From contig NC_014150.1 of NCBI RefSeq assembly GCF_000092845.1, forward strand, positions 1,054,001 to 1,118,000: a DNA stretch of 64,000 bases, read 5' to 3'. The notes beneath the pieces are model-generated. The model had not been told where the DNA came from. It did no database searches and saw nothing but the letters and a program-made list of their open reading frames with translations. The position numbers were made by a program, and so were the translations under genes. Below are positions 1 to 64,000 of the stretch, piece after piece (positions within the stretch are counted from its first letter, which is position 1; the number at the start of each line of letters is the position of its first letter). This DNA is from Brachyspira murdochii DSM 12563. Its GTDB lineage: Bacteria > Spirochaetota > Brachyspiria > Brachyspirales > Brachyspiraceae.

Positions 1-2
1 TT

Positions 3-152
3 ATGGGCGAAACTATAAAAATACCTAGAAAAACTACTTTAGAAATAGCAGCCAAAGTAAAAGCTGACTTTTATACTAATAAAAAATTAGAAGATTTGCT
101 TGAAAAGGCATTTGCAAAAGAAGCTGAAGAAAAACCTAAAGAAGAAGAATAA
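3..152 (+). CDS. short or 5'-truncated ORF, unknown protein
   Basis: An open frame of 49 codons runs from an ATG two bases inside the window to a TAA. Because the window begins here, the ATG may be internal and this may be the C-terminal tail of a longer protein. The peptide is charged, with a Glu/Lys-rich end (EAEEKPKEEE), as is common for cytoplasmic protein tails. It has no hydrophobic segment and I recognise no family. A gap of about 100 bases separates it from the next gene on the same strand. Confidence 0.4.
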   Translation: MGETIKIPRKTTLEIAAKVKADFYTNKKLEDLLEKAFAKEAEEKPKEEE

Positions 153-259
153 TTAAATCATTTCTTTTATACTCTCTTAAAAATATATACATATTTTGTA
201 TATTGATATAAATGCCGATATATATTAAAATTATGTAAACTTTAAAAAATTCTGGAGTT

Positions 260-2191
260 ATGAGTAGTATGTTTAGACTTATTAGTATTGTATTGCTGAT
301 TTTTAGTATGGCAGCTGGTATATCATTTGCCCAAACTAATGAAAAAAATGTGTATGAAGGTTCACAGTATATAAGAAATGAAGAAGAAGCAAAAGCAGCT
401 TATACTTTAGCTTTGTATTATAAAGAAAGAGCATTAGCTTCTAAAACGGCAACAGCAGAAACTATTAAAGACTTGGAAAGTGCAAAAGTGATACTTTTAG
501 AAGTTCTTAAATATGTTCAAAATAAAGATATATATATAACATTAGCAGAAACTCATGAAGCTTTGGGAGAATATTATCAAAGTTCAAAAATTTATGATAA
601 TTTAGTTCTAAATAACCCTGAAGATACAGAACTGTTAGTTAAAGCAGCCGAAAGAAATATTTTTATAATAAACAATATAGACAAAGCAAGATACTATCTG
701 CAGACTGCTTATGAAATAGATAATACAAATAATGATGCATTGATATTATTAGGTTTTACATACTATCAGAAAAGAGAATTTGAACAGGCTGTATATTATT
801 TTAATAAAGTAAATGAAAATAACAAAGCAAGCAATAATTATATACAGTATTATAATTTTTATTATGGTATGAGCGAGTTTTATTTAAGCAAATTTAATAA
901 TGCTCTATTAAGATTAAATAAACTTCAAAATGTTCAGTTAGCTCCTAGTGATGAGTATAGTGCTTCTTATGCAGTAGTAAAAAGCTATCAGGCTTTAGAA
1001 AAATATAATGAAGCCTATTCCAACAGTATTATAATTGATGATGCTTTATTTTTAAGTGCATATTTAAGTTTTATGGCTGATAAATATAATAATGAATTAT
1101 TTGATGAAATAGATCCTTCATACCCTAATACTCCTAAAATATTATCAATAATTATGGAAGCAGAAACTAACGGATACAGCAATGCATTAAATATGATAGA
1201 AACTGATTTAGACAGAAGAGAAATAGATTTGGATATTATACAAACATATTATAAAATGATAACTGAAACAGGAAGCAAAGATGATAAAATAAAATCAGAA
1301 ATGGATATAATATCATTCTATCTTATGATAAAAAATATAGATGCTTTACCTAAACATATAGACAATTTAATAAATTATGATAAAAGCGGAAAGTTTAATA
1401 ATCTATATCTTCAGGCTGCATTAGAGTTTAAAAACCAAAATAATTATAAATCATCTAAAGAAATGATAGAAAAATATTTATCTTTGGATAATAAAAATAT
1501 AAAAGAAAATGAATTAGTATCATTGGTATTAACAGCAAGCGATATAGGAGAGGCTAATTTAGCAATAAGTGCCGCTGAAAAATATGAAAAAACACAATAT
1601 TCATTCAGCTACTTAAAAGCATATGCATCATTTGTTAATAAAGATAGTGAGAATACTATTAAATATTTAAATGAAGACTTTGAATATTTTTCTAATAATA
1701 AATCAAACACAAATGATTACAGAATAAATATTCCATATGTAACAGCATTAGCAGCAAATAATAAAGACTCAGCATTGCTTTATGCTAATTATAAATATTC
1801 ATTAGACACAAACTCAGCAGAAAATATAAACAGCCTATCTTGGGCATTAACTGATTTAGGAGAGGATTTGGACAGAGCAATAAGTCTCTCAAAAAATGCT
1901 GTATCATTAGAACCAAAATCTCCTCACTATATAGATACTTTAGGAGTGGCATACTATAAGAAAGGCGATTATGATAATGCTTTAAGAACTTTATTAAAGG
2001 CATTATTATATATAGATGAAGGCTCTAAAGCTGAGATATACGCTCATATAGCAGACGCCTATTACGCTAAAAATGATTATAAAAATGCTCTTAAATATTA
2101 CAGAAAATCAATATCATCTTATGAAAAAGAATTTGATTATGATGAAAATAGAATAAAAGAGAAAATAAAAAGTTTAACTGAGAATAATTAA
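260..2191 (+). CDS. exported TPR-repeat protein
   Basis: The protein of about 640 residues starts with a signal peptide: a short basic stretch, a hydrophobic core and a probable cleavage site after SFA near residue 24. Most of the rest is helical tetratricopeptide repeats, visible as A-LY and Y..AL-type hairpins at about residues 85-250 and again at 520-630, where the C-terminal repeats (GDYDNALRTLLKAL, NDYKNALKYYRKS) are clearest. TPRs are protein-protein scaffolds, so a periplasmic or envelope assembly role is likely but the partner is unknown. A GGAG at 254-257 lies too close to the ATG at 260 and fits the ATG at 269 better, so the true start may be three codons later. It probably heads an operon with the next two genes, with gaps of 45 and 7 bases. 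Confidence 0.85.
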   Translation: MSSMFRLISIVLLIFSMAAGISFAQTNEKNVYEGSQYIRNEEEAKAAYTLALYYKERALASKTATAETIKDLESAKVILLEVLKYVQNKDIYITLAETHEALGEYYQSSKIYDNLVLNNPEDTELLVKAAERNIFIINNIDKARYYLQTAYEIDNTNNDALILLGFTYYQKREFEQAVYYFNKVNENNKASNNYIQYYNFYYGMSEFYLSKFNNALLRLNKLQNVQLAPSDEYSASYAVVKSYQALEKYNEAYSNSIIIDDALFLSAYLSFMADKYNNELFDEIDPSYPNTPKILSIIMEAETNGYSNALNMIETDLDRREIDLDIIQTYYKMITETGSKDDKIKSEMDIISFYLMIKNIDALPKHIDNLINYDKSGKFNNLYLQAALEFKNQNNYKSSKEMIEKYLSLDNKNIKENELVSLVLTASDIGEANLAISAAEKYEKTQYSFSYLKAYASFVNKDSENTIKYLNEDFEYFSNNKSNTNDYRINIPYVTALAANNKDSALLYANYKYSLDTNSAENINSLSWALTDLGEDLDRAISLSKNAVSLEPKSPHYIDTLGVAYYKKGDYDNALRTLLKALLYIDEGSKAEIYAHIADAYYAKNDYKNALKYYRKSISSYEKEFDYDENRIKEKIKSLTENN

Positions 2192-2236
2192 ATAGGTTTT
2201 ATCATATATAATTTTTAGAAAGAGGATTTACAAATA

Positions 2237-2959
2237 ATGATAAATAAAAATATTATTTTTTTAATTATATTTATATTAGTGTCGTCGGTTACTTTATTTG
2301 CTCAAAATGAAAAAGATGTAATGAAAGAAGCTTTTAACAGATTCTCAAAATCTCCTTTTACATCTATATACTCAGCAGGAGGAGCATTTTACAGCGGCGA
2401 TGATTTAGACCAAATGCCTATGCTTGTTAATTATTATAAAAACAGCAATAATAAATATATGAATGTAGTTGACGGTCTTTTAGGAAGCCTTATATTTGAT
2501 GCTGAAGTTAATAATAACAATCTTACATTAGATTTACCTGAAGCAGAAACTCCTTTAAAAAGGAATTTTGATGAGTTTGCTTTGGAAGCTCCTATTATGC
2601 GTTTTCCAAAAGTTTATGCTGATATACTCGATTATAAATTTATAGACTTATCAAAAAAAATAGTAAGCAGCAATATCACACTTGGAAAAAATTGGCATAC
2701 TTTACAAATAGGATATATAGACAGAGTAGATACAATAGTTTTTTCAGCTAGCTCATATAGAATAAGGAGTTTTTCTACTGCTTTTATGGATAATGTTATT
2801 GATGTACAGTTAGGCTCTTACACTACAGTGAATAATATACCCTACCCTCAGGAGTTTATTATGAAAAGCAAAACTGATAAAAGAGAGATAAGATACAATA
2901 TTACAAATGTATCAGCAGGCGATAAAGCAAAACAAGATGCTAAAAAACTAGGCTGGTAA
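2237..2959 (+). CDS. exported protein of unknown function, possibly LolA-like fold
   Basis: This 240-residue protein has an N-terminal signal peptide (hydrophobic residues 5-20, cleavage probably after LFA). The mature part is predicted to be mainly beta, with alternating hydrophobic strands such as NITLGKNWHTLQIGYI and DTIVFSASSYRIRSFSTAF. The shape (signal peptide, about 220 residues, repeated antiparallel strands, a late K-KTDKREIRYNI strand) resembles LolA/LolB-type or DUF4292-type lipoprotein-handling folds, but I see no diagnostic motif, so that is only a suggestion. It sits between the exported TPR gene and rsmG on the same strand and is likely co-transcribed with both. An AGAAAGAGGA stretch lies about 10 bases before the ATG. 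Confidence 0.7.
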   Translation: MINKNIIFLIIFILVSSVTLFAQNEKDVMKEAFNRFSKSPFTSIYSAGGAFYSGDDLDQMPMLVNYYKNSNNKYMNVVDGLLGSLIFDAEVNNNNLTLDLPEAETPLKRNFDEFALEAPIMRFPKVYADILDYKFIDLSKKIVSSNITLGKNWHTLQIGYIDRVDTIVFSASSYRIRSFSTAFMDNVIDVQLGSYTTVNNIPYPQEFIMKSKTDKREIRYNITNVSAGDKAKQDAKKLGW

Positions 2960-2966
2960 TAAAATA

Positions 2967-3575
2967 ATGTTTGATTATAATTCTATAAGCTCTATTACAA
3001 ATATGCAAATAACTGAAGAAAATAAAAATAAACTTTTAAAATATGCAAATCTTGTAATGGATTATAATAAAAATGTTAATATTACAGGTGCTAAAACCAC
3101 AGAAGATTTTTTTTATGATCATATAGCAGACAGTCTTTTGGCATTAAATATATTTCATGATTATGATAATATAATAGATATAGGAAGCGGAGGCGGACTT
3201 CCGTCTATACCGCTTGCTATTATCTATAATAATAAAAAGTTCACATTATGCGAATCCAAAAATAAAAAGTGCGAATTTTTAAGACTTGCCAAAAAAGAAT
3301 TAGAATTAAACAATATAGAAATAAAATGCATCAATGCTTATGAGATAAAAGAAAAATACGATACAGTAACTTCAAGAGCTTTTTCTGATATATCTACACT
3401 TATAAAAATTTTTAATAAACTTAAAAAAAATAAAAATTCAAAACTAGTATTGTATAAAGGCAAAATGGAAAAAATAGAAGAAGAACTATCCAATATTCAA
3501 AAAAATAAATATAATATAGAAATACTAAAATTATTGAGTAAAGATAAAGAACGCCATATATTAATTATTTCTTAA
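2967..3575 (+). CDS. rsmG: 16S rRNA (guanine-527 N7)-methyltransferase RsmG
   Basis: RsmG (GidB) methylates N7 of G527 in 16S rRNA using S-adenosylmethionine. The 202-residue length is normal for the family. The SAM-binding motif I is seen at residues 70-80 (IDIGSGGGLPS), followed by the family's CESKNKKCEFL segment and by VTSRAFS near residue 137, which matches the conserved SRA motif. The N-terminal Y..LVMDYNKNVNITG region is also typical. It starts 7 bases after the upstream stop with no clear Shine-Dalgarno site of its own, suggesting translational coupling. Its stop overlaps by 4 bases the end of the convergent membrane-protein gene. Confidence 0.95.
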   Translation: MFDYNSISSITNMQITEENKNKLLKYANLVMDYNKNVNITGAKTTEDFFYDHIADSLLALNIFHDYDNIIDIGSGGGLPSIPLAIIYNNKKFTLCESKNKKCEFLRLAKKELELNNIEIKCINAYEIKEKYDTVTSRAFSDISTLIKIFNKLKKNKNSKLVLYKGKMEKIEEELSNIQKNKYNIEILKLLSKDKERHILIIS

Positions 3576-4576
3576 TTTGCTTCATTATTATCACTTTTAG
3601 TGGCAGTTTTTAAATCTACACCAAGCATAAATAAAAATATAAAACCTATTATAATTATAGGCACTATTCCCATCATATGATAAACAAGAGCATAAGGAGC
3701 AGCAACAGTTCTGTCTACCCCTATTAAAGAAAGCCCAAATATAATAGCCCATTCAAAAGGTCCTATTCCAGAAGGAGCAGAAGGCACAGCAAAACCAAAA
3801 CCTCCTACAGCAAATACAAATAATGCTATTATAGGAGAAGCCTTAATATCAAAAGCCATAAGAAGAAAACTTATAGTAAGTATCTGCCCTATAAGATAAA
3901 GAATAGTATAGAAAAATATTAAAAATATATGTTTAGCATCATTTTTAAATCCTATACCGTCTATAAAATTGCATGAAAATAAAATAAGTTTGTCTCCAAT
4001 ATTTTTAGGAAGTATACCAAATACTTTATGAAATACCTTATGAGCAAAATCACGCTTCCAAACCAAAAATATTAATACCAAAAAACCAACTATAGATAAA
4101 ACAAATAAAGCAATGGCAGCATATGTAACAGTTGAAGGCAGATTAGGTATAAATATAACTGAAAGACAAAGTATAACTCCTCCCGTTATAACATCAAATA
4201 ATCTTTCAGTAACAACTGAAGCTATCAATGCCGACTTGCTCACATCCTCTTTTACACCCAAAATATAAGCACGTGCCACCTCTCCGAGTTTGGCAGGAAG
4301 TATATTATTTCCCATATATCCTATATATGTAGCCATCACAACGGTTCTTTTTTTTATATGTTTCTTAAGAGGTATAAAACATTCCCATCTTAAGCCTCTT
4401 AATGCTATTATAACAACGCTTAATATGAGAGAAATAACAAAATATAAAATATTAATATTTTTTACTACTTCTAATGATTCTTTTATATTAATGCCTCTAA
4501 AAGCAAAATACAGACATACTATACTAATAACAATTCCTGCTATAACTTGTATAATAGTTTTATGTGTTTTATTCAT
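3572..4576 (-). CDS. UPF0104 / LPG-synthase-TM family integral membrane protein
   Basis: This 334-residue protein is almost entirely hydrophobic, with roughly eight membrane segments. It matches the lysylphosphatidylglycerol-synthase transmembrane domain family (YbhN/AglD/UPF0104) by the early RGLRWECF segment, the GNNILPAKLGEVARAY motif near residue 90, the SALIASVVTERLFDV segment, and the C-terminal PSAPSGIGPFEWA stretch. Members are thought to flip or modify lipids or glycolipids; no aminoacyl-transfer domain is attached here, so the substrate cannot be told. The next gene on the same strand begins upstream at 6106, and the 12-base gap suggests co-transcription with it. Confidence 0.85.
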   Translation of the reverse strand: MNKTHKTIIQVIAGIVISIVCLYFAFRGINIKESLEVVKNINILYFVISLILSVVIIALRGLRWECFIPLKKHIKKRTVVMATYIGYMGNNILPAKLGEVARAYILGVKEDVSKSALIASVVTERLFDVITGGVILCLSVIFIPNLPSTVTYAAIALFVLSIVGFLVLIFLVWKRDFAHKVFHKVFGILPKNIGDKLILFSCNFIDGIGFKNDAKHIFLIFFYTILYLIGQILTISFLLMAFDIKASPIIALFVFAVGGFGFAVPSAPSGIGPFEWAIIFGLSLIGVDRTVAAPYALVYHMMGIVPIIIIGFIFLFMLGVDLKTATKSDNNEAN

Positions 4577-4588
4577 CAGAAATATCCA

Positions 4589-6106
4589 TTATCTTACAAA
4601 ATTTTTCATTAAAGCAATAAAGTTATCAAAATCATTAAGCATATGTTTTGCAATGTCCAAATTAAATTTAGGTAAATACTGAATTTTATTTGCATTACTT
4701 ATTTCTATTTTTGTACCATTTCCGCAGTCTTCAAGTATATTCTTTACTATAGTAGTCAAATCTAAAACAGCATTATAAACACTAAGAATTATTTTGTTTC
4801 CTTCAGCATCTATTTTATTAACCATAGTTTCTATCAAATCTCTATTAGCATTAGCCTTATTTTTAGAAACTATCCAGCCTTTAAGACGCTTAAAGTTCTC
4901 AGATTCCGGACTTAATGTAGTATCAAATTTCTGTATAACTTCCCTAGCATCGTTCAATATATAAAAGGCATCTAATCCTAATGAGTTTCTATCTTTATGA
5001 ACAAACTCAGCACCCAAAAACATATCATTAAGCGGATCTTTATAATTTACATCAAACATCTCTATAATAAAAGTTTTTATATACTGAAGCGGCTCTACAC
5101 AAGTAAATATAGGGCAGTCAAATTTTTCAAGCTGCTCATTTTTCTCTTCATTAACATTTGATAGTTTTAATATTTCTATACCGCTGAACATTTTATTACG
5201 CATTCCGGCTATTTTACTGCTCTTTATATCAGCAACTATACTGTCCATATCTTTTTTAAGATTATTAGTGAAGTCTGTAATATAATTTACAAATATATTC
5301 ACATTTGAAGGACTTACTGTGCATTTGTATGTAAAATCTTTAAGCAGATATACTATAATATCATGAAGCAAATTAGGAGTTTGCAAATATTTTACCCTAG
5401 CAAGAAAAGATTTGATATTTTTTTCCGGTATAGCAGGAACGCCTAAATACTGCTGAAAAACATTTAAAGCAGATAAAAGTTCTTTTCTTATTACTATAGA
5501 ACTAACCGCATAATCCAATTTTACCAAGTCATCAACTATCTGTATATTAGAACTAGGCTTAAACTGAGGATTAGAACTATAAGCACCGTCTACAAATGAA
5601 GGACAGAAAGCTCTTAGAAATAGGAAGAAATCGAAATTTGAAAGCTGAGCAAAGTCTTTTAGAAGATTAAATGTCAAATTTATCTCCTTACCGTTTTCGC
5701 CGCTTATATATTTTTTAAACTTCACAAAATTATTTTTTACTTCGCTGAATACTGAATTAGGATTATTTCCCTCCTGTATTTTAGCAAGCATATAATCTCT
5801 ATTTAAAGTCGAATATATTTCTTTAATCTCGCTGCTGAAAGAAAACTCTATTAAATAATACGAAAACTGCTTTCCGTCTTTTACTATAAACTCTTCTTTT
5901 AGAGGAGCAAGCAGAGGACCTATAACCTTATACATTTCAAATATAAATTTAGCACAAGCAGCTGTAAGAGCTTTTGTTTTCAAATCTACAAAATCATATT
6001 TCTGCTTTGATATTCTGTCCGAATACTCTTCCATACGCATTTTTTCTACTAATTCGGGTGTTCTTATGTTAAATAAATTGTACTTAATATAATCAAAAAA
6101 ATTCAC
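4589..6106 (-). CDS. large protein of unknown function, possibly a spirochaete-specific family
   Basis: The 505-residue protein has no signal peptide and no membrane segment. It is mostly helical, with aromatic-rich stretches (FDFFLFLRAFCPSFVDG near residue 160; YIKTFIIEMFDVNYKDPLNDMF near 350). The overall layout recalls a spirochaete family of unknown function (DUF5312 is my best guess, weakly held). It lies 12 bases upstream of the UPF0104 membrane-protein gene and probably shares its transcript, which hints at a membrane-related cytoplasmic role without proving it. The start ATG at 6106 is followed by a normal N-terminus (MNFFDYIKYNLFN). Confidence 0.7.
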   Translation of the reverse strand: MNFFDYIKYNLFNIRTPELVEKMRMEEYSDRISKQKYDFVDLKTKALTAACAKFIFEMYKVIGPLLAPLKEEFIVKDGKQFSYYLIEFSFSSEIKEIYSTLNRDYMLAKIQEGNNPNSVFSEVKNNFVKFKKYISGENGKEINLTFNLLKDFAQLSNFDFFLFLRAFCPSFVDGAYSSNPQFKPSSNIQIVDDLVKLDYAVSSIVIRKELLSALNVFQQYLGVPAIPEKNIKSFLARVKYLQTPNLLHDIIVYLLKDFTYKCTVSPSNVNIFVNYITDFTNNLKKDMDSIVADIKSSKIAGMRNKMFSGIEILKLSNVNEEKNEQLEKFDCPIFTCVEPLQYIKTFIIEMFDVNYKDPLNDMFLGAEFVHKDRNSLGLDAFYILNDAREVIQKFDTTLSPESENFKRLKGWIVSKNKANANRDLIETMVNKIDAEGNKIILSVYNAVLDLTTIVKNILEDCGNGTKIEISNANKIQYLPKFNLDIAKHMLNDFDNFIALMKNFVR

Positions 6107-6213
6107 TGTTACGATACCCCATTAACGTTTTTTCAAATTTTAGATACCATATAGTATACTAAATTAACTAATATTTAAATGTTTTTAAACAAATTTTTCC
6201 TATTAAAAAATAT

Positions 6214-7035
6214 CTATTCTTTAATAGCATTCAAAGCATTTTTAGCTTCTTCATAATTATTATCTATTTCTAAAGACTTTTCAAAATTTTCTGCTGCAAG
6301 TTTTTTATTTCCAGTAGCAGCATGTATTAAACCTATATTATAATATACTAATTTATTATTCTTATCAACATCTAAAGCCTTTTCTAAATATCTTATTGCC
6401 ATTTTATTACTATTTTTTTTCTTATAGCAGGAAGATATATTGCATAAAACATAAGGATTAAGCCCCTCATAATTGGCATTAACCTCATGAAAAAGCGAAA
6501 GTGCCTTATCATAATCCTCATTGTGATGATATATGCATCCAAGCAGATTAATAATATCGTTTGTAGGCTTAGCATTATATGCAAAATTAGCATATTCCAA
6601 CGCTATATCATACTCTCTCCAAGCAAATGACTGAAAAGCTATATATGAACATCTTTTATAATCTTTCGGTCTTATTTTTGTATTTCTGGATAATTCCAAT
6701 GCCTTTTCTAAATATACTTTTCTATTTATTTTATCCATAACAGCCATATATTCATATACAAAAGCATTTTCTTTACCATTTGCTATAAGTTTATTAAAAT
6801 AACTCAAAGCAGCATCATATTGATTTTTTTTCATATAAAAAAACGCAGTCATATATAATGCTTCTGGGTAATCTGGGCAGTTTAATAATATTGAGTTATA
6901 ATACTCTTCAGCATCTTTAAGTCTAGCTTCTTTAAGAGCAATTCTAGCCAAAATAGATAAAGTATACGGATCATTAGGCTTTTTCTCTAAAATAGCGTTA
7001 TACTTATTTAACTGCTTAGCATATTTACTAGCCAT
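6214..7035 (-). CDS. cytoplasmic TPR-repeat protein
   Basis: About 273 residues, nearly all tetratricopeptide repeats: examples are DAEEYYNSILLNCPDYPEAL, YDAALSYFNKLI and the C-terminal pair ending in AAENFEKSLEIDNNYEEAKNAL. I place the start at the ATG at 7035 (MASKYAKQ), preceded by GTGAG about 8 bases upstream. The frame stays open to 7104, but those extra 23 residues are Tyr/Ile-rich, AT-driven and do not look coding. TPRs bind other proteins; the partner is not evident. It follows tgt by about 80 bases on the same strand and may be read from its transcript. Confidence 0.82.
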   Translation of the reverse strand: MASKYAKQLNKYNAILEKKPNDPYTLSILARIALKEARLKDAEEYYNSILLNCPDYPEALYMTAFFYMKKNQYDAALSYFNKLIANGKENAFVYEYMAVMDKINRKVYLEKALELSRNTKIRPKDYKRCSYIAFQSFAWREYDIALEYANFAYNAKPTNDIINLLGCIYHHNEDYDKALSLFHEVNANYEGLNPYVLCNISSCYKKKNSNKMAIRYLEKALDVDKNNKLVYYNIGLIHAATGNKKLAAENFEKSLEIDNNYEEAKNALNAIKE

Positions 7036-7115
7036 AAACAAACTCACTAAATTATTTTTATAATAATGTATATAATACAATAATTTATAATATATGTAAA
7101 ACAATTATTAATCAA

Positions 7116-8246
<1,131 letters not shown>

Positions 8247-8312
8247 TTATTTTAAATATTTAAATGATATTTTATACGAAAATGAATAAATATCAAATTT
8301 TATAATATAAAA

Positions 8313-8334
8313 AAGGGGACTTATAAATCCCCAG
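8313..8334 (-). terminator. hairpin terminator-like element between chemoreceptor and tgt
   Basis: Arms GGGGA (8315-8319) and TCCCC (8328-8332) can pair around an 8-base loop. On the - strand the hairpin is followed by TTTTT and more A/T, as in a rho-independent terminator. It lies about 75 bases upstream of tgt and downstream of a second, stronger terminator, so it may end a short transcript from the region between them or act as a back-up. Confidence 0.5.
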
Positions 8335-8502
8335 AATAAATATATACAACAAAAATATTATCTTATTGTCATTATATAATTATTATAAATAAAAGTTTTA
8401 AGTATAAACTAATAATTGCATATTACATCATTTTTATCAAAAAAAATTATTAAAACAACAATATTTTTTAATGCATTTATAAAAGATTACTGATGCATAT
8501 AA
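8335..8502. other. AT-rich gap between two terminators, no gene seen
   Basis: This stretch, part of the 319-base gap between tgt and the chemoreceptor gene, is strongly A/T and has no open frame of useful length on either strand. It is bounded on both sides by - strand terminator hairpins. A short untranslated transcript could come from here, but I see no convincing promoter. Confidence 0.4.
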
Positions 8503-8540
8503 TAAAAAAGCTCTGCATCTCATAAAAGAAATACAGAGCT
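8503..8540 (-). terminator. rho-independent terminator of the chemoreceptor gene
   Basis: Arms AGCTCTGCAT (8509-8518) and ATACAGAGCT (8531-8540) form a near-perfect 10-base stem around a 12-base loop. On the - strand the stem is followed by a run of T (complement of the A-run at 8503-8508). It lies 16 bases past the chemoreceptor stop codon. Confidence 0.8.
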
Positions 8541-8556
8541 ATTAATTTTTTATAAA

Positions 8557-10403
8557 TTATCTGCTGCCGTTTGGAAGCTGGAATACATTCACTGCAGACA
8601 TCAATTCCTCAGACTGAGCAAATAATACTTCAGCAGAAGCAGTTGCCTCTTCTACTAAAGCAGCATTTTTCTGCGTTGTAGCATCCATTTCATTAACAGC
8701 AATTTTTATCTGATCTATTCCATTTTGCTGCTCAACAGCACTCTGACTTATACCTTCCATAATTTTTGAAGCATCTTCTATTTTATTTTGTATATCTATA
8801 AATATTTCCTGTGATTCTCTAGCTGTACCTGTTGCTTTATCTATTTTTTCATAAACGTTTTCTATTAAGTCTGTAATACTTTTTACTGAAGTTTGAGTAG
8901 TCTGAGCTAAGTTTCTAACTTCGCTTGCTACAACAGCAAAACCTTTACCTTGTTCTCCGGCACGTGCTGCCTCAACAGAAGCATTAAGTGCCAATATATT
9001 AGTTTGAAATGCTATATCTTCAATAATTTTTGTAATATCTTTAATTTTAGAACTAGCTTCATGAACTTCTTCTATATTTGAAGTTGTTTCAGCAACGATG
9101 TTTCCGGCATTCTCTACAGAAGTTTTTGATTCTAATATCATCTTACTTCCATTAATAGATTTATCAGCAGAATCCTTAATGGTTGATGAAATTTCAGCCA
9201 TAGAAGCAGATGTCTCTTCAATACTAGCAGCCTGACTTTCTGTTCTGTGAGCTAAACTGTATTTTGTTCTGATAATTCTTTAGCAGCCATAGTTATATTA
9301 TTAGCAGATTCCGCAACTACTCTTATAGTTTCTACAAGTTTTATTCTCATAGCTACAAATGCATTAGACAATTCTCCAAGTTCATCTTTACGTTTTATTT
9401 TTTGTTTTGTAGTTCTCAAATCACCATCTGCTATCTCTTTAGCTAAACCAACCAATATATTTAAAGGTGCTGTTATTGAACGTATAAATGCTGATATAAA
9501 GAGGGCTATAACCACTATGGCAATAATAGATATAATTATCATCATTTTCATAAGAGCAACATTAGCTTCATATATCTCGCTTTCAGTCATTGATACGCCT
9601 AATACCCAAGGCTGTGATTTTAATGTAGTGTATGAAGCTACCCTTTTATAACCGTCAAAATCATAAGTCAATATACCGCTATTTTTATTAAAAGCATCAG
9701 TATATACGCTTGGAGCTGCAGCGTTAATATTTTTCAAATTACTATGTATTTTGATAATTAAATTTTTATCTACAGCAAACATACTTCCTGTTCTGCCTAT
9801 AACTAATTTTTCTATATGAGTTTTATTCAAAGTTGACCAATCTAATATTATATATAAATAACCAATAATCTGATTATTATTATTCATCACTTTTTCAAGC
9901 AGTATCAAAGACCAGCCGCCTGTTGTTAAAGAGCGTGTAATATTTTCTCCAAACACGCCTTTGCTGCTTGAATTTATCTTTGTTCTTAAATCAGGGTGTA
10001 TATCAAACATATTCTGTCCGACTAAATCTTCATTGTCTGAATCTATTAATACAAGTCCGTTACTGTCAGATAAACCTATATTAATGGCATATTCATTTAA
10101 TGATTTAAATTTCTTAAGATTATTTAAAGCAATAGTTTTTAAATCATCAGTACGAATCTCTAAATACCTTATTAATTCTTCAGATGTTCCATATATGCTT
10201 GCAATAGTTAATTGATCATTAAACCAAGTATCAATTAATGAAGCATATCCCAATACAGTATTATTAAATCCGCTGTATGTAGCATTTTTTATACTGTCAG
10301 ATGCTTTAATTTCTGTTATAACTATTAATGCTATAATAAAAACAGTAACCATAGAAATAATAATAAGCGGCATCTTAATTTTTAGACTTTGGAACTTTCT
10401 CAT
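8557..10403 (-). pseudogene. methyl-accepting chemotaxis protein, disrupted by a single-base frameshift
   Basis: Two frames together encode one chemoreceptor. The upstream part (10403 down to 9252, 383 residues) carries a membrane anchor near residue 15, a periplasmic dCache-type sensor (LSDSNGLVLIDS, YLYIILDWSTL), a second membrane segment near residue 290 and a HAMP domain, then stops after [11 protein letters not shown]. The downstream part (about 9258 to 8557) continues in another frame with [12 protein letters not shown] and the full methyl-accepting signalling domain, including the conserved [23 protein letters not shown] tip. One missing base around 9256-9262 restores one protein of about 615 residues, collinear with the intact paralogue at 11123. 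It is either a recently inactivated gene or an assembly error. Function in the intact form would be ligand sensing and control of CheA. Confidence 0.85.
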
Positions 10404-10512
10404 ATATAATATTCTCCAGAATTAATAAAATATTTTTACATAATAAAATTATAATTATTTTTTAAAAAAAGTGTTATAGTTTTTTACAATAATAATTCAG
10501 TATAAATAAATA

Positions 10513-10908
10513 TTATTGGAATATATCCTTTATATAATCATAAGGAAGCAAAGAATTTTTATCAGTATAAAAAAAACTGCCTATAGAAGCTGTTTCTGAA
10601 GAATACACAGTAATATTACTTAACATATTTTTATTTGTAGAATAAATATTAATGTTATATCCATTCTGATAATTACCTATTTTTAGTATCACTTTATTTA
10701 GAGAGATGCTATTTAAACTTTTTACTATAAAGTCTATATTATTTGTATCTGTTATAGATATTGAAATGCCGTTATAAGATATATCTATTTTTGATACACT
10801 TTCAGGGCAGCATCTTATACCATTAATAGGTACTTTATACCATAAAACTGCTATTATTATGATAAATAATGGAATAAAACCAAAAGCTTTTTTTAATTTA
10901 TTTTTCAT
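10513..10908 (-). CDS. small membrane-anchored protein of unknown function
   Basis: The 131-residue protein has a basic N-terminus and one hydrophobic segment (residues 11-26), then a hydrophilic beta-rich domain with a Cys-Cys pair just after the membrane (GIRCCPES). The segment is more likely an uncleaved anchor than a signal peptide, since no good cleavage site follows. The domain would face the periplasm. It lies between two divergent chemoreceptor genes, but nothing shows a link to chemotaxis. I do not recognise the family. Confidence 0.6.
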   Translation of the reverse strand: MKNKLKKAFGFIPLFIIIIAVLWYKVPINGIRCCPESVSKIDISYNGISISITDTNNIDFIVKSLNSISLNKVILKIGNYQNGYNINIYSTNKNMLSNITVYSSETASIGSFFYTDKNSLLPYDYIKDIFQ

Positions 10909-11122
10909 TATTTTTACTTTTCTATATTAGGAAAGAAGTATAACATATAAAAAATTATTTATCAAATAAAAATAAAAAAAATATATATAATTACTTAATC
11001 TAATATAAAAAAAATAATAAATTGATAACTCTTTTTTTTACATAAAAAAACGATAAATAACTAGATATATTTTAGAATATATAATACTATTTAAGTGATA
11101 TTTTATTAGTGAGGCTTTGTAT

Positions 11123-12967
11123 ATGAAAAAAAGACATTCTATAAGATTTAAAATGCCATTGACTATAAGCATAATAACAACTATACTTCTAATCATCACA
11201 ATAATTATATTGTCTTACAGGTCATATGTAGGTATTACTAAATCAACATATGACGGATATCATAATACTTTAGGCGGATACAAAAGTATGCTTGATACTT
11301 GGTTTGAAGAAAATAATACCTTAGTAAGAACATATTCTATTACACCTGCCGTTATCAACTACTTGTATGGAAATAAAACACCTGAAGAAAGTACAGCATT
11401 AATAAGCACTCTTCAGCAGTTTGAAAGAATAAATAAATATTCTGTAGATATAGGAATAACCGATATAGACGGAATAATACTTCAAAACTCAAAAAGCATA
11501 AATTTGGGAAGAAATATAAAAGAATTGAGACCGGGCATTTGGGATAATTTGGTAAAAAATAATTACGATGTAGCCTACGGAACTAAAATAATAAAATCAT
11601 CTACTGGAAATGAAATGACTTTTGCTATTATGGCTGGAGTAAAAACTAACGGAATATTTGCAGGAACTATATACATGCTTCTTAATTGGGACGCTTTAGT
11701 ATCAAAACTTCAAGAGCTTCAATTATCTGAAAGCGGAAGATTGATGGCTATAAACAATGAAAGAAATATAATGCTTGATACTATAAATCAAATAAATACA
11801 CTTGCAAATGAAAGTTATGGAGAAGTTATAAACTCTGGACAATCTGACGGAACGCTTCAGTATATTTCTGATTCTAACGGAGAAAAAAGAACTGCTGTGT
11901 ACACTAAAATGGATACTATGCCTTGGACATTATCTATGGCTACTGACAATAGAATAATATACGCAGAAAATATAAATATGATAAGAATAGCTGTAATAGT
12001 ATGTATATTATCAATTATATTTATAAACCTTTTCTCTGTATCATACATCACTAAAACTATGAATCCTTTGGATAAATTAATGAAAAAAGCAAATAAAATC
12101 TCTGAAGGAAATATAGAAATAAATAAAAATGAAATTTTAAGAAAAGATGAATTCGGAGAACTCGAAAAAGCATTTAATGTAATGAGTGAAAAACTTGCAA
12201 ATGTTGTAAGCGATGTTAATGATGCTTCTAATGAGATAGTTTTAGCTTCGCAGAGAATGATGGAAAGCAGTGTAGAACTATCAGGAAGAACAGAATCTCA
12301 GGCTTCAAGTTTGGAGGAGACTGCTTCAAGTTTAGAAGAAATAGTCTCTACAATAAAAGCTTCAGCAGACAATTCAGTATCCGGAAAAAATATGATGTCC
12401 GAATCTATGGACTATATTGAAGGGGCAGCTAATATAATAGCTCAGACAACTTCAAATATAGAAGATGTTCATCAGGCAAGCGATAAAATAAAAGATATAA
12501 CTAAAATCATCGAAGATATAGCATTTCAAACTAACATATTAGCACTTAATGCTTCTGTTGAGGCAGCACGTGCCGGAGAACAGGGTAAAGGTTTTGCTGT
12601 TGTAGCAAGCGAAGTAAGAAACTTAGCTCAGACTACTCAAAGTTCTGTTAAAGATATTACTGCTCTTGTTGATAATACAGCAGAAAAAATAGATACTGCT
12701 ACAAAAACTGCAAGAGAATCTCAGGAATTATTTGTGCAGCTTCAGGAAAAAGTATCCGGAACTTCTGAATTAATGCAGAATATAAGCACTACTTCATTAG
12801 AACAAGAGGCTGGAGTTTCACAAATAAGCATAGCTATTAATAACATAGAAAGTGCTACTACGCAGAATGCCTCCTTAGCTGAAGAGTCAAGCGAACTTTC
12901 AAAAAAATTGTTTGATAAAGCTAAATTTTTAGAGGAAAGTATTAAGTTTTTTAATATTTCTAAATAG
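11123..12967 (+). CDS. methyl-accepting chemotaxis protein with dCache sensor
   Basis: About 614 residues in the classical order: a membrane segment (about 10-32), a periplasmic dCache sensor (about 35-285) containing [12 protein letters not shown] and MLLNWDAL, a second membrane segment (about 290-312), HAMP (about 313-365) and a cytoplasmic signalling domain. The last contains the highly conserved hairpin tip [23 protein letters not shown] and Gln/Glu-rich methylation helices. It senses an external ligand and controls CheA through CheW; the ligand is unknown. I chose the ATG at 11123, which has TGAGG 8 bases upstream, over a TTG six bases earlier. It is a close paralogue of the frameshifted receptor on the opposite strand. 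Confidence 0.95.
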
Positions 12968-13074
12968 ATGTAAATTAATAATTTTTTGATACATGATTAA
13001 AGTTAATTTTTATTAATTATTATCTTTAATAATATTTTATAAAAAATATAAAATTCCCGAGAGTAATTTCTATT

Positions 13075-13091
13075 TTAGGCAGGCTGCCTAA
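13075..13091. promoter_or_regulatory. 17-base palindrome upstream of the peptide-binding lipoprotein gene
   Basis: TTAGGCAG and CTGCCTAA are perfect inverted arms of 8 bases around a single central G. The one-base centre cannot form a hairpin loop without opening pairs, so a dimeric repressor or activator site is more likely than a terminator. It lies about 55 bases before the start codon at 13148, in an otherwise A/T-rich gap. The regulator is unknown. Confidence 0.45.
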
Positions 13092-13147
13092 TTAAAAAAT
13101 ATAGTTCTCAAATAAAATACAATCAATAAAAATTAAGGGAGTATTAT

Positions 13148-14708
13148 ATGAAAAAGATAATACTAATACTATTATATTTTACTTTTCTAATATCATGTTC
13201 AAATACAAAAACAGATAATGGTCTTTTAATAAATATAGGACCTGACCCTACATACACAGAAACATATGACGGTTCTGCATATATAGCTCATACATTTGAA
13301 GGATTAACTTCAAGAGACAAAGATGATAAATTAATTCCAGCCGCTGCTGAAAGCTGGGATATAAGTGATGATTATTTAACATATACTTTTTACTTAAGGA
13401 CAAATGCTAAATGGCATGATGGAGTACCAGTAACAGCAAATGATTTTGTATATGCTTGGAGAAGAGCAGTTGATCCTAAAGAGGCAAGTTCTAAACCCTA
13501 TAAAAAATGCAGCGAAAATAATTAACATAGAACTTCCTATAGAAGAATTGGGAGTAAAAGCATTAGATGATTATACTTTAGAAGTTACATTAGAAAGTCC
13601 TACTGCATACTTTTTGGACTTGCTTGCAATTACAATATACAGCCCTCTTAGAGAAGATATTATAAATGAATACGGAGATTCTTGGAGTCAGAAAAAATAT
13701 ATAGGAAACGGACCTTACTATGTAAGCGAACATATTAATAATGATAAATTAGTAATGATAAAAAGCACCAACTATTGGAACAGCGAAAATATCACTGCTG
13801 AGAAACTTACATTTGCACTTTTATATAATCTTAATACTATAGTATATTCTATAGAAAACGCTACTTTAATGTTTGGAAGCAATCCTCCTCTTCAGGATAT
13901 ACCTAAATTGACAGAAGAAGGATATATTGATTATGTTCCTTTGCTTGCAATTTATTTTTTATCTGTTAATACCACAAATGAAGTGCTAAAAGATAAAAGA
14001 GTAAGAAATGCACTTTATCTTTCAATAGACAGAAACTATATAATAAAAAACGTTACTAAAGGTGCAGAAACTCCTGCTGCTGCTTTAGTTCCTCCTCCAG
14101 TATATGATATAGAAGGCTCTTTCAGAGAAAAAGGAGGAGATTATTTCAGCACAAAAGAAGAAGATTATACTAAGAATATAGAAGAGGCAAAAAGACTGCT
14201 TGCTGAAGCTGGATATCCTAACGGAGAAAATTTTCCTGTTATAGAGTTTACTGTTGAATCAGAAAGCCCAAAAAATATATTTGAAGCTGTGCAGCAAATG
14301 TGGAAAGAAAATTTAAATATAGATACTGTAGTTAATCAGCTTGAATGGGGAGTATTTATGCAGACTACTAGAGGAGATAAAAATTTCCAAATAGCACGTT
14401 CTGGCTGGATGGGAGATTATAATGATACTATGACTTTTCTTGATACTTTCTTAAGCTACAGCCCGCAAAATACAGGAAGCTATTATAATAAAGAATATGA
14501 AGAGCTTATAAAATCTGCACTTACTAACGGAGATAAAATTTCAAGAATGCAGACACTTCATAAGGCAGAAGATGTATTAATGGATGATATGCCTTTCATA
14601 CCTTTATACTTCTGCAGCAGAGTTATACTCCTAAGACCAGAATTAAAAGGTGTTATGATTAGTGCTGTTATACCTCCAAGATTTTTTTATGCTTATATAG
14701 AAAAATAA
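13148..14708 (+). pseudogene. oligopeptide ABC transporter substrate-binding lipoprotein (OppA type), frameshifted
   Basis: The first frame (13148-13525) gives a lipoprotein signal (hydrophobic core, then FLISCSN with the lipidated Cys) and the start of a family-5 solute-binding protein, including the IAHTFEGLTSRDKD and WHDGVPVTANDFVYAWRRAVDPKEAS segments. The continuation (up to 14708) is in another frame: NAAKIINIELPIEELGVKALDDYTLEVTLESPTAYF and the rest of the family to a normal C-terminus. The frames join at a run of six A at 13502-13507; five A would give a single protein of about 520 residues. OppA-type proteins deliver peptides to an ABC permease, and none is encoded nearby. The lesion may be real, a slippage site or an assembly error. 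Confidence 0.85.
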
Positions 14709-14724
14709 ATAAAAAATTAAAATG

Positions 14725-14756
14725 GGGCTTATAATAATTATTATTATTAAGCCCTA
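14725..14756 (+). terminator. probable terminator after the peptide-binding gene
   Basis: GGGCTTA (14725-14731) pairs with TAAGCCC near 14748-14754, and the A/T core between them can extend the stem. The following sequence is T/A-rich but not a pure T-run, so strength is uncertain. It lies about 17 bases after the stop at 14708. Confidence 0.6.
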
Positions 14757-14923
14757 TTAATTATTAAACAATACATATTTAAAAATTATTCAGTAATTAC
14801 TAATTTTAAAAAATAGTTTTACCTCAAGTATATTATAAGTATTATATAAAATTAAAATAATATTGAAAAAATAATAATACATGATATGTTTATAATATAT
14901 TTCTATTAATGGGGGTAATAGTT

Positions 14924-15760
14924 ATGAAAAAAATAATCATCATATTAATAAGCATATTTTTATTATTATCATGCGGCGGAAACAGCGGGACATCTACTAA
15001 TCTTTATTCTAAATCCTCTTATGATACTGCAGCAAGTATTACTGAAGAAGAAATATCTGATGAAAGAGAAGATATTAATACAAGTGAAAATATTGAGAGA
15101 AAATTAATTATAACTGCTAATATAACAATTAATTCAAAAGATGTTGAAAAAACATATAAAAGCGTAGAAGAAAAAATAAAAGAATATAAAGGATATTTTG
15201 ATAATGTAGAATCCTCAAAAAATAGATATTACCTTACAATAAGAATACCTAAAGAAAATTTGAATAATTTCATTTTATTTTTAGAAGAAAATGAAAATGT
15301 AGAAAATAAAAATATTAATACTAAAGATGTTACAGATACATATTATGATACAGAAAATAGAATAAAAAACAGAGAAGTATTATTAGAAAAATTAAGAAAT
15401 TATTTAAGAGAAGCTAAAAATATAGATGAAATATTAAAAGTAGAAGACAGAATTAACACTTTAACATATGAAATAGAATCTATGAAAGGAACATTAGAAA
15501 ATCTTAATTCGTCTGTAAACTATTCTAAAGTAACTTTAAACATTTCAGACATAGAAGCTATGAAGTCTGGAAATAATAATCTTTATAATAAATACATAAA
15601 TTTAATATCATTTTTAAAAGCATTTTTCTCTTCAATAGTATTCTTTTTAATTGGTTTTGTGGCAGTTTCAATACCTGTAGTACTAATAGCAGCATTATTC
15701 TACTATATATGTTTTGGAAAAATAGGCTTAATAAAAAAATTATACAAAAAAATTAAATAA
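14924..15760 (+). CDS. DUF4349 family lipoprotein
   Basis: About 278 residues. A lipoprotein signal (ILISIFLLLSCGG) puts the modified Cys near residue 18. A folded domain follows with RKLIITANITINSKDVEKTYKSVEEKIKEYKGYFDN and RIPKENLNNFILFLEE, then a long helical region (about 140-200) likely to be a coiled coil, then NSSVNYSKVTLNISD and a C-terminal membrane segment (about 230-260). This layout is typical of DUF4349 proteins, which sit in the envelope and whose function is not established. I prefer the ATG at 14924 because GGGGG at 14911-14915 is correctly spaced; the ATG at 14909 overlaps that site. Confidence 0.85.
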   Translation: MKKIIIILISIFLLLSCGGNSGTSTNLYSKSSYDTAASITEEEISDEREDINTSENIERKLIITANITINSKDVEKTYKSVEEKIKEYKGYFDNVESSKNRYYLTIRIPKENLNNFILFLEENENVENKNINTKDVTDTYYDTENRIKNREVLLEKLRNYLREAKNIDEILKVEDRINTLTYEIESMKGTLENLNSSVNYSKVTLNISDIEAMKSGNNNLYNKYINLISFLKAFFSSIVFFLIGFVAVSIPVVLIAALFYYICFGKIGLIKKLYKKIK

Positions 15761-15825
15761 ATTATCATACTTACACCTAGTATATCAAAAAAAATCGTTT
15801 TTTTATAAAATTTCAGAATTTTTTG

Positions 15826-15853
15826 GGAACTTTTAAATATAGTCTGCGTCTAA
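15826..15853 (+). promoter_or_regulatory. candidate ECF-sigma (sigma-E type) promoter
   Basis: GGAACTT begins at 15826 and CGTCTAA lies at 15847-15853, with 16 bases between GGAAC and CGTC. This matches the GGAAC / CGTCTAA pattern recognised by many extracytoplasmic-function sigma factors. It lies about 50 bases before the start of the first small exported-protein gene (15906). No sigma-70 hexamers are evident at the same place. No ECF sigma gene is in the window, so the link to a regulator is inference. Confidence 0.6.
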
Positions 15854-15905
15854 TAAAGCATAAGAAAAACAAAAAATAACAAAAATAAAATTAAGGAGAA
15901 AACAT

Positions 15906-16115
15906 ATGAAAAAAGGCGTCATCATTTTTTCAGCATTAGCAATTATGCTTCTTGCTTCTTTATCTTTATTTGCTCAGTATGGAAGAGGAGTATACGGAAG
16001 AGGAAATTATTGCGGTTATAATTCTGGCTATGGCAGATATAATAATCCTGATTACAGATATAATGATGGATATAGAGGAAATTATAACGGCTGTTATTAT
16101 TACAATGCACAATAA
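15906..16115 (+). CDS. small exported Gly/Tyr/Asn-rich protein
   Basis: A 69-residue protein with a clear signal peptide (MKKG, then a hydrophobic core, with cleavage after LFA near residue 23). The mature part of about 45 residues is almost all Gly, Tyr, Asn and Arg (YGRGVYGRG, YNSGYGRYNN) with two Cys. An AAGGAG site sits about 8 bases before the ATG. The composition matches the N-terminal half of the next gene's product, suggesting a family. It follows the ECF-type promoter and is probably co-transcribed with 16160. Such Gly/Tyr-rich mature regions are seen in adhesive or stress-related surface peptides, but the function here is unknown. Confidence 0.75.
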   Translation: MKKGVIIFSALAIMLLASLSLFAQYGRGVYGRGNYCGYNSGYGRYNNPDYRYNDGYRGNYNGCYYYNAQ

Positions 16116-16159
16116 AAAAATAAATAAAAATTATTTATAAATAAAAAAAGGAGAAAAAC

Positions 16160-16648
16160 ATGACAAACAAAATTAACAAAAAAGCAATTATATTAATATC
16201 AGTAGCAATTATGATTTTTGGTTCAGTATCTTTATTTGCTCAATACGGCAGAGGTTATGGAAGAGGATACGGTGCTGGTTATGGTGCAGGATATGGTAGA
16301 GGAGGATGCGGTGCTGGATACGGAAGAGGATATTATGGTGCTGGTTATGGCGGATGCAGATATGGTGCTGGATATGGTAGAGGATACGGATATTATAACA
16401 ATCAGCTTACTCAAGAACAAATTGATCAAATAAGAACTATACAGGATAAATATTACCCTCAAATGGACACTTTAAGAAGAGAAATATATAATCAAACACA
16501 AAATATTAATACTGAAATGAGAAAAGATGCTCCAGATCAAAATGCTATAAATACTGCAATAGATGCAAGAAGCAAAGCATCTGCTGATTTACAAAAATTG
16601 AGAACTCAATGCTTTTTAGAAATAGACAAAGTATACCAAAATAAATAA
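16160..16648 (+). CDS. exported Gly/Tyr-rich protein with Spy/CpxP-like C-terminal domain
   Basis: 162 residues: signal peptide (cleavage after LFA near residue 29), a Gly/Tyr/Arg repeat region (about 30-78, built of YGRG, YGAG and similar units) and a helical C-terminal domain (about 79-160). The last part begins LTQEQIDQIRTIQDKY and continues with helices around MDTLRREIYNQ and DARSKASADLQKLRTQ. The LTxEQ motif and helix pattern resemble the Spy/CpxP/ZraP periplasmic chaperone and metal-sensor family. An AAAGGAG site lies about 7 bases before the ATG. With the ECF-type promoter upstream and a terminator downstream, it is likely part of an envelope-stress transcript; that role is inferred. 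Confidence 0.8.
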   Translation: MTNKINKKAIILISVAIMIFGSVSLFAQYGRGYGRGYGAGYGAGYGRGGCGAGYGRGYYGAGYGGCRYGAGYGRGYGYYNNQLTQEQIDQIRTIQDKYYPQMDTLRREIYNQTQNINTEMRKDAPDQNAINTAIDARSKASADLQKLRTQCFLEIDKVYQNK

Positions 16649-16670
16649 TTTTTTAATCGCTCAACTTTAA

Positions 16671-16713
16671 TATCCCGTGTAATAATAAAATTATTATGCG
16701 GGAGTTTTTATTT
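16671..16713 (+). terminator. rho-independent terminator after the Spy-like gene
   Basis: CCCG near 16674 pairs with CGGG near 16699, with AATAAT/ATTATT extending the stem across an A-rich loop. The stem is followed by GTTTTTATTTTTTTT. It closes the small exported-protein operon and separates it from the related gene at 16767. Confidence 0.8.
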
Positions 16714-16766
16714 TTTTTAGGTTTATCTGTTTTATAAATTATAAAGTATATAAGGAGAGTACAATT

Positions 16767-17234
16767 ATGAAAATATTATTTATATTTTTAAGTGTTGCCA
16801 GTTTAGCTTTTTCACAATATTATTACAGCCCAGCACCTAGAGTTGGAAATGTAAAGCCTTATGTACCTCCAAGAGCAAAATCTGCTATACCTCTTTATCC
16901 GTATAAAAATGACCTCACAACACCAAGATTTGCAAACCCCGGATATACTAAAACATACTATAGAAACGGAAGATTTCATTATTTCGGAAGCGGATATATG
17001 AGCTATAGAGACAGACAAAAATTAGAAGCTATAAATGGAAGATATTCTCCAAGATACAGAATGCTTGAAAACCAAATGAAAATAAATAATTCTACAATTA
17101 AGGCACAAATAAATCAGAAAAATCCTAATAACAATACTGTAAATAGTGCTGTTAATGATAATTTTAGAATACAGATGGAAATGCAGATGATTAGAACTTT
17201 GAGAGAACTTGATATAAACAGACATTTTAAATAA
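16767..17234 (+). CDS. exported protein, Spy/CpxP-like relative
   Basis: 155 residues with a short signal peptide (MKILFIFLSVASLAFS) and a Pro/Tyr-rich early mature region (YYYSPAPRVGNVKPYVPPRAK). The C-terminal half (about 88-155) is helical: RQKLEAINGRYSPRYRMLENQMKIN and NSAVNDNFRIQMEMQMIRTLRELDIN. This aligns by pattern with the C-terminal domain of the preceding gene (an initial Y-P pair, LR/LE helix, then an N-AI-A helix), so it looks like a divergent paralogue without the Gly-rich part. It has its own AAGGAGAG site and follows a terminator, so it is probably expressed separately. Confidence 0.7.
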   Translation: MKILFIFLSVASLAFSQYYYSPAPRVGNVKPYVPPRAKSAIPLYPYKNDLTTPRFANPGYTKTYYRNGRFHYFGSGYMSYRDRQKLEAINGRYSPRYRMLENQMKINNSTIKAQINQKNPNNNTVNSAVNDNFRIQMEMQMIRTLRELDINRHFK

Positions 17235-17254
17235 AATTAATTTAATAAAAATTA

Positions 17255-17830
17255 TTAATAGTAATCTCTGTAGTATTTTTTATAATCTTCTTCTTTGCTG
17301 GTATTTTTATTGTCATCAAAGTCATCGTAATTATCATAAAAAAAGTCAAACATACTATTAATAAATTTATTGCTTATATCCAAATCGCCCAAATGTATAT
17401 ATAAAGGATTTTCTGATATTACCCTACCCTTAAACTTTCTTAAATAATAACTTTGAGGATCTTTTAAATATATAAATAAATATCCGCCTATAATATCCAA
17501 ATCTTTTATCTCTTTCCAAAGAACATATATATAACTTTTTACTAATAAATTATTATAATATATTCCATTATCATCTAATATAAAACTAGGAATCTTAAAG
17601 AAAATACTTTTTATCAAAATTATAGATAGTATAATAACACCAAAAATAAAAAAGCACACTACAAATATAATAGCAGCTCTCATCTCACTGTCAGTCTCTG
17701 TAAATAATACGCTTATAAGAAGAATAGCAATTATTAAACCTATCATCATTACAGCAAAATACCTAATATTATTAATATAAACTTTAACAGAAAATTTACT
17801 GTTTGAAAATAATTTATTAATATCTTTCAT
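17255..17830 (-). CDS. small membrane protein, possible STM3941-like family
   Basis: About 191 residues. Two membrane segments (about 25-45 and 58-80) are followed by a cytoplasmic domain with IPSFILDDNGIYYNNLLVK and IYVLWKEIKDLDI. The pattern of two helices then ILDDNGI and W.EI resembles STM3941-type or bacterial PH-like proteins; this is tentative. The C-terminus is Asp/Tyr/Lys-rich. The ATG at 17830 overlaps the stop of the upstream gene, so the two are translationally coupled. The homologous N-terminus reappears as a fragment at 18407-18535, showing that the two-gene unit was duplicated. Confidence 0.7.
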   Translation of the reverse strand: MKDINKLFSNSKFSVKVYINNIRYFAVMMIGLIIAILLISVLFTETDSEMRAAIIFVVCFFIFGVIILSIILIKSIFFKIPSFILDDNGIYYNNLLVKSYIYVLWKEIKDLDIIGGYLFIYLKDPQSYYLRKFKGRVISENPLYIHLGDLDISNKFINSMFDFFYDNYDDFDDNKNTSKEEDYKKYYRDYY

Positions 17831-17832
17831 AA

Positions 17833-18321
17833 TCAAACAACCCCAGTGCTTTTTTCAAAATAATATGTTATCATAGCTAGAACAGTAACAGGATCTTTTA
17901 ATCCCAACATATAAAAAACAATAGGTTCATTAGGATTTTTTCTATTTATAGATAAACTGCTTTCTTCTTTTAAGTATAAATATATAAATGTTTTTGAAAA
18001 AGATATCTCTCTAATATCAATCCATTTTACAAATATATTTTTATTTTTCAATAGCATATTATACATTATACCATTTTCATCTAAAATAATTATAGGCTTT
18101 CCCGATTTTAGTAACTGAACCATAAACACTAAAAAGTGTATTAAAAAAAATGACAAACTAATAACAAATAATATTTTTTTATAAGAATTTGAATGTACAA
18201 AAGATAATATTGAAATTACAATAAAAACAGAAGAAAATAATAATAATAAAGCTAATTTTCTTTTGCTGTTATATATTTCAATTTTTGGTAAATCATTATC
18301 TAATAATAATTCTTCATACAT
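17833..18321 (-). CDS. small membrane protein, copy 1 of a duplicated gene
   Basis: About 162 residues with two membrane segments (about 23-40 and 48-68), then KPIIILDENGIMYNMLLK, FVKWIDIREISFS and a C-terminal helix ending YYFEKSTGVV. It is nearly identical to the product of 18538-19011 and distantly similar to its partner at 17255. I prefer the ATG at 18321, which has a GGAG about 12 bases upstream; a TTG at 18351 gives ten more residues with no ribosome site. Its stop overlaps the start of the next gene. Function unknown. Confidence 0.7.
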   Translation of the reverse strand: MYEELLLDNDLPKIEIYNSKRKLALLLLFSSVFIVISILSFVHSNSYKKILFVISLSFFLIHFLVFMVQLLKSGKPIIILDENGIMYNMLLKNKNIFVKWIDIREISFSKTFIYLYLKEESSLSINRKNPNEPIVFYMLGLKDPVTVLAMITYYFEKSTGVV

Positions 18322-18406
18322 AAAAATTATAGCTCCGAATTTATATCTCAATACTAATTTTATATATTAAATAAAAAAATAATTCAATAGTAAAAAATAA
18401 TATTAA

Positions 18407-18535
18407 TTAAAAATCAGTTATAAGAAGTATGGCAACTATTAAACCTATCATCATTATGGCAAAATACCTAATATTATTAATATAAACCTTAACAGAAAAT
18501 TTACTGTTTGGAAATAATTTATTAATATCTTTCAT
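18407..18535 (-). pseudogene. truncated duplicate of the 17255 membrane-protein gene
   Basis: From an ATG at 18535 this stretch encodes MKDINKLFPNSKFSVKVYI and continues through NNIRYFAIMMIGLIVAILLI, nearly identical to the first 38 or so residues of the 17255-17830 product. It then diverges and stops at TAA (18407-18409) after 42 residues. It follows the copy-2 gene at the same overlapping position as the intact pair, so it is the broken second half of a tandem duplication. A 42-residue peptide with one membrane segment could still be made. Confidence 0.75.
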
Positions 18536-18537
18536 AA

Positions 18538-19011
18538 TCAAATAACCCCAGTGCTTTTTTCAAAATAATATGTAATCATAGCTATAACAGTATCTTTCTT
18601 CATTTTTAATTCCGACATATAAAGAACAATAGGTTCATCAGGATTTTTTCTATTTCTTGATATACTGCTTTCTTCTTTTAAGTATAAATATATAAATGTT
18701 TTTGAAAAATATATTTCTCTAATATCAATCCATTTTACAAATATATTTTTATTTTTTAATAGAATATTATACATTATACCATTTTCATCTAAAATAATTA
18801 TAGGCTTTCCCGATTTTAGTAACTGAATCATAAATACTAAAAAACAAATTAAAAAAAATAATAAACTAATGGTAAGTAATATTTTCTTGTAAGAATTTGA
18901 ATGTAGAAAAGCTAATATTGAAATTACAATAAAAACAGAAGAGAATAATAACAATAAAGCTAATTTCCTTTTGCTATTATATATTTCAATTTTTGGTAAA
19001 TCCTTATCCAT
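18538..19011 (-). CDS. small membrane protein, copy 2 of a duplicated gene
   Basis: 157 residues, closely matching copy 1 (17833-18321) from DLPKIEIYNSKRKLALLLLF through the LDENGIMYN and VKWIDIREI segments to YYFEKSTGVI. Differences cluster in the first membrane loops and in ELKMKKDTVIAMI, where a short insertion is present. An AAGAGGC stretch lies before the ATG (MDKDLPK). Its would-be partner downstream is the truncated fragment at 18407. Function unknown. Confidence 0.72.
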   Translation of the reverse strand: MDKDLPKIEIYNSKRKLALLLLFSSVFIVISILAFLHSNSYKKILLTISLLFFLICFLVFMIQLLKSGKPIIILDENGIMYNILLKNKNIFVKWIDIREIYFSKTFIYLYLKEESSISRNRKNPDEPIVLYMSELKMKKDTVIAMITYYFEKSTGVI

Positions 19012-19166
19012 TTTAAGTGCCTCTTTTAATCACTATTATAACATATAATTAAATAAAAAAACAATTCAATAATAATTCAATAAAATAAATGCATTTGACA
19101 AATAATAATTTTAATTTAAAATCCTTCAAAATAACAAATCAATAAAAGTATAAAGAGTATTATATA

Positions 19167-20051
19167 ATGCTTAAAAAAATAGTGCCAATTTTTCCTATAC
19201 TAGCAGGCATACTATGGGGTGCTACTGGTATATTTATAAGAAAATCTGCGGAATTATCAATGAACAATATAACAATAGTATCTTCAAAAGCTGTAACTGC
19301 ATCCGTTATAATGTTTGCATCAATATTATTATATAATAAATCATTAATAAAAATACATTTAAAAGACATATTCATATTTATATTCGCTGCTTTAATAGGA
19401 ATGCTTGGAGTAAATATATTTTTTAATGAGAGCGTTAGTTTTTTATCTTTATCTTTGGCAGCAGTTTTATTAAGTCTGTCTCCTATATTTGTACTTTTAC
19501 TATCATATTTTTTATACAAAGAAAAAATTACATTAAAAAAATTAATATCTATTATACTAGCATTTGTCGGATGCATACTTGTAAGCAATATACTTAAATC
19601 AGAAATAAAAATATCATTATGGGGGGTAATAAGCGGACTGCTTGCTGCTTTTTCATATGCACTTTACAGTATAATATCAAAAAAAGCTATGCTTAAAGGG
19701 TATCATTCTCTTACTATTACTCTATATGCTTTTATATTTATTGCTATAATAACAGCACCTTTCGCTGATTGGAATTTAATTATAGATTTAATAAAAAAAG
19801 ATAATAATATATTTATTTTTATAATACTTCATTCTCTATTAGTTTTAATACTGCCATATGTATTTTATACTGTATCATTAAATTATATGGATACTGGAAA
19901 AGCCTCTATACTTGCATCATGCGAACCTATTGCAGCATCAGTATTTGGAATTATATTCTTTAATGAAATACCAAATATTTTTTCAGTTGCAGGTATTATA
20001 TTAACAATCACAGCTTTAACATTATTAAGTATAAATACTAATAAAAATTAA
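19167..20051 (+). CDS. EamA/DMT-family transporter
   Basis: 294 residues forming about ten membrane helices in two EamA repeats. The first has ILAGILWGATGIFIRKSA and ends near residue 140; the second starts SLWGVISGLLAAFSYALYSIISKKAM and ends with GKASILASCEPIAASVFGIIFFNEIP. These are standard features of drug/metabolite exporters. Substrates vary widely and cannot be read from sequence. Its last four bases overlap the stop of a convergent zinc-ribbon gene. Confidence 0.92.
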   Translation: MLKKIVPIFPILAGILWGATGIFIRKSAELSMNNITIVSSKAVTASVIMFASILLYNKSLIKIHLKDIFIFIFAALIGMLGVNIFFNESVSFLSLSLAAVLLSLSPIFVLLLSYFLYKEKITLKKLISIILAFVGCILVSNILKSEIKISLWGVISGLLAAFSYALYSIISKKAMLKGYHSLTITLYAFIFIAIITAPFADWNLIIDLIKKDNNIFIFIILHSLLVLILPYVFYTVSLNYMDTGKASILASCEPIAASVFGIIFFNEIPNIFSVAGIILTITALTLLSINTNKN

Positions 20052-20227
20052 TCAGCTGGTTTTACAATATGATCAATATTTTTAGTTCTTGAACTTTTGC
20101 AGTATGGACATCTTTGAGGATTAATTTTAAAAATAAGTAAATTTATAGTATACTTTTTTCTTCTTAATGAAAATCTTCTTTTACATCTTTTGCATTGATA
20201 AAAATAAGGAGGCTCATCTAGTTTCAT
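20048..20227 (-). CDS. small zinc-ribbon protein
   Basis: A 59-residue protein with two CxxC pairs: CKRCKRRF near residue 12 and CPYCKSS near residue 42, with a basic stretch (RRFSLRRKKYT) between them. This is a rubredoxin-like zinc-ribbon arrangement typical of small nucleic-acid- or protein-binding factors. AAGG lies about 7 bases before the ATG. It converges with the EamA gene with a 4-base overlap and lies just downstream of the DUF3810 gene's terminal region. Its specific role is not evident. Confidence 0.7.
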   Translation of the reverse strand: MKLDEPPYFYQCKRCKRRFSLRRKKYTINLLIFKINPQRCPYCKSSRTKNIDHIVKPAD

Positions 20228-20297
20228 AAAATACCTTATTAAAAGTTTGTTATTATAAAAATCAATATTTAATAATTATCGTAAAAATTTCAAAACA

Positions 20298-21377
20298 TTA
20301 AAGATGAGAATTATTTTTATAATAAAGCACCAATAATCTTACAACCCTAGAATAGCTTTTTACTCCATACTGCTGATTATTAGCTTTTAAATATGTATCA
20401 TTAACTTTTTCGCTTACTTTAGATAATTGTCCAGAATATCCCTGCCAAAACTCATAATATTTTTTTATTTCATCTTTAGTTTCACTATTTAAATTAGACA
20501 TCAAATGAGAATAATTTTCATCTCTCTTTATCTCTCCAAGTACATAAAGAAGTGCCTCAAAATTGGCAGAGTATCTTACAAAAACATCTGTATTTTTTGA
20601 GCATGCCGCATATGATATAAAATTAGCCTCATCTTCGTAAGCTATACCTATTTGATGAGCCATCTCATGTGCTATTGTAAATGGTATAGATACACTAGGA
20701 ATAAGAATATTAACATTAGCTTCTGATGTAAAAGGAGAATATATTCCAGTTATCTGCAGATGTAAAAATAATTTTGATATCTTTATGGGTTTTGTTTTTG
20801 AATAATGCATATTAAGAAACTCAAAGTATTCAAATACCTTATTATATTCACTTTCTACAATTCTATTTAATACCTGATAATTAGTATTAATATCAGTATA
20901 TTTCATCTCATCTTTAAGATCATTAACGTTTCTTATAAGTCTGTCAGCCAAATTATATATATCATCATCTGTAATACTGCTGTTATTTGCATAATACTCT
21001 ATTAAAGGTACTCTGTAATAATTAAGTCCCCATACCAGCATAAAAACTATATATACTATTACTATAAAACATATAAAAACATATATAAAGTTTAAAGCCA
21101 TTTTTAATTTTTCTTTAATTGAAGCTATATTATGATTAAAAAAAGAATGTTTAAAAGCAAGTATTATAAATAAAATAACTGTTATGATAAAAACAAAAAG
21201 CAGAACTTCTCCTATAGAAAAACTCACATTAGAAGAGAGTTTATTTAAAGAACCTGCTATAGTTTTATATATAGTTCTAGAATAAAAGTTTTCTACAAAA
21301 TTTTTAGAAAAAGTTATTATTTTTAATATAACAGCAATAAAAACAAGTGATAATATTAATGTTATTTTTAATTTCAT
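20298..21377 (-). CDS. DUF3810 family membrane protein, putative zinc metallopeptidase
   Basis: 359 residues. An N-terminal membrane segment (about 4-24), two further hydrophobic segments (about 52-72 and 96-118, the last ending VWGLNYYR) and a large extracytoplasmic or cytoplasmic domain are seen. That domain carries HEMAH (in IPFTIAHEMAHQIGIAYEDEANF), an HExxH zinc motif with a downstream Glu (EDEAN) that can serve as third ligand. The arrangement matches DUF3810. Peptidase activity is inferred from the motif; the substrate is unknown. Confidence 0.88.
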   Translation of the reverse strand: MKLKITLILSLVFIAVILKIITFSKNFVENFYSRTIYKTIAGSLNKLSSNVSFSIGEVLLFVFIITVILFIILAFKHSFFNHNIASIKEKLKMALNFIYVFICFIVIVYIVFMLVWGLNYYRVPLIEYYANNSSITDDDIYNLADRLIRNVNDLKDEMKYTDINTNYQVLNRIVESEYNKVFEYFEFLNMHYSKTKPIKISKLFLHLQITGIYSPFTSEANVNILIPSVSIPFTIAHEMAHQIGIAYEDEANFISYAACSKNTDVFVRYSANFEALLYVLGEIKRDENYSHLMSNLNSETKDEIKKYYEFWQGYSGQLSKVSEKVNDTYLKANNQQYGVKSYSRVVRLLVLYYKNNSHL

Positions 21378-21417
21378 CTTAATTAATATTATACTAAAAA
21401 AGAAAAAATTGTCAAAA

Positions 21418-22221
21418 CTACTTCATTTTTTTTATGTCGGCATCCATTTTCTTTTTCCACAAGTCATACATTTTCTTTTTTTCTTCAGACTCTTCAGATT
21501 CATTTAAATATACATGTATTCTTCTAAGCGAAGCTATTATATTTAAAGCCATTTTCATATCATCTAATCTTTTATCCTGAAGTTCATACTTTGTTCTGTA
21601 CTGCTCAGCGGAAGCTGCCAATAATTTTTTTACAAGCTCCATCATTTTAACTCTGTATTTATAGCCTTCTATTTCTGGGCTTAAATCTCTGATATATGTT
21701 TTGAAATCTATCATATTTTTCCCCAAAGTAGCAAATCTTCCCTCTATTTCAATAAAGTTCTGAAGCCATTTTGAGTTTTCACCATAGCAGTATTTGAAAT
21801 AATCTATAACATATCCAAAAGAGCAGATAAATTTGTATTTCCATTCATCTGTTAATTTATCTCTTAAATAATCATGTATTTCTTCGTTTAACGATAAAGA
21901 ATCATCAGTATGATTTCCGAAGACCTCTTCCAAAAGCATAATCGCTTTATTAATATAGCGTCTTCCATCATTAAGCTGATTATCAGAACGCACATCTATA
22001 TATTCTATGGCAATATAGCAGGTGGTTGCAATAAAAGAAGAAGCCTGTATATAAAGAACAGCAGCATCTATCTTTTTTTTACATATTTCAAAATGATCTT
22101 CTAATATTAATAAATCTTTTTCTACTTTTACCAATTTTGATTCTACACCAGCAAGCAGATCTTTATATTTATTTTGCATTCTTGTACATTCAGCTTTTGC
22201 AGCCTCGCTTATTTTTGCCAT
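21418..22221 (-). CDS. helical protein of unknown function
   Basis: 267 residues, highly charged and helical, with probable coiled-coil regions at about 15-60 (KVEKDLLILEDHFEICKKKID) and 195-267 (ELQDKRLDDMKMALN, EEKKKMYDLWKKKMD). No signal peptide or membrane segment. It lies 45 bases from the GAF histidine kinase gene on the same strand and is probably co-transcribed, which might suggest a signalling role. I recognise no family. Confidence 0.65.
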   Translation of the reverse strand: MAKISEAAKAECTRMQNKYKDLLAGVESKLVKVEKDLLILEDHFEICKKKIDAAVLYIQASSFIATTCYIAIEYIDVRSDNQLNDGRRYINKAIMLLEEVFGNHTDDSLSLNEEIHDYLRDKLTDEWKYKFICSFGYVIDYFKYCYGENSKWLQNFIEIEGRFATLGKNMIDFKTYIRDLSPEIEGYKYRVKMMELVKKLLAASAEQYRTKYELQDKRLDDMKMALNIIASLRRIHVYLNESEESEEKKKMYDLWKKKMDADIKKMK

Positions 22222-22266
22222 AATTAAATCTCCACATTTTTATTGTCGGAAAATGTTTAGAATTTT

Positions 22267-24669
22267 TTAATTATTTAAACTAACAGGGATAGAAACAAAA
22301 AAAGTTGTTATTTTGAAAGAATCATTAACACTTTTTAATACCATACTTCCCCCATGAGCTTCAACTATTCTCTTAGATATAGCAAGACCTATACCTACAC
22401 CATGACTTTTTGTGGTAAAAAACGGAGTAAATATCTTCTCTGCCAAATCCGGTTCTATATATGAATCTGTATTTTCAACTATTATATCTATCATAGATTC
22501 CCTATATGCATTATCATCAAATATAACACTGATAAATGAACATTCTTTATTATTATCTTCTATAGCATCTATGGCATTGATGATAAGATTAAATACAACC
22601 TCATTCATTCTGTCATAATCCCATCTTACAGCATCTTCTTTTGTCATTTTTAAAGCATAGAATTTGATATTTTTACCGCTTTTTTTAATGTATTCTTTTG
22701 AAAGAATAGTTAAATATTTTATCATGTCATCAATTTTTATATTATCAACTTCCAAATTAATACTTTTAGCAAATGACAAATTTCTTCTAATATAATTTTC
22801 CAAATTTTCTACTTCATTAGCAATTATCTGGGCATAATTTTTAATAGTTTCATCTTTGCTCACCTTTACAAGTCTATTTGCAAACCCAGCAATAGGAACT
22901 ATAAAATTTCTTAAATTATGTGCCATAGAAGAACTCATCTCTCCTATTATAGCCAAACTCTTTAAATCAAGTAATGTTTTCTCTGCTGCTTTAAGAGCAT
23001 TATTATTTTTTTCCATTTCATTATAAAGAGAAGAATATTCCAAAGCAACAGCCGCCTGCCTTCCAAACATTTTTAAATAATCAAGATCATCTTCAGGTAT
23101 AGGCTTTCCATTATAAGGATTATCAACAACTATCATACCTATACAATTAACAGAGTTCATTATTGGTATAATAGCAAAAGGATAATCTCCAAATATATTG
23201 GTATATTTTTTTATTTGATTTACTTCATCATTATTTTCTACATTGAGTACATTAATACTATTTTTATTATTAAATACATCAAAAAACAGTCTGCAGTTTT
23301 CATTATTAGGTATAACAGTGTTTAAAAACTGCTGATTTAAATCCCATGCATCTTCAACACTTCTTTTATCAAAAGAAAGCATTAATTTTTCTCTTAAAGC
23401 ATATTTATTCAAATTCTGCATATTGCTCCATATCATTCCCGCATCCTGAGCATTTTTTGGGGCTACACACATACGTCCTCTAAATACATTAAACTCTTTA
23501 TCGTAAAGAAAAGCAAAAGCCCTATTAAAAGCAAATACATCTCCTATAGTTGTAATAGTTAGAAGCAAAAACAAGATATCTTCGGTTTTAGAACGCTCTA
23601 ATAAAATATTGCTTATATCATATAATGTGTTTAAACGAGACATATGCTTTGTATTTTTTTCATTTGCTTTACTTAATTCTATCATATTGTAATGTTCTGA
23701 GATTCTGCTTGATATATTTGCTAAAAGAGGATTAAATAAGTTAAGATCATTAATATCAAAATCGCCAAGAGGATTAACAGCATCCGGAATCTTATCTATA
23801 ACAACAATATAGCCTATACAGCCTTTTTTTACTGGTATTCTATTAAAAAGAACTGATCTGTTTATTATACCTTCAAATTTCTTATAATATTTATTATTGG
23901 CAGCATTATTTATAAAAAAGATATTATTATCCCAATATTCTTCTATATAAGAATTATCTTCAAAAATAGAATAGTCAAAATTTTCAGGAAATCCGTAACT
24001 TGACCTTAAATACAAATTATTATCTTCATCTCTAAGCCTAATAAAAGCCTTACTCGCTGTAAAAATATTAGCAATATCCGAAGCCAAATTATTAAGATTA
24101 TTTTCAAAATCATCTACATCGCTTAATTTTAAATAAAGCTCTCTAAGAAGTTTTAACTGCTTATCTCTTTCTTTGTATGTTACACTTTGAAGTACATTAT
24201 TAGCATAAACAGCAAAATGACCTATAACATTTTTTATCTCATCAACTATTTCTCTATAAAATTCAATTCTATTTTCTTTATTTCTAAATACAACAACACC
24301 TATAGGGTGAGCGTAGAAAAATATTGGAAGTACAAAAATTGATGCATAATTAGAAAATACTTCTATATTTGTATGATTAATATTTCCGCCTATAAAAATT
24401 TTTTGTTCATACAATACATCTTTACAATGACTAGCCTCTATAGGAAAATCCACTTTACATACATAGTATCTGTCTATACCATATACTCCTCTTAATATAA
24501 GATAATCTCCTTTAGGAAAATAAACCTCTCCGCAGTCAAATCCGTAATACTGACAAGTTTTCTCCAAAAACAAATCAACAACTCTGTCTATCTCATTGGT
24601 ATTCTCGGCAAAAAGAAGCCCCATAGATAAATCTGAAAAAAAACTGTCTATCGATTTTCTATCTTCCAT
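22267..24669 (-). CDS. GAF-domain sensor histidine kinase
   Basis: 800 residues with no membrane segment, so a cytoplasmic sensor. Three GAF-like regions occupy roughly 10-160, 180-330 and 350-555. The phospho-acceptor is His584 in MAHNLRNFIVPIAGF. The kinase domain has the N-box (FNLIINAIDAIED, Asn694/Asn698) and an intact G2 box (GVGIGLAISKRIVEAHGG). The G1 region reads IIVENTDSYIEPD rather than the usual DxGxG, a variant seen in some GAF kinases. FTPFFTTK (F box) is present. A partner receiver is not adjacent; possible partners in the window are the REC-PilZ-like protein and the REC-LpxC protein, without evidence for either. Confidence 0.92.
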   Translation of the reverse strand: MEDRKSIDSFFSDLSMGLLFAENTNEIDRVVDLFLEKTCQYYGFDCGEVYFPKGDYLILRGVYGIDRYYVCKVDFPIEASHCKDVLYEQKIFIGGNINHTNIEVFSNYASIFVLPIFFYAHPIGVVVFRNKENRIEFYREIVDEIKNVIGHFAVYANNVLQSVTYKERDKQLKLLRELYLKLSDVDDFENNLNNLASDIANIFTASKAFIRLRDEDNNLYLRSSYGFPENFDYSIFEDNSYIEEYWDNNIFFINNAANNKYYKKFEGIINRSVLFNRIPVKKGCIGYIVVIDKIPDAVNPLGDFDINDLNLFNPLLANISSRISEHYNMIELSKANEKNTKHMSRLNTLYDISNILLERSKTEDILFLLLTITTIGDVFAFNRAFAFLYDKEFNVFRGRMCVAPKNAQDAGMIWSNMQNLNKYALREKLMLSFDKRSVEDAWDLNQQFLNTVIPNNENCRLFFDVFNNKNSINVLNVENNDEVNQIKKYTNIFGDYPFAIIPIMNSVNCIGMIVVDNPYNGKPIPEDDLDYLKMFGRQAAVALEYSSLYNEMEKNNNALKAAEKTLLDLKSLAIIGEMSSSMAHNLRNFIVPIAGFANRLVKVSKDETIKNYAQIIANEVENLENYIRRNLSFAKSINLEVDNIKIDDMIKYLTILSKEYIKKSGKNIKFYALKMTKEDAVRWDYDRMNEVVFNLIINAIDAIEDNNKECSFISVIFDDNAYRESMIDIIVENTDSYIEPDLAEKIFTPFFTTKSHGVGIGLAISKRIVEAHGGSMVLKSVNDSFKITTFFVSIPVSLNN

Positions 24670-24718
24670 AAAACAAACGCCTTATATAATTTTTAATCCT
24701 ACAATTGTTAATTATTTT

Positions 24719-26149
24719 TTACGCCCAATAAGTATCTTCTCTTAATCTAAATATTTTAAGCTCATACGGCAATACTTTTACAGTATCTGTAATATTACTA
24801 ACCACATTATCAAAAGAGATATCATACTTAATGCCGTATTTATTAGCATCAAGCAGCCTTTCTTTGGAAGTAATATTTACAACTATTAAAACTTTATCCT
24901 TGCCATCTAAACTGTATTTATAAAATTTTCTAAAAGGATCTTTTTTATTATTTTCTTCCTTACTGTTATCCTCATAATATTCATGATGCTCATGATATTC
25001 ATATTCTTTTTTTAATTTTTCCAGTTTCTTTTTTTCTTCTATATCAAGAGAAACTATTTCACCACAGTCTGCAAGTATACTGTTTTGTTTTACATAATTT
25101 ATAATATTTTTGATATATTCGCTTAAGTCATAGCTTATATTTTCATAATCTTTCTCACTTCCACCTACAACATTGCATCTGTTTATAAATCCATATTCAT
25201 CACCTGTAGTTATCATCCACATATCACATACTATAGCTGTAAATAAAAAAGTCTGCTTTACTCTCCAAATATTTCCGTCATACTCTGTAATAAGTCTTTT
25301 AGTATCATGATTGCTTGGAAAAGCTATTTGTCTGCATTTTTTGCGTACCAAATCATACTGTTCTACAAACCATTCTCCCTCATAATCCCACCATTTAGCA
25401 CTGCTTGCAACATAATCAAATCCTGCATCTATAAGTTTTTCCGTATCCTCAATAGAACAGCCTAAACTCTCAGCAAAAAATATAACATCTTTATTGTGTT
25501 CTTTAGCATTATCTATCAAATACTTCCATAATTCTTTAGGTACTTTATATGCAGCATCGCATCTAAAGCCTTCAAATCCCAAATCAAGATTATGTTTTAT
25601 CAAATCATTCCAATAATACCATATAGGATTTAATATTTCATTATTTGTAGCTTCAGGATTATTTTCATTACTATTATCTTTATTTATGTCTTCTTTTTCT
25701 TCTTCATCTTTTTCATTAGGATCTCTTTTATTATTGAATATAGCCAAATCGCCCCATTCAATCCATTTACCATTATCCCAAGCCCCCGGCGACTGCAAAG
25801 ATCCGTCTTTAGTTTTGTACCATTCTATATGCTCCTGAGTTAAATTACAGTCTTTTGAAGAGTGATTAATAACTAAATCTATCATTACTTTAATCTGCTT
25901 ACTACGGCAATAAAGTATAAAATCTTTTAACTCTTTTTCAGCTATATTTTGATTACTGCTTGTAAAAAATGAAGGGTTATACTGATAATAATATTTAGCG
26001 GCATACAAACTGCCGCTGAAACCAGGATATGTAATAGGATTTATATATATCCATTCAAACCCCATAGCCTTGATTCTATCAACATGGCTGTACCAATTTT
26101 TTATATGCCCCAAAAGCGGCGGAAACAAATTATATCCAGATACTCTCAT
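24719..26149 (-). CDS. GH13 (alpha-amylase family) glycoside hydrolase or transglycosylase
   Basis: About 476 residues with no signal peptide, so probably intracellular. The four GH13 regions are present: DLVINH (Asp91-His96), GFRCDAAYKVP with nucleophile Asp198, AES with acid/base Glu227, and NHD with Asp282. The start MRVSGYNLFPPLLG is normal for the barrel; the open frame runs on to a GTG at 26218, but those residues are Tyr/Phe-rich and unlikely to be translated. There are two low-complexity insertions, an Asn/Asp/Glu/Lys-rich one (about 141-171) and a His/Tyr/Glu-rich one near residue 405. Substrate is probably an alpha-glucan or malto-oligosaccharide; glycogen phosphorylase is also in the window. 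Confidence 0.88.
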   Translation of the reverse strand: MRVSGYNLFPPLLGHIKNWYSHVDRIKAMGFEWIYINPITYPGFSGSLYAAKYYYQYNPSFFTSSNQNIAEKELKDFILYCRSKQIKVMIDLVINHSSKDCNLTQEHIEWYKTKDGSLQSPGAWDNGKWIEWGDLAIFNNKRDPNEKDEEEKEDINKDNSNENNPEATNNEILNPIWYYWNDLIKHNLDLGFEGFRCDAAYKVPKELWKYLIDNAKEHNKDVIFFAESLGCSIEDTEKLIDAGFDYVASSAKWWDYEGEWFVEQYDLVRKKCRQIAFPSNHDTKRLITEYDGNIWRVKQTFLFTAIVCDMWMITTGDEYGFINRCNVVGGSEKDYENISYDLSEYIKNIINYVKQNSILADCGEIVSLDIEEKKKLEKLKKEYEYHEHHEYYEDNSKEENNKKDPFRKFYKYSLDGKDKVLIVVNITSKERLLDANKYGIKYDISFDNVVSNITDTVKVLPYELKIFRLREDTYWA

Positions 26150-26588
26150 TCCTATAATTATATACGAATAATAAAAAAAAAACAACTTTTTATAACGGTA
26201 TTTTAATAATAAAAACACTATTATATTTATTAAGTTTGTACACTATGAACATTTGAAGAACATTATAAAGTTTAAAATTATATAATAATTTTTTACATTT
26301 CTACAAATAAATAATATAAAAAGTATATCATATTTATTTAATAATTAGATTGATTATTTTATATATAATTTTATAATCATCACATTATAATGCTTTTACA
26401 AAATATAAGTTTCACTTAATTTATACTATTCTATTTTTTAGTATTTTATTAACTATAAATTTTATATAAAAAACATTTTAAATTGATAAAATTCATTTTG
26501 ACAAAATTTAATTGTTTTAGTATATAATATTGATTTTAATTGTTTCTATTATATAATAAACAATATAGTTTTTATTAGGTATAATATT
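26150..26588. other. long AT-rich divergent promoter region
   Basis: This gap of about 440 bases separates the GH13 gene (- strand) from the REC-PilZ-like gene (+ strand). It is strongly A/T, holds no credible gene, and should carry promoters for both. A recognisable + strand promoter lies near 26498-26528. No palindromic operator stands out. Confidence 0.6.
26498..26528 (+). promoter_or_regulatory. sigma-70-type promoter for the REC-PilZ-like gene
   Basis: A perfect TTGACA at 26498-26503 is followed by TATATA at 26521-26526 (17-base spacer), overlapping TATAAT at 26523-26528 (19-base spacer). It lies about 60 bases before the ATG at 26589. The perfect -35 and the overlapping -10 choices make this one of the clearer promoters in the window. 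Confidence 0.65.
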
Positions 26589-27293
26589 ATGCGTATATTA
26601 GTTTATGATTCATCTTTACAGACAAGAGACAGTCTTATCAGCATTCTTATAACTGCAGGGTATGAAGTAGTAGCAGTAAAGGATAAAAAAAGCATACTAT
26701 CTATGTTTGGAAAACTTCCTTTTACTGCAGCTATTATAGAAGCTAATGAAAGCGATGAAGAGATGGCTGACATTTTAGAAAAAATATATTTAGATGACAG
26801 GTATAATGTTCATGTTATAGTGCATGTTGAAAATCCGAGTAAAGAGTTTTTCAGCAAGATGATGCGTATAGGAGTTTCCGGATTTTTATTAAAGCCTTTT
26901 AATGAAAAAGATTTTTTAAACAGATTTACTTTACTTTTAGAAAAAGCAAATATTAAACCTAAAAAATTAAAACATATAGTAATTAATGATTTGGATAATT
27001 TTAAATTGGTATTCAGGCATGATGGAGTAAGGCAAATACTTCATGGTATGATAATAGAAATGTCGCCTATTGGATTAAAATTTATTATGCCTCCTGAAGA
27101 GGCAAGTATAGAAGTGGGACATATTATTAAAAACGCTTCTATGGCTATAAGTTCATATAAAATAAGTTTTTCTATAATAATAACTGAAAAAATAGGTAAT
27201 GAATATATAGGAACTTTTGATGAATTATCTGCTTTTAATTCTAAGCTAATATGTAAGTTTATATACGATAAATATATAGAAAAATTAAAATAA
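26589..27293 (+). CDS. receiver-like plus PilZ-like regulator
   Basis: 234 residues. The first 120 or so form a CheY-like receiver: ILVYDSSLQTRDSL (one of the two usual acidic residues, Asp7, kept), IIEANESDEEM where the phosphorylated Asp is replaced by Glu, and GFLLKPFNEKDF with the conserved Lys. The C-terminal part (about 135-230) has RHDGVRQILHGMIIEMSPIGLKF, which recalls the PilZ R...(D/N)xSxxG pattern that binds cyclic-di-GMP, though the motif is imperfect. A Glu at the phosphosite may lock the receiver in one state. It precedes thiD by 11 bases, so the two are probably co-transcribed, although their functions seem unrelated. Confidence 0.72.
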   Translation: MRILVYDSSLQTRDSLISILITAGYEVVAVKDKKSILSMFGKLPFTAAIIEANESDEEMADILEKIYLDDRYNVHVIVHVENPSKEFFSKMMRIGVSGFLLKPFNEKDFLNRFTLLLEKANIKPKKLKHIVINDLDNFKLVFRHDGVRQILHGMIIEMSPIGLKFIMPPEEASIEVGHIIKNASMAISSYKISFSIIITEKIGNEYIGTFDELSAFNSKLICKFIYDKYIEKLK

Positions 27294-27304
27294 AGGACAA
27301 TAGA

Positions 27305-28114
27305 ATGATAAAGGCATTAACTATAGCAGGATTTGACGGTTCGGGAGGAGCTGGCATACAGGCAGATTTAAAAACTTTTTCGGCACTTGGCTGTTACGGA
27401 ATGTGCGTACTTACTGCCCTACCCGTACAAAATACACAAGGAGTGAGAAACTGTTATGGTATAGAATTAAAAGCTATAGAAGAACAGTTATACTGCATAT
27501 TTGATGACATCATACCAGACGCCATTAAAATAGGAATGCTTTTTAACAGCGATATAATAAAATTAGTAGCGGACTTCTTAAAAACTCATGCCAAAAATAT
27601 ACCCATTATAGTTGATCCTGTTATGGTGGCAAAAAGCGGGGACAGATTATTATTAGAGGAGGCTGTTGCTAGTTTGAAAAGCCGTATACTTCCAATATCT
27701 GCTGTAGTTACTCCGAATATACCAGAGGCTGAAGATTTAACTTCAAGAAAAATCAAAACCGATGAAGATATGATTAATGCCGCAAAAGAGATACTGGATA
27801 TGGGAGCAAAAAATGTTATGCTTAAAGGCGGACATATGGAAGGCGAGCTTTCGAGAGATTTGTTTATGAACAGAGAAGGCAAAGAGTTTTTGGATGCCGT
27901 TAGAATAGACACAAAAAATACTCATGGAACAGGCTGTACATTATCGGCAGCTATTTGCAGTTATATAGCACATGGAAAAACTCCGCTTGAAGCCTGCAAA
28001 CTCGGAAAGGAATATTTATTTAATGCCTTACAATCAGCCAAAACCGACAGCGTTGGAAAGGGTCATGGTCCAGTAAATCATTTCTATGACGCTTGGAAGC
28101 ATTTGGATATATAA
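27305..28114 (+). CDS. thiD: hydroxymethylpyrimidine/phosphomethylpyrimidine kinase ThiD
   Basis: ThiD phosphorylates HMP and HMP-P to HMP-PP in thiamine biosynthesis. The 269 residues begin LTIAGFDGSGGAGIQADLKTF, the classic ribokinase-fold start, followed by ALPVQNTQGV, then DPVMVAKSGDRLL near residue 100, TPNIPEAEDL near 138, KGGHMEG near 173, and the anion-hole motif THGTGCTLSAAI near 209 with catalytic Asp replaced in register by Cys212 as usual for ThiD. AAGGACA lies just before the ATG. No other thiamine gene is nearby and no TPP riboswitch is seen upstream. Confidence 0.95.
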   Translation: MIKALTIAGFDGSGGAGIQADLKTFSALGCYGMCVLTALPVQNTQGVRNCYGIELKAIEEQLYCIFDDIIPDAIKIGMLFNSDIIKLVADFLKTHAKNIPIIVDPVMVAKSGDRLLLEEAVASLKSRILPISAVVTPNIPEAEDLTSRKIKTDEDMINAAKEILDMGAKNVMLKGGHMEGELSRDLFMNREGKEFLDAVRIDTKNTHGTGCTLSAAICSYIAHGKTPLEACKLGKEYLFNALQSAKTDSVGKGHGPVNHFYDAWKHLDI

Positions 28115-28180
28115 ATAATTTTTATTTCTCTATACATTCTTACATTCTTACATAATATAAGCATTTGGATATAAAAATTA

Positions 28181-28927
28181 TTAATAAATATTATCAAGAA
28201 ACAATTTATTAATATCAGAATTTTTACTGTTTATCATATAGTTTTTTATTTCTTTTAATAGTTCATTTGTAATTTCTGGATTAATATATTCTAATGCCAA
28301 ATAATGTCTATTAAATATACTACTGATTAATAATGTATATAATAAATATTTTTTTGAACATTTATTTTTTTTATGATAAATATTTGAAAAATCATCTTTG
28401 TATTTAAACATTAGTTTGTCTAATATACAAGCAATATCTTTAATTTTACAATATAATATACAATACTCTAAATGAATTTTCCTGTTTTCTGAAAATATCT
28501 TGCTTACTGTATTTTTAGATATATTTGACGACATAATATCAAAAATAATATCATAACTATCTTTTATAACATTAGACATAGGTTTTGTTATTACATAATG
28601 ATGCTGTACAGGATTTCTATATTCCTCTGTAATGTCTCCTAATTTTTCTATAGCTTTTTTTAATTTCTTAGAGTAATTATCCCCTTCTATAAAAAAATTA
28701 TTTACATTTTTCCAATAGCTAGCATAGTTAGGCTTCTCTTGCTTTCCCAAAAAAACATCATATTCATAAGACAACATTAATTCAGATACTCTGGTAAGCA
28801 GAATAATTAACTGCAATTCTTTATCTTCTATATTTTCCAAAGTCAAAAACAATATAGTTTTTAATGAAGTAAATATATTATTTTTATAAAATTTATATTT
28901 AGCTTCATGTTTATTATCTTTCCCCAT
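28181..28927 (-). CDS. HEPN-like protein of the restriction-modification locus
   Basis: 248 residues, helical and without a signal peptide. Residues 101-110 read EEYRNPVQHH, which contains R-N-x-x-x-H (Arg104 to His109), the hallmark of HEPN RNases found in toxin and abortive-infection systems. The surrounding helices (residues 30-60 and 85-135) would fit the four-helix HEPN fold. The gene overlaps the end of the specificity-subunit gene by 14 bases, so it is the last cistron of the locus. The HEPN call rests on one motif plus context. The C-terminal 110 residues are unassigned. Confidence 0.6.
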   Translation of the reverse strand: MGKDNKHEAKYKFYKNNIFTSLKTILFLTLENIEDKELQLIILLTRVSELMLSYEYDVFLGKQEKPNYASYWKNVNNFFIEGDNYSKKLKKAIEKLGDITEEYRNPVQHHYVITKPMSNVIKDSYDIIFDIMSSNISKNTVSKIFSENRKIHLEYCILYCKIKDIACILDKLMFKYKDDFSNIYHKKNKCSKKYLLYTLLISSIFNRHYLALEYINPEITNELLKEIKNYMINSKNSDINKLFLDNIY

Positions 28928-30296
28928 TTTCTATAGTATCCTCAACTTTCTTTTTAGCCTCTTCAAGTAAAGCCTTGGCCTTATCCCTAGCCTTATAAGC
29001 CTCCTGAACCTTCTCAGCTATAATATTTTGAACATTTTTATCTAAATTTGGAATTTCTATATCACATATAGCATTACTATCAAAAGCTGTTAATATTGTT
29101 CCTTTTGTTATCTTTTTTAATAACTCTTTTATTAAAGTTAATCTAAAAAAACAAAATAATGTTTCAGGATTTATAAATTCATTTTCATTAAAAACTAAAA
29201 AACCAGTTGAACAAAGTAAATTATTCTTATTATTGTAGATTAAAGATGATTTATCTAAAGAACCTTCTACAGATGATATAATAACATCATTATTATTTAA
29301 TAATCTTCTAGCCCTAGATGGTAATTCATATCCGTAATATAATTCTAAATTATTTATAAATCCCATTGAGTCTATATTAGAAAGTTCTATATATTCATAT
29401 TTTTTATTTTTATCTATAGAAACTAATTTATTATTTATTGAATTCAAATCAATTATTTTAATACAACCATTTTTATAAGACTGTATCTTATCCATTATTA
29501 TTTTATATTTTTCCTGATAATACTCTGCATCTATTCGCTTTGCTAATAATGTTTCGCTGTAATTAACTATGGAATAATTAACTTTTTTCTTTTTAATTTC
29601 TAATTTATCAAAGCCAATTTCTTTTTCTAATATTTGATTAGCCTCTTTCATTAAAGAATTAGATTTCTGCCTTTGATTATGAGCCTCCAATACAAGTTTT
29701 TCTATAGACTTTTGAAACTCATCACTGAATATTGGAACTGGTACTTTTCTTACAGATTCTTTATCAATACTTGGAGGAACTGCACCTGTAACTCTTTGAT
29801 GTAAAAAAAGTTGCCCATAATAAGAACTTAAATAAATATATAAATAATGACAATTGATATTATTTATTGGTACAATAGAAAAAAGATTCATTCCCAAAGT
29901 CATTGGTATATTTAAATTTGGAACCTGATATACATTTCCAGGACTTCCAACCTTATTTATAGCTATTTCAAATCCTCTTAATTTTGATTTTTCTAAAAAA
30001 TTATAAGCTGATTCAGATACATATAAAACGTCATTCTCAAAATCATTATTTTCAAGTTCTTTTGTTCTTAAATAGTAAGCATAAGATTTATAATTTAATA
30101 ATGTTACATGGTTTCTTAATGTTTCATAAGAACCATTAGAATGATAATCACCCAATGAATATATAAGTTCCCTTAAATATTTCCATTTATACTTTTTTAT
30201 TTTACTATATGCTATTTCATATTTTGGTAAATAAAACTCGGCATCGAAACGCTTTTCTTTACTTGCTTCGCTAAAATAAACTATAGAATACTGCAT
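28914..30296 (-). CDS. hsdS: type I restriction-modification specificity subunit
   Basis: About 460 residues with two similar halves. Each begins with a Y-S-E segment and a (K/R)R(F/I)DAE(F/Y)Y motif (FSEASKEKRFDAEFYLPKY near residue 8; YSETLLAKRIDAEYYQEKY near 250), has a DNA target-recognition domain, and ends in a long conserved helix (SIEKLVLEAHNQRQKSNSLMKEA; NIIAEKVQEAYKARDKAKALLEEA). Two recognition domains imply a bipartite DNA target. The start at 30296 has AAGGA 9 bases upstream; the longer frame to 30353 would overlap the methylase gene. HsdS guides the methylase and nuclease to their site. Confidence 0.92.
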   Translation of the reverse strand: MQYSIVYFSEASKEKRFDAEFYLPKYEIAYSKIKKYKWKYLRELIYSLGDYHSNGSYETLRNHVTLLNYKSYAYYLRTKELENNDFENDVLYVSESAYNFLEKSKLRGFEIAINKVGSPGNVYQVPNLNIPMTLGMNLFSIVPINNINCHYLYIYLSSYYGQLFLHQRVTGAVPPSIDKESVRKVPVPIFSDEFQKSIEKLVLEAHNQRQKSNSLMKEANQILEKEIGFDKLEIKKKKVNYSIVNYSETLLAKRIDAEYYQEKYKIIMDKIQSYKNGCIKIIDLNSINNKLVSIDKNKKYEYIELSNIDSMGFINNLELYYGYELPSRARRLLNNNDVIISSVEGSLDKSSLIYNNKNNLLCSTGFLVFNENEFINPETLFCFFRLTLIKELLKKITKGTILTAFDSNAICDIEIPNLDKNVQNIIAEKVQEAYKARDKAKALLEEAKKKVEDTIENGER

Positions 30297-30315
30297 ATAA
30301 AAAATCCTTATAAAA

Positions 30316-32346
30316 TTAGTAAGTCCAGAAACTAAATTTTTCTTTCTTAGCAAATTCTATAAATGCCTCAGCTATACCGTCATCTAATGAACCATCATGA
30401 TTATGAAGATCATGATCTTTTATTTTATGTCCATGTTTATCTAAAAGTTCATTGCCGTTTTTATCTTTTGCATATACATATTCTCCGCTATTATCTTTGC
30501 CTGCCTTTTCACTTACAGCAAAAAATATTGGATAGTCTTCTACTTTAGGGCAATAATATAATGGATCTGAATTATCATTATTCCATTTTTGCAAAAATAT
30601 TACGCTTGTTTTTGTTCCTGTATGCGGTTTGAATGTATTTCCATGAAGCCCTACTACTGCAAGTATTCTAGCTTTTTCAGAAATAAAATCTCTTATATAT
30701 TCATCTGTAGCATTATTAAATCTTCCTTGAGGTAAAACCAAAGCTAAACGTCCGCCGTCACGAACAAAATCTAAATTCCTTTCTATAAATAAAATATCCC
30801 TTCCTATAGATTTTTTACCTTTTTTTGCTATTTCATATTTTGCTAATATTCTATGCTCTTTTATCTCACCTGCAAATGGTGGATTAGCAAGTAATAAACA
30901 AAAATCAAATAGTTTATAATCTTCTTTATTAACTGAATGCTTAATTAGATTATTAAATGCTTCTCGGTAATCTGAATCTCTTTTTTCGTCCCAACGTTTC
31001 TTATCATAATCTAATGTGTTAATATGAAGTACATTAGTTTCACCATCACCAGCAATCAAATTCAAAGTTCTTGCAACACGTACAGCTCTTTCATCAAAAT
31101 CAAGCCCAAATATATTTTCTACATATTCTTTTTCATCATCATTAGGTTCTTGTCCGTCAAATAAATGTCCTATCATATTAAACCAAGTATGAACAGGAAA
31201 ACCGCAGCTTCCAGCGGCTGTATCAATCATACTTTCATTTTTATGAGGATTAAGCATTTTCACGCACATATCTATAACATGTCTAGGTGTAAAATATTGT
31301 CCTTTCTCACCTTTGGAGTCTTTATTTATCAAGTATTCAAATGCTTCATCTATTACTTCGAGATTAGAATTAAATAATTTTACTTTCTGTAATGAAGATA
31401 CGCAAACAGCCAAATGAGATGATGAAAGAGAAATTGTACTATTTGCTGGAAATACATTTTTCCACTTTTTCTGGGCTCTTTCAAATAAATCATTTATAGC
31501 TTTTTTTAATTCATCATCATAGCCGTAATTATAAAAACCCAATTTCTTTAATTTTGAAAGTCTACTGTCATTTGAATATTTTAATTCTTTTAATTTTTTT
31601 ATTTTTTCTATAAACGGTTCTTCTTCATCTATATCAGCAAGTGTATATATTGTGGCTTTATCTTTTGAAATTACTGAAAATTCATCATAAAGTTTAGTAA
31701 ATATTAATTTAAAACCTTCTTCAAATACATTAACTCCTGCATTTGCTAATACTTCATCTTCCATATCTTTAATAATTTTTTTTAATGTAATATTTTTCTC
31801 AAGCAGCCGGTCTTCTATCATTAAATCTAATAATGTAAAGGGTTCATTTAAATAATCACTTAATTTTTCTCCTTCTTCTGGTATGCCCTTAATACTTTCA
31901 AAATAATTTGGATCCTTTCTATGCCAATATTCTATATCTATACCATTAGTCCATACAGCAAGAGGTGCACCTGTGGCATTTGTATAGCTTTTTAATTGTT
32001 CCTTACCTTCTTTTTCTTTAGATTTTTTTAATTCTATGATAATTTTTGCATCACCATCTTTATTGTTTATAACAATATCAGCTCTTTTTTTCTCTCTTCC
32101 AAAAGATATTTCACTTTCTAATATTATATCAGAAGGGTTATATTTATAATCTTTCATCAATCTATACAAATATAATTGGCGTACAAGCTCTTCTGGTGTA
32201 GCTTTTATATCTTTATTTCTAATTTGACATTTTATTTTTAGAATATTTTTTTCATCAATCGTACATAATTTTTCTATATGATTTTTTTCTTCATTATTGA
32301 ATAAAGTCAATTTATTTAATTCTTCAGACAAAACAGAATTTTGCAT
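30316..32346 (-). CDS. N6-adenine DNA methylase with N-terminal type I restriction nuclease-like domain
   Basis: 676 residues. Residues about 45-145 resemble the HsdR N-terminal PD-(D/E)xK nuclease domain: SEISFGREKKRADIVI with Asp90 and IIIELKK with Glu105-x-Lys107. After a helical linker comes an HsdM-type methylase: GQYFTPRHV (349-357), SAM motif DTAAGSCGF (375-383) and catalytic NPPF (488-491). Such fusions can combine cutting and methylation in one chain. AGGGT lies upstream of the ATG, and the specificity gene starts 20 bases downstream of its stop. No separate HsdR helicase is in the window, so the system is not a standard three-subunit type I enzyme. Confidence 0.9.
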   Translation of the reverse strand: MQNSVLSEELNKLTLFNNEEKNHIEKLCTIDEKNILKIKCQIRNKDIKATPEELVRQLYLYRLMKDYKYNPSDIILESEISFGREKKRADIVINNKDGDAKIIIELKKSKEKEGKEQLKSYTNATGAPLAVWTNGIDIEYWHRKDPNYFESIKGIPEEGEKLSDYLNEPFTLLDLMIEDRLLEKNITLKKIIKDMEDEVLANAGVNVFEEGFKLIFTKLYDEFSVISKDKATIYTLADIDEEEPFIEKIKKLKELKYSNDSRLSKLKKLGFYNYGYDDELKKAINDLFERAQKKWKNVFPANSTISLSSSHLAVCVSSLQKVKLFNSNLEVIDEAFEYLINKDSKGEKGQYFTPRHVIDMCVKMLNPHKNESMIDTAAGSCGFPVHTWFNMIGHLFDGQEPNDDEKEYVENIFGLDFDERAVRVARTLNLIAGDGETNVLHINTLDYDKKRWDEKRDSDYREAFNNLIKHSVNKEDYKLFDFCLLLANPPFAGEIKEHRILAKYEIAKKGKKSIGRDILFIERNLDFVRDGGRLALVLPQGRFNNATDEYIRDFISEKARILAVVGLHGNTFKPHTGTKTSVIFLQKWNNDNSDPLYYCPKVEDYPIFFAVSEKAGKDNSGEYVYAKDKNGNELLDKHGHKIKDHDLHNHDGSLDDGIAEAFIEFAKKEKFSFWTY

Positions 32347-32411
32347 AAAATAAACCCTAAATATTTTATTTTACCTATCGGACATAGTGAAAAAATTATT
32401 AGATATTTATA

Positions 32412-33524
32412 TTACTTCTTCTTGGGCAAATGCTTTATAATCTGACCTTCAATCTGTATTGATTTTTGTTTTGCATCATAGCCTAAAATCTTGCCGTACA
32501 CTTCTATATAATTTTTAGGTTCTAATGTTACAGTTACATTCACTATTAAATCAGCAACACCTGCAATGTCTTTATCATTAGTGTCGTAAATTAATATTCT
32601 TGCTTTCTTTTTTGGTATGCCGTCAATATTAGTCTGAGTTACTCTGTTTACATCGGCTTTCCATTTCACATATCCGCCATTGTATAGGTCGTAATTCTCT
32701 GCTACTGTAAGATAACTAGGACTCTCTCTGAATATATTGTAGTCTGGTGCTATTACAAATTCTTTTAAAACTCTAAATCGCTCTTTTAAATATTCATTAA
32801 TGTCGCTTTTTAATGCACCGTTTATTATCATAACAGCTTCATTAACAGATGCACTTCTCATATTGTTTTTAGCCTTATCAAACATTTCAGCTACTTCGCG
32901 AGGTGAGTATGTAGGACTTTTTGCACTCTCTGGTATCTTTCCGTCTTCAAGCCCCTCGAATAAGTAAACATTCTCTAGTTTTTCTCTTAACTCTTTTTGA
33001 TCTTTATCAAGAAGTACATATCTTATTTTGGGGTATAATCTGTCTATTGTTATGTATGAAACAAATGTAAGTATAAATGCTATTGGAATAAGAAAAAGAA
33101 ATTTTGATACTGCTATTTTCTTTTTGCCTAGTAAATATGATCTTGGATTAATCTCATCACCTCTAGCATTATTTGTAAGAAATCTTATCCTCTCTATATT
33201 GTCTTTTGCAACTTTATTTTCAGGCTCTAAATCTAATATTCTAAAATACTCTCTCAAAGCATTTTCTCTATGCCCGTTATTAAGACTTATATATGCCTTT
33301 GCAAGCATACCGTTAATACAAAAACTGTCTTCTCTAAGAGCTTTTCTTGAAAGTTCTTCAGCACCATAAAAATCTTTTAAAAATATATCAGCAAATGAAA
33401 GCATAGCAAGTGCATCTGCATCATTTACAATTCTTGATTTATTACTTAGAAGAAACTCCTTTGCTTTTTTATACTTCTTTTTTTTGATTAGAGTATATGC
33501 TGTAGAGGCTATTTTGCTTTTCAT
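32412..33524 (-). CDS. TPR protein with one membrane segment and an extracytoplasmic domain
   Basis: 370 residues. The first 110 are TPR helices (YKKAKEFLLSNKSRI, DFYGAEELSRKALRE, RENALREYFRILDLEPEN). A membrane segment lies at about 140-160 (FLFLIPIAFILTFVSYITI), and the rest is a periplasmic domain ending in beta strands (KNYIEVYGKILGYDAKQKSIQIEGQII). This layout suggests a membrane-spanning scaffold linking cytoplasmic partners to the envelope. I do not recognise the C-terminal family. It is isolated from the restriction locus by about 65 bases and may share a promoter region with the divergent iron-binding gene. Confidence 0.75.
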   Translation of the reverse strand: MKSKIASTAYTLIKKKKYKKAKEFLLSNKSRIVNDADALAMLSFADIFLKDFYGAEELSRKALREDSFCINGMLAKAYISLNNGHRENALREYFRILDLEPENKVAKDNIERIRFLTNNARGDEINPRSYLLGKKKIAVSKFLFLIPIAFILTFVSYITIDRLYPKIRYVLLDKDQKELREKLENVYLFEGLEDGKIPESAKSPTYSPREVAEMFDKAKNNMRSASVNEAVMIINGALKSDINEYLKERFRVLKEFVIAPDYNIFRESPSYLTVAENYDLYNGGYVKWKADVNRVTQTNIDGIPKKKARILIYDTNDKDIAGVADLIVNVTVTLEPKNYIEVYGKILGYDAKQKSIQIEGQIIKHLPKKK

Positions 33525-33651
33525 AATATAGATTACAGTCCTAGTATTAAAATGTTAACATAATTATCGATATTATGATAACTTTTATTAGCATTTTTTT
33601 ATTATGTAAACTTATATGTTATATTATTTATAAAAAACAAGGCATTTTTTA

Positions 33652-33679
33652 TTGACAAAAAAACAATATAATATATTTT
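33652..33679 (+). promoter_or_regulatory. candidate promoter of the first binding-protein gene
   Basis: A perfect TTGACA at 33652-33657 is followed by A/T-rich -10 choices, TATATT at 33672 (14-base spacer) or TATTTT at 33674 (16-base spacer). Spacing is not ideal for either, so the exact -10 is uncertain. It lies about 30-55 bases before the ATG at 33707. Confidence 0.4.
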
Positions 33680-33706
33680 ATTCTAAAATAATTTGGGGAT
33701 AAAGCC

Positions 33707-34750
33707 ATGTATTTTTTTAATAAGTTAGTAAGAATAGTTATGTTGTTAGCTGTATTTGCGATAATATTTTCATGCAGCAAAAATATAAATAATCAAGAAA
33801 AATCATCTTTAGTAATATACTCTCCTTCATCAAGAGATTTTATAGACCCATTAATAGAAGACTTCAAAAGTAAAAATCCAAATATAGAGGTAGAAGTTAT
33901 TATAGCAGGCACAGGTGAATTAATAAAAAGAATAGAAACAGAACAAAATGATCCTCTATGCGATGTTTTAATGGCAGCTAATATTAATTTGGTAAAAAAT
34001 AATCGGAATCTATTTGAAAATTATATAACAACAAATGAAAATGAGATAATGGACAGCTATAAAAACATAGAAGGCTCAATGACTAGATTTATGATAAGCC
34101 CAAGTGTATTAATAGTTAATACTAATCTTATAGGAGATATAAAAATAGAAGGATACAGTGATTTAACTAATGAAAAGTTAAAAGGAAAAATAGCTTTTAA
34201 TGATCCTTCTTCGTCATCATCTTCTTTTAAGCATTTAGTTACTATACTATATACTATGGGTAAAGATGATATAAATAATGCTTGGGATTATATAGAAAAA
34301 TTATGTGCTAATTTAGACGGCAAATTATTAACAGGTTCTTCTGCAGTATACAAAGGAGTTGCCGACAGTGAATATGCTGTAGGACTTACTTTTGAAAATG
34401 CTGCTGCCAATTATGCGGCTGCTGGTTCTCCTGTAAAATTAGTATATATGAAAGAAGGCGTCATAATGGAGCCTGCTGGAATATATATTATAAAAAATGC
34501 TAAAAACTTGGATAATGCCAAAAAGTTCGTTGATTATATGACTAGCTTTGATACTCAAAAGAAAATGAATGATGAACTTAATGCAAGAGCTATAAGAAAA
34601 GATTTAGGCAGTTCTCCTATTTTAGTAAATATAAATGATATTAATGCTATTACAGATAATGCTGAATTAGAAAAAATAGATAATTTTGTAAAAGAAAATC
34701 AGGAAAATTGGCTTGAAAAATTTAAAGATATCATAACATCAAAATTATAA
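33707..34750 (+). CDS. ABC transporter substrate-binding lipoprotein, iron(III) type (copy A)
   Basis: 347 residues with a lipoprotein signal (FAIIFSCSK) and a FbpA/FutA-like fold: SSLVIYSPSSRDFIDPLIEDFKSKNP, VIIAGTGELIKRIETEQNDPLCDVL, and FNDPSSSSSSFKHLVTIL around residue 165. The segment GSSAVYKGVADSEYAVGLTFENAAANY matches the family's ligand-loop region. These proteins carry Fe(III) or related ligands to a two-domain permease. Copy B follows at 34814 with strong similarity, and a permease follows that, so the three genes form one transport operon. Confidence 0.9.
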   Translation: MYFFNKLVRIVMLLAVFAIIFSCSKNINNQEKSSLVIYSPSSRDFIDPLIEDFKSKNPNIEVEVIIAGTGELIKRIETEQNDPLCDVLMAANINLVKNNRNLFENYITTNENEIMDSYKNIEGSMTRFMISPSVLIVNTNLIGDIKIEGYSDLTNEKLKGKIAFNDPSSSSSSFKHLVTILYTMGKDDINNAWDYIEKLCANLDGKLLTGSSAVYKGVADSEYAVGLTFENAAANYAAAGSPVKLVYMKEGVIMEPAGIYIIKNAKNLDNAKKFVDYMTSFDTQKKMNDELNARAIRKDLGSSPILVNINDINAITDNAELEKIDNFVKENQENWLEKFKDIITSKL

Positions 34751-34813
34751 CAATATAAAAAATAATATTGTTTGATTTAATACACATATATATAAAAAAA
34801 TAGGAGCAATCTT

Positions 34814-35818
34814 ATGAAAAAAGTTATTTTATTATTTCTAATATCAATAATAATATTTGCATCTTCATGTTCAAAAAAAGAAGATAATCAAAACAGTTTA
34901 GTAATTTATACTCCTGCAACTAGATTTTTTATTGACAGATTGGCAGAAGATTTTAAGCAAAAAAATCCTGATATAAACGTAGAAATTATTATAGCTGGTA
35001 CTGCTGAAATAATAAAAAGAATAGAAGCAGAAAAAAATGATCCTTTAGGCGATATATTTTTTGCTGCAAATGAAAATATACTTAAATACAATTCCAGTCT
35101 TTTTGAAGAATATGTTTCAACAAATGCTGATAATATATATGATGATTACAGAAGCAAAGAAAAATATATCACTGGTTTTATGCTAAGCCCAAGTGTATTA
35201 ATAATAAATACAAATTTGATAAAAGATATAAAAATAGAAGGATATGCTGATTTACTTAATCCTGCATTAAAAGGACAAATAGCATTCAATGATCCTACAA
35301 CGTCATCATCTTCTTTTGAACAATTAGTTAATATGCTTTATGCTATGGGAGAAGGTAATCCGGATAATGGCTGGGATTATGTTGAGAAATTATATGCTAA
35401 TTTGGACGGCAAACTTTTAAGCAGCTCCTCTGCAGTATATAAAGGAGTCGCTGATAGTGAATATGCAGTTGGGCTTACTTTTGAAAGTGCTGCTGCCAAC
35501 TATATACATACAGGCTCTCCTATAGAAGTAGTATATATGAAAGAGGGAGTACTTACTAAAGCTCATTCTATGGCTATAATAAAAAATGCTAAACATTTAG
35601 AAAATGCCAAAAAATTTGTTGACTATGTAACAAGCTATGAAGCCCAGAAAATCATTAATGATGAGTTATTTACAAGAGCAATAATAAAAAATTTGGAAGG
35701 CTCTGAAATACTTATACCTCTTGAAAACATCAATGATATAAAAGAAGATGAAGAGATGGTTGATAAAAATAAAGATGCTTGGCTTGAAAAGTTTAAAAAT
35801 ATAGTTACAGGATCATAA
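34814..35818 (+). CDS. ABC transporter substrate-binding lipoprotein, iron(III) type (copy B)
   Basis: 334 residues with a lipoprotein signal (IFASSCSKKE). It is collinear with copy A: LVIYTPATRFFIDRLAEDFKQKNPDINVEIIIAGTAE, FNDPTTSSSSFEQLVNMLYAMGEG and SSSAVYKGVADSEYAVGLTFESAAANY. Differences in the C-terminal lobe (VLTKAHSMAIIKNAKHL versus VIMEPAGIYIIKNAKNL) may alter the ligand. Tandem duplication with divergence is likely. AGGAGC lies about 7 bases before the ATG. It precedes the permease gene by 76 bases. Confidence 0.9.
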   Translation: MKKVILLFLISIIIFASSCSKKEDNQNSLVIYTPATRFFIDRLAEDFKQKNPDINVEIIIAGTAEIIKRIEAEKNDPLGDIFFAANENILKYNSSLFEEYVSTNADNIYDDYRSKEKYITGFMLSPSVLIINTNLIKDIKIEGYADLLNPALKGQIAFNDPTTSSSSFEQLVNMLYAMGEGNPDNGWDYVEKLYANLDGKLLSSSSAVYKGVADSEYAVGLTFESAAANYIHTGSPIEVVYMKEGVLTKAHSMAIIKNAKHLENAKKFVDYVTSYEAQKIINDELFTRAIIKNLEGSEILIPLENINDIKEDEEMVDKNKDAWLEKFKNIVTGS

Positions 35819-35894
35819 CTATATTGTATATAAAAAGCTGCTTAAAAAATAAAAATGCACAAATACTAAAAATATACTAATTAGAACTATAATT

Positions 35895-37559
35895 ATGAAA
35901 AATAATATAAAATATTTTTTCAAAAAAATGGACTTTTGGACATATATTACGTTTTTAATTGTTTTAATATTTGCTTTATTTTTAGTTTATCCGTTATTTT
36001 CACTTTTTTTAAGCAGCTTTAAAGATATAAAAACAGATGCTTGGACATTTGGTAATTTTATCAAATTCTTTACAAAAAAATATTACTACAGCACATTAAT
36101 AAACAGTTTTACAGTAACTATCTCTGTAACAATTCTTGCTGTATTAATAGGCACTCCTTTGGCATATTGTATGAAGATATATAATATAAAAGGTAAAAAA
36201 ACAGCAGAAATATTAATAATAATATCTATGATGTCTCCTGCCTTTATAGGTGCTTATTCATGGATACTGCTGCTTGGAAGAAATGGAGTTATAACCAGAT
36301 TTTTTTCATATATAGGTATTAATATTCCTACAATATACGGCTTTGGAGGAATACTTTTAGTTTTTTCATTGAAATTATATCCTTTTATATTTATGTATGT
36401 AAGCGGAGCTCTAAACAAAATAGATTATTCTCTTTTGGAAGCTTCAGAAAGTTTAGGAGCTTCAAGCTTTATAAGAAATATTACTGTTACTATACCTTTA
36501 ATAAAACCTACTATACTTTCTGCAAGTCTTATTATATTTATGAATGCATTAGCTGATTTCGGTACTCCTATGCTAATAGGAGAAGGTTATAGAACTATGC
36601 CTACTATGATATATTCTGAGTTTATAAGCGAGGTTGGAAGTAATGCTAATTTTTCTGCTTCTATGTCTGTTATAATGATAGTTATTACAACAATAATGTT
36701 TATTATACAAAAATATATTGTAAATAAAAAATCTTATGCAGCTAATTCTATAAATACTATAAAGCCAAAAAATATAAAAGGTATTAAATCAGTATTAATT
36801 CATCTATTTTTATATGTTTTAATATTTATTTCTTTACTTCCTCAAATAACAGTTATATATACTTCATTTCTTAAAACCAACAGATCAGTATTTACTAATG
36901 AATACTCACTTGAAAGCTATATAACAATATTTCATTCACTAGCATCATCTATAAAAAATACATATATATACGGCATAATAACAATTATATTAATAATCAT
37001 AATAGGAATGCTTACAGCTTATATAACATCAAGAAGAAAAAATGTACTAACAAATATAATTGATATAGTATCAATGTTTCCATATGTAATACCGGGTTCA
37101 ATATTAGGAATAACATTTTTACTTGCCTTTAATAAACCGCCTATAATATTAACTGGAACTTCCATCATTATTATAATATCATTAGTAATAAGAAGACTTC
37201 CATATACATTAAGATCTAGTTCAGCTATACTCTATCAAATAAATAAAAATGTTGAAGAGGCTTCCATAAGTCTTGGTGCCTCTCAATTAAAAACATTTTT
37301 TAATATCACATCAAAATTAATGCTTTCAGGTGTATTATCAGGGGCTGTACTTAGCTGGATTACAGTTATTAATGAATTAAGCTCTTCTATTATACTTTAT
37401 ACTACAAAATCGCGTACAATGTCTGTAGCTATTTATCAGGAAGTTATTAGAGCAAGCTACGGAACAGCCGCTGCACTTTCTACTATACTTACATTTACTA
37501 CTATCATATCACTTATTATATTTTTTAAGATAAGCCGTCAAAAAGAAATAAGCCTATAA
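35895..37559 (+). CDS. fused two-domain ABC permease, iron(III) type
   Basis: 554 residues forming about twelve membrane helices in two permease halves. Each half has an EAA-type loop: LLEASESLGASSFIRNITVTIP near residue 190 and EEASISLGASQLKTFFNITSKLM near residue 455. This fused form is typical of FbpB/AfuB/ThiP-type importers. It would use the two adjacent binding proteins. No ATP-binding subunit gene follows; a terminator-like hairpin comes next, so the ATPase must be elsewhere or shared. Confidence 0.92.
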   Translation: MKNNIKYFFKKMDFWTYITFLIVLIFALFLVYPLFSLFLSSFKDIKTDAWTFGNFIKFFTKKYYYSTLINSFTVTISVTILAVLIGTPLAYCMKIYNIKGKKTAEILIIISMMSPAFIGAYSWILLLGRNGVITRFFSYIGINIPTIYGFGGILLVFSLKLYPFIFMYVSGALNKIDYSLLEASESLGASSFIRNITVTIPLIKPTILSASLIIFMNALADFGTPMLIGEGYRTMPTMIYSEFISEVGSNANFSASMSVIMIVITTIMFIIQKYIVNKKSYAANSINTIKPKNIKGIKSVLIHLFLYVLIFISLLPQITVIYTSFLKTNRSVFTNEYSLESYITIFHSLASSIKNTYIYGIITIILIIIIGMLTAYITSRRKNVLTNIIDIVSMFPYVIPGSILGITFLLAFNKPPIILTGTSIIIIISLVIRRLPYTLRSSSAILYQINKNVEEASISLGASQLKTFFNITSKLMLSGVLSGAVLSWITVINELSSSIILYTTKSRTMSVAIYQEVIRASYGTAAALSTILTFTTIISLIIFFKISRQKEISL

Positions 37560-37662
37560 ACTATTATTTGTATAACATGTAGAATTTTGTATAATATGTA
37601 AAATATTACACGTAAAAGTTGTAAATTAAGTCATTTATTTAAAAATATTTTTAAATTCTGTA

Positions 37663-37780
37663 TTGACAAAACCGATATATAGTATACTATACATATTAGA
37701 TTGTTTTTATTTTTTATCATATGTTTTCTTAAAAATGCCTATCAAGTAAAACCCCATTTATTTGATAGGCTGTTTTTTAT
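37663..37780 (+). ncRNA. candidate small RNA or orphan transcript ending in a strong terminator
   Basis: A perfect TTGACA at 37663-37668 is followed by TATACT at 37683 (14-base spacer) or TATACA at 37688 (19-base spacer), then about 40-50 bases without an open frame, and then a hairpin with arms GCCTATCAA and TTTGATAGGC followed by a T-rich tail. This is the layout of a short RNA gene of about 85 bases. The promoter spacing is imperfect, and the hairpin could simply end the permease operon, so this is a weak call. Confidence 0.3.
37737..37778. terminator. rho-independent terminator, probably bidirectional
   Basis: GCCTATCAA (37737-37745) and TTTGATAGGC (37761-37770) form a stem of at least 9 pairs; TGTTTTTTAT follows on the + strand, and TTTTT follows on the - strand. 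It lies between the ABC permease gene and the convergent small membrane-protein gene and could serve both. Confidence 0.8.
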
Positions 37781-37817
37781 CACATATAAAAAATTGATAA
37801 TTAATACTAAAATAAAT

Positions 37818-38054
37818 CTAATCTTTTTTATTAATTAAAAATTCTCTCGCTAAAAATATGCTGAACACTATAAGTATAATACCGCTTATAGCTGCACTTA
37901 TATACGGTGTAACTCCAAATAATAATGATATAATAGCCGTTGTTACAGTGGCTAATATAATGACTATTAATTCTAATATCACAAGCACTATAATTCTTTT
38001 TTTATTAATAGGCTTTTTTTCTTCTGGTTTTTTATATGGTATTGGTTTTCTCAT
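37818..38054 (-). CDS. small two-helix membrane protein
   Basis: 78 residues with a Lys/Pro-rich N-terminus (MRKPIPYKKPEEKKPINKKR) and two membrane segments (about 22-45 and 49-70), with GVTPYISAAISG between and within them. The positive N-terminus should stay in the cytoplasm. It lies 25 bases downstream of birA on the same strand and is probably co-transcribed. No family recognised. Confidence 0.65.
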   Translation of the reverse strand: MRKPIPYKKPEEKKPINKKRIIVLVILELIVIILATVTTAIISLLFGVTPYISAAISGIILIVFSIFLAREFLINKKD

Positions 38055-38079
38055 AATTACCTTCCATTTAAGTTTATTT

Positions 38080-38847
38080 TTAATAATTTGTATCTATATC
38101 TAAAGAAGCTCTTGATATCCAAGTTTCTGTTTTGTTATCAGTCTCTACTACCAAATAGCCTTCTTCTGTTATATCTTTTACCAAAGCTTCAGTGTCTTTA
38201 CCGTCTTTTTTTGCCTTGATAGTTCTTCCTATCATATTACTGTACTCTCTAAAATATTGTGCCAAACTTTTATCGCTGTTATAAACTTCCTCAAAATAAT
38301 AAATTAAGTCCTTATAAAAAATCTCTAATCTAACCTTGCTGCCTGTTTCCATATAAAGAGATGCTGCCTTATTCTGTATATCTGAAGTAAAATCTTTCTT
38401 TTGATGATATAAGTTAACACCAGTACCTATAACACATGCATTTTTGTCATTAACAGAAGTAACTTGAATTAATGTTCCAGATATCTTTCTGTTTTTTACC
38501 AAAACATCATTAGGCCACTTTACATGAGCTAATATATTATATTTTTCTCTAAGGCATTTACTCAATGCAATACCCGGAAGAAAACTCAAAGCCTCTTTTT
38601 TAAATGGGCTGTAAAGCAAAATACTAAACCATAATCCTAAATCATTATCAGACTGCCAAGTATTCCCGTAACTGCCCTTTCCTGCTGTCTGCTTCAATGC
38701 TATATATACACTTCCCTCTTCAAGTTTTACACCATTATTTAAATCTTCAATCATTTTTTTGTTTGTACTTTCTAATGATTCAAATAATACTGTATTTTGT
38801 CCGTATATTTTTGTATTCAAATTATTTGTAAATATGTTAACTTTCAT
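38080..38847 (-). CDS. birA: biotin--[acetyl-CoA-carboxylase] ligase
   Basis: BirA activates biotin with ATP and attaches it to carboxylase carrier domains. The 255 residues have FESLESTNKKM near residue 24, GKGSYGNTWQSDNDLGLWFSILL near residue 54 (the biotinyl-AMP loop, normally GRGRxGRxW), VKWPNDVLVKNRKISGTLI near residue 107 and a small C-terminal SH3-like domain. There is no N-terminal helix-turn-helix, so this is the monofunctional (non-repressor) class. Loop substitutions relative to the usual GRGRxGR are worth noting but keep the catalytic Lys (KWPND). Confidence 0.93.
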   Translation of the reverse strand: MKVNIFTNNLNTKIYGQNTVLFESLESTNKKMIEDLNNGVKLEEGSVYIALKQTAGKGSYGNTWQSDNDLGLWFSILLYSPFKKEALSFLPGIALSKCLREKYNILAHVKWPNDVLVKNRKISGTLIQVTSVNDKNACVIGTGVNLYHQKKDFTSDIQNKAASLYMETGSKVRLEIFYKDLIYYFEEVYNSDKSLAQYFREYSNMIGRTIKAKKDGKDTEALVKDITEEGYLVVETDNKTETWISRASLDIDTNY

Positions 38848-38945
38848 ATTTTTATTATATATTAAATAATCATTATATCAATATTATGATAACTATATTT
38901 TTTAATATAAAACATATTTAATTTTAAAAATATAAAATTATATCC

Positions 38946-38974
38946 TTGACTTTTAGATTATATTGAAGTAATAT
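38946..38974 (+). promoter_or_regulatory. sigma-70-type promoter of the amino-acid-binding gene
   Basis: TTGACT at 38946-38951 and TAATAT at 38969-38974 are separated by 17 bases. They lie about 60 bases before the ATG at 39032, which has AGAAGG about 8 bases upstream. Confidence 0.5.
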
Positions 38975-39031
38975 TTTTGCAAATAAATACTATAAATAGT
39001 ATTTAACAAATTAAATAAAAGAAGGTTCAAA

Positions 39032-39796
39032 ATGAAAAGAATATTAATATTTATTATGATTATTTCATCAGCATTATTATCATCATGCTCAAACAATTCA
39101 AAATCATCAAATGCTTCAAATACAGCAGAAGAAACTATAAAAGATCCTATATATGTAGGTATAGATGTAGATTTTCCTCCTTTCGGATATTTGGATAATG
39201 GTAATATAGCTGGTTTTGATTATGATATTATGAGCGAGGCTCTTAAATTAGCAGGAATTAATGGAGAGTTTGTTCATATGCAGTTTAGCGGACTTTTACC
39301 TGCTTTACAGGCTAAAAAAATAGATGCGATAGTAGCTGGTATGACTGTAACTGAGGAGAGAAAACAGTTTGTTAATTTTACAGAGCCCTATTATGTATCA
39401 AGTCAGGTAATGCTTGTTCATAAAGATGATAATACTATCAGTACATTTGATGATTTAGCAGGAAAAAATATAGGTGTTGTTATAGGAACTACTGGAGATA
39501 CTGTAATGAGTGAAAGAACAGATATTAATGTTGAAAAATTTGATACTGGTGCTGCTGCCGTACTTGCTTTGAAATCAAAAAAAATATCTGCTGTAGTATT
39601 TGATAAAGAGCCTTGCAAAAACTTTGCAAAATATAATGATGATATAAAATTAATAGAAAGCGATGCTATAGAAGAAGATTATGCCATTGCTGTGAGAAAA
39701 GAGGATACTTTACTTTTAGAAAAAATTAATGAAGGACTTGCTCAGATAATGACAAACGGAACTTATGAAAAATTAATAGAAAAGAATTTCAAATAA
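39032..39796 (+). CDS. amino-acid ABC transporter substrate-binding lipoprotein (family 3)
   Basis: 254 residues: lipoprotein signal (ALLSSCSNN), a Ser/Asn linker, then a family-3 binding protein with YVGIDVDFPPFGYLDNGNIAGFDYDIMSEALKLAG, LPALQAKKIDAIVAGMTVTEERKQFVNFTEPYY and KNIGVVIGTTGDTVM. It binds a polar amino acid or similar small ligand in the periplasm. No permease or ATPase gene is adjacent, and a terminator follows, so it is a single-gene unit. Confidence 0.94.
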   Translation: MKRILIFIMIISSALLSSCSNNSKSSNASNTAEETIKDPIYVGIDVDFPPFGYLDNGNIAGFDYDIMSEALKLAGINGEFVHMQFSGLLPALQAKKIDAIVAGMTVTEERKQFVNFTEPYYVSSQVMLVHKDDNTISTFDDLAGKNIGVVIGTTGDTVMSERTDINVEKFDTGAAAVLALKSKKISAVVFDKEPCKNFAKYNDDIKLIESDAIEEDYAIAVRKEDTLLLEKINEGLAQIMTNGTYEKLIEKNFK

Positions 39797-39847
39797 AATT
39801 GTAAAAATATATTTCATACTCCTTAAAAATAATTTTAAAAAAATTAT

Positions 39848-39888
39848 AGGCTTTTAGAAACTTCAAATATTCTAAAAGCCTTTATTTA
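39848..39888 (+). terminator. rho-independent terminator of the amino-acid-binding gene
   Basis: AGGCTTTTAGAA (39848-39859) pairs with TTCTAAAAGCCT (39870-39881) as a perfect 12-base stem with a 10-base loop, followed by TTATTTATT. It lies about 50 bases past the stop and faces the convergent lipoprotein gene. Confidence 0.82.
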
Positions 39889-39907
39889 TTAATTCAAAAT
39901 ATAAAAA

Positions 39908-40642
39908 TTATTTTACTTCTTTCAAATTACCTTTTAAAGTTAAAACACCATTTTCAAAAGTACCCTGTAAATCTCCCTGCCAATAAGCAATACCATCTTT
40001 GGCTTTATCAGTAACCATTTGTATATTATTAAAATCTATATCGTTAGAAACTTGAGAAGTACTTATTTTATTATTATCTAAACCATAACCTATTTTGAAT
40101 ATTCCATTAGTATCAGACTTTAGCTCATATACCCAAGGATAAACTGTAGGACCTCCTGCATGAGCATATCTTATAGTGATAATGCCTGCTTCATCTTTAG
40201 TTACCCCTGTACCTGTAACTTTAGGTCCGTTAGTACCGTCTAAAGTTTTTTGAGATATTCCGCTGCCGTTCATTCCGTCAAATCCGAAAGTTTTAGCAGG
40301 GGCAACTCCATACAATACAAAAAATCCGAATCCTCTTTCTATTTTATTATTAGCAAATTGATTATTCTGATATCTGTAAGCGTCCCAAGATTTTGTAGCT
40401 CCTTTTGGTGTTGAAGCTCCTGTTTCAGCATCTACTTTAGCATCAATATTTCCATAAGTACCTGTAACTTTTAAATATGAGCTTTCCATTAATTTATTGT
40501 CATCATTAGCATTTTCATCAAATACAGCTTTAAAATCTATATCCATAGTTCCTGCTGCATCATTATTTGATGATGTATCTGTTTTCGTACATGAAGATAT
40601 CAAAACAGATATAATAAGTACAATTAATATTATTTTGTTCAT
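39908..40642 (-). CDS. lipoprotein of unknown function
   Basis: 244 residues with a lipoprotein signal (VLISSCTKTD) and a Ser/Asn/Asp linker. The mature part is beta-rich and Gly-rich (GFGFFVLYGVAPAKTFGFDGMNGSG; KIGYGLDNNKI; GDLQGTFENGVLTLKGNL). It has no recognisable enzyme motif and probably sits on the outer surface or in the periplasm. An AAGGAGT site lies before the ATG. It is an independent gene, separated from glyS by a terminator. Confidence 0.65.
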   Translation of the reverse strand: MNKIILIVLIISVLISSCTKTDTSSNNDAAGTMDIDFKAVFDENANDDNKLMESSYLKVTGTYGNIDAKVDAETGASTPKGATKSWDAYRYQNNQFANNKIERGFGFFVLYGVAPAKTFGFDGMNGSGISQKTLDGTNGPKVTGTGVTKDEAGIITIRYAHAGGPTVYPWVYELKSDTNGIFKIGYGLDNNKISTSQVSNDIDFNNIQMVTDKAKDGIAYWQGDLQGTFENGVLTLKGNLKEVK

Positions 40643-40746
40643 TCTTACTCCTTTTTTGTATTTATCATATAATAAAATATATACAAAATATTACAATAAG
40701 GAAATGTAAATTTTTTTTATATTTAATAAATTACATAGTTAAACAA

Positions 40747-40784
40747 AAAAGCACCTCCATTTTTTTATAAACGAAAGTGCTTTT
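40747..40784 (-). terminator. rho-independent terminator of glyS
   Basis: AAAAGCAC (40747-40754) and GTGCTTTT (40777-40784) pair around a 22-base loop. On the - strand the hairpin is followed by a run of T (TTTTTTGTTT). It lies about 23 bases beyond the glyS stop codon. Confidence 0.75.
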
Positions 40785-40806
40785 ATAATTATTTATTTTT
40801 TAATTA

Positions 40807-42900
40807 CTATTTTACCAAACTAGAGAAATCAAGCATGTTTTTGAAAATTTTATCTACTGAAGAAAGCAAAGCTATACGGTTATTTTTAATCTTTTCATCT
40901 TCCACATTAACCATTATATCTTTAAAGAATTTATCCAAAGGTTCATAAAGACTCGCAAGAAGAGAGAAAGTTTTTTCATATTCTCTATTTTCCATAAGTT
41001 TATTCACTTCATTTAATTTTTCTTTATATGTATTATATAATGATTTTTCTGCTTCTTCTTTTAATAAAGCTTCATCTAAATTAACATCTTTAGCAGATTT
41101 AATCATATTTTTAATTCTTTTAAATACTGTTAAAAGATTAGAGAATAAAGCCTCATTTTTCTTTCTAAACTCATCAATAGCTTCTATTTTTAAGTAAGCA
41201 TCATACATATCGTCTATACCTGTAGAGAGAACTCCTGCAACAGAGTCTTTAGCAAAATCAATATCATTTTCAAAACGTGATTTAAAGAACTCAAATATAT
41301 CTTTTATTAAATCTTCGCTTTTATTATTTCTTGCATCTTTAGGCATAGAATTAATTGCATCTTCTATTAATTTTTTAAGATTAACATGCTTTTTAGATTT
41401 TATAAGTATATTTATAATACCAAGAGCCTGTCTTCTTAAAGCATTAGGGTCCTGAGAACCAGTTGGTATATCACCTACATAGAATCCTGCCGCTATATTA
41501 TCCATTTTATCAAGTATTGCTATAGCTTTACCAGTATCATTAGAAGGTATTTCATCAGCAGCAAATAAAGGTCTGTACTGTTCATTAATAGCTAATGCAA
41601 TATCATCATTAAGATTCATAGCTTTAGCAAAATATCCGCCCATTATACCCTGAAGTTCTGGGAAGTTATAAACCATATTGCTTACTAAATCTGATTTCAT
41701 ATATTTAATAGCTTTAAGTATATTATCCTTATCTTTTTCATATCCTAAAAGTTTTATTAAAAGCTCAGAGTTTTTCTCAAGTCTTTTTACTTTATCGGCA
41801 ACACTTCCAAGCTCTTTTCTAAACATTAGCATTTCAAGTCTTTCATTCATCTCATCCATACCTTTTCTTATATCTTCTTGGTATAAGAATCTTCCGTCTG
41901 AAAGTCTTGCTGTTAATACTCTTATATTTCCAGCTATTATCTGAGGAGTTTTAGGCTGATTTGCAGTTATTACAAATACATTAGTTAAAGATCCGTCTTT
42001 TTTACATAATGGGAAGTATTTCTGATGTTCTATCATTTCGCTTGTTAATACTTCTTTAGGAACTTCCAAAAATTTAGAATCAAATTCAGCAGTTAGTAAG
42101 TACGGCTCTTCCACCAAATCTACAACTATTTCTGATACTTTTTTCTTAGAAACTGCCTCAAATCCAAACTCTTTTTCTATATTTTCTAACTGACTAATAA
42201 TATTTTCAAGTCTTTTTTCTCTTGACACAACAACATGTTTTTCAAGCAATACTTTCTCATAATCTTTAGGATTATGAATTTCAGTAAACTCTGGAGAAAG
42301 AAGTCTATGTCCTGTTATTTTATTGTTGGTTTCTATTCCAGCAACAGAAGTTTTAATAATTTCATCTCCGAATAAAGCAAGTACATTTCTAATAGGACGT
42401 ACAAAAGCAAAATCTTTATCAGCCCATCTCATCTTCTTTTTAAAATCTATTTTAGAAACTATATCTTCCAATACTTCTTCAAATAGTTTTTTAGTTTCTA
42501 CACCCTTTTTCTCTTCTTTTACAAATAAATATTTTTTTCCGTTTACTTCTTTTATATATGGTCTATTGAATGCTTCATTTTCATCTATATTTTTCATTAA
42601 TCCTGCATCAATATTATGAGATTTTAAAAAACCTTCTCCTGCTTTTGTCAATACCCCGTCTTTTAAAGCACTTTCAAATAAAGGCCCTCTAAACTCTACA
42701 ACTTCATCTTTAGATTTTTCTTCTACATCTTCAGCAAGAATTGATAATCTTCTCGGAGTTGTATAAGCTGTTACAGATTTGAAGTTTACACCATTACTTT
42801 TCAATGTTTCTTCCATAATCTTTTTAAAACTGATACTTGCAGGATAGGCAAAATCTGCAGGTATTTCTTCAACCAATATTTCAATAAGTAAATCTTTCAC
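40807..42900 (-). CDS. glyS: glycine--tRNA ligase beta subunit
   Basis: GlyS is the large subunit of the bacterial alpha2-beta2 glycyl-tRNA synthetase and handles tRNA binding and editing. The 697 residues start LLIEILVEEIPADFAYPA, the standard beginning, followed by TPRRLSILAEDV, KKMRWADKDFAFVRPIRNVLALFGD, EVPKEVLTSEMIEHQKYFPL and VFVITANQPKT. The C-terminal helical region (about 560-697) is the anticodon-binding part. The partner glyQ is not adjacent. It appears to be a single-gene unit with its own terminator. Confidence 0.96.
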   Translation of the reverse strand: MKDLLIEILVEEIPADFAYPASISFKKIMEETLKSNGVNFKSVTAYTTPRRLSILAEDVEEKSKDEVVEFRGPLFESALKDGVLTKAGEGFLKSHNIDAGLMKNIDENEAFNRPYIKEVNGKKYLFVKEEKKGVETKKLFEEVLEDIVSKIDFKKKMRWADKDFAFVRPIRNVLALFGDEIIKTSVAGIETNNKITGHRLLSPEFTEIHNPKDYEKVLLEKHVVVSREKRLENIISQLENIEKEFGFEAVSKKKVSEIVVDLVEEPYLLTAEFDSKFLEVPKEVLTSEMIEHQKYFPLCKKDGSLTNVFVITANQPKTPQIIAGNIRVLTARLSDGRFLYQEDIRKGMDEMNERLEMLMFRKELGSVADKVKRLEKNSELLIKLLGYEKDKDNILKAIKYMKSDLVSNMVYNFPELQGIMGGYFAKAMNLNDDIALAINEQYRPLFAADEIPSNDTGKAIAILDKMDNIAAGFYVGDIPTGSQDPNALRRQALGIINILIKSKKHVNLKKLIEDAINSMPKDARNNKSEDLIKDIFEFFKSRFENDIDFAKDSVAGVLSTGIDDMYDAYLKIEAIDEFRKKNEALFSNLLTVFKRIKNMIKSAKDVNLDEALLKEEAEKSLYNTYKEKLNEVNKLMENREYEKTFSLLASLYEPLDKFFKDIMVNVEDEKIKNNRIALLSSVDKIFKNMLDFSSLVK

Positions 42901-43153
42901 TTTAATATTCCTTAAAATAATATATTAACTGCTATATTGTATATTTATATATAAAAAAAACAATATTTTTTAACTGATAATTTATAATTTTATTAACTAT
43001 TTGTTTAATATAAGGTTATAATAAATATAAGGATAATAATATTTGTACAAAATTGTATATAATTGACGATAATCTTACTATTGATTTTATATAATTATTA
43101 TAATATATTTATAATATAAAAATTTGCAACACAATTATGGAAGATTTTTTAAT

Positions 43154-44446
43154 ATGCAGACAATAAAAACAAAACAAAATATATTAATAATAGATGATGA
43201 AGAAGACATACTTACAACATGTCAAACTATTTTAGAAGATGAAGGCTATGATGTAGAGATAGCAAAAAATAATAACGAAGCTGAAAAAATACTAGAAAGT
43301 AAAAATATTAATTTGGTATTTTTAGATGTATGGCTTCCTAATGTAGATGGGCTTGATATTTTATCACATATAAAAGAAAAATATCCTTCTACAGTTGTTA
43401 TTATGATGAGCGGACATGCCGGAGTAGAAACAGCCGTAAGAGCTACAAAAATGGGAGCTTATGACTTTTTAGAAAAGCCTATAAGCATATCTAAATTACT
43501 TTCAAGCTGCGATGAAGTTTTTAAAGATCATGTTAATAATAATATAGAAATAGAAAATACAAATAATGAACATACAAATAAAAAAACTGAATGCAAATAT
43601 AAAATACATCAAAGAACAATAGCTAAAAGTGTAGTTGTGAGCGGTTTTGCTCTAATGGAAGGAAGAAAAACTGCATTAACGCTTGTACCTGCAGAAGCTA
43701 ATACTGGAATAGTTTTTATAGATATTAATACAAATACTCATATAAAATTATCCCCTGAAAATATTTTATCAAAAGATAAGTCCGGAGCCGTTAATTCCAC
43801 TGCTTTGGTATCTGGAAACAGATATATAAAAACTACAGAACATTTTTTAGCAGCACTTCATATGATGGGCATTACCAATTTAATAGTAAAATGCGACGGA
43901 GAAGTTCCTAATGTAGATGGTTCGGCTTTGGTATTCTGCGATGCTTTAAAAGAGGCTGGTTTTGTTGAACAAGATGATTATGCAGATCCTATAGTTATAG
44001 ATAGTACTTTAACTTACGGAAATGTTAATGATGATGAAACTTACATTATACTATCACCTTATGACGGACTTGAAGTAACTTTGCGTATAGATTTTGCGGG
44101 TTCTATAGGCGTTCAGAAATACACTTATAAATTTGAAAACTTTGATCAGTTTACAGAAGAAATAGGTAAAGCTAGATCATTTAATACTATAGATAATATA
44201 GACTATGCTCAGAAAATGGGTATGGCTGGAAGCGGTATGATAGGAAGCCATATATTATTATGCGACGGTAAGGTTATAAATACAAAACTTCATTTTGATA
44301 ATGAGTTTGTAAGGCATAAAATTTTGGATATAATTGGAGATTTATATATTTTATCAAGACCAATAAAAGCTAAAATAACTGCAAATAAATCCTCACATTC
44401 TTTTAACCATTCTGTTGTGCATGATTTGGCAAATAGATATTTATAA
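43154..44446 (+). CDS. lpxC: response regulator receiver fused to LpxC (UDP-3-O-acyl-GlcNAc deacetylase)
   Basis: 430 residues in two domains. Residues 8-125 are a complete phospho-receiver: acidic pair Asp14/Asp15, phosphosite Asp58 (LVFLDVWLPNVDG), Ser86 (MMSGHAG) and Lys108 (FLEKP). After an Asn/Glu/Thr-rich linker (about 128-150), residues 152-430 are LpxC, which deacetylates UDP-3-O-acyl-GlcNAc in the committed step of lipid A synthesis. Catalytic Glu229 and zinc ligands His230, His388 and Asp392 are present, with His415 (KSSHSF) in the usual KSGH position; spacings match the family. The ATG at 43154 follows GGAAG; a TTG at 43124 is less likely. A sigma factor gene follows after 74 bases. 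The fusion suggests phosphorylation-controlled lipid A synthesis. Confidence 0.93.
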   Translation: MQTIKTKQNILIIDDEEDILTTCQTILEDEGYDVEIAKNNNEAEKILESKNINLVFLDVWLPNVDGLDILSHIKEKYPSTVVIMMSGHAGVETAVRATKMGAYDFLEKPISISKLLSSCDEVFKDHVNNNIEIENTNNEHTNKKTECKYKIHQRTIAKSVVVSGFALMEGRKTALTLVPAEANTGIVFIDINTNTHIKLSPENILSKDKSGAVNSTALVSGNRYIKTTEHFLAALHMMGITNLIVKCDGEVPNVDGSALVFCDALKEAGFVEQDDYADPIVIDSTLTYGNVNDDETYIILSPYDGLEVTLRIDFAGSIGVQKYTYKFENFDQFTEEIGKARSFNTIDNIDYAQKMGMAGSGMIGSHILLCDGKVINTKLHFDNEFVRHKILDIIGDLYILSRPIKAKITANKSSHSFNHSVVHDLANRYL

Positions 44447-44520
44447 AATTAAGCATATTGATTTAATAATCAAAAATGTTAAAATATCATACCAAAATTT
44501 TTGTTTAAGAGTTATAACAT

Positions 44521-45378
44521 ATGGCAGATAGCAGACTAAAAACGAATACAACAGAAGAACAAAATAATATATCTCTATATTTTGCTGATGCTAAAAAGGA
44601 AAAGCTATTAACCCGCGAAGAGGAAATAGAACTTACAAAAAGGCTAAAAGAAGGCGATGCAGAGGCAAGGTCTAAACTTATTAGAAGCAATTTAAGATTT
44701 GTTATAACTATTGCAAAACAGTATAAAAACAGCGGACTTCTGCTCGAAGATCTTATAAGTGAAGGCAATATGGGGCTTATAATAGCAGCTGATAGATTTG
44801 ACCCTGATAAAGGATATCACTTTATATCATATGCTGTGTATTGGATAAGGCAGAGTATATTAAGAGCTATCAATGAAAAATCAAGACTGATAAGGCTTCC
44901 TCTCAATAAAGCTATGGATTTGGTTGATTTGGAACGTACAGTACATCAATATTACTATAAAAGCGGATATACTCCTGATGTTAATGAGCTTGCTGCTATA
45001 TTAAATAAAGACCCTAACGATATACTGCATATTATGTCTATGAGTACAGAGCATATATCTCTTGAAGGAGAATATAATTATGATGGAATGAAGGATAGGC
45101 TTATAGACACTATAGAGGATAAAACTTCAAAAAATGTTGAAGAGACTGCTATAAATAAAGAGCTTATGGAAGAATTAAAAACTGCTATTGAAAGTTTGTC
45201 GGATATAGAAAAACAGATAATCAATGCAAGATATGGTATAGACCAAGAGAGAAAAACGCTTAAAGAAGTTGGAGAGATGTTTTCCTTTACTAAAGAACGT
45301 ATAAGACAAATAGAAAAAAAAGCATTAAGAAAAATGCATTCTCAGAAATACAGTTCATTAAAAGATTTCTTAAAATAG
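44521..45378 (+). CDS. RNA polymerase sigma-70 family factor
   Basis: 285 residues with the sigma-70 regions in order: region 1.2 (ISLYFADAKKEKLLTREEEIELTKR), region 2 (LIRSNLRFVITIAKQYKNSGLLLEDLISEGNMGLIIAADRFDPDKGYHFISYAVYWIRQSI), region 3 (RLIRLPLNKAMDLVDLER) and region 4 (TLKEVGEMFSFTKERIRQIEKKALRKM). Lacking the long N-terminal region 1.1 and nonconserved insert, it may be either a compact primary sigma or an RpoS-like alternative sigma; I cannot decide. It follows the REC-LpxC gene and may be co-transcribed. Confidence 0.92.
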   Translation: MADSRLKTNTTEEQNNISLYFADAKKEKLLTREEEIELTKRLKEGDAEARSKLIRSNLRFVITIAKQYKNSGLLLEDLISEGNMGLIIAADRFDPDKGYHFISYAVYWIRQSILRAINEKSRLIRLPLNKAMDLVDLERTVHQYYYKSGYTPDVNELAAILNKDPNDILHIMSMSTEHISLEGEYNYDGMKDRLIDTIEDKTSKNVEETAINKELMEELKTAIESLSDIEKQIINARYGIDQERKTLKEVGEMFSFTKERIRQIEKKALRKMHSQKYSSLKDFLK

Positions 45379-45506
45379 AATTTATTATAAAAATCAGTAA
45401 ATTTAATTAATATTTCTTGAGCAATTTCAGATAATTATTATACTTAACACCTATTTATTAGAAAAATAATAAAATTTTAAGTATATTTTTATAAACGGAG
45501 GTTATT

Positions 45507-46748
45507 TTGCAAGATAAAGAACTATTAAATATACTTGATATCTTTATAAAAGAAAAAAATCAAATAATAGAAAAAATAAAAAAAGAAAGAAAAAAATTAA
45601 TACCTAAAATAAATATTATAGAATACTCTATGTATCCTGAAATATTAAGAAATAAATTATTATATGATATTTTGAAAGTAAATTTTGTAATTGATAATAG
45701 CAACAAAGAAATTAACTTTGCAAGAGATTTTGCTGATTATATTATAAAAGATATGCTTAACTTTAATAATATCAATACTGATAAAGATATAAATATTGAA
45801 GCGGACATTATTGAAGATAATATAAAAATTGAGATGAGTATATATAATAATGATTTTAAAATCATTATAGAAAGCAAAATAAATATTTTTGACTTAAAAA
45901 AACAATTAAAAAATTATTCAAATGATAATTTATTTATTGTTATATTAAGTAAGAATGATTATGAATCAAACATATTGGACAATAAATTAAAAAATTATAA
46001 TAATGTATGCTGCTTATCAAATAGTGATATTGCCTACTTTATTGATAATAATATCATCAATAAATATGGATTCTTAAAAGATGATAAATATTCATCAATT
46101 TATTCAGCATTAATTCAAATTAGAAATAATGAAATAAATATAAGCAGTAAAAAAGAGGAATATAATATGGAAAAAAGTATAATAGAAGAGTTCTTAAACA
46201 ATAATGAAGTTTATAAATCATTAAACACAATGAAAGATATAGAAGAATGTTCAAAACTATTTTTAGAGGCAAGCAGCATAATAAAATCCCAAAAAATAGA
46301 GATAAATCCTATAAAAAATCAAATAGAAATTATTAAAAATATTATAAAATATTTAAAAAGCCATGGACTTAGCAATGATAACTGCAGATATTTAGATGAA
46401 AAAATATTCAAAGAAAACATTAAAAACAGTAATACGGCAGCCTCAACTCCTATAATTATTTATTTGAATAAACAGCTTTTAATAAAATTATTCATTAATA
46501 TACATTACTGCCATGTGAGCATATTTTCAAACAGCAATGATATAATAGATAAACTAAATCAAAAAGAAGTCAAAGATGAAATAAAAAACATATTTTCCCC
46601 TTTTGAATTATTTGAAGGAAAAAATGATCCAGACCCATTAGATTATTTGTATGTTTATTATTTTTATATAAATAAAGATGATAAACCTGAAGAAATAGCA
46701 AATATTATAATAAAAATATACAACTATTTAAAAAAACAAGATTTCTAA
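45507..46748 (+). CDS. PD-(D/E)xK nuclease-like protein of unknown role
   Basis: 413 residues, Asn/Lys/Ile-rich, without signal or membrane segments. Residues 98-138 read IEADII...IKIEMSIYNNDFKIIIESKINIFDLKKQLKNY: the IIIESKI (Glu122-x-Lys124) followed by a QL-xY helix is the core of the PDDEXK_4 nuclease-like family. The preceding acidic position is Glu109 rather than Asp, so activity is uncertain. I choose the TTG at 45507, because GGAGG at 45497-45501 is correctly spaced. The gene ends 6 bases before hemW, so the two are likely co-transcribed. Confidence 0.6.
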   Translation: MQDKELLNILDIFIKEKNQIIEKIKKERKKLIPKINIIEYSMYPEILRNKLLYDILKVNFVIDNSNKEINFARDFADYIIKDMLNFNNINTDKDINIEADIIEDNIKIEMSIYNNDFKIIIESKINIFDLKKQLKNYSNDNLFIVILSKNDYESNILDNKLKNYNNVCCLSNSDIAYFIDNNIINKYGFLKDDKYSSIYSALIQIRNNEINISSKKEEYNMEKSIIEEFLNNNEVYKSLNTMKDIEECSKLFLEASSIIKSQKIEINPIKNQIEIIKNIIKYLKSHGLSNDNCRYLDEKIFKENIKNSNTAASTPIIIYLNKQLLIKLFINIHYCHVSIFSNSNDIIDKLNQKEVKDEIKNIFSPFELFEGKNDPDPLDYLYVYYFYINKDDKPEEIANIIIKIYNYLKKQDF

Positions 46749-46754
46749 TAAAAT

Positions 46755-47885
46755 ATGTCTGGGCTTTATATACATATACCTTTTTGTACATATAAATGCA
46801 GTTACTGCAATTTTTATTCTATTGTTAATATGAATAACATTGATATATACAAAAAATATACTCGCTTGTTAATAGAAGAACTAAAAATTAGAATAAAAGA
46901 TTATAAACAAAAAATAGAAACTATATATTTAGGAGGAGGAACTCCTTCTGTATTAGGTCATGATTTATTAAAATATCTATTAGATAATATAAAAGATATT
47001 GTTTATACACATAATGAAAATAAATATTTAATAAAAGAAATAACAATAGAATCTAATATAAATAATATAAATGATAATTATATTAATTTTTTGGAAAATA
47101 TAGAAAATATAAGACTTTCACTAGGCATACAGACATTCAATGAAAAAAGTTTATCTATTATAAACAGACACACAGAAAAAAAAGATATTATAAATGCACT
47201 TAAATTAATAAATAAATCATCTCTAGAAAATATATCTATCGATTTTATATGCGGTCTTCCTTTAAACTCAAAAACACAGATAAAAGATGATATATTATTT
47301 TCATTTGACCTTCTTCCTAAAATAAAGCATACTTCTCTTTATTATTTAGAACTCACAGAATCACTTAAAAAGAAATGGGAGAAATTACTTCCAAGTGAGG
47401 AAGAATCAATTATTTATTATAAATTAGCTTCTGATACATTAGAAGGCTTGGGATTAAAAAGATATGAAATTTCAAATTATTCGCTTCCTGATTATAATTC
47501 TATTCATAACAGCAATTACTGGCTTATGAAAGATTATATAGGTATAGGAGTATCTGCCTCAGGCTGCTATAATAATGTAAGATATACAAATGTGAAAATG
47601 ATTAATGATTATTTTAATTCTATATCTAAAAATAAGATTGCTGAAAAAGAAAGTGAATATTTAGATAAAGATACTAGAAAAAAAGAGTTTATATTCCTTT
47701 CACTTAGAACAGTAAAAGGAATAGATATAAACAAATATAATTGCATTTTCAATGAAGATTTTTATTTAAATCATAAAAAAACGATAAACAGCCACAGAGA
47801 ATATTTTAATATATCCCCTAAATACTTATCTATAAAAAATTCTTATTTTAATTATGCTGATGAGATTAGTATATTACTGCTGTGA
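46755..47885 (+). CDS. hemW: HemW-type radical SAM protein (coproporphyrinogen oxidase-like)
   Basis: 376 residues. The radical-SAM iron-sulfur motif CxxxCxxC is at Cys11, Cys15 and Cys18 (IPFCTYKCSYCNF), followed by ETIYLGGGTPSVL, IRLSLGIQTFNEKSLSIINR and SIDFICGLPLNSKTQ. The later YEISNYSLPDYNSIHNSNYWLMKDYIGIGVSASGCY is diagnostic for the HemN/HemW group. Length and the missing extra Cys after CxxxCxxC favour HemW (a heme chaperone) over true HemN. It overlaps by 12 bases the end of the convergent TrpR-like gene. Confidence 0.92.
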   Translation: MSGLYIHIPFCTYKCSYCNFYSIVNMNNIDIYKKYTRLLIEELKIRIKDYKQKIETIYLGGGTPSVLGHDLLKYLLDNIKDIVYTHNENKYLIKEITIESNINNINDNYINFLENIENIRLSLGIQTFNEKSLSIINRHTEKKDIINALKLINKSSLENISIDFICGLPLNSKTQIKDDILFSFDLLPKIKHTSLYYLELTESLKKKWEKLLPSEEESIIYYKLASDTLEGLGLKRYEISNYSLPDYNSIHNSNYWLMKDYIGIGVSASGCYNNVRYTNVKMINDYFNSISKNKIAEKESEYLDKDTRKKEFIFLSLRTVKGIDINKYNCIFNEDFYLNHKKTINSHREYFNISPKYLSIKNSYFNYADEISILLL

Positions 47886-48176
47886 TTTTATTAAAGATTC
47901 CTGAAAGTTTTTGTCATTTATAAGATATTTATCAACTATTACTGCTAAGGCACTGTCTTCTTTTTTTAATTCTTTTGCTCCTCTTGTTATCGAACAAAGG
48001 CTGGCATTAAGATGTTTTGCTATTTCATATTGAGGCATTTTTTTCCTTAATAAGGTGACTATCCTAAGCCTTTGCTGTATCATATCCTGCTCGTCCTTAG
48101 TAAAAAGTTCCCCTAAAAGCTTCTTAATAAACTCTTCATCTGTTTCTGTTGCTAGAATATGTGCTAAAAGTTCCAT
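47874..48176 (-). CDS. TrpR/YerC-YecD family transcriptional regulator
   Basis: 100 residues of the Trp-repressor superfamily: ELFTKDEQDMIQQRLRIVTLLRKKMPQYEIAKHLNASLCSITRGAKELKK, in which the helix-turn-helix is MPQYEIAKHLNASLCSITRG. The family includes TrpR and the YerC/YecD group, and the ligand here is not known. AAGGAGA lies before the ATG. A partial dyad (ATACT at 48208 and AGTAT at 48222, 9 bases between) lies about 30 bases upstream and might be an autoregulatory site, but this is weak. Confidence 0.88.
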   Translation of the reverse strand: MELLAHILATETDEEFIKKLLGELFTKDEQDMIQQRLRIVTLLRKKMPQYEIAKHLNASLCSITRGAKELKKEDSALAVIVDKYLINDKNFQESLIKSQQ

Positions 48177-48338
48177 GTTTATTCTCCTTTAATCATTACT
48201 ATTTATAATACTACTATCATAAGTATAGAATAAATATTAATTTTTTCAAGTGAATTTTATATTATTACATACAATTAAATATATTTTAATATATTACAAG
48301 TATATAAATATCACTGTTTTTTAAACAAAGGTCTATTT

Positions 48339-48920
48339 ATGAAAAAAACTAATAAAAAAAAGAAGAATAAAAACACTAAAAAAATATCCACAAAAGAAAA
48401 TGGTATTAATAATATTTTTATTATTATATTTATAATATTTATTTTATTAATGACTACTTTCTATATACAATATAATAAAAAAAACAATAAAAATATAGTT
48501 AAAAATATCAATGAAATAGACTCTTCAGGTCTTACAATAGTAATGAAAGCACTTCTCAATGAAAATAATAATCTAAGTATTAATGACATAAAAAGACTTA
48601 TAAGAGACAACAGAAAAAATATAGACTATAAAATCAGAGACAGCGAGAGTAAAACACTTTTAATGTATGCCGTATTTAATGGAAATATAGAAATAATAAA
48701 AGACATATCAAAATATGGCTGCCTATTAGACGAAACTGATAATAATGGGAGAACTGCTTTGCACTGGGCTGTTTATTATAATAAATACGATGCTGTAGTT
48801 ACTTTAATAGAACTTGGTGCTAAAGACTATATAAAAGACGATTATTCGCTTACTCCTATAGATATAGCACAATATGAGGGTTATGAAGAAATATATAACT
48901 ACTTATCTTCATTGTACTAA
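48339..48920 (+). CDS. ankyrin-repeat protein with N-terminal membrane anchor
   Basis: 193 residues. A Lys/Asn-rich N-terminus (about 1-25) is followed by one membrane segment (about 27-45, IFIIIFIIFILLMTTFYI) and then ankyrin repeats: TLLMYAVFNGNIEIIKDISKYGC, NGRTALHWAVYYNKYDAVVTLIELGA and SLTPIDIAQYEGYEEIYNYLSSL. The repeats should face the periplasm if the segment is an uncleaved anchor with the basic end inside. Ankyrin repeats bind proteins; the partner is unknown. It is about 120 bases upstream of dnaN, on the same strand. Confidence 0.82.
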   Translation: MKKTNKKKKNKNTKKISTKENGINNIFIIIFIIFILLMTTFYIQYNKKNNKNIVKNINEIDSSGLTIVMKALLNENNNLSINDIKRLIRDNRKNIDYKIRDSESKTLLMYAVFNGNIEIIKDISKYGCLLDETDNNGRTALHWAVYYNKYDAVVTLIELGAKDYIKDDYSLTPIDIAQYEGYEEIYNYLSSLY

Positions 48921-49039
48921 ATAATAAGTTTATAAATTAAAACATATTGTAAAAAATAGTTTTTAATGTTAAAATTAAAATACAAATGTTATAAGTTTTT
49001 TAGAATTTAATAAAATTAAAATAAATAAAAGAGGAAGCA

Positions 49040-50167
49040 ATGAGATTTAGATGTTTAAAAAAGGATATAGTTAAATCTATCGGAGTTACAGAAAATGTTG
49101 TTGAAGGCAAAGTAATTTATAATATAGAAAGCAATGTACTTTTTCATCTTGCTGGAAATATGCTTACATTAACTGCTACTGACGGCTCTGTTTGGGCTAG
49201 AAGCAGAATAATACTTGACGACTGTGAGGGTGAAGGTGCTGTTGCTGTATATGCTAAAAAAATAAGCTCTATATTGAAAGAGATGCCAGATGGGCTTATT
49301 ACTATTAATGTTGAAGAAAATGAAAAAATTAATATAGAATCTGAAAATGGAAAAACTAAACACTTAATCATAGGAATGAAAACTGATGATTTCCCAGCAT
49401 ATCCCGAAAGTAATGGTGATATAAGCTATATAATGCTTCCTACTAAAGAATTAGTTACTATGATTAATAAAACTATTTCTTCTATAGCTAAAGAACCATT
49501 TAAACCTGCTTTAAGAGGTATATGCTTTGAAAAAACTGATTCAAAGTTTCTTGCTGTTGCTACTGACGGCAGAAGAATGGCTGTTATAGAAAGAGAATTT
49601 GAAGGCGTTGAAAACGGATCTTTCTCTATAATAATAGAGCCTAAAGTATTAAATGAAATACTTGTTACTGCAAATTATGATGAAGTAGAACAGGTAAAAA
49701 TGGGAGTTGATGGACAGCAGGTTTATTTCCAAATAGGAAAATATGATTTTGTATCAAGCCTTATAGAAGGAAAATACCCTAATTTCAGACAGGTAATTCC
49801 AAAAGAGTTTGCATATAGTTTTAGGGTTAATAAAAATGATTTACTTGATGCCATAAGAAGAATTGTACCTATGATTAATGATGTACGTTCAAAAAGAATG
49901 ATATTAACTGTTTCTGAAGAATCTCTTAAAGTAAAAGGTATTAACCAAGAGATGGGAGAATCTTTAGAAGAGATTGATATAAAATATTCAGGCGAAGAGC
50001 ATTCTGTTGCTTATAATTACACATACATTCAAGATGTTATAAAACAAATTGATTCTGAAATAGTTACTTTTATGGTTAATAAAGATTCAAGCCCTACTAT
50101 GGTAAAAGAGATAGAAAGAGAGGATTATTATTACATCATCATGCCTATGAGTATAGGAGAAGAGTAA
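49040..50167 (+). CDS. dnaN: DNA polymerase III beta subunit (sliding clamp)
   Basis: DnaN forms the ring that tethers the replicase to DNA. The 375 residues give the three-domain clamp: MRFRCLKKDIVKSIG at the start, then LTATDGSVWARS, LPTKELVTMINKTISSIAKEPFKPALRGICFEK, ATDGRRMAVIER and the C-terminal YYYIIMPMSIGEE, whose last residues are close to the usual MP(M/V)R(L/I) end. AAAGAGGAAG lies before the ATG. recF follows 660 bases downstream, after a small toxin-antitoxin remnant. dnaA is not in the window. Confidence 0.96.
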   Translation: MRFRCLKKDIVKSIGVTENVVEGKVIYNIESNVLFHLAGNMLTLTATDGSVWARSRIILDDCEGEGAVAVYAKKISSILKEMPDGLITINVEENEKINIESENGKTKHLIIGMKTDDFPAYPESNGDISYIMLPTKELVTMINKTISSIAKEPFKPALRGICFEKTDSKFLAVATDGRRMAVIEREFEGVENGSFSIIIEPKVLNEILVTANYDEVEQVKMGVDGQQVYFQIGKYDFVSSLIEGKYPNFRQVIPKEFAYSFRVNKNDLLDAIRRIVPMINDVRSKRMILTVSEESLKVKGINQEMGESLEEIDIKYSGEEHSVAYNYTYIQDVIKQIDSEIVTFMVNKDSSPTMVKEIEREDYYYIIMPMSIGEE

Positions 50168-50189
50168 TTCATTTTAATAGGAAGTTATT

Positions 50190-50378
50190 ATGGAAATTTT
50201 GGATTTATCTGTATTGGATAATGAATCAAAAAAACAGATAATAGATTTTTATGATTTACTGCTCAATAAACAAAAAAAGTATGGAAAAAATGATTTGAAT
50301 AAATTTAGCGGAAGTTTAAAAATATTAGAAAAAGATCCATTAGAATTCCAAAAAGAAATAAGAAATGAATGGAAATAA
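50190..50378 (+). CDS. small antitoxin-like protein
   Basis: 62 residues: a leucine/isoleucine-rich, helical N-terminus (EILDLSVLDNESKKQIIDFYDLLLN) and a charged C-terminus (LKILEKDPLEFQKEIRNEWK). It resembles the antitoxins of VapBC/RelBE-type pairs (DUF2281-like), though no DNA-binding motif is certain. It begins 22 bases after dnaN and overlaps by 14 bases the PIN-domain pseudogene, the usual coupling of antitoxin and toxin. With the toxin broken, it may be an orphan antitoxin. Confidence 0.6.
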   Translation: MEILDLSVLDNESKKQIIDFYDLLLNKQKKYGKNDLNKFSGSLKILEKDPLEFQKEIRNEWK

Positions 50379-50733
50379 TATATTACTTGATACAAATGCA
50401 ATTATATATTTTCTAAGCGGTAAATTTTTATTAGATAGTGAATACAATGTGTATACATCTATAATATCGGAAATAGAATTACTATGTTATACAAAAATAA
50501 CATCGAAAGAATAAAATATAATAAAAGATTTTCTTAAAAGTATTGATATTATAAATTTAGATAATTATATTAAAAATGAAACTATTTTAATAAAAAGAGA
50601 AATTTCTATAAAACTTCCTGATGCAATTATATTAGCTACTGCAAAAATAAATAATTTAATTTTATTAACTCAAGATGAAGGCATATTAAAATATAATGGG
50701 TATAAAAATATACAAATAAAAAAATGTTTCTAA
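50365..50733 (+). pseudogene. PIN-domain (VapC-type) toxin with an in-frame stop
   Basis: From the ATG at 50365 the frame reads NILLDTNAIIYFLSG, the start of a PIN-domain RNase with first acidic residue Asp9, then SEIELLCY with the second acidic region. TAA at 50512-50514 interrupts after residue 49. Reading on in the same frame gives IKLPDAIILATAKINNLILLTQDEG, with the remaining PIN acidic residues, and ends normally at 50731-50733. Only this one stop breaks a domain of about 122 residues, so loss is recent. An intact VapC would cut RNA and be neutralised by the preceding gene's product. Confidence 0.75.
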
Positions 50734-50825
50734 TAATAGCTTTTCATTATAATAAAAACACTACTATTTTTAAAACTTTTAATATATAATACTTATCACT
50801 AATAAAACAAAAGGCTTAAATAAAA

Positions 50826-51893
50826 ATGATACTCAAAGAACTTACAATTCGTTCTTTTAGAAATTATAATGAAAATGTATTTGAATTTTCTGATAAAATT
50901 AATGTGCTTTACGGTCATAACGGATGCGGCAAAACAAATATACTTGAGGCAGTATATATGCTTGGAAACGGCGTGTCATTTAGAACAAGACTTGACAGAG
51001 AACTTGTAAAAAATGGAAATGATAACTACTTTTTACGGGGTGTTTTCAGAGAAGATGAATTAAATTATGATACTAATATAGAAATAGCATATCAAAAAAA
51101 AGTAAAAAAGGTATTCATTGATAAAAAAGAAGTATCATCAAGAAAAGATTTAATAGGAAGGATACTTTATGTTATATTTCTGCCTAATGATACAGACTTA
51201 GTAATAGCAGAGCCTAAATTAAGACGAGATTATTTTAATATGCTTATATCTACAATATCATTAGAATATTTAACAGCACTAATAAAATATAATAAACTCT
51301 TAAAAATGAGAAATGTTTGTTTAAGCACAAAGCCTAATGAAGCATATATTTATAATAGTGATATAGCAAAACTCTCTATTTATATAGCTGGTGAAAATAA
51401 AAAATATTCTTCTATTTTAGAAGATAAAATGAATGAAATATATAAAAATATTTTCAATGATGAAAACCCTTATGCAATAAAGTATCAGTCCACCATAGAA
51501 GACATATTCAATGAAAATGAATACGTAAAAAAACTAGAAAGCACTTTAAACGAGCAAATAAGAATGCGTACAACATATTTTGGAATACACAGAGCAGAGT
51601 ATCAATTTTTTTATAAAGAATCTCTTTCAAAAAAATTCTCATCTCAAGGCGAGAAAAGAATGTTTACTCTTATAATGAAATTGGCAAGCGAGAAAATATT
51701 GTCAGAATACAGGAGAAAATCCCCTATTCTTCTTATTGATGATGCTATGCTTGAACTCGATAATACGAGACGAGATAATATACTAGAATATATAAAAACA
51801 TTAGGACAGGTATTTATTACTGTTACGGAAAAAGAGAAAGTGAAAAACTTTGAAAACGGAAAAGTATTTGATATACCAAATATCAGAGTATAA
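50826..51893 (+). CDS. recF: DNA replication and repair protein RecF
   Basis: RecF loads RecA at single-strand gaps with RecO and RecR. The 355 residues include the start LKELTIRSFRNYNENVFEFSDKINVLYGHNGCGKTNILEAVYML with the Walker A motif (GHNGCGKTN, about residues 31-39), the signature helix near SSQGEKRMFTLIMKLA and the Walker B region SPILLIDDAMLELDNTRRDNI. Neighbour dnaN is the usual partner in bacterial replication clusters, but dnaA and gyrB are not beside it here. The DUF285 cluster begins 26 bases after its stop. Confidence 0.95.
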   Translation: MILKELTIRSFRNYNENVFEFSDKINVLYGHNGCGKTNILEAVYMLGNGVSFRTRLDRELVKNGNDNYFLRGVFREDELNYDTNIEIAYQKKVKKVFIDKKEVSSRKDLIGRILYVIFLPNDTDLVIAEPKLRRDYFNMLISTISLEYLTALIKYNKLLKMRNVCLSTKPNEAYIYNSDIAKLSIYIAGENKKYSSILEDKMNEIYKNIFNDENPYAIKYQSTIEDIFNENEYVKKLESTLNEQIRMRTTYFGIHRAEYQFFYKESLSKKFSSQGEKRMFTLIMKLASEKILSEYRRKSPILLIDDAMLELDNTRRDNILEYIKTLGQVFITVTEKEKVKNFENGKVFDIPNIRV

Positions 51894-51919
51894 AAATTAA
51901 AACTAAAGAAAACTATAAA

Positions 51920-52414
51920 ATGAATAAAAAATATATTGTAAAATACAAATATGCTTTACTTGATTTACTAAAAGATGAAAATATAAATCTATCTGATATA
52001 GACACAAGTAATATGATTGACATGTCATACTTGTTTCAAGACAGCAAAAGAAAGAATTTTGATGGTATTGAAACTTGGAATGTATCAAATGTTACCGATA
52101 TGAAATGTATGTTTAATAACGCTTTATATTTTGATAAGGATTTAACTTCTTGGAATATAGAAAAATTAAAAGAGTTTGAAGAAATATTTGATGATTCTTT
52201 TAAACATGTAAAAACTATTTTAATGTTTTACAATGCATGCAAAGATAGAAAATATAGAAAGAAGCTTCAAATTATGCTTGAATGCCTTGATATAAAAGAA
52301 GTTTATACAGAGTTAAATAATGATAAAATTAATTACAAGAAAAATAAAGAGTTTATAAAAAAGCTTGAAAATGTTTATTATGATGAATTAGAAGAATTAA
52401 TAAAAAATAAATAG
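51920..52414 (+). CDS. short DUF285/BspA-type repeat protein
   Basis: 164 residues, a minimal member of the family that follows. It has the cap region (LLKDENINLSDIDTSNMIDMSYLFQDSKRKNFDGIETWNVSNVTDMKCMFNNALYF), about one and a half 25-residue repeats and the family's helical end (DIKEVYTEL, FIKKLENVYYDELEELIKN). No signal peptide is present. It looks like one module of the larger proteins, either a relic or a functional short form. It starts 26 bases after recF with only a weak ribosome site. Confidence 0.75.
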   Translation: MNKKYIVKYKYALLDLLKDENINLSDIDTSNMIDMSYLFQDSKRKNFDGIETWNVSNVTDMKCMFNNALYFDKDLTSWNIEKLKEFEEIFDDSFKHVKTILMFYNACKDRKYRKKLQIMLECLDIKEVYTELNNDKINYKKNKEFIKKLENVYYDELEELIKNK

Positions 52415-52681
52415 AATGTAAAAATCTTATATACATTTTTATACTTCAATATTTTTTTAATAGATAAAATTATAAATTTATAGCATATAAATTTAATAAA
52501 ATAATATACAAACAATTTTTAGAATAATCAAACATAAAGAATAATGTATCTATTTATATTTATTTTTTTATAGTATATAATTACACTGTTTTTTTAAGAG
52601 AACAATATTTTTTTATTAAAAATTTTATTTTTCACATTAATAAATATTTTATTTAAATTGATTGTAAACTAGGAGGTTATT

Positions 52682-54907
52682 ATGTCAGAAAAACAATTTA
52701 AGCCAAAAACTAAAGAAGAATTAAAAAAATTAGTGGAAGATAAAAGTATTAATCTTGGAAACATTGATACAAGTTTAATAACCGATATGAGCCAATTATT
52801 TAGAAGTACTGAAAGAGAAGATTTTTCAGGTATAGAAACTTGGGACACTTCTAATGTTAAAAATATGATTAGTATGTTTAACGATGCTAAAAGTTTTAAT
52901 CAGGATATAAGTAATTGGGATGTATCTAATGTTGAAAGTATGTGGTCTATGTTTGAAAATGCTTTAAAATTTAATCAGCCTTTAAATAATTGGAATGTAT
53001 CTAATGTTAAAAGTATGGATTCTATGTTTGCAGGTTGTGAGAATTTTAATCAGCCTTTGAATAGTTGGAACGTATCTAATGTTGAAAATATGTCTGGTAT
53101 GTTTAAAAATGCTGAAAGTTTTAATCAGCCATTAGACAAATGGAATACTTCTAATTTAAAACATATTATGGAGATGTTTAAAGATGCTAAAAGTTTTAAT
53201 CAAGATATAAATAACTGGTATGTATATAATGTTGACTGTATGATTTCTATGTTTGAAGGAGCTAAGAATTTCAATCAGCCTTTAGATAAGTGGAATACTT
53301 CTAATGTTGATGGTATGGGTCATATGTTTGCAGGTTGTGAGAATTTTAATCAGCCTTTAAATAGTTGGGACGTATCTAATGTTACTAGTATGTATGCTAT
53401 GTTTAAAGGTTGTACTAATTTTAATCAGCCTTTAGATAAATGGGACACTTCTAATCTAACAGGGCTTGCAGATATATTTTGTGATGCTTCTTCATTTAAT
53501 CAGGATTTAAACAGCTGGAAAACAGAGAAAGTAGAATATATGAATAATGCTTTTTTTAATGCTTCATCTTTTAATCCTGATAATATAAAAAATTGGAGTT
53601 TCAAGAAAGTTAAAGAATTTGACAGTATTTTTAATGATGTGTCATTAGAGTTAATAATAAAAATATATTCTTTTCAAAGCTCAAAATCGGCTATAAAAAA
53701 CTTTGAAGAAATTATAAATAAATTTGATATAAAAGAAGTTTATAAACTTGGATTAAAATACAATAAAAAGGCGGTAACTGAAGTTTTAAAAAAAATAGAA
53801 AATACGCATTATGAAGAATTAAAAGAGCTTATTGATAGTAAAGAAGATATTATAAAAGAGTATAAAGAATTAGAAAAGTCAGAAAATAAATCAGAAACAA
53901 AAAAAGATAGTAAGCAATCACAAATGCATCAGCCAAAAAACAAAAATGAATTAATAAAACTAATAGCAGAGAAAACAAAACTTGATAAAATAGACACTTC
54001 TTTAATAACAGATATGAGCAATCTTTTTAAAGATTCTAAATTAAAAAAGTTTGACGGTATAGAAACTTGGAACGTATCTAATGTAGTAAATATGGAAAGT
54101 ATGTTTGAAGGAGCATTAGCTTTTAATCATAATATTGAAAGCTGGGACATTTCTAAAGTTGAGAATATGAGTTTTATGTTTAAAAAATGTAAAAAGTTTA
54201 ATTATCCTATTAATGATTGGAATGTTTCTAAAGTTGTTAATATGAAAAATATGTTTGCTAATTGTGAGAGTTTTGATCAGCCTTTAGACAAGTGGAATGT
54301 AAGTAATGTAAAAGATATGTCATATATGTTTTATTATGCTGAAAGATTTAATCAAAATATTAATGATTGGGACGTATCTAATGTTGAAAATATGTCTAGT
54401 ATGTTTGAAGGTGCTAAGCTTTTTAATAGTACTTTGGATAAATGGAATGTAAGTAATGTAAAAGATATGTCATCAATGTTTTGTTTTACTAAAAGTTTTA
54501 ATCAGGCATTGAATGATTGGAATGTGTCTAATGTTATTAATATGGAAGCTATGTTTAAATTTTCTAGTTTCAATCAGCCTTTAGACAAATGGAATGTAAG
54601 TAATGTAAAAGATATGTCATCAATGTTTGATAATGCTAAAAGTTTTAATCAGCCTCTTAATAATTGGAATGTTTCTAATGTTATAAGTATTAGTACAATG
54701 TTTCGTTATGCTTCATCATTTAATCAGCCTTTGGATAATTGGGACATTTCTAATGTGGAATATATGAATTCTGTATTTTATGAAGCTGAAAGTTTTAATC
54801 AGAATTTAGAATCTTGGAATGTATCAAAAGCAGAGCCTAATCGTATGAGAGATATGTTTGATAACTCAGCAATGGAAAATAATACGCCTTCTTGGTATAA
54901 AGATTAA
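52682..54907 (+). CDS. DUF285/BspA-type repeat protein, two-module
   Basis: 741 residues. Each module has a cap (TKEELKKLVEDKSINLGNIDTSLITDMSQLF; KNELIKLIAEKTKLDKIDTSLITDMSNLF), then 25-residue repeats of the form F-N-Q-P-L-x-x-W-(N/D)-V-S-N-V-x-x-M-x-x-M-F, and module 1 ends in a helical linker (DIKEVYKLGLKY, IENTHYEELKELIDSKEDIIKEYKEL, about 360-415). These are the DUF285 / 26-residue surface-repeat type. Unlike classical surface members it has no signal peptide. AGGAGG is 5 bases before the ATG. The last repeats include three nearly identical 150-base blocks. Binding or adhesion is the usual guess, but function is unknown. Confidence 0.9.
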   Translation: MSEKQFKPKTKEELKKLVEDKSINLGNIDTSLITDMSQLFRSTEREDFSGIETWDTSNVKNMISMFNDAKSFNQDISNWDVSNVESMWSMFENALKFNQPLNNWNVSNVKSMDSMFAGCENFNQPLNSWNVSNVENMSGMFKNAESFNQPLDKWNTSNLKHIMEMFKDAKSFNQDINNWYVYNVDCMISMFEGAKNFNQPLDKWNTSNVDGMGHMFAGCENFNQPLNSWDVSNVTSMYAMFKGCTNFNQPLDKWDTSNLTGLADIFCDASSFNQDLNSWKTEKVEYMNNAFFNASSFNPDNIKNWSFKKVKEFDSIFNDVSLELIIKIYSFQSSKSAIKNFEEIINKFDIKEVYKLGLKYNKKAVTEVLKKIENTHYEELKELIDSKEDIIKEYKELEKSENKSETKKDSKQSQMHQPKNKNELIKLIAEKTKLDKIDTSLITDMSNLFKDSKLKKFDGIETWNVSNVVNMESMFEGALAFNHNIESWDISKVENMSFMFKKCKKFNYPINDWNVSKVVNMKNMFANCESFDQPLDKWNVSNVKDMSYMFYYAERFNQNINDWDVSNVENMSSMFEGAKLFNSTLDKWNVSNVKDMSSMFCFTKSFNQALNDWNVSNVINMEAMFKFSSFNQPLDKWNVSNVKDMSSMFDNAKSFNQPLNNWNVSNVISISTMFRYASSFNQPLDNWDISNVEYMNSVFYEAESFNQNLESWNVSKAEPNRMRDMFDNSAMENNTPSWYKD

Positions 54908-55126
54908 TTTTTATTAAGTTTTAATTAGCTAATAATTTTTTTATAAAGTTATTAGTTAATTAAATTAATAAACCTATATAGCAGTAAAATGAACTAATTA
55001 AAGATTATATCAGCTTTTTTACCAAAGATGCAAAAAGAGAAATAATATAATTTATTTAATATAATAAAAATTTAAAAATATTTCAAAAAATATAAAATAA
55101 GGTAAAATTAATTAGGATATATAATT

Positions 55127-57391
55127 ATGAAATACAAACCTCAAACAAAAGAAGAATTAAAAAAATTAGTGGAAGATAAAAGTATTAATCTTGGAAGCAT
55201 TGATACAAGTTTAATAACAGATATGAGCGAATTATTTAGAAGTAGTGAAAGAGAAGATTTTTCAGGTATAGAAACTTGGGACGTATCTAATGTTGAAGAT
55301 ATGAGCAGTATGTTTAAAGGATGCAAAGAATTTAATCAGCCTCTAAATAACTGGAATACCAATAAAGTTAAAGATATGTCGAGAATGTTTGAGAGCTGTT
55401 CTAACTTTAATCAGCCTTTGGATAAATGGGACACTTCTAATGTTAGCAGTATGAACAACATGTTTCAAGAATGCAAATCTTTTAATCAAGACATTAGTAA
55501 TTGGAATGTTTCAAAAGTAACAAATATGAATTCTATGTTTAATGGGTGTACAAGCTTTAATCAAAATATAAGTAATTGGAATATAAAGAGCGTAAAATAT
55601 ATGATTTCTATGTTTGCTAATGCTTCATCTTTTAATCAGGATTTAAATAATTGGGATATAAGCAAGGTAAAAAGTATTAGTTTTATATTTAATCGTGCTA
55701 ATAGTTTTAAAATAATTCCTTATAAATGGAATTTTGATCATATAAAAGAAGATATTGATTATATATTACCAGAAGAAATGCTTGATGAAATATATTCTAA
55801 AAAAGAACCTATTAATTTGTTATGCTATTTATTTTATGATAAATATTATGAAGATAAAAATTTACAAAAAGTAGATGTTAAATTGTGGCATAAGACTTTA
55901 AAAAATTCAATTAATAAAAAAATTATTTCTTTTGTTTCAAAATTAGAAAAAGATTTTGAAAATGAACTTAAAAATGAAATAGAAGATCATTCTAATAAAA
56001 TAATTTTTCAAAATATTGAAGAAGCAGAAGAATATGTTAATAATAATTATGATAAGTCATTTGATAAAAGTATAAAATTTATAGATGATAAATATACTAT
56101 CTTTACTAAAGACAGAAAAACAAAAATAAGTTTAAATATGATTAGATTTATTTACGGAAGTTATTTAAAAGTGAAAGATAATGTTGTAAGATTAGAAATT
56201 ATTGATGATATTATTAATTTGCTTGATATAGAAAGTTTTAGAAATGCATCTTATGAAATATTTTTAAGCGACAGAAGTAAATTAGCTTCAAGAATTATTT
56301 GCGGGTTATATGGAGATGGTAAAATAGTAGAAGATTATGTAAAAAGTTTAAAAAAAGAGTTTTATCCTCGTTCATACTATGTTTATATTTTAGCTTTAAA
56401 TAAAAATAAATATGCATTAAGATTACTTTGCGAGACATCTTTAAAATCAAAAATAGAAAGCATAAAAAATGCAGCCGAATTAGCACTTGAAACTATAGCT
56501 AATAGAATGAAAGTTGAAAGATATGAATTAGATGATTTATTAGTTCCTGATTTTAATCTTGATAAGAATGGCGAGAGGATAGTATATGCTGAAGATAAAG
56601 AATATAAACTTTTTATTGATGATAATATGGAGCTTCATATTATGCATAATAATAAAGAATTAAAAACAGCACCTAAAACTTTTTCTAAAGAGTTAAAATC
56701 AGAAATAACTTTTATTAAAAAAGAGATAAAAAACATTGTAAAAAGTCAAAGAGATAAAATGATATATCTTTTAATGAATGGAAGAAAATATTCTTATAAT
56801 TTTTGGAAATCTGTTTATATAGATAATTATTTTTTTAATGTGTATGCTGTTAAATTAATTTGGAACTTATATGATGAAAATAATTTGTTTTTAACAACAT
56901 TCAGATATTTAACTGATGGAAGTTTTACTGATTATAATGATAATGAAGTAAAAATCAATGAAAATAATTCTATTAGTTTAGCATATGTAAAAGAAATGGA
57001 TAATGATATTATAGAGAAATGGAAAAAGCAATTATCAGATTATGAGATTGTTCAGCCTATTAATCAATTAAGAGTTATTGATGATTTAGAAAAAGAATTT
57101 TATTCATTTAATGATGAGTATAAATTATCTAATTTAAAAAATTTTGTTAATAAATATCCTTTTAATGAATATTATGAAGATTATTACACAATAGATGGAT
57201 ATAAATTTGAAGAGAAAGTAAGCAGTTTAGTATTAGATATATCAACAAATGGTATTAGCAGAGATAATGCTAATTTTGGAGATATGATAGAAATAGTATT
57301 AAAAATATTAAATATATCAGAAAATAATAAAGATTTAGTTGATAGATTTATGTTTGGTTGTATTTTAATGCTTGAAAATTTGGTACAATAA
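55127..57391 (+). CDS. DUF285 repeats fused to a DUF4132-like (MolR-type) domain
   Basis: 754 residues. Residues 1-190 match the cap and about six 25-residue repeats of the neighbouring proteins, nearly identical to 52682 at the start. From about residue 200 the sequence changes: helical, HEAT-like stretches (about 290-465, e.g. VVRLEIIDDIINLLDIESFRNASYEIFL and NKYALRLLCETSLKSK) and then RMKVERYELDDLLVPDFNLDKNGER, MIYLLMNGRKYSYNFWKSVYI and AVKLIWNLYDENNLFLTTFRYLTDGSF. The last part resembles the DUF4132 domain found in MolR/WGR-type proteins. No signal peptide. I know of no established function for that domain. A 70-bp repeat array begins 5 bases after the stop. Confidence 0.82.
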   Translation: MKYKPQTKEELKKLVEDKSINLGSIDTSLITDMSELFRSSEREDFSGIETWDVSNVEDMSSMFKGCKEFNQPLNNWNTNKVKDMSRMFESCSNFNQPLDKWDTSNVSSMNNMFQECKSFNQDISNWNVSKVTNMNSMFNGCTSFNQNISNWNIKSVKYMISMFANASSFNQDLNNWDISKVKSISFIFNRANSFKIIPYKWNFDHIKEDIDYILPEEMLDEIYSKKEPINLLCYLFYDKYYEDKNLQKVDVKLWHKTLKNSINKKIISFVSKLEKDFENELKNEIEDHSNKIIFQNIEEAEEYVNNNYDKSFDKSIKFIDDKYTIFTKDRKTKISLNMIRFIYGSYLKVKDNVVRLEIIDDIINLLDIESFRNASYEIFLSDRSKLASRIICGLYGDGKIVEDYVKSLKKEFYPRSYYVYILALNKNKYALRLLCETSLKSKIESIKNAAELALETIANRMKVERYELDDLLVPDFNLDKNGERIVYAEDKEYKLFIDDNMELHIMHNNKELKTAPKTFSKELKSEITFIKKEIKNIVKSQRDKMIYLLMNGRKYSYNFWKSVYIDNYFFNVYAVKLIWNLYDENNLFLTTFRYLTDGSFTDYNDNEVKINENNSISLAYVKEMDNDIIEKWKKQLSDYEIVQPINQLRVIDDLEKEFYSFNDEYKLSNLKNFVNKYPFNEYYEDYYTIDGYKFEEKVSSLVLDISTNGISRDNANFGDMIEIVLKILNISENNKDLVDRFMFGCILMLENLVQ

Positions 57392-57395
57392 TAAA

Positions 57396-57779
57396 TTAGA
57401 TATTAATAGCGTAGGCGAATATAACAATAACGAATGAGCCGAAGCATCTAATAACTGAAAAGTTATTAGATATTAATAGCGTAGGCGAATATAACAATAA
57501 CAAATGAGCCGAAGCATCTAATAACTGAAAAGTTATTAGATATTAATAGCGTAGGCGAATATAACAATAACAAATGAGCCGAAGCATCTAATAACTGAAA
57601 AGTTATTAGATATTAATAGCGTAGGCGAATATAACAATAACAAATGAGCCGAAGCATCTAATAACTGAAAAGTTATTAGATATTAATAGCGTAGGCGAAT
57701 ATAACAATAACAAATGAGCCGAAGCATCTAATAACTGAAAAGTTATTAGATATTAATAGCGTAGGCGAATATAACAATA
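57396..57779 (+). repeat. 70-bp direct tandem repeat array, each full unit with a perfect hairpin
   Basis: The unit is exactly 70 bp: the marker GTAGGCGAAT recurs at 57411, 57481, 57551, 57621, 57691 and 57761. Units are virtually identical; the first has CGAATGAG where later ones have CAAATGAG. Each complete unit carries inverted arms ATCTAATAACT and AGTTATTAGAT around the tetraloop GAAA, an 11-base perfect stem (first at 57446-57471, then every 70 bases, five in all). The array fills the gap between the DUF4132-like gene and the start codon of the next gene, breaking off in the sixth unit. No frame stays open through it. Confidence 0.95.
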
Positions 57780-59621
57780 ATGGAAAAGAAAATGGAAAAA
57801 CAATTTAAACCAAAAAATAAAGAAGAATTACAAAAATTAGTACAAGATAAAAACATATATTTGGGTGATATTGATACTAGTTTAATTACTGATATGAGCA
57901 GATTATTTGAAAATAGTAAGAGAGAAAATTTTGATGGAATTGAAACTTGGGATACATCTAATGTTACAGATATGTCAGATATGTTTATGGGGGCTGTAAA
58001 CTTTAATTCAAATATAAATAATTGGAATGTTTCAAAAGTTACTAATATGTTTGGAATATTTGCAAGTGCTAAAAACTTTAATCAGCCATTAAATGATTGG
58101 AATGTATCTAATGTAACAAATATGGAATTTATGTTTTCTGAAGCCAAAAATTTTAATCAGCCTTTAGATAAGTGGGATACTTCTAAAGTTATCAGTATGA
58201 GATGTATGTTTTATAAAGCTGTAAATTTCAATCAGGATTTAAATAATTGGGATACCTCTAATGTAGAAAATATGCAAAGTATGTTTTCAAAGGCTTATAA
58301 TTTTAATCAGGCTCTTAATAATTGGAATGTCAGCAAAACAGAAAAAATGCTTGGTATGTTTGAGAATGCTTATAATTTTAATCAGCCGCTTGATAAATGG
58401 GATACTTCTAATGTTTTATTTATGAACTATATGTTTTTTAATGCGAAAAGTTTTAATCAGGATATTGGAAACTGGAATGTCTTTAATGCAATTAGTATGT
58501 CATATATGTTTAGTGGTGCTGAAAGTTTTAATCATTCTATAGAAAATTGGATTATTAATGAGGCTTGTTTTATTAATGATATTTTATCAGGTGCTTCTTC
58601 TTTTAAGAATGTGAAGTCTATATTAAATATATATTTTCTTTCCAAAGGAAATGATAGAAAAAAACTTTTATTAATGCTTGAAAACTGCGATATAAAAGAA
58701 GTGTATAAAGAAGTTATAAAATATAATAAACTTAAAGATTTTATTAAAAAACTTGAAAATACTTATTATGATGAATTAAAGGAATTAATTGAAAAGAAAG
58801 AAGATATTATAAAAGAACATAAAAAATTAAAGGCTAATAATATAAAATTAAAAGAAAATGAAAAATATAAACCTAAAGATAAAATAGAATTATTAAAATT
58901 AATAAAAGAAAAAATAAAATTTAATAAAATAGATACTAGCTTAATAACTGACATGTCTGGATTATTTCAAAACTCAAAACTTAAAAAATTTGACGGCATT
59001 GAAACTTGGGACACTTCAAACGTAGAAGATATGCATAACATATTTAGAGGAGCTATGTATTTTAATCATAATATAGAAAATTGGAATGTATCTAATGTTA
59101 TTAATATGGAATATATGTTTTCAGGCTGTACTAGATTCAATCAGCCTCTTAATAATTGGGACGTTTCTAATGTAAAGTATATGAGTTTTATGTTTTCAGA
59201 TTGTGCAAGTTTTGACAGTGATTTAAGCAGATGGAATACATCTAATGTAGAAATAATGAGTTTTATGTTTAAAAGTGCTTATTCTTTTAATCAGGATATT
59301 TCTAAATGGAATGTAAGCAAAGTAAAATATGCAGATGCTATGTTTAAAGATGCTAAGAGTTTTAATCAGCCTTTAAATGATTGGGATATGAGTAATATTA
59401 AATCTATAAACGGAATGTTTCATAGTGCTTCAAATTTCAATCAGCCTTTAGATAAATGGAATCTATCTAATATTAAAAATATATCATTTGCATTTTATAA
59501 CTGCTCAAATTTTAATCAGGATTTAGAATCTTGGAAATTGTCAAATGATGTTAATATGAAATATGCCTTTTCAGATTCGCTTATAGAAAAAAAACCTCCT
59601 TCTTGGTATGTAGACATATAG
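57780..59621 (+). CDS. DUF285/BspA-type repeat protein, two-module
   Basis: 613 residues: two caps (NKEELQKLVQDKNIYLGDIDTSLITDMSRLF; KIELLKLIKEKIKFNKIDTSLITDMSGLF), each followed by 25-residue repeats (FNQPLNDWNVSNVTNMEFMF and so on) with a helical linker between modules (DIKEVYKEV, FIKKLENTYYDELKELIEKKEDIIKEHKKL, about 300-355). No signal peptide. The ATG at 57780 is the first base after the repeat array, and there is no proper ribosome site before it; the ATG at 57792 has only GGAAAAGA upstream. So its expression may depend on the array or may have been damaged by it. It ends SWYVDI, like the SWYKD end of 52682. Confidence 0.88.
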   Translation: MEKKMEKQFKPKNKEELQKLVQDKNIYLGDIDTSLITDMSRLFENSKRENFDGIETWDTSNVTDMSDMFMGAVNFNSNINNWNVSKVTNMFGIFASAKNFNQPLNDWNVSNVTNMEFMFSEAKNFNQPLDKWDTSKVISMRCMFYKAVNFNQDLNNWDTSNVENMQSMFSKAYNFNQALNNWNVSKTEKMLGMFENAYNFNQPLDKWDTSNVLFMNYMFFNAKSFNQDIGNWNVFNAISMSYMFSGAESFNHSIENWIINEACFINDILSGASSFKNVKSILNIYFLSKGNDRKKLLLMLENCDIKEVYKEVIKYNKLKDFIKKLENTYYDELKELIEKKEDIIKEHKKLKANNIKLKENEKYKPKDKIELLKLIKEKIKFNKIDTSLITDMSGLFQNSKLKKFDGIETWDTSNVEDMHNIFRGAMYFNHNIENWNVSNVINMEYMFSGCTRFNQPLNNWDVSNVKYMSFMFSDCASFDSDLSRWNTSNVEIMSFMFKSAYSFNQDISKWNVSKVKYADAMFKDAKSFNQPLNDWDMSNIKSINGMFHSASNFNQPLDKWNLSNIKNISFAFYNCSNFNQDLESWKLSNDVNMKYAFSDSLIEKKPPSWYVDI

Positions 59622-59732
59622 AAATAAGAAATTGACTTAAGATTATATAATACAAAAATCTATCAGTAAACATATAAGAATTTATTATTATAACCTTAAT
59701 TAAACTGCAATAAAAAATTATAATAAATAGCT

Positions 59733-59756
59733 GGAATTATAAAAACTCCAGCCATT
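59733..59756 (-). terminator. probable terminator of the DAHP synthase gene
   Basis: GCTGGA and TCCAGC pair across an A-rich loop near 59733-59753. On the - strand the hairpin is followed by TATTTATTATAATTTTTT, a weak T-rich tail. It lies about 20 bases past the stop codon at 59772. Confidence 0.6.
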
Positions 59757-59771
59757 AAAAAATATTATAAA

Positions 59772-60824
59772 TTACTTAGTATAAATTTTTCCGCCATGAC
59801 GTTCTTTTATTTTATTTACTGTTTCGCTCATCATATTAACAGACTCCATAATATCCTCAAAAACATCAGGTTTTATTGACTGAGCCCCATCGCATAAAGC
59901 ATGTTCAGGATCATTATGTACCTCTATGATCATACCGTCAGCACCAGCAGCAAGAGCAGCAAGAGTAAGAGGAAGTGCCATCCAAGATTTACCGCTGGCA
60001 TGCGAAGGATCTCCTATAACAGGTAAATGGCTCATTCTCTTTATAACAGGTATAGCAGAAACATCAAAAGTATTTCTAGTATATGTTTCAAAAGTTCTTA
60101 TTCCTCTTTCGCATAATACTACATTGCTGTTGCCTTTATCAAGTATATATTCAGCACTCATAAGCCATTCTTCCATAGTATTTGCAAGTCCTCTTTTTAG
60201 AAGTATAGGTTTATTTAATTTACCTACTTCTTTTAAAAGCTCGAAATTCTGCATGTTTCTTGCCCCAATCTGAATCATGTCCACTGTATTTTCAAACTCT
60301 TCTAAATGTCTTATTGATACTATCTCGCTTACTATAGGAATACCTACTTCTTCTCTTGCTAATTTCAATATTTTAAGTCCGTCTAAAGCAAGCCCTTGGA
60401 AAGCATAAGGTGAAGTTCTAGGTTTGAAAGCCCCTCCTCTAAGTATTGAAGCTCCGGCAGCTTTTACGCTTTTAGCAATATTAATAACCTGCTCCTCGCT
60501 TTCAACAGAACAAGGACCTGCTATTATAACAGGTTTAGCTCCGCCTATTTTTACTCCGCTTACATCAACAATAGTATCTTCTTTTTTGAAAGCTCTGTTT
60601 GCTCTTTTGAAAGGCTCCTGAACTTTTAATACTCTAGCAACACCGGGTAAAGTAGCCATTAATTCTCTGTCAACTTTTGAAGTATCGCCTACTATACCTA
60701 TAACAGTACAGTCAACCCCTACTATCTTATTAGTACCAAGTCCTGCTTCAATAAGTCTTTCTGTTATATTGTTTATATATTCTTCTTTAGCATTTGGTTT
60801 CATTACGATTATCATATTAGTCAA
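59772..60824 (-). CDS. aroF: 3-deoxy-7-phosphoheptulonate (DAHP) synthase, class I beta type
   Basis: This enzyme condenses PEP and erythrose-4-phosphate as the first step of the shikimate pathway. The 350 residues have an N-terminal ferredoxin-like regulatory domain (about 1-75, MIIVMKPNAKEEYINNITERLIEAGL...LPGVARVL) and then the barrel: KPVIIAGPCSVESEEQVINIAKSVKAAGASILRGGAFKPRTSPYAFQG, IQIGARNMQNFELL, KPILLKRGLANTMEEW, LCERGIRTFETYTRNTFD and GDPSHASGKSWM. The N-terminal domain suggests feedback control by an aromatic amino acid. The ATG three codons later is also possible. Confidence 0.96.
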   Translation of the reverse strand: MTNMIIVMKPNAKEEYINNITERLIEAGLGTNKIVGVDCTVIGIVGDTSKVDRELMATLPGVARVLKVQEPFKRANRAFKKEDTIVDVSGVKIGGAKPVIIAGPCSVESEEQVINIAKSVKAAGASILRGGAFKPRTSPYAFQGLALDGLKILKLAREEVGIPIVSEIVSIRHLEEFENTVDMIQIGARNMQNFELLKEVGKLNKPILLKRGLANTMEEWLMSAEYILDKGNSNVVLCERGIRTFETYTRNTFDVSAIPVIKRMSHLPVIGDPSHASGKSWMALPLTLAALAAGADGMIIEVHNDPEHALCDGAQSIKPDVFEDIMESVNMMSETVNKIKERHGGKIYTK

Positions 60825-61179
60825 TCTCCTAAATTTAAAATATTATATTAGATGTTTTCAGTTTATTATCATACTGGTATTAAAAAAATTTAATTTTATA
60901 TATGTTGGTTTGTGAAAAAAATAGAATATACTGGCGTCTTAAACGCCAAAAAAACTAAAAAAGAATGCAAAGCAAAAAGAGTTACTTATGATATTTGAAA
61001 TAATTTTACCTTTCATAGTAAAATATTATATATAAAAATTAATAAAAGTCAAGTAGAATATGTACAATTAATATATTAAAAATAAATAATCATAAATTAA
61101 ATAAATTCATTGATTTTATTGTAAAATATTATAGAATAAGTAAAAATATATCTAAAATAATTTTTTAAGGCGGTATGTT
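60825..61179. other. 355-base gap upstream of glycogen phosphorylase
   Basis: The stretch is A/T-rich and contains no credible gene. It includes a promoter-like TTGGTT / TATACT pair, a small hairpin and a second, weaker promoter-like pair, TTGATT at 61110-61115 and TAGAAT at 61132-61137, 16 bases apart and about 40 bases before the ATG at 61180. It should also hold the promoter of the divergent DAHP synthase gene. Confidence 0.5.
60905..60947 (+). promoter_or_regulatory. candidate promoter followed by a hairpin, upstream of glgP
   Basis: TTGGTT at 60905-60910 and TATACT at 60927-60932 are 16 bases apart. Immediately after, GGCGT (60933-60937) and ACGCC (60943-60947) can pair around a 5-base loop, so the hairpin would lie at the expected 5' end of the RNA. 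It is about 230 bases before the glgP start, which leaves a long leader with no visible riboswitch. Confidence 0.35.
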
Positions 61180-63741
61180 ATGAAATTAAATAAATATATG
61201 GTTTCGCCATCTGTACCAAAAGAATTGGAGCCACTTATAGAAATTACTAAAAACTTTTGGTGGTGCTGGAATCAGAAAGCAGTAACTTTATTAAGAACAA
61301 TAGATATTGATAACTGGGATAAAAGAGATCATAATCCAATAAGAGTACTTGGAGAATCTTTACAGGAACGTTTTGATGCTATGCTTCAGGACGATGCTGC
61401 TATGATGAGTTTAGCAGAAGTTTATGATGAGTTCAAAACTTACATGAAACAGGAAACTTGGTATGATAGTTTAAGCGAAGATAAAAAAGCTCCTAATGAA
61501 AAAATAGCTTATTTTTCTTTTGAATATGGTTTGCATGAATCTTTACCTAATTATTCCGGCGGTCTTGGTATATTATCCGGTGATCACTTAAAATCTGCTA
61601 GTGATTTGGGACTTCCTTTGGTAGCTATGGGACTATTATATAGAAAAGGTTATTTCAGACAATATTTAAATGCTGACGGCTGGCAGCAGGAATATGATAT
61701 AGAAAATGATTTCTTTAACTTAGCTTTAGAAAAAGTTTTAGATAAAAACGGCGAAACTATGAAGGTAGATGTTGATTTACCCGGCAGAAAAGTTTATGCT
61801 CAAATATGGAAAGCAAATGTAGGAAGAATAGAACTTTACTATTTAGATGCCAACATAGAAGAAAACAGCGTTGAAGACAGAGATATTACAGCTCAGCTTT
61901 ACGGCGGTAATTTGGAAACTAGAATACAGCAGGAAATACTTTTAGGTATAGGCGGAGTAAAAGCATTAGAAAAATTGGGTATTAAACCTACAATTTATCA
62001 TATGAATGAAGGACACAGTGCTTTTCTTTCTTTAGAGAGAATAAGACAGTTAATGGAAAATAATCATTTAGATAAAAATACAGCAAGAGAAGTTGTATAT
62101 AGTTCAAATATATTTACAACTCATACTCCTGTGCCTGCTGGTAATGATATATTCCCTATAGATATGGTTCAGAAATATTTTTATGAATATGTTAAGCATA
62201 TAGATATGAGTATGGACGAGTTTATAAGACTAGGAAGAATTAATCCAGATGATCAAAAAGAAAGTTTCTGTATGACTGTTCTTGCTCTTAATTTGTCAGC
62301 TGAAAATAACGGAGTAAGCGAGCTTCATGGACATGTATCCAGAGCTATGTGGAAAGATATATGGAAAGGTGTTCCTGTTAATGAACTTCCTATAGATTCT
62401 ATTACTAACGGAATTCACACTTTAAGCTGGATATCTTTTGATATGCAGAACTTACTTGACAGATATTTAGGTCCTCGTTGGAGAACTAAACCTTTAGAAT
62501 ATGAAATTTGGGAGAGAGTTCAAAAAATACCTGATGCAGAACTCTGGAGAACTCATGAAAGAAGAAAAGAAAGACTTATTGATTTCTGCCGTGAAAGATT
62601 AAAGGCTCAAATTACAAACAGAGGATTTACAAAAAAAGAAATAGAACATGCTGAACAGATACTTTCTCCTGAAGCCTTAACAATAGGCTTTGCAAGAAGA
62701 TTTGCTACATATAAAAGAGGTACTTTGCTTTTCAAAGATTTGGAAAGATTAAAAAAGATAATTAATAATTCTGAAAGACCAGTACAAATAATATTTGCAG
62801 GTAAAGCTCACCCGCATGATAATGGCGGTAAAGAATTGATAAGAAATATTGCCGAGATTTGCAGAAGAGAAGATTTCAGAGATCATATAGTATTTTTAGA
62901 AGACTATGATATAAATGTAGCCAGATATATGGTTCAGGGTGTAGATGTATGGCTTAACAACCCTAGAAGACCTTTAGAAGCAAGCGGTACAAGCGGCATG
63001 AAAGTTCCGCCAAACGGAGGATTAAACTTCAGTGTATTAGACGGCTGGTGGGACGAGGCTTATGACGGACAAAACGGATGGGCTATTGGCAACAGAGAAG
63101 AGTATACTGACTTGGAATATCAAGATGAGGTTGAAAGTAAAGCTCTCTATAATGTATTAGAAAATGAAATTATACCTCTATTCTATGAAAGAGGAAGAGA
63201 TGATATACCTAGACAATGGGTTGCTGCTATGAAATGGAGTATGCAGACTGTTTGTCCGGTATTTTCTACTAATAGAATGGTTGCCGATTACTTCCATAAG
63301 TTCTACAACAATGCAAGCAAAAGATATCTTAATATGACTGAAAATGAATTTGCTAAAGCTAAAGATTTGAAAACTTGGAAGCAGGATATATTCTCTAAAT
63401 GGTCTAAAGTATCATTTGAAAATACTATATCTGAAATGCCTTCAAGAAACTTAAAAGTAGGAAGCAAATTTGAAGTAAAAACTATAGTTAATTTGGGCGA
63501 TATAGCTCCGGATTCTGTAAGAGTAGAACTTTACTATGGTAAATTAAGCATGAAAGAAGATATATTAGATCCAGTTACAGTTGAGATGAAGCATTCTGCT
63601 GATTTAGGAAACGGAAGACATTCATTCTCTGGAACTTTGGAATGCATAAACAGCGGTCAAAGCGGTTATGCTATAAGAATGTATCCATATCATAAAGATT
63701 TGAGCTACAAATTTGATATGAAGCTAATTATATGGGGTTAA
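61180..63741 (+). CDS. glgP: alpha-glucan (glycogen) phosphorylase
   Basis: 853 residues of the GT35 family, which releases glucose-1-phosphate from glycogen or maltodextrin. The N-terminal DUF3417-type region (PLIEITKNFWWCWNQKAVTLLRTIDIDNW) marks the bacterial/archaeal subgroup. The catalytic part has FSFEYGLHESLPNYSGGLGILSGDHLKSASDLGLPL, YHMNEGHSAFLSLERIR, ARRFATYKRGTLLF and EASGTSGMKVPPNGGLNFSVLDGWWDEAY, which holds the PLP-binding Lys (GMK). A shorter C-terminal beta-rich end follows. TAAGGCGG lies before the ATG. With the GH13 enzyme it could form an intracellular glycogen-use route. Confidence 0.96.
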   Translation: MKLNKYMVSPSVPKELEPLIEITKNFWWCWNQKAVTLLRTIDIDNWDKRDHNPIRVLGESLQERFDAMLQDDAAMMSLAEVYDEFKTYMKQETWYDSLSEDKKAPNEKIAYFSFEYGLHESLPNYSGGLGILSGDHLKSASDLGLPLVAMGLLYRKGYFRQYLNADGWQQEYDIENDFFNLALEKVLDKNGETMKVDVDLPGRKVYAQIWKANVGRIELYYLDANIEENSVEDRDITAQLYGGNLETRIQQEILLGIGGVKALEKLGIKPTIYHMNEGHSAFLSLERIRQLMENNHLDKNTAREVVYSSNIFTTHTPVPAGNDIFPIDMVQKYFYEYVKHIDMSMDEFIRLGRINPDDQKESFCMTVLALNLSAENNGVSELHGHVSRAMWKDIWKGVPVNELPIDSITNGIHTLSWISFDMQNLLDRYLGPRWRTKPLEYEIWERVQKIPDAELWRTHERRKERLIDFCRERLKAQITNRGFTKKEIEHAEQILSPEALTIGFARRFATYKRGTLLFKDLERLKKIINNSERPVQIIFAGKAHPHDNGGKELIRNIAEICRREDFRDHIVFLEDYDINVARYMVQGVDVWLNNPRRPLEASGTSGMKVPPNGGLNFSVLDGWWDEAYDGQNGWAIGNREEYTDLEYQDEVESKALYNVLENEIIPLFYERGRDDIPRQWVAAMKWSMQTVCPVFSTNRMVADYFHKFYNNASKRYLNMTENEFAKAKDLKTWKQDIFSKWSKVSFENTISEMPSRNLKVGSKFEVKTIVNLGDIAPDSVRVELYYGKLSMKEDILDPVTVEMKHSADLGNGRHSFSGTLECINSGQSGYAIRMYPYHKDLSYKFDMKLIIWG

Positions 63742-63768
63742 TACTCAAAGGGTAACTTATATAAAATT

Positions 63769-63802
63769 GGGCTTAGACTTGAAAGTTTAAGCCCTTTTTA
63801 TT
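63769..63802 (+). terminator. rho-independent terminator of glgP
   Basis: GGGCTTAGACTT (63769-63780) pairs with AAGTTTAAGCCC (near 63783-63794, one mismatch) and is followed by TTTTTATTATT. It lies about 28 bases beyond the stop codon. Confidence 0.85.
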
Positions 63803-63847
63803 ATTAATTAATAAAAATACAATAAATAAAATATTTAGGAATATGTT

Positions 63848-64000
63848 ATGATAGCTGTTTTTGTGAATATGATAGCTGTATTAATAGGCTCTCTTGTAGG
63901 ACTTGTATTTAAAAATAAACTCTCTAAAAAATATGAATCTCCTGTATTCATAGCTGCAGGTATAATATCGCTTACTATAGGTATAAGTATGGCAATAACT
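63848..64000 (+). CDS. DUF554 family membrane protein, 3' end outside the window
   Basis: The first 51 codons are visible: MIAVFVNMIAVLIGSLVGLVF, then a basic loop KNKLSKKYESP and a second hydrophobic segment AAGIISLTIGISMAIT. The pattern VNxxAVLIGSLxGLxFK and the following IGISMA match the DUF554 (YdfK-like) family of small inner-membrane proteins of unknown function. AGGA lies 7 bases before the ATG. The gene continues past 64000, so length and C-terminus are not seen. Confidence 0.75.
   Translation, partial: MIAVFVNMIAVLIGSLVGLVFKNKLSKKYESPVFIAAGIISLTIGISMAIT

Follow-up and report, generated by a model that had tools for sequence, protein, structure and literature searches.

The 64,000-nucleotide stretch of Brachyspira murdochii DNA analysed here (the window) encodes one protein in which a receiver domain of the NtrX type precedes a complete LpxC, the committed enzyme of lipid A synthesis. 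We consider it rather probable that we are dealing with an NtrX-type response regulator in which LpxC has taken the place of the DNA-binding output; the kinase NtrY would then act directly on the committed enzyme. The wider proposal, which we hold to be evenly balanced, is that of a shortened two-component pathway, where the NtrX receiver would switch LpxC and a membrane kinase would set lipid A flux in place of control through gene expression or proteolysis. The features on which this reading relies are the following.

43154..44446 (+): REC-LpxC fusion gene, 430 codons plus stop (open frame, Pfam, NCBIfam)
43139..43143 (+): GGAAG, possible ribosome-binding site 10 bases 5' of the ATG (read from the sequence)
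43181..43504 (+): receiver domain of the NtrX type, residues 10-117 (Pfam PF00072, NCBIfam NtrX, receiver tree)
43325..43327 (+): codon of Asp58, predicted phosphorylation site (invariant in 17 sequences, kept in all fused families)
43520..43603 (+): variable hydrophilic linker, residues 123-150 (identity drop)
43604..44431 (+): LpxC domain, residues 151-426 (Pfam PF03331, 3.9e-69; PDB LpxC matches; E. coli alignment)
43838..43843 (+): Glu229-His230 codons, LpxC active site (invariant, E. coli LpxC included)
44315..44398 (+): stretch with the His388, Lys389, Asp392 and His415 codons, LpxC active site (invariant, E. coli LpxC included)

One reading frame joins a receiver to LpxC

The host genome is a single contig of 3.24 Mb; of the relatives with a name that were found, B. 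innocens and Brachyspira sp. G79 are the closest. Translation of 43154-44446 on the forward strand yields a single 430-aa protein with no internal stop, in agreement with the coordinates and frame given in a preliminary description of this DNA. That description had also proposed that a complete receiver and a complete LpxC lie in one chain. Indeed, both Pfam matches are far over cut-off (Response_reg, residues 10-117, 2.8e-30; LpxC, residues 153-426, 3.9e-69), and NCBIfam and the invariant residues reported below lead to the same conclusion. Residues 125 to 150 had been singled out as the place where a stop or a frameshift might separate two genes; neither is present there in 17 aligned sequences. 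In the other fused genomes the frame is open over 427-458 aa, the exceptions being due to assembly limits, namely a gene cut at a contig edge (G147) and one with two Ns at the linker (G044).

The linker sequence is not conserved: in the Brachyspiraceae alignment its identity ranges from 8 to 92%, versus 72-99% for the receiver, and its dN/dS ratios are unreliable because of the alignment. In the window gene the linker contains no in-frame ATG, GTG or TTG. Separate production of LpxC from an internal start was considered and rejected, since the first start codons, at 162 and 168, already lie inside LpxC; a GTG or TTG close to the receiver end occurs in a few relatives of the gene. In the predicted full-chain structure (mean pLDDT 61.9) the receiver is good, whereas the LpxC half and the interface are poor because the alignment is shallow. 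Foldseek searches with this model did find LpxC, but with an rmsd near 10. The model holds no reliable REC/LpxC interface, and no domain contacts are concluded from it.

The LpxC half is complete and has no second copy

The window protein scores 196.2 bits against the NCBIfam lpxC equivalog TIGR00325 (cut-off 187.25 bits), and its match to PF03331 spans positions 1-267 of 268 with 233.6 bits. Glu229, His230, His388, Lys389, Asp392 and His415 are invariant in the 17 Brachyspiraceae sequences and align with the E. coli LpxC residues which we take to be catalytic, i.e., Glu78, His79, His238, Lys239, Asp242 and His265. The LpxC site read earlier from the sequence (Glu229, His230, His388, Asp392 and His415) is thereby confirmed. 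On the other hand, the alignment indicates that the C-terminal tail of E. coli LpxC is missing from the fusion. No FabZ match was obtained in the window protein, the LpxC-FabZ model reaching 169 bits versus a cut-off of 465.

Elsewhere in the genome no second LpxC was found. Being the only LpxC, the fusion must perform the LpxC step if the pathway works, which suggests that its deacetylase is functional. As for the later steps, one LpxL-type protein only is recorded in a Brachyspira species (PMC3087551).

The receiver is of the NtrX type and is conserved

Asp14, Asp15, Asp58, Ser86, Phe105 and Lys108 are invariant in the 17 Brachyspiraceae sequences, and the complete phospho-receiver recognised earlier from Asp14/Asp15, Asp58, Ser86 and Lys108 is therefore borne out. 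The phospho-receiver residues are also invariant across the distant fused families. In Brachyspira the dN/dS ratios are 0.06-0.14 for the receiver versus 0.04-0.07 for LpxC; by this measure purifying selection acts on the receiver almost as strongly as on LpxC.

Several comparisons place this receiver with NtrX. The top NCBIfam receiver match of the window protein is NtrX. A comparison with the whole set of receivers from the fetched loci ranks NtrX receivers first among the unfused relatives of its receiver, the leading ones at about 44-52% identity; the genome's own NtrC-like receiver comes behind them, with 39%. A tree that also included receivers of the NtrC, PhoB and CheY types has a branch with 97/88 support, on one side of which stand the fused receivers together with those of NtrX. 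Within it the fused receivers form two supported groups, both on the NtrX side; this tree, built on a shorter sequence, does not settle whether they had a single origin or multiple ones. The AAA+ and DNA-binding output of NtrX is not present, its place being taken by LpxC. Judging from these comparisons, the window protein is not an NtrX; only its receiver descends from one.

Distribution and age of the fusion

The preliminary description had suggested an architecture search for REC plus LpxC. For the spirochaetes we carried it out on 393 Spirochaetota genomes, 110 of which have LpxC, and found the fusion in 35 of these 110: all sampled Brachyspirales plus families f12, f22 and f27. In 34 of them LpxC belongs to a frame of the length characteristic of the fusion (427-458 aa; that of G147 is cut by the contig edge), namely in 26 genomes of Brachyspira, 3 genomes of sister genera, 2 members of the sister family f2, one genome of f12 (G011) and two of f22 (G024 and G035). 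An N-terminal receiver is present in all of the fused loci fetched, and absent from the other long LpxC frames that were fetched (L039, L051, L060, L061 and L067). The 35th fusion, in G044 (f27), has an intact receiver frame directly 5' of LpxC, with two assembly Ns between them. A search of 72,556 plasmid records yielded none that covers REC and LpxC together. A GTDB scan was made with window-derived patterns, which reach near relatives only. Among the papers searched, we found no description of a REC-LpxC fusion and none containing both "LpxC" and "REC domain".

In the careful LpxC tree (a quick tree was also made), all 13 fused rows, G044 included, fall on one side of a 100/99 branch; the tree is unrooted, and receiver loss elsewhere is formally possible. 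Since the fused LpxC sequences form one clade across several families, the fusion is old and one origin likely. A single fusion event followed by vertical descent is the simplest reading.

NtrY is kept in fused genomes in which NtrX is not found

Besides CheA, we found two paired and three unpaired histidine kinases in the genome. The paired ones are an NtrB/AtoS-like kinase adjoining an NtrC-like regulator (L070) and a PhoR-like kinase adjoining a PhoB-like regulator (L071). The genome also has stand-alone receivers (L085 and L088). The unpaired kinases are:

G000:C1:2197719-2199506 (outside the window): NtrY (L073), membrane HAMP histidine kinase
G000:C1:1305719-1306111: NUDIX-kinase (L072), preceded by a gene for a small HATPase protein, conserved across Brachyspirales
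Window, about 22267-24680 (-): GAF-domain histidine kinase (L077), soluble, about 800 aa, conserved across Brachyspirales

No NCBIfam NtrY name was obtained for L073, whose top match is a Leptospira kinase family below cut-off. We named it NtrY because of its signature motif (WREAAIKVAHEIKNPLMPI), its orthologues and the gene order beside NtrX: in Spirochaetota with a stand-alone LpxC (G004, G013, G014, G028 and G040) the L073 relatives are directly followed by NtrX, either full-length or contig-cut. A profile of 14 such kinases, those of fused genomes included, was searched over the phylum, and the positions of its matches were compared with those of NtrX. Among the roughly 150 best matches listed, NtrX directly follows NtrY in 38 of 42 genomes with stand-alone LpxC, in 65 of 74 genomes without LpxC, and in 0 of 34 fused genomes. 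The four exceptions with stand-alone LpxC comprise two contig edges (G012 and G080), a kinase gene with stops (G037) and an NtrX on another contig (G168). As for the nine exceptions without LpxC, four have an NtrX-type receiver downstream (G193, G207, G305 and G316), one is cut by a contig edge (G201), two have a true orphan NtrY (G036 and G335), and G061 and G114 are the rest.

In the fused genomes no NtrX orthologue was found, the top NtrX-like protein scoring no better than an NtrC-like paralogue. In this genome NtrY is encoded at another place in the chromosome than the fusion, without an adjoining NtrX. Genomes with stand-alone LpxC that lack NtrX (families f17, f36, f40 and f46) lack NtrY as well, in contrast to the fused genomes, which keep it; the exceptions to this rule are G002, with an NtrY homologue devoid of the conserved histidine, and G052, with an NtrY that has no NtrX beside it. 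The homologue of G002 (L163, family f4) lacks the AHEIKNP motif with the phospho-accepting His, and its genome has no NtrX orthologue. The pattern of NtrY kept and NtrX gone had predictive value: G044 at first appeared to combine a stand-alone LpxC with an orphan NtrY, but the receiver came to light when the frame upstream was read, which exposed a fusion hidden by an assembly gap.

A search for the cognate kinase by co-occurrence, as proposed in the preliminary description, points to NtrY, the only one of the three unpaired kinases present in every fused lineage. The GAF-kinase and the NUDIX-kinase were both rejected as cognates, for outside Brachyspirales neither tracks the fusion, being missing or weakly matched in f12, f22 and f27. 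An adjoining kinase was likewise considered, and none was found next to the fusion in the inspected families outside Brachyspiraceae. The NtrX descent of the receiver and the orphan NtrY as its likely kinase go beyond what had been described before.

Two observations concern the surroundings of NtrY. Right after the orphan NtrY, and convergent with it, lies a pseudo-receiver of about 118-138 aa (L073:1844-2200, minus strand; also L098, L099, L101 and L102), which occurs in Brachyspira and a sister genus and keeps the acidic cluster with an Asn at the position expected for the phospho-Asp; it might modulate NtrY. Furthermore, the gene before the orphan NtrY in G011, G024 and G044 (L114, L116 and L161) resembles, by eye, phosphatidylserine decarboxylase (psd), a possible second link to envelope lipids.

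Genes downstream of the fusion

A sigma-factor gene had been noted 74 bases downstream of the fusion, and its start position agrees with our analysis. As a functional partner, the sigma factor was rejected: the conserved adjacency does not extend beyond Brachyspira and one sister genus. In another Brachyspira genome (G034) the two genes abut or overlap (L063:8886-8889; the sigma start was chosen mechanically), which suggests co-transcription there. Downstream of the sigma gene, the window contains a 413-aa ORF with no Pfam match (45507-46748, plus strand). In some relatives its identity is about 52-54%, as against 95-97% for the sigma factor; in others it was not found at the same place.

Comparison with known systems

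Response regulators with enzyme outputs include the CheB methylesterase and the GGDEF/EAL proteins, whose outputs are mostly signalling enzymes. As in the fusion, their receiver is N-terminal to the enzyme; the output of the fusion, in contrast, is the committed enzyme of a pathway of envelope biosynthesis. LpxC-FabZ (NCBIfam NF009667) is also a natural LpxC fusion, but it joins two enzymes with no signalling domain, and the window protein matches its LpxC part only. The LpxC proteins of E. coli and P. aeruginosa share the catalytic residues and the domain with the fusion, yet are single-domain proteins without the N-terminal receiver. Enteric LpxC is subject to FtsH-dependent proteolysis (PMC12444477).

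A close counterpart is the NtrY-NtrX system of Alphaproteobacteria and of most NtrY-bearing Spirochaetota sampled, which resembles the fusion in receiver clade, kinase type and link to lpxC or LPS. NtrX of that system is, however, a transcription factor with AAA+ and DNA-binding parts, whereas here the output is LpxC. In R. sphaeroides, loss of NtrYX raises the lpxC transcript 8.8-fold and LPS about 2-fold; no NtrX site was found at lpxC, and the control is apparently indirect (PMC7240162). In Caulobacter NtrYX inhibits lpxC transcription, according to a 2025 review (PMC12444477). The known control of lpxC by this system is exerted at the transcript level, while in the fusion the link would be physical, at the protein. 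The same metabolic step is the target of two-component transcriptional control by DVU2934 in Desulfovibrio vulgaris (PMC3333781) and by ChvGI in Caulobacter (PMC12444477); both act on gene expression, whereas the fusion would act on the protein.

Proposed mechanism and alternatives

In the pathway that we propose, NtrY would sense an envelope signal and set the phosphorylation of Asp58 in REC-LpxC, its most likely target. The phosphorylated receiver would then change the LpxC half directly, through its activity, oligomeric state or substrate access, and the outcome would be fast control of lipid A flux. The permanent REC-LpxC fusion, together with an NtrY that lacks its usual partner, suggests that the envelope signal acts on the enzyme and not via gene expression. 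Both the phosphotransfer from NtrY and the change of LpxC activity are what we infer from sequence comparison. Direct phospho-control of LpxC is, in our opinion, a well-supported hypothesis because the fusion is the only LpxC, the receiver site is invariant and selected, the fusion is ancient and the orphan kinase matches it. That phosphorylation restrains LpxC has little better than even odds; the slight lean to inhibition derives by analogy from the Alphaproteobacteria, in which NtrYX lowers lpxC expression. If the fusion had a single origin, the independent events are few and the co-occurrence with NtrY is suggestive only. Counting against the pairing are the facts that NtrY and the fusion are not neighbours, NtrY not being next to REC-LpxC in any genome inspected, and that NtrY is also unpaired in two genomes without LpxC (G036 and G335).

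Alternatively, NtrY could phosphorylate the receiver with an effect on the location or lifetime of LpxC, by recruitment to the membrane kinase or by protease turnover, and not on catalysis. The proteolytic control of enteric LpxC (PMC12444477) is a precedent, the absence of the E. coli C-terminal tail makes another turnover handle conceivable, and a flexible, variable linker fits a tether. We consider this reading unlikely, although nothing separates it from direct control; no degron or targeting element was found. That the receiver obtains its phosphate chiefly from another kinase or from acetyl phosphate, with NtrY serving a different, e.g., stand-alone, receiver, seems to us distinctly improbable: the genome does offer the unpaired kinases L072 and L077 and the stand-alone receivers L085 and L088, but kinases of these two types are missing or weakly matched in f12, f22 and f27, where NtrY is present, and the receiver is of the NtrX type.

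It is very improbable that the receiver has lost signalling and persists as a passenger, either structural or inherited, that stabilises LpxC. In principle, the need for LpxC could hold such a fusion in place; against this stand the phospho-receiver residues, unchanged across distant fused families, the purifying selection on the receiver, close to that on LpxC, and the retention of NtrY by every fused lineage. Finally, the joining of two genes through an assembly or annotation error is hardly credible and largely refuted: the only interrupted frame, that of G044, is broken at two ambiguous bases, whereas independent assemblies, single-contig genomes among them, keep the frame open, and in the window gene the linker is free of in-frame start codons. 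Direct control of LpxC by its receiver, with NtrY as the kinase, is the reading that we favour.

Implications

LpxC is the point at which lipid A synthesis is controlled, as well as a drug target, and its own control is known chiefly from a few Proteobacteria. With a receiver fixed on the sole LpxC of an order of gut spirochaetes and with a named candidate kinase, direct phospho-control becomes testable with purified proteins. By its domains the protein counts both as an LpxC and as a response regulator, the latter with a receiver of NtrX descent, a committed enzyme of biosynthesis for its output and a predicted kinase. In evolutionary terms this is a clear case of rewiring, in which the link between NtrYX and lpxC, which in other bacteria runs through gene expression, seems here to have become a physical fusion.

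Follow-up and report, generated by a model that had tools for sequence, protein, structure and literature searches.

In the gut spirochaete Brachyspira murdochii DSM 12563, a group of DUF285 genes adjoins recF within the window (the whole stretch of 64,000 nucleotides analysed here). Directly after recF, a DUF285-only open reading frame of 164 aa (positions 51920..52414) and another of 741 aa (52682..54907), whose 22 repeats are arranged in two arrays, precede a gene with one open frame of 754 codons (55127..57391), in which Pfam recognises both DUF285 and DUF4132. A 70-bp tandem repeat in 5.5 near-perfect copies (57395..57780) lies between this DUF285-DUF4132 fusion gene and a DUF285-only frame of 613 aa with 17 repeats (57780..59621), and all of these features are read on the forward strand. 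The three DUF285-only genes were identified as open reading frames with Pfam matches, and the repeats of the two longer ones were counted with a repeat profile. As well, the 70-bp unit is present as one copy each in genomes G005 and G008 and in none of the other 23 genomes of the genus. In B. innocens and G005, the gene group is located between LUD-type and flagellin genes, the names recF, LUD-type and flagellin being readings of the sequences. Scans for promoters and Rfam families yielded no signal exceeding chance or threshold. Elsewhere in the window, tandem repeats of 27-54 bp (16243-16386) are found inside a short frame, apparently rich in glycine, tyrosine and arginine.

The fusion protein begins with an N-terminal cap (residues 1-52, 55127..55282), which contains an alpha helix at residues 8-16 and hardly differs from that of the DUF285 gene upstream. 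It continues with six tandem 25-residue DUF285/PARCEL repeats (residues 51-200, 55277..55726), which were detected with a profile derived from 38 repeats of the window's three longer DUF285 frames and are predicted to form an LRR-like solenoid. The head repeats are matched by TIGR02167 and by the DUF285 family PF03382, the latter with an E-value of 3.3e-64 in Pfam (214.5 bits against a cut-off of 25; best stretch residues 20-125). The initial annotation had described a cap and repeats shared with the neighbouring proteins, almost identical at the start, and this is borne out by a DNA identity of 94.4% over 48 cap codons between the fusion gene and the gene of its 741-aa neighbour. The head is closed by a helical module (residues 201-291, 55727..55999) of a type that also closes or splits five of the genome's seven free-standing DUF285 proteins (domain E-values 1.5e-34 to 1.7e-8), the other two giving weak matches only, and no control protein matched it better than E 0.011. 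Its presence in free-standing proteins implies that a complete DUF285 protein, module included, precedes the tail.

The tail (463 aa, residues 292-754, 56000..57388) is common to all 14 DUF4132 proteins of the genome, and its boundary is marked by a tail-only protein of 465 aa from the same genome. Thirteen columns of the tail alignment are invariant. Its DUF4132-like character, previously read from the letters, is confirmed by the Pfam family PF13569, which matches residues 510-648 (56654..57070) with an E-value of 8e-22 (78.5 bits against a cut-off of 27) over profile positions 2-140 of 179. A HEAT-like segment had also been proposed; Pfam recognised no HEAT repeat in the fusion protein, and what stands of the proposal is a helical-repeat array at about residues 297-471 (56015..56539) in the AlphaFold2 models, with modest structural similarity to HEAT/alphaRep structures. 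The C-terminal alpha/beta domain (residues 655-754, 57089..57388) is YugN/KA1-like, with a Z of about 8. A WGR domain was searched for with Pfam, and no match up to E 1 was obtained in the fusion protein.

The AlphaFold2 model of the whole protein, built from a 33-row alignment, has a mean pLDDT of 89.5 and a pTM of 0.61, so that the domains are predicted with confidence but their relative placement is not. The tail modelled alone reached a pLDDT of 92.1 and a pTM of 0.84. The head model resembles LRR proteins, such as the RPP1 LRR (Z 13.7) and Treponema pallidum TpLRR (Z 12.7, rmsd 4.1, 195 aligned residues), a likeness that belongs to a predicted model and for which all Foldseek E-values were above 0.001. 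For the tail model, Foldseek yielded no match in PDB or among viral models at an E-value of 0.001 or lower; in this model, the Z-value mentioned above came from the last 100 residues only. Two solved structures raised by phmmer as tail relatives (3brs, E 0.008; 4zv6, E 0.15) proved unsupported, the profile search being empty up to E 1. When the predicted tail model was compared, no recognised catalytic fold was matched. This does not favour the earlier suggestion of a recognition head on an effector, and the genes that accompany DUF4132 in other bacteria point instead to a role as subunit or adaptor in a MoxR AAA+ machine.

Many bacteria carry DUF285/BspA proteins at their surface, and the available text of PMC2897892 places three B. 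pilosicoli bspA genes among the outer membrane proteins. On these grounds, the fusion protein might be taken for an exported BspA-type adhesin, with the DUF285 head at the cell surface and the tail as anchor or cargo. However, a signal-like hydrophobic N-terminus was found in none of the 16 DUF285 frames of the genome (highest 19-residue Kyte-Doolittle mean 0.84 over the first 30 starting positions), and the relatives of the tail are linked to cytosolic-type AAA+ machinery, which makes the adhesin highly improbable; it was rejected as the main reading on the first of these results. The hydrophobicity scan thus detected in none of these frames the signal peptide or membrane anchor that defines the BspA type; three paralogues (863, 866 and 903 aa) exceed 1.6 further in, within the tail. 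The lack of a signal peptide in the fusion protein, as first annotated, is consistent with the scan, and its action inside the cell is supported as probable. The accompanying label of surface-type repeats had to be abandoned: besides the hydrophobicity result, nine of the 16 frames carry a DUF4132 tail and the other seven are clustered beside a gene that does. The view that DUF285/BspA genes of Brachyspira encode surface antigens is corrected by these results, at least for the B. murdochii genome.

These 16 frames account for 54 DUF285 matches in the genome (one contig, 3,241,804 bases). The 14 DUF4132 proteins comprise the nine DUF285-headed fusions, four alpha-headed proteins with long alpha-helical N-terminal parts and the one tail-only protein. 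At locus L034, the tail-only DUF4132 protein of 465 aa (10234-11631) is found near an alpha-headed one of 1160 aa within a 16-kb region.

The same architecture occurs in other genomes, as head and tail share a single frame in four orthologues (G005, L088, L089 and G017) as well as in eight paralogues of the B. murdochii genome. An in-frame TAG separates the two parts in one relative (G015/L090, also L042 1573-3747; B. sp. G79), otherwise 90% identical, and would fit two genes that are translated separately or were fused by an assembly error; against the single frames, which come from several assemblies, such an explanation is hardly credible, and translation as one protein is upheld.

The family is widespread in the genus: with hits to either part counted, the fusion protein finds matches at E 1e-20 or better in 25 of 26 genomes. 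Among the best 80 of 114 relatives, the scan of named genomes gave 75 loci, 70 of them from Brachyspira, and repeats at E 0.01 or better were present in 36 of the 75 frames and in none of the five from other genera. The closest relatives possess six or seven repeats, the paralogues differ in repeat number, and relatives at 54-58% identity align only from residue 159 or 198 onward, with short heads in those inspected. When 65 tails were placed in a tree, with head types assigned by hand from the repeat profile and the sequences, the 38 rows with DUF285 heads (including L109, with a truncated head and a repeat E-value of 0.61) constituted one side of a branch supported at 100/100 and recovered in 100% of 200 bootstrap trees, while the nine tail-only rows (100/100) and the 18 alpha-headed rows (100/96) are each grouped. 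This single clade of tails fits one fusion followed by amplification across Brachyspira. The domain shuffling proposed at the outset is hence retained as the joining of a repeat head to a DUF4132 tail, though not as an event local to one gene, since the pattern fits one old, amplified fusion.

A phage or plasmid origin of the fusion was rejected on the following searches: whole-protein tblastn against 86 plasmid and 113 phage records gave none with 80% coverage, only DUF285-side stretches being aligned among the matches listed, and 82 pattern matches in viral contigs included no relative. In genome G017, directly after the fusion gene, a frame cut by the contig end (L044 2523-3086) carries ankyrin-like repeats, as read from the sequence, with a DUF285 cap behind them.

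The 741-aa neighbour has a cap closer to that of the fusion gene than to those of its B. innocens and G005 counterparts (86-87% identity), and the near-identity is better explained by gene conversion. Compared with B. innocens, the head of the fusion gene has accumulated more synonymous change (25/141 sites) than the tail (13/246 sites, p 0.00014), an excess confined to this locus among six tested DUF285-headed orthologue pairs; no head-tail synonymous difference was detected in the other five or in two alpha-headed pairs, and fast head evolution was accordingly rejected as a general rule. At nonsynonymous sites, the head changes faster than the tail in the fusion-gene pair and in the 903-aa pair (p 0.029), more slowly in the 789-aa pair (p 0.044) and no differently in three pairs, and the synonymous value of the first 60 codons is raised in the 613-aa neighbour too. 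Diversification of the head is thus weakly indicated at best.

According to the available text of PMC2996958, PARCEL repeats spread within and between genomes, and a DUF4132 gene might have acquired a mobile PARCEL-type repeat on a single occasion, after which the family would have grown by duplication and gene conversion, with no selection for recognition. Cap conversion at this locus and the missing general acceleration of heads agree with such a spread. However, purifying selection acts on the tails (dN/dS 0.15-0.28 in six DUF285-headed pairs) and the family is retained across the genus, and we regard this non-adaptive origin as unlikely.

Synonymous divergence in the tail of the fusion gene is below that of seven other orthologue pairs (13/246 vs 281/1787, p 2.6e-6). 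Both this low divergence and the altered gene neighbourhood might stem from recent exchange between lineages; Brachyspira genomes in any event show little conservation of gene order, as far as the available text of PMC2897892 goes. In B. hampsonii, the fusion gene stands without companions at the LUD-type/flagellin site (L089 3095-5389), having lost the DUF285-only genes that flank it on both sides in B. innocens (L088 764-7339). As the B. hampsonii fusion begins like the lost upstream gene, a deletion by recombination between caps is suggested.

DUF4132 genes of other bacteria are found in defined company. In the E. coli record, DUF4132 adjoins MoxR, DUF5682 and VWA genes at the yeh locus, where the two DUF4132 genes are presumably MolR and YehI. 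The same partners plus SWIM accompany DUF4132 in Sinorhizobium and Agrobacterium, and the locus order in Ruminococcus is SWIM-DUF4132-MoxR-DUF5682, the SWIM protein being assigned there by similarity to other SWIM proteins since Pfam gave none. The partner MoxR AAA+ ATPase is of the YehL type, and Rhodococcus carries DUF4132 without these partners beside it. In the 'plasmids' collection, 25 records matched a Sinorhizobium DUF4132 protein, six of which were excluded for matching its WGR end only; 16 of the remaining 19 also contain DUF5682, at gaps of 26-6642 bases, and three have no DUF5682 match. The chance value of 2.5e-52 for this linkage overstates the independence of the records, as eight of the 16 are from E. 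coli and several are chromosome-sized.

The B. murdochii genome encodes all five components of the MoxR-DUF5682-DUF4132-VWA-SWIM set. The four partners were found at one locus per search and far apart, and none of them adjoins a DUF4132 gene. The MoxR protein is 50% identical to that of Sinorhizobium (E 1e-104) and 61% to that of Ruminococcus, the VWA protein was matched at 38% identity (E 1e-77), the DUF5682 protein was recognised by Pfam (E 1e-84; 28% identity to Ruminococcus), and the SWIM protein is homologous to both operon SWIM proteins. For bpMoxR (PF20030), the MoxR protein scored 21.9 bits, below the cut-off of 27. In a phylum sample of 149 genomes, DUF4132 occurs in 23, all of which also have DUF5682, found in addition in the fragmented G003; this co-occurrence amounts to few independent events since these genomes all belong to one family or clade. 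MoxR (E 1e-40) was detected in 22 of the 24 genomes with DUF5682. In sister genera, MoxR, DUF5682 and VWA are clustered in G073 (L221), and DUF5682 and VWA in G146 (L222/L223), the single DUF4132 gene of either genome being on another contig. The control genome of Deinobacterium chartae possesses DUF5682 and gave no DUF4132 match. Taken as evidence from gene linkage and gene content, these data make an association of DUF4132 with the MoxR/DUF5682/VWA/SWIM set probable.

The fusion protein would then be one of a Brachyspira family of soluble adaptors. Its LRR-like DUF285 solenoid, closed by the helical module, may bind a specific intracellular target, and its tail, with helical repeats, DUF4132 core and YugN/KA1-like end, may dock on the MoxR AAA+/VWA/DUF5682/SWIM machine, a coupling that we propose because the genes are linked in several phyla and all parts are present in the genome. 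By comparison with other MoxR-VWA systems, the AAA+ ring might remodel or activate the target presented by the head, and the outcome could be defence, protein quality control or regulation. We hold this whole chain, from a head that selects a target to a tail that couples it to the machine, with less confidence than the association alone, at somewhat under an even chance. An extension of it, which is possible but doubtful, is that interchangeable DUF4132 adaptors, nine of them with LRR-like heads, feed one such machine, the heads defining targets and changing by repeat gain and cap gene conversion, in analogy to NLR- or F-box-like recognition subunits that feed one ATPase.

Alternatively, these proteins might be self-contained intracellular sensors or conflict proteins (e.g., anti-phage), in which the head senses and the tail responds, with no need for the MoxR machine. 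Their genes are scattered and share no conserved neighbour at the loci inspected, there are many paralogues with variable repeat number, and tail-only and alpha-headed versions likewise stand alone, all of which speaks for such proteins. However, PADLOC gave no match better than E 0.06 among the five proteins compared, and nothing convincing as a known defence family; moreover, no catalytic fold is recognised in the tail, and DUF4132 is strongly linked to MoxR-DUF5682 genes outside Brachyspira. Self-contained action is thus considered rather unlikely.

The proposed adaptors share features with several known systems. The tail is homologous to E. coli MolR/YehI (28-30% identity over about 340 aa for a Brachyspira tail), whose genes adjoin MoxR, DUF5682 and VWA genes, while the Brachyspira genes are dispersed; by annotation, WGR is present in one of the two E. 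coli proteins and a DUF285 head in none, and the fusion protein is without WGR. Leptospira interrogans LIC_12901 is described in the available text of PMC11674859 as a protein of 1616 aa with six LRR, WGR and DUF4132 and no signal peptide. It is thus likewise a spirochaete protein that combines leucine-rich repeats with DUF4132 and has no signal peptide; compared by description, it differs in its repeat class, in its WGR and in being a single protein. Given this precedent, a repeat head is in principle nothing new. DUF285/PARCEL repeat proteins have the same head repeats, and the fusion differs from them by its DUF4132 tail and the lack of a membrane-targeting start, although PARCEL proteins without membrane-targeting sequences are also mentioned in the accessible part of PMC2996958.

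MoxR-vWA ternary conflict systems (VMAP, iSTAND and FtsH classes) share a MoxR AAA+, a VWA and a large variable partner with the DUF4132 set (PMC7159879, available text), in which the third component is DUF4132/DUF5682/SWIM instead; SWIM, MolR, WGR, YehL and DUF4132 are absent from the main text of that paper. As far as their available texts go, such systems (PMC7159879, PMC10907252) offer a functional parallel to the proposed coupling. RavA-ViaA, in which a MoxR AAA+ works with a VWA partner as a proposed chaperone, belongs to the RavA subfamily and not to YehL, itself a recognised MoxR subfamily, and DUF4132 is unmentioned in the available text (PMC3893208). No publication on the DUF285-DUF4132 combination was found, most subscription journals lying outside the coverage, and the available DUF4132 literature, of which there is little, has no mention of Brachyspira. 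Searches for DUF5682, for DUF285 with Brachyspira, and for YehL with YehP and MoxR found none. DUF4132 and DUF5682 are families with no assigned function. DUF4132 is now tied to a particular set of genes, and in one lineage it is the DUF4132 subunit alone that exists in many copies (14) and has received binding heads, which leads to the testable proposal that DUF4132 is the subunit for target recognition.

Finally, a DUF4132 gene of Deinococcus is strongly upregulated when the repressor DdrO is depleted, according to the available text of PMC8533742, which by analogy hints at stress regulation of DUF4132. As well, at locus L201 (3157-6695), the SWIM gene adjoins an OLD-like TOPRIM (DUF3226) gene and an AAA_15 ATPase gene, which are possibly a defence pair.
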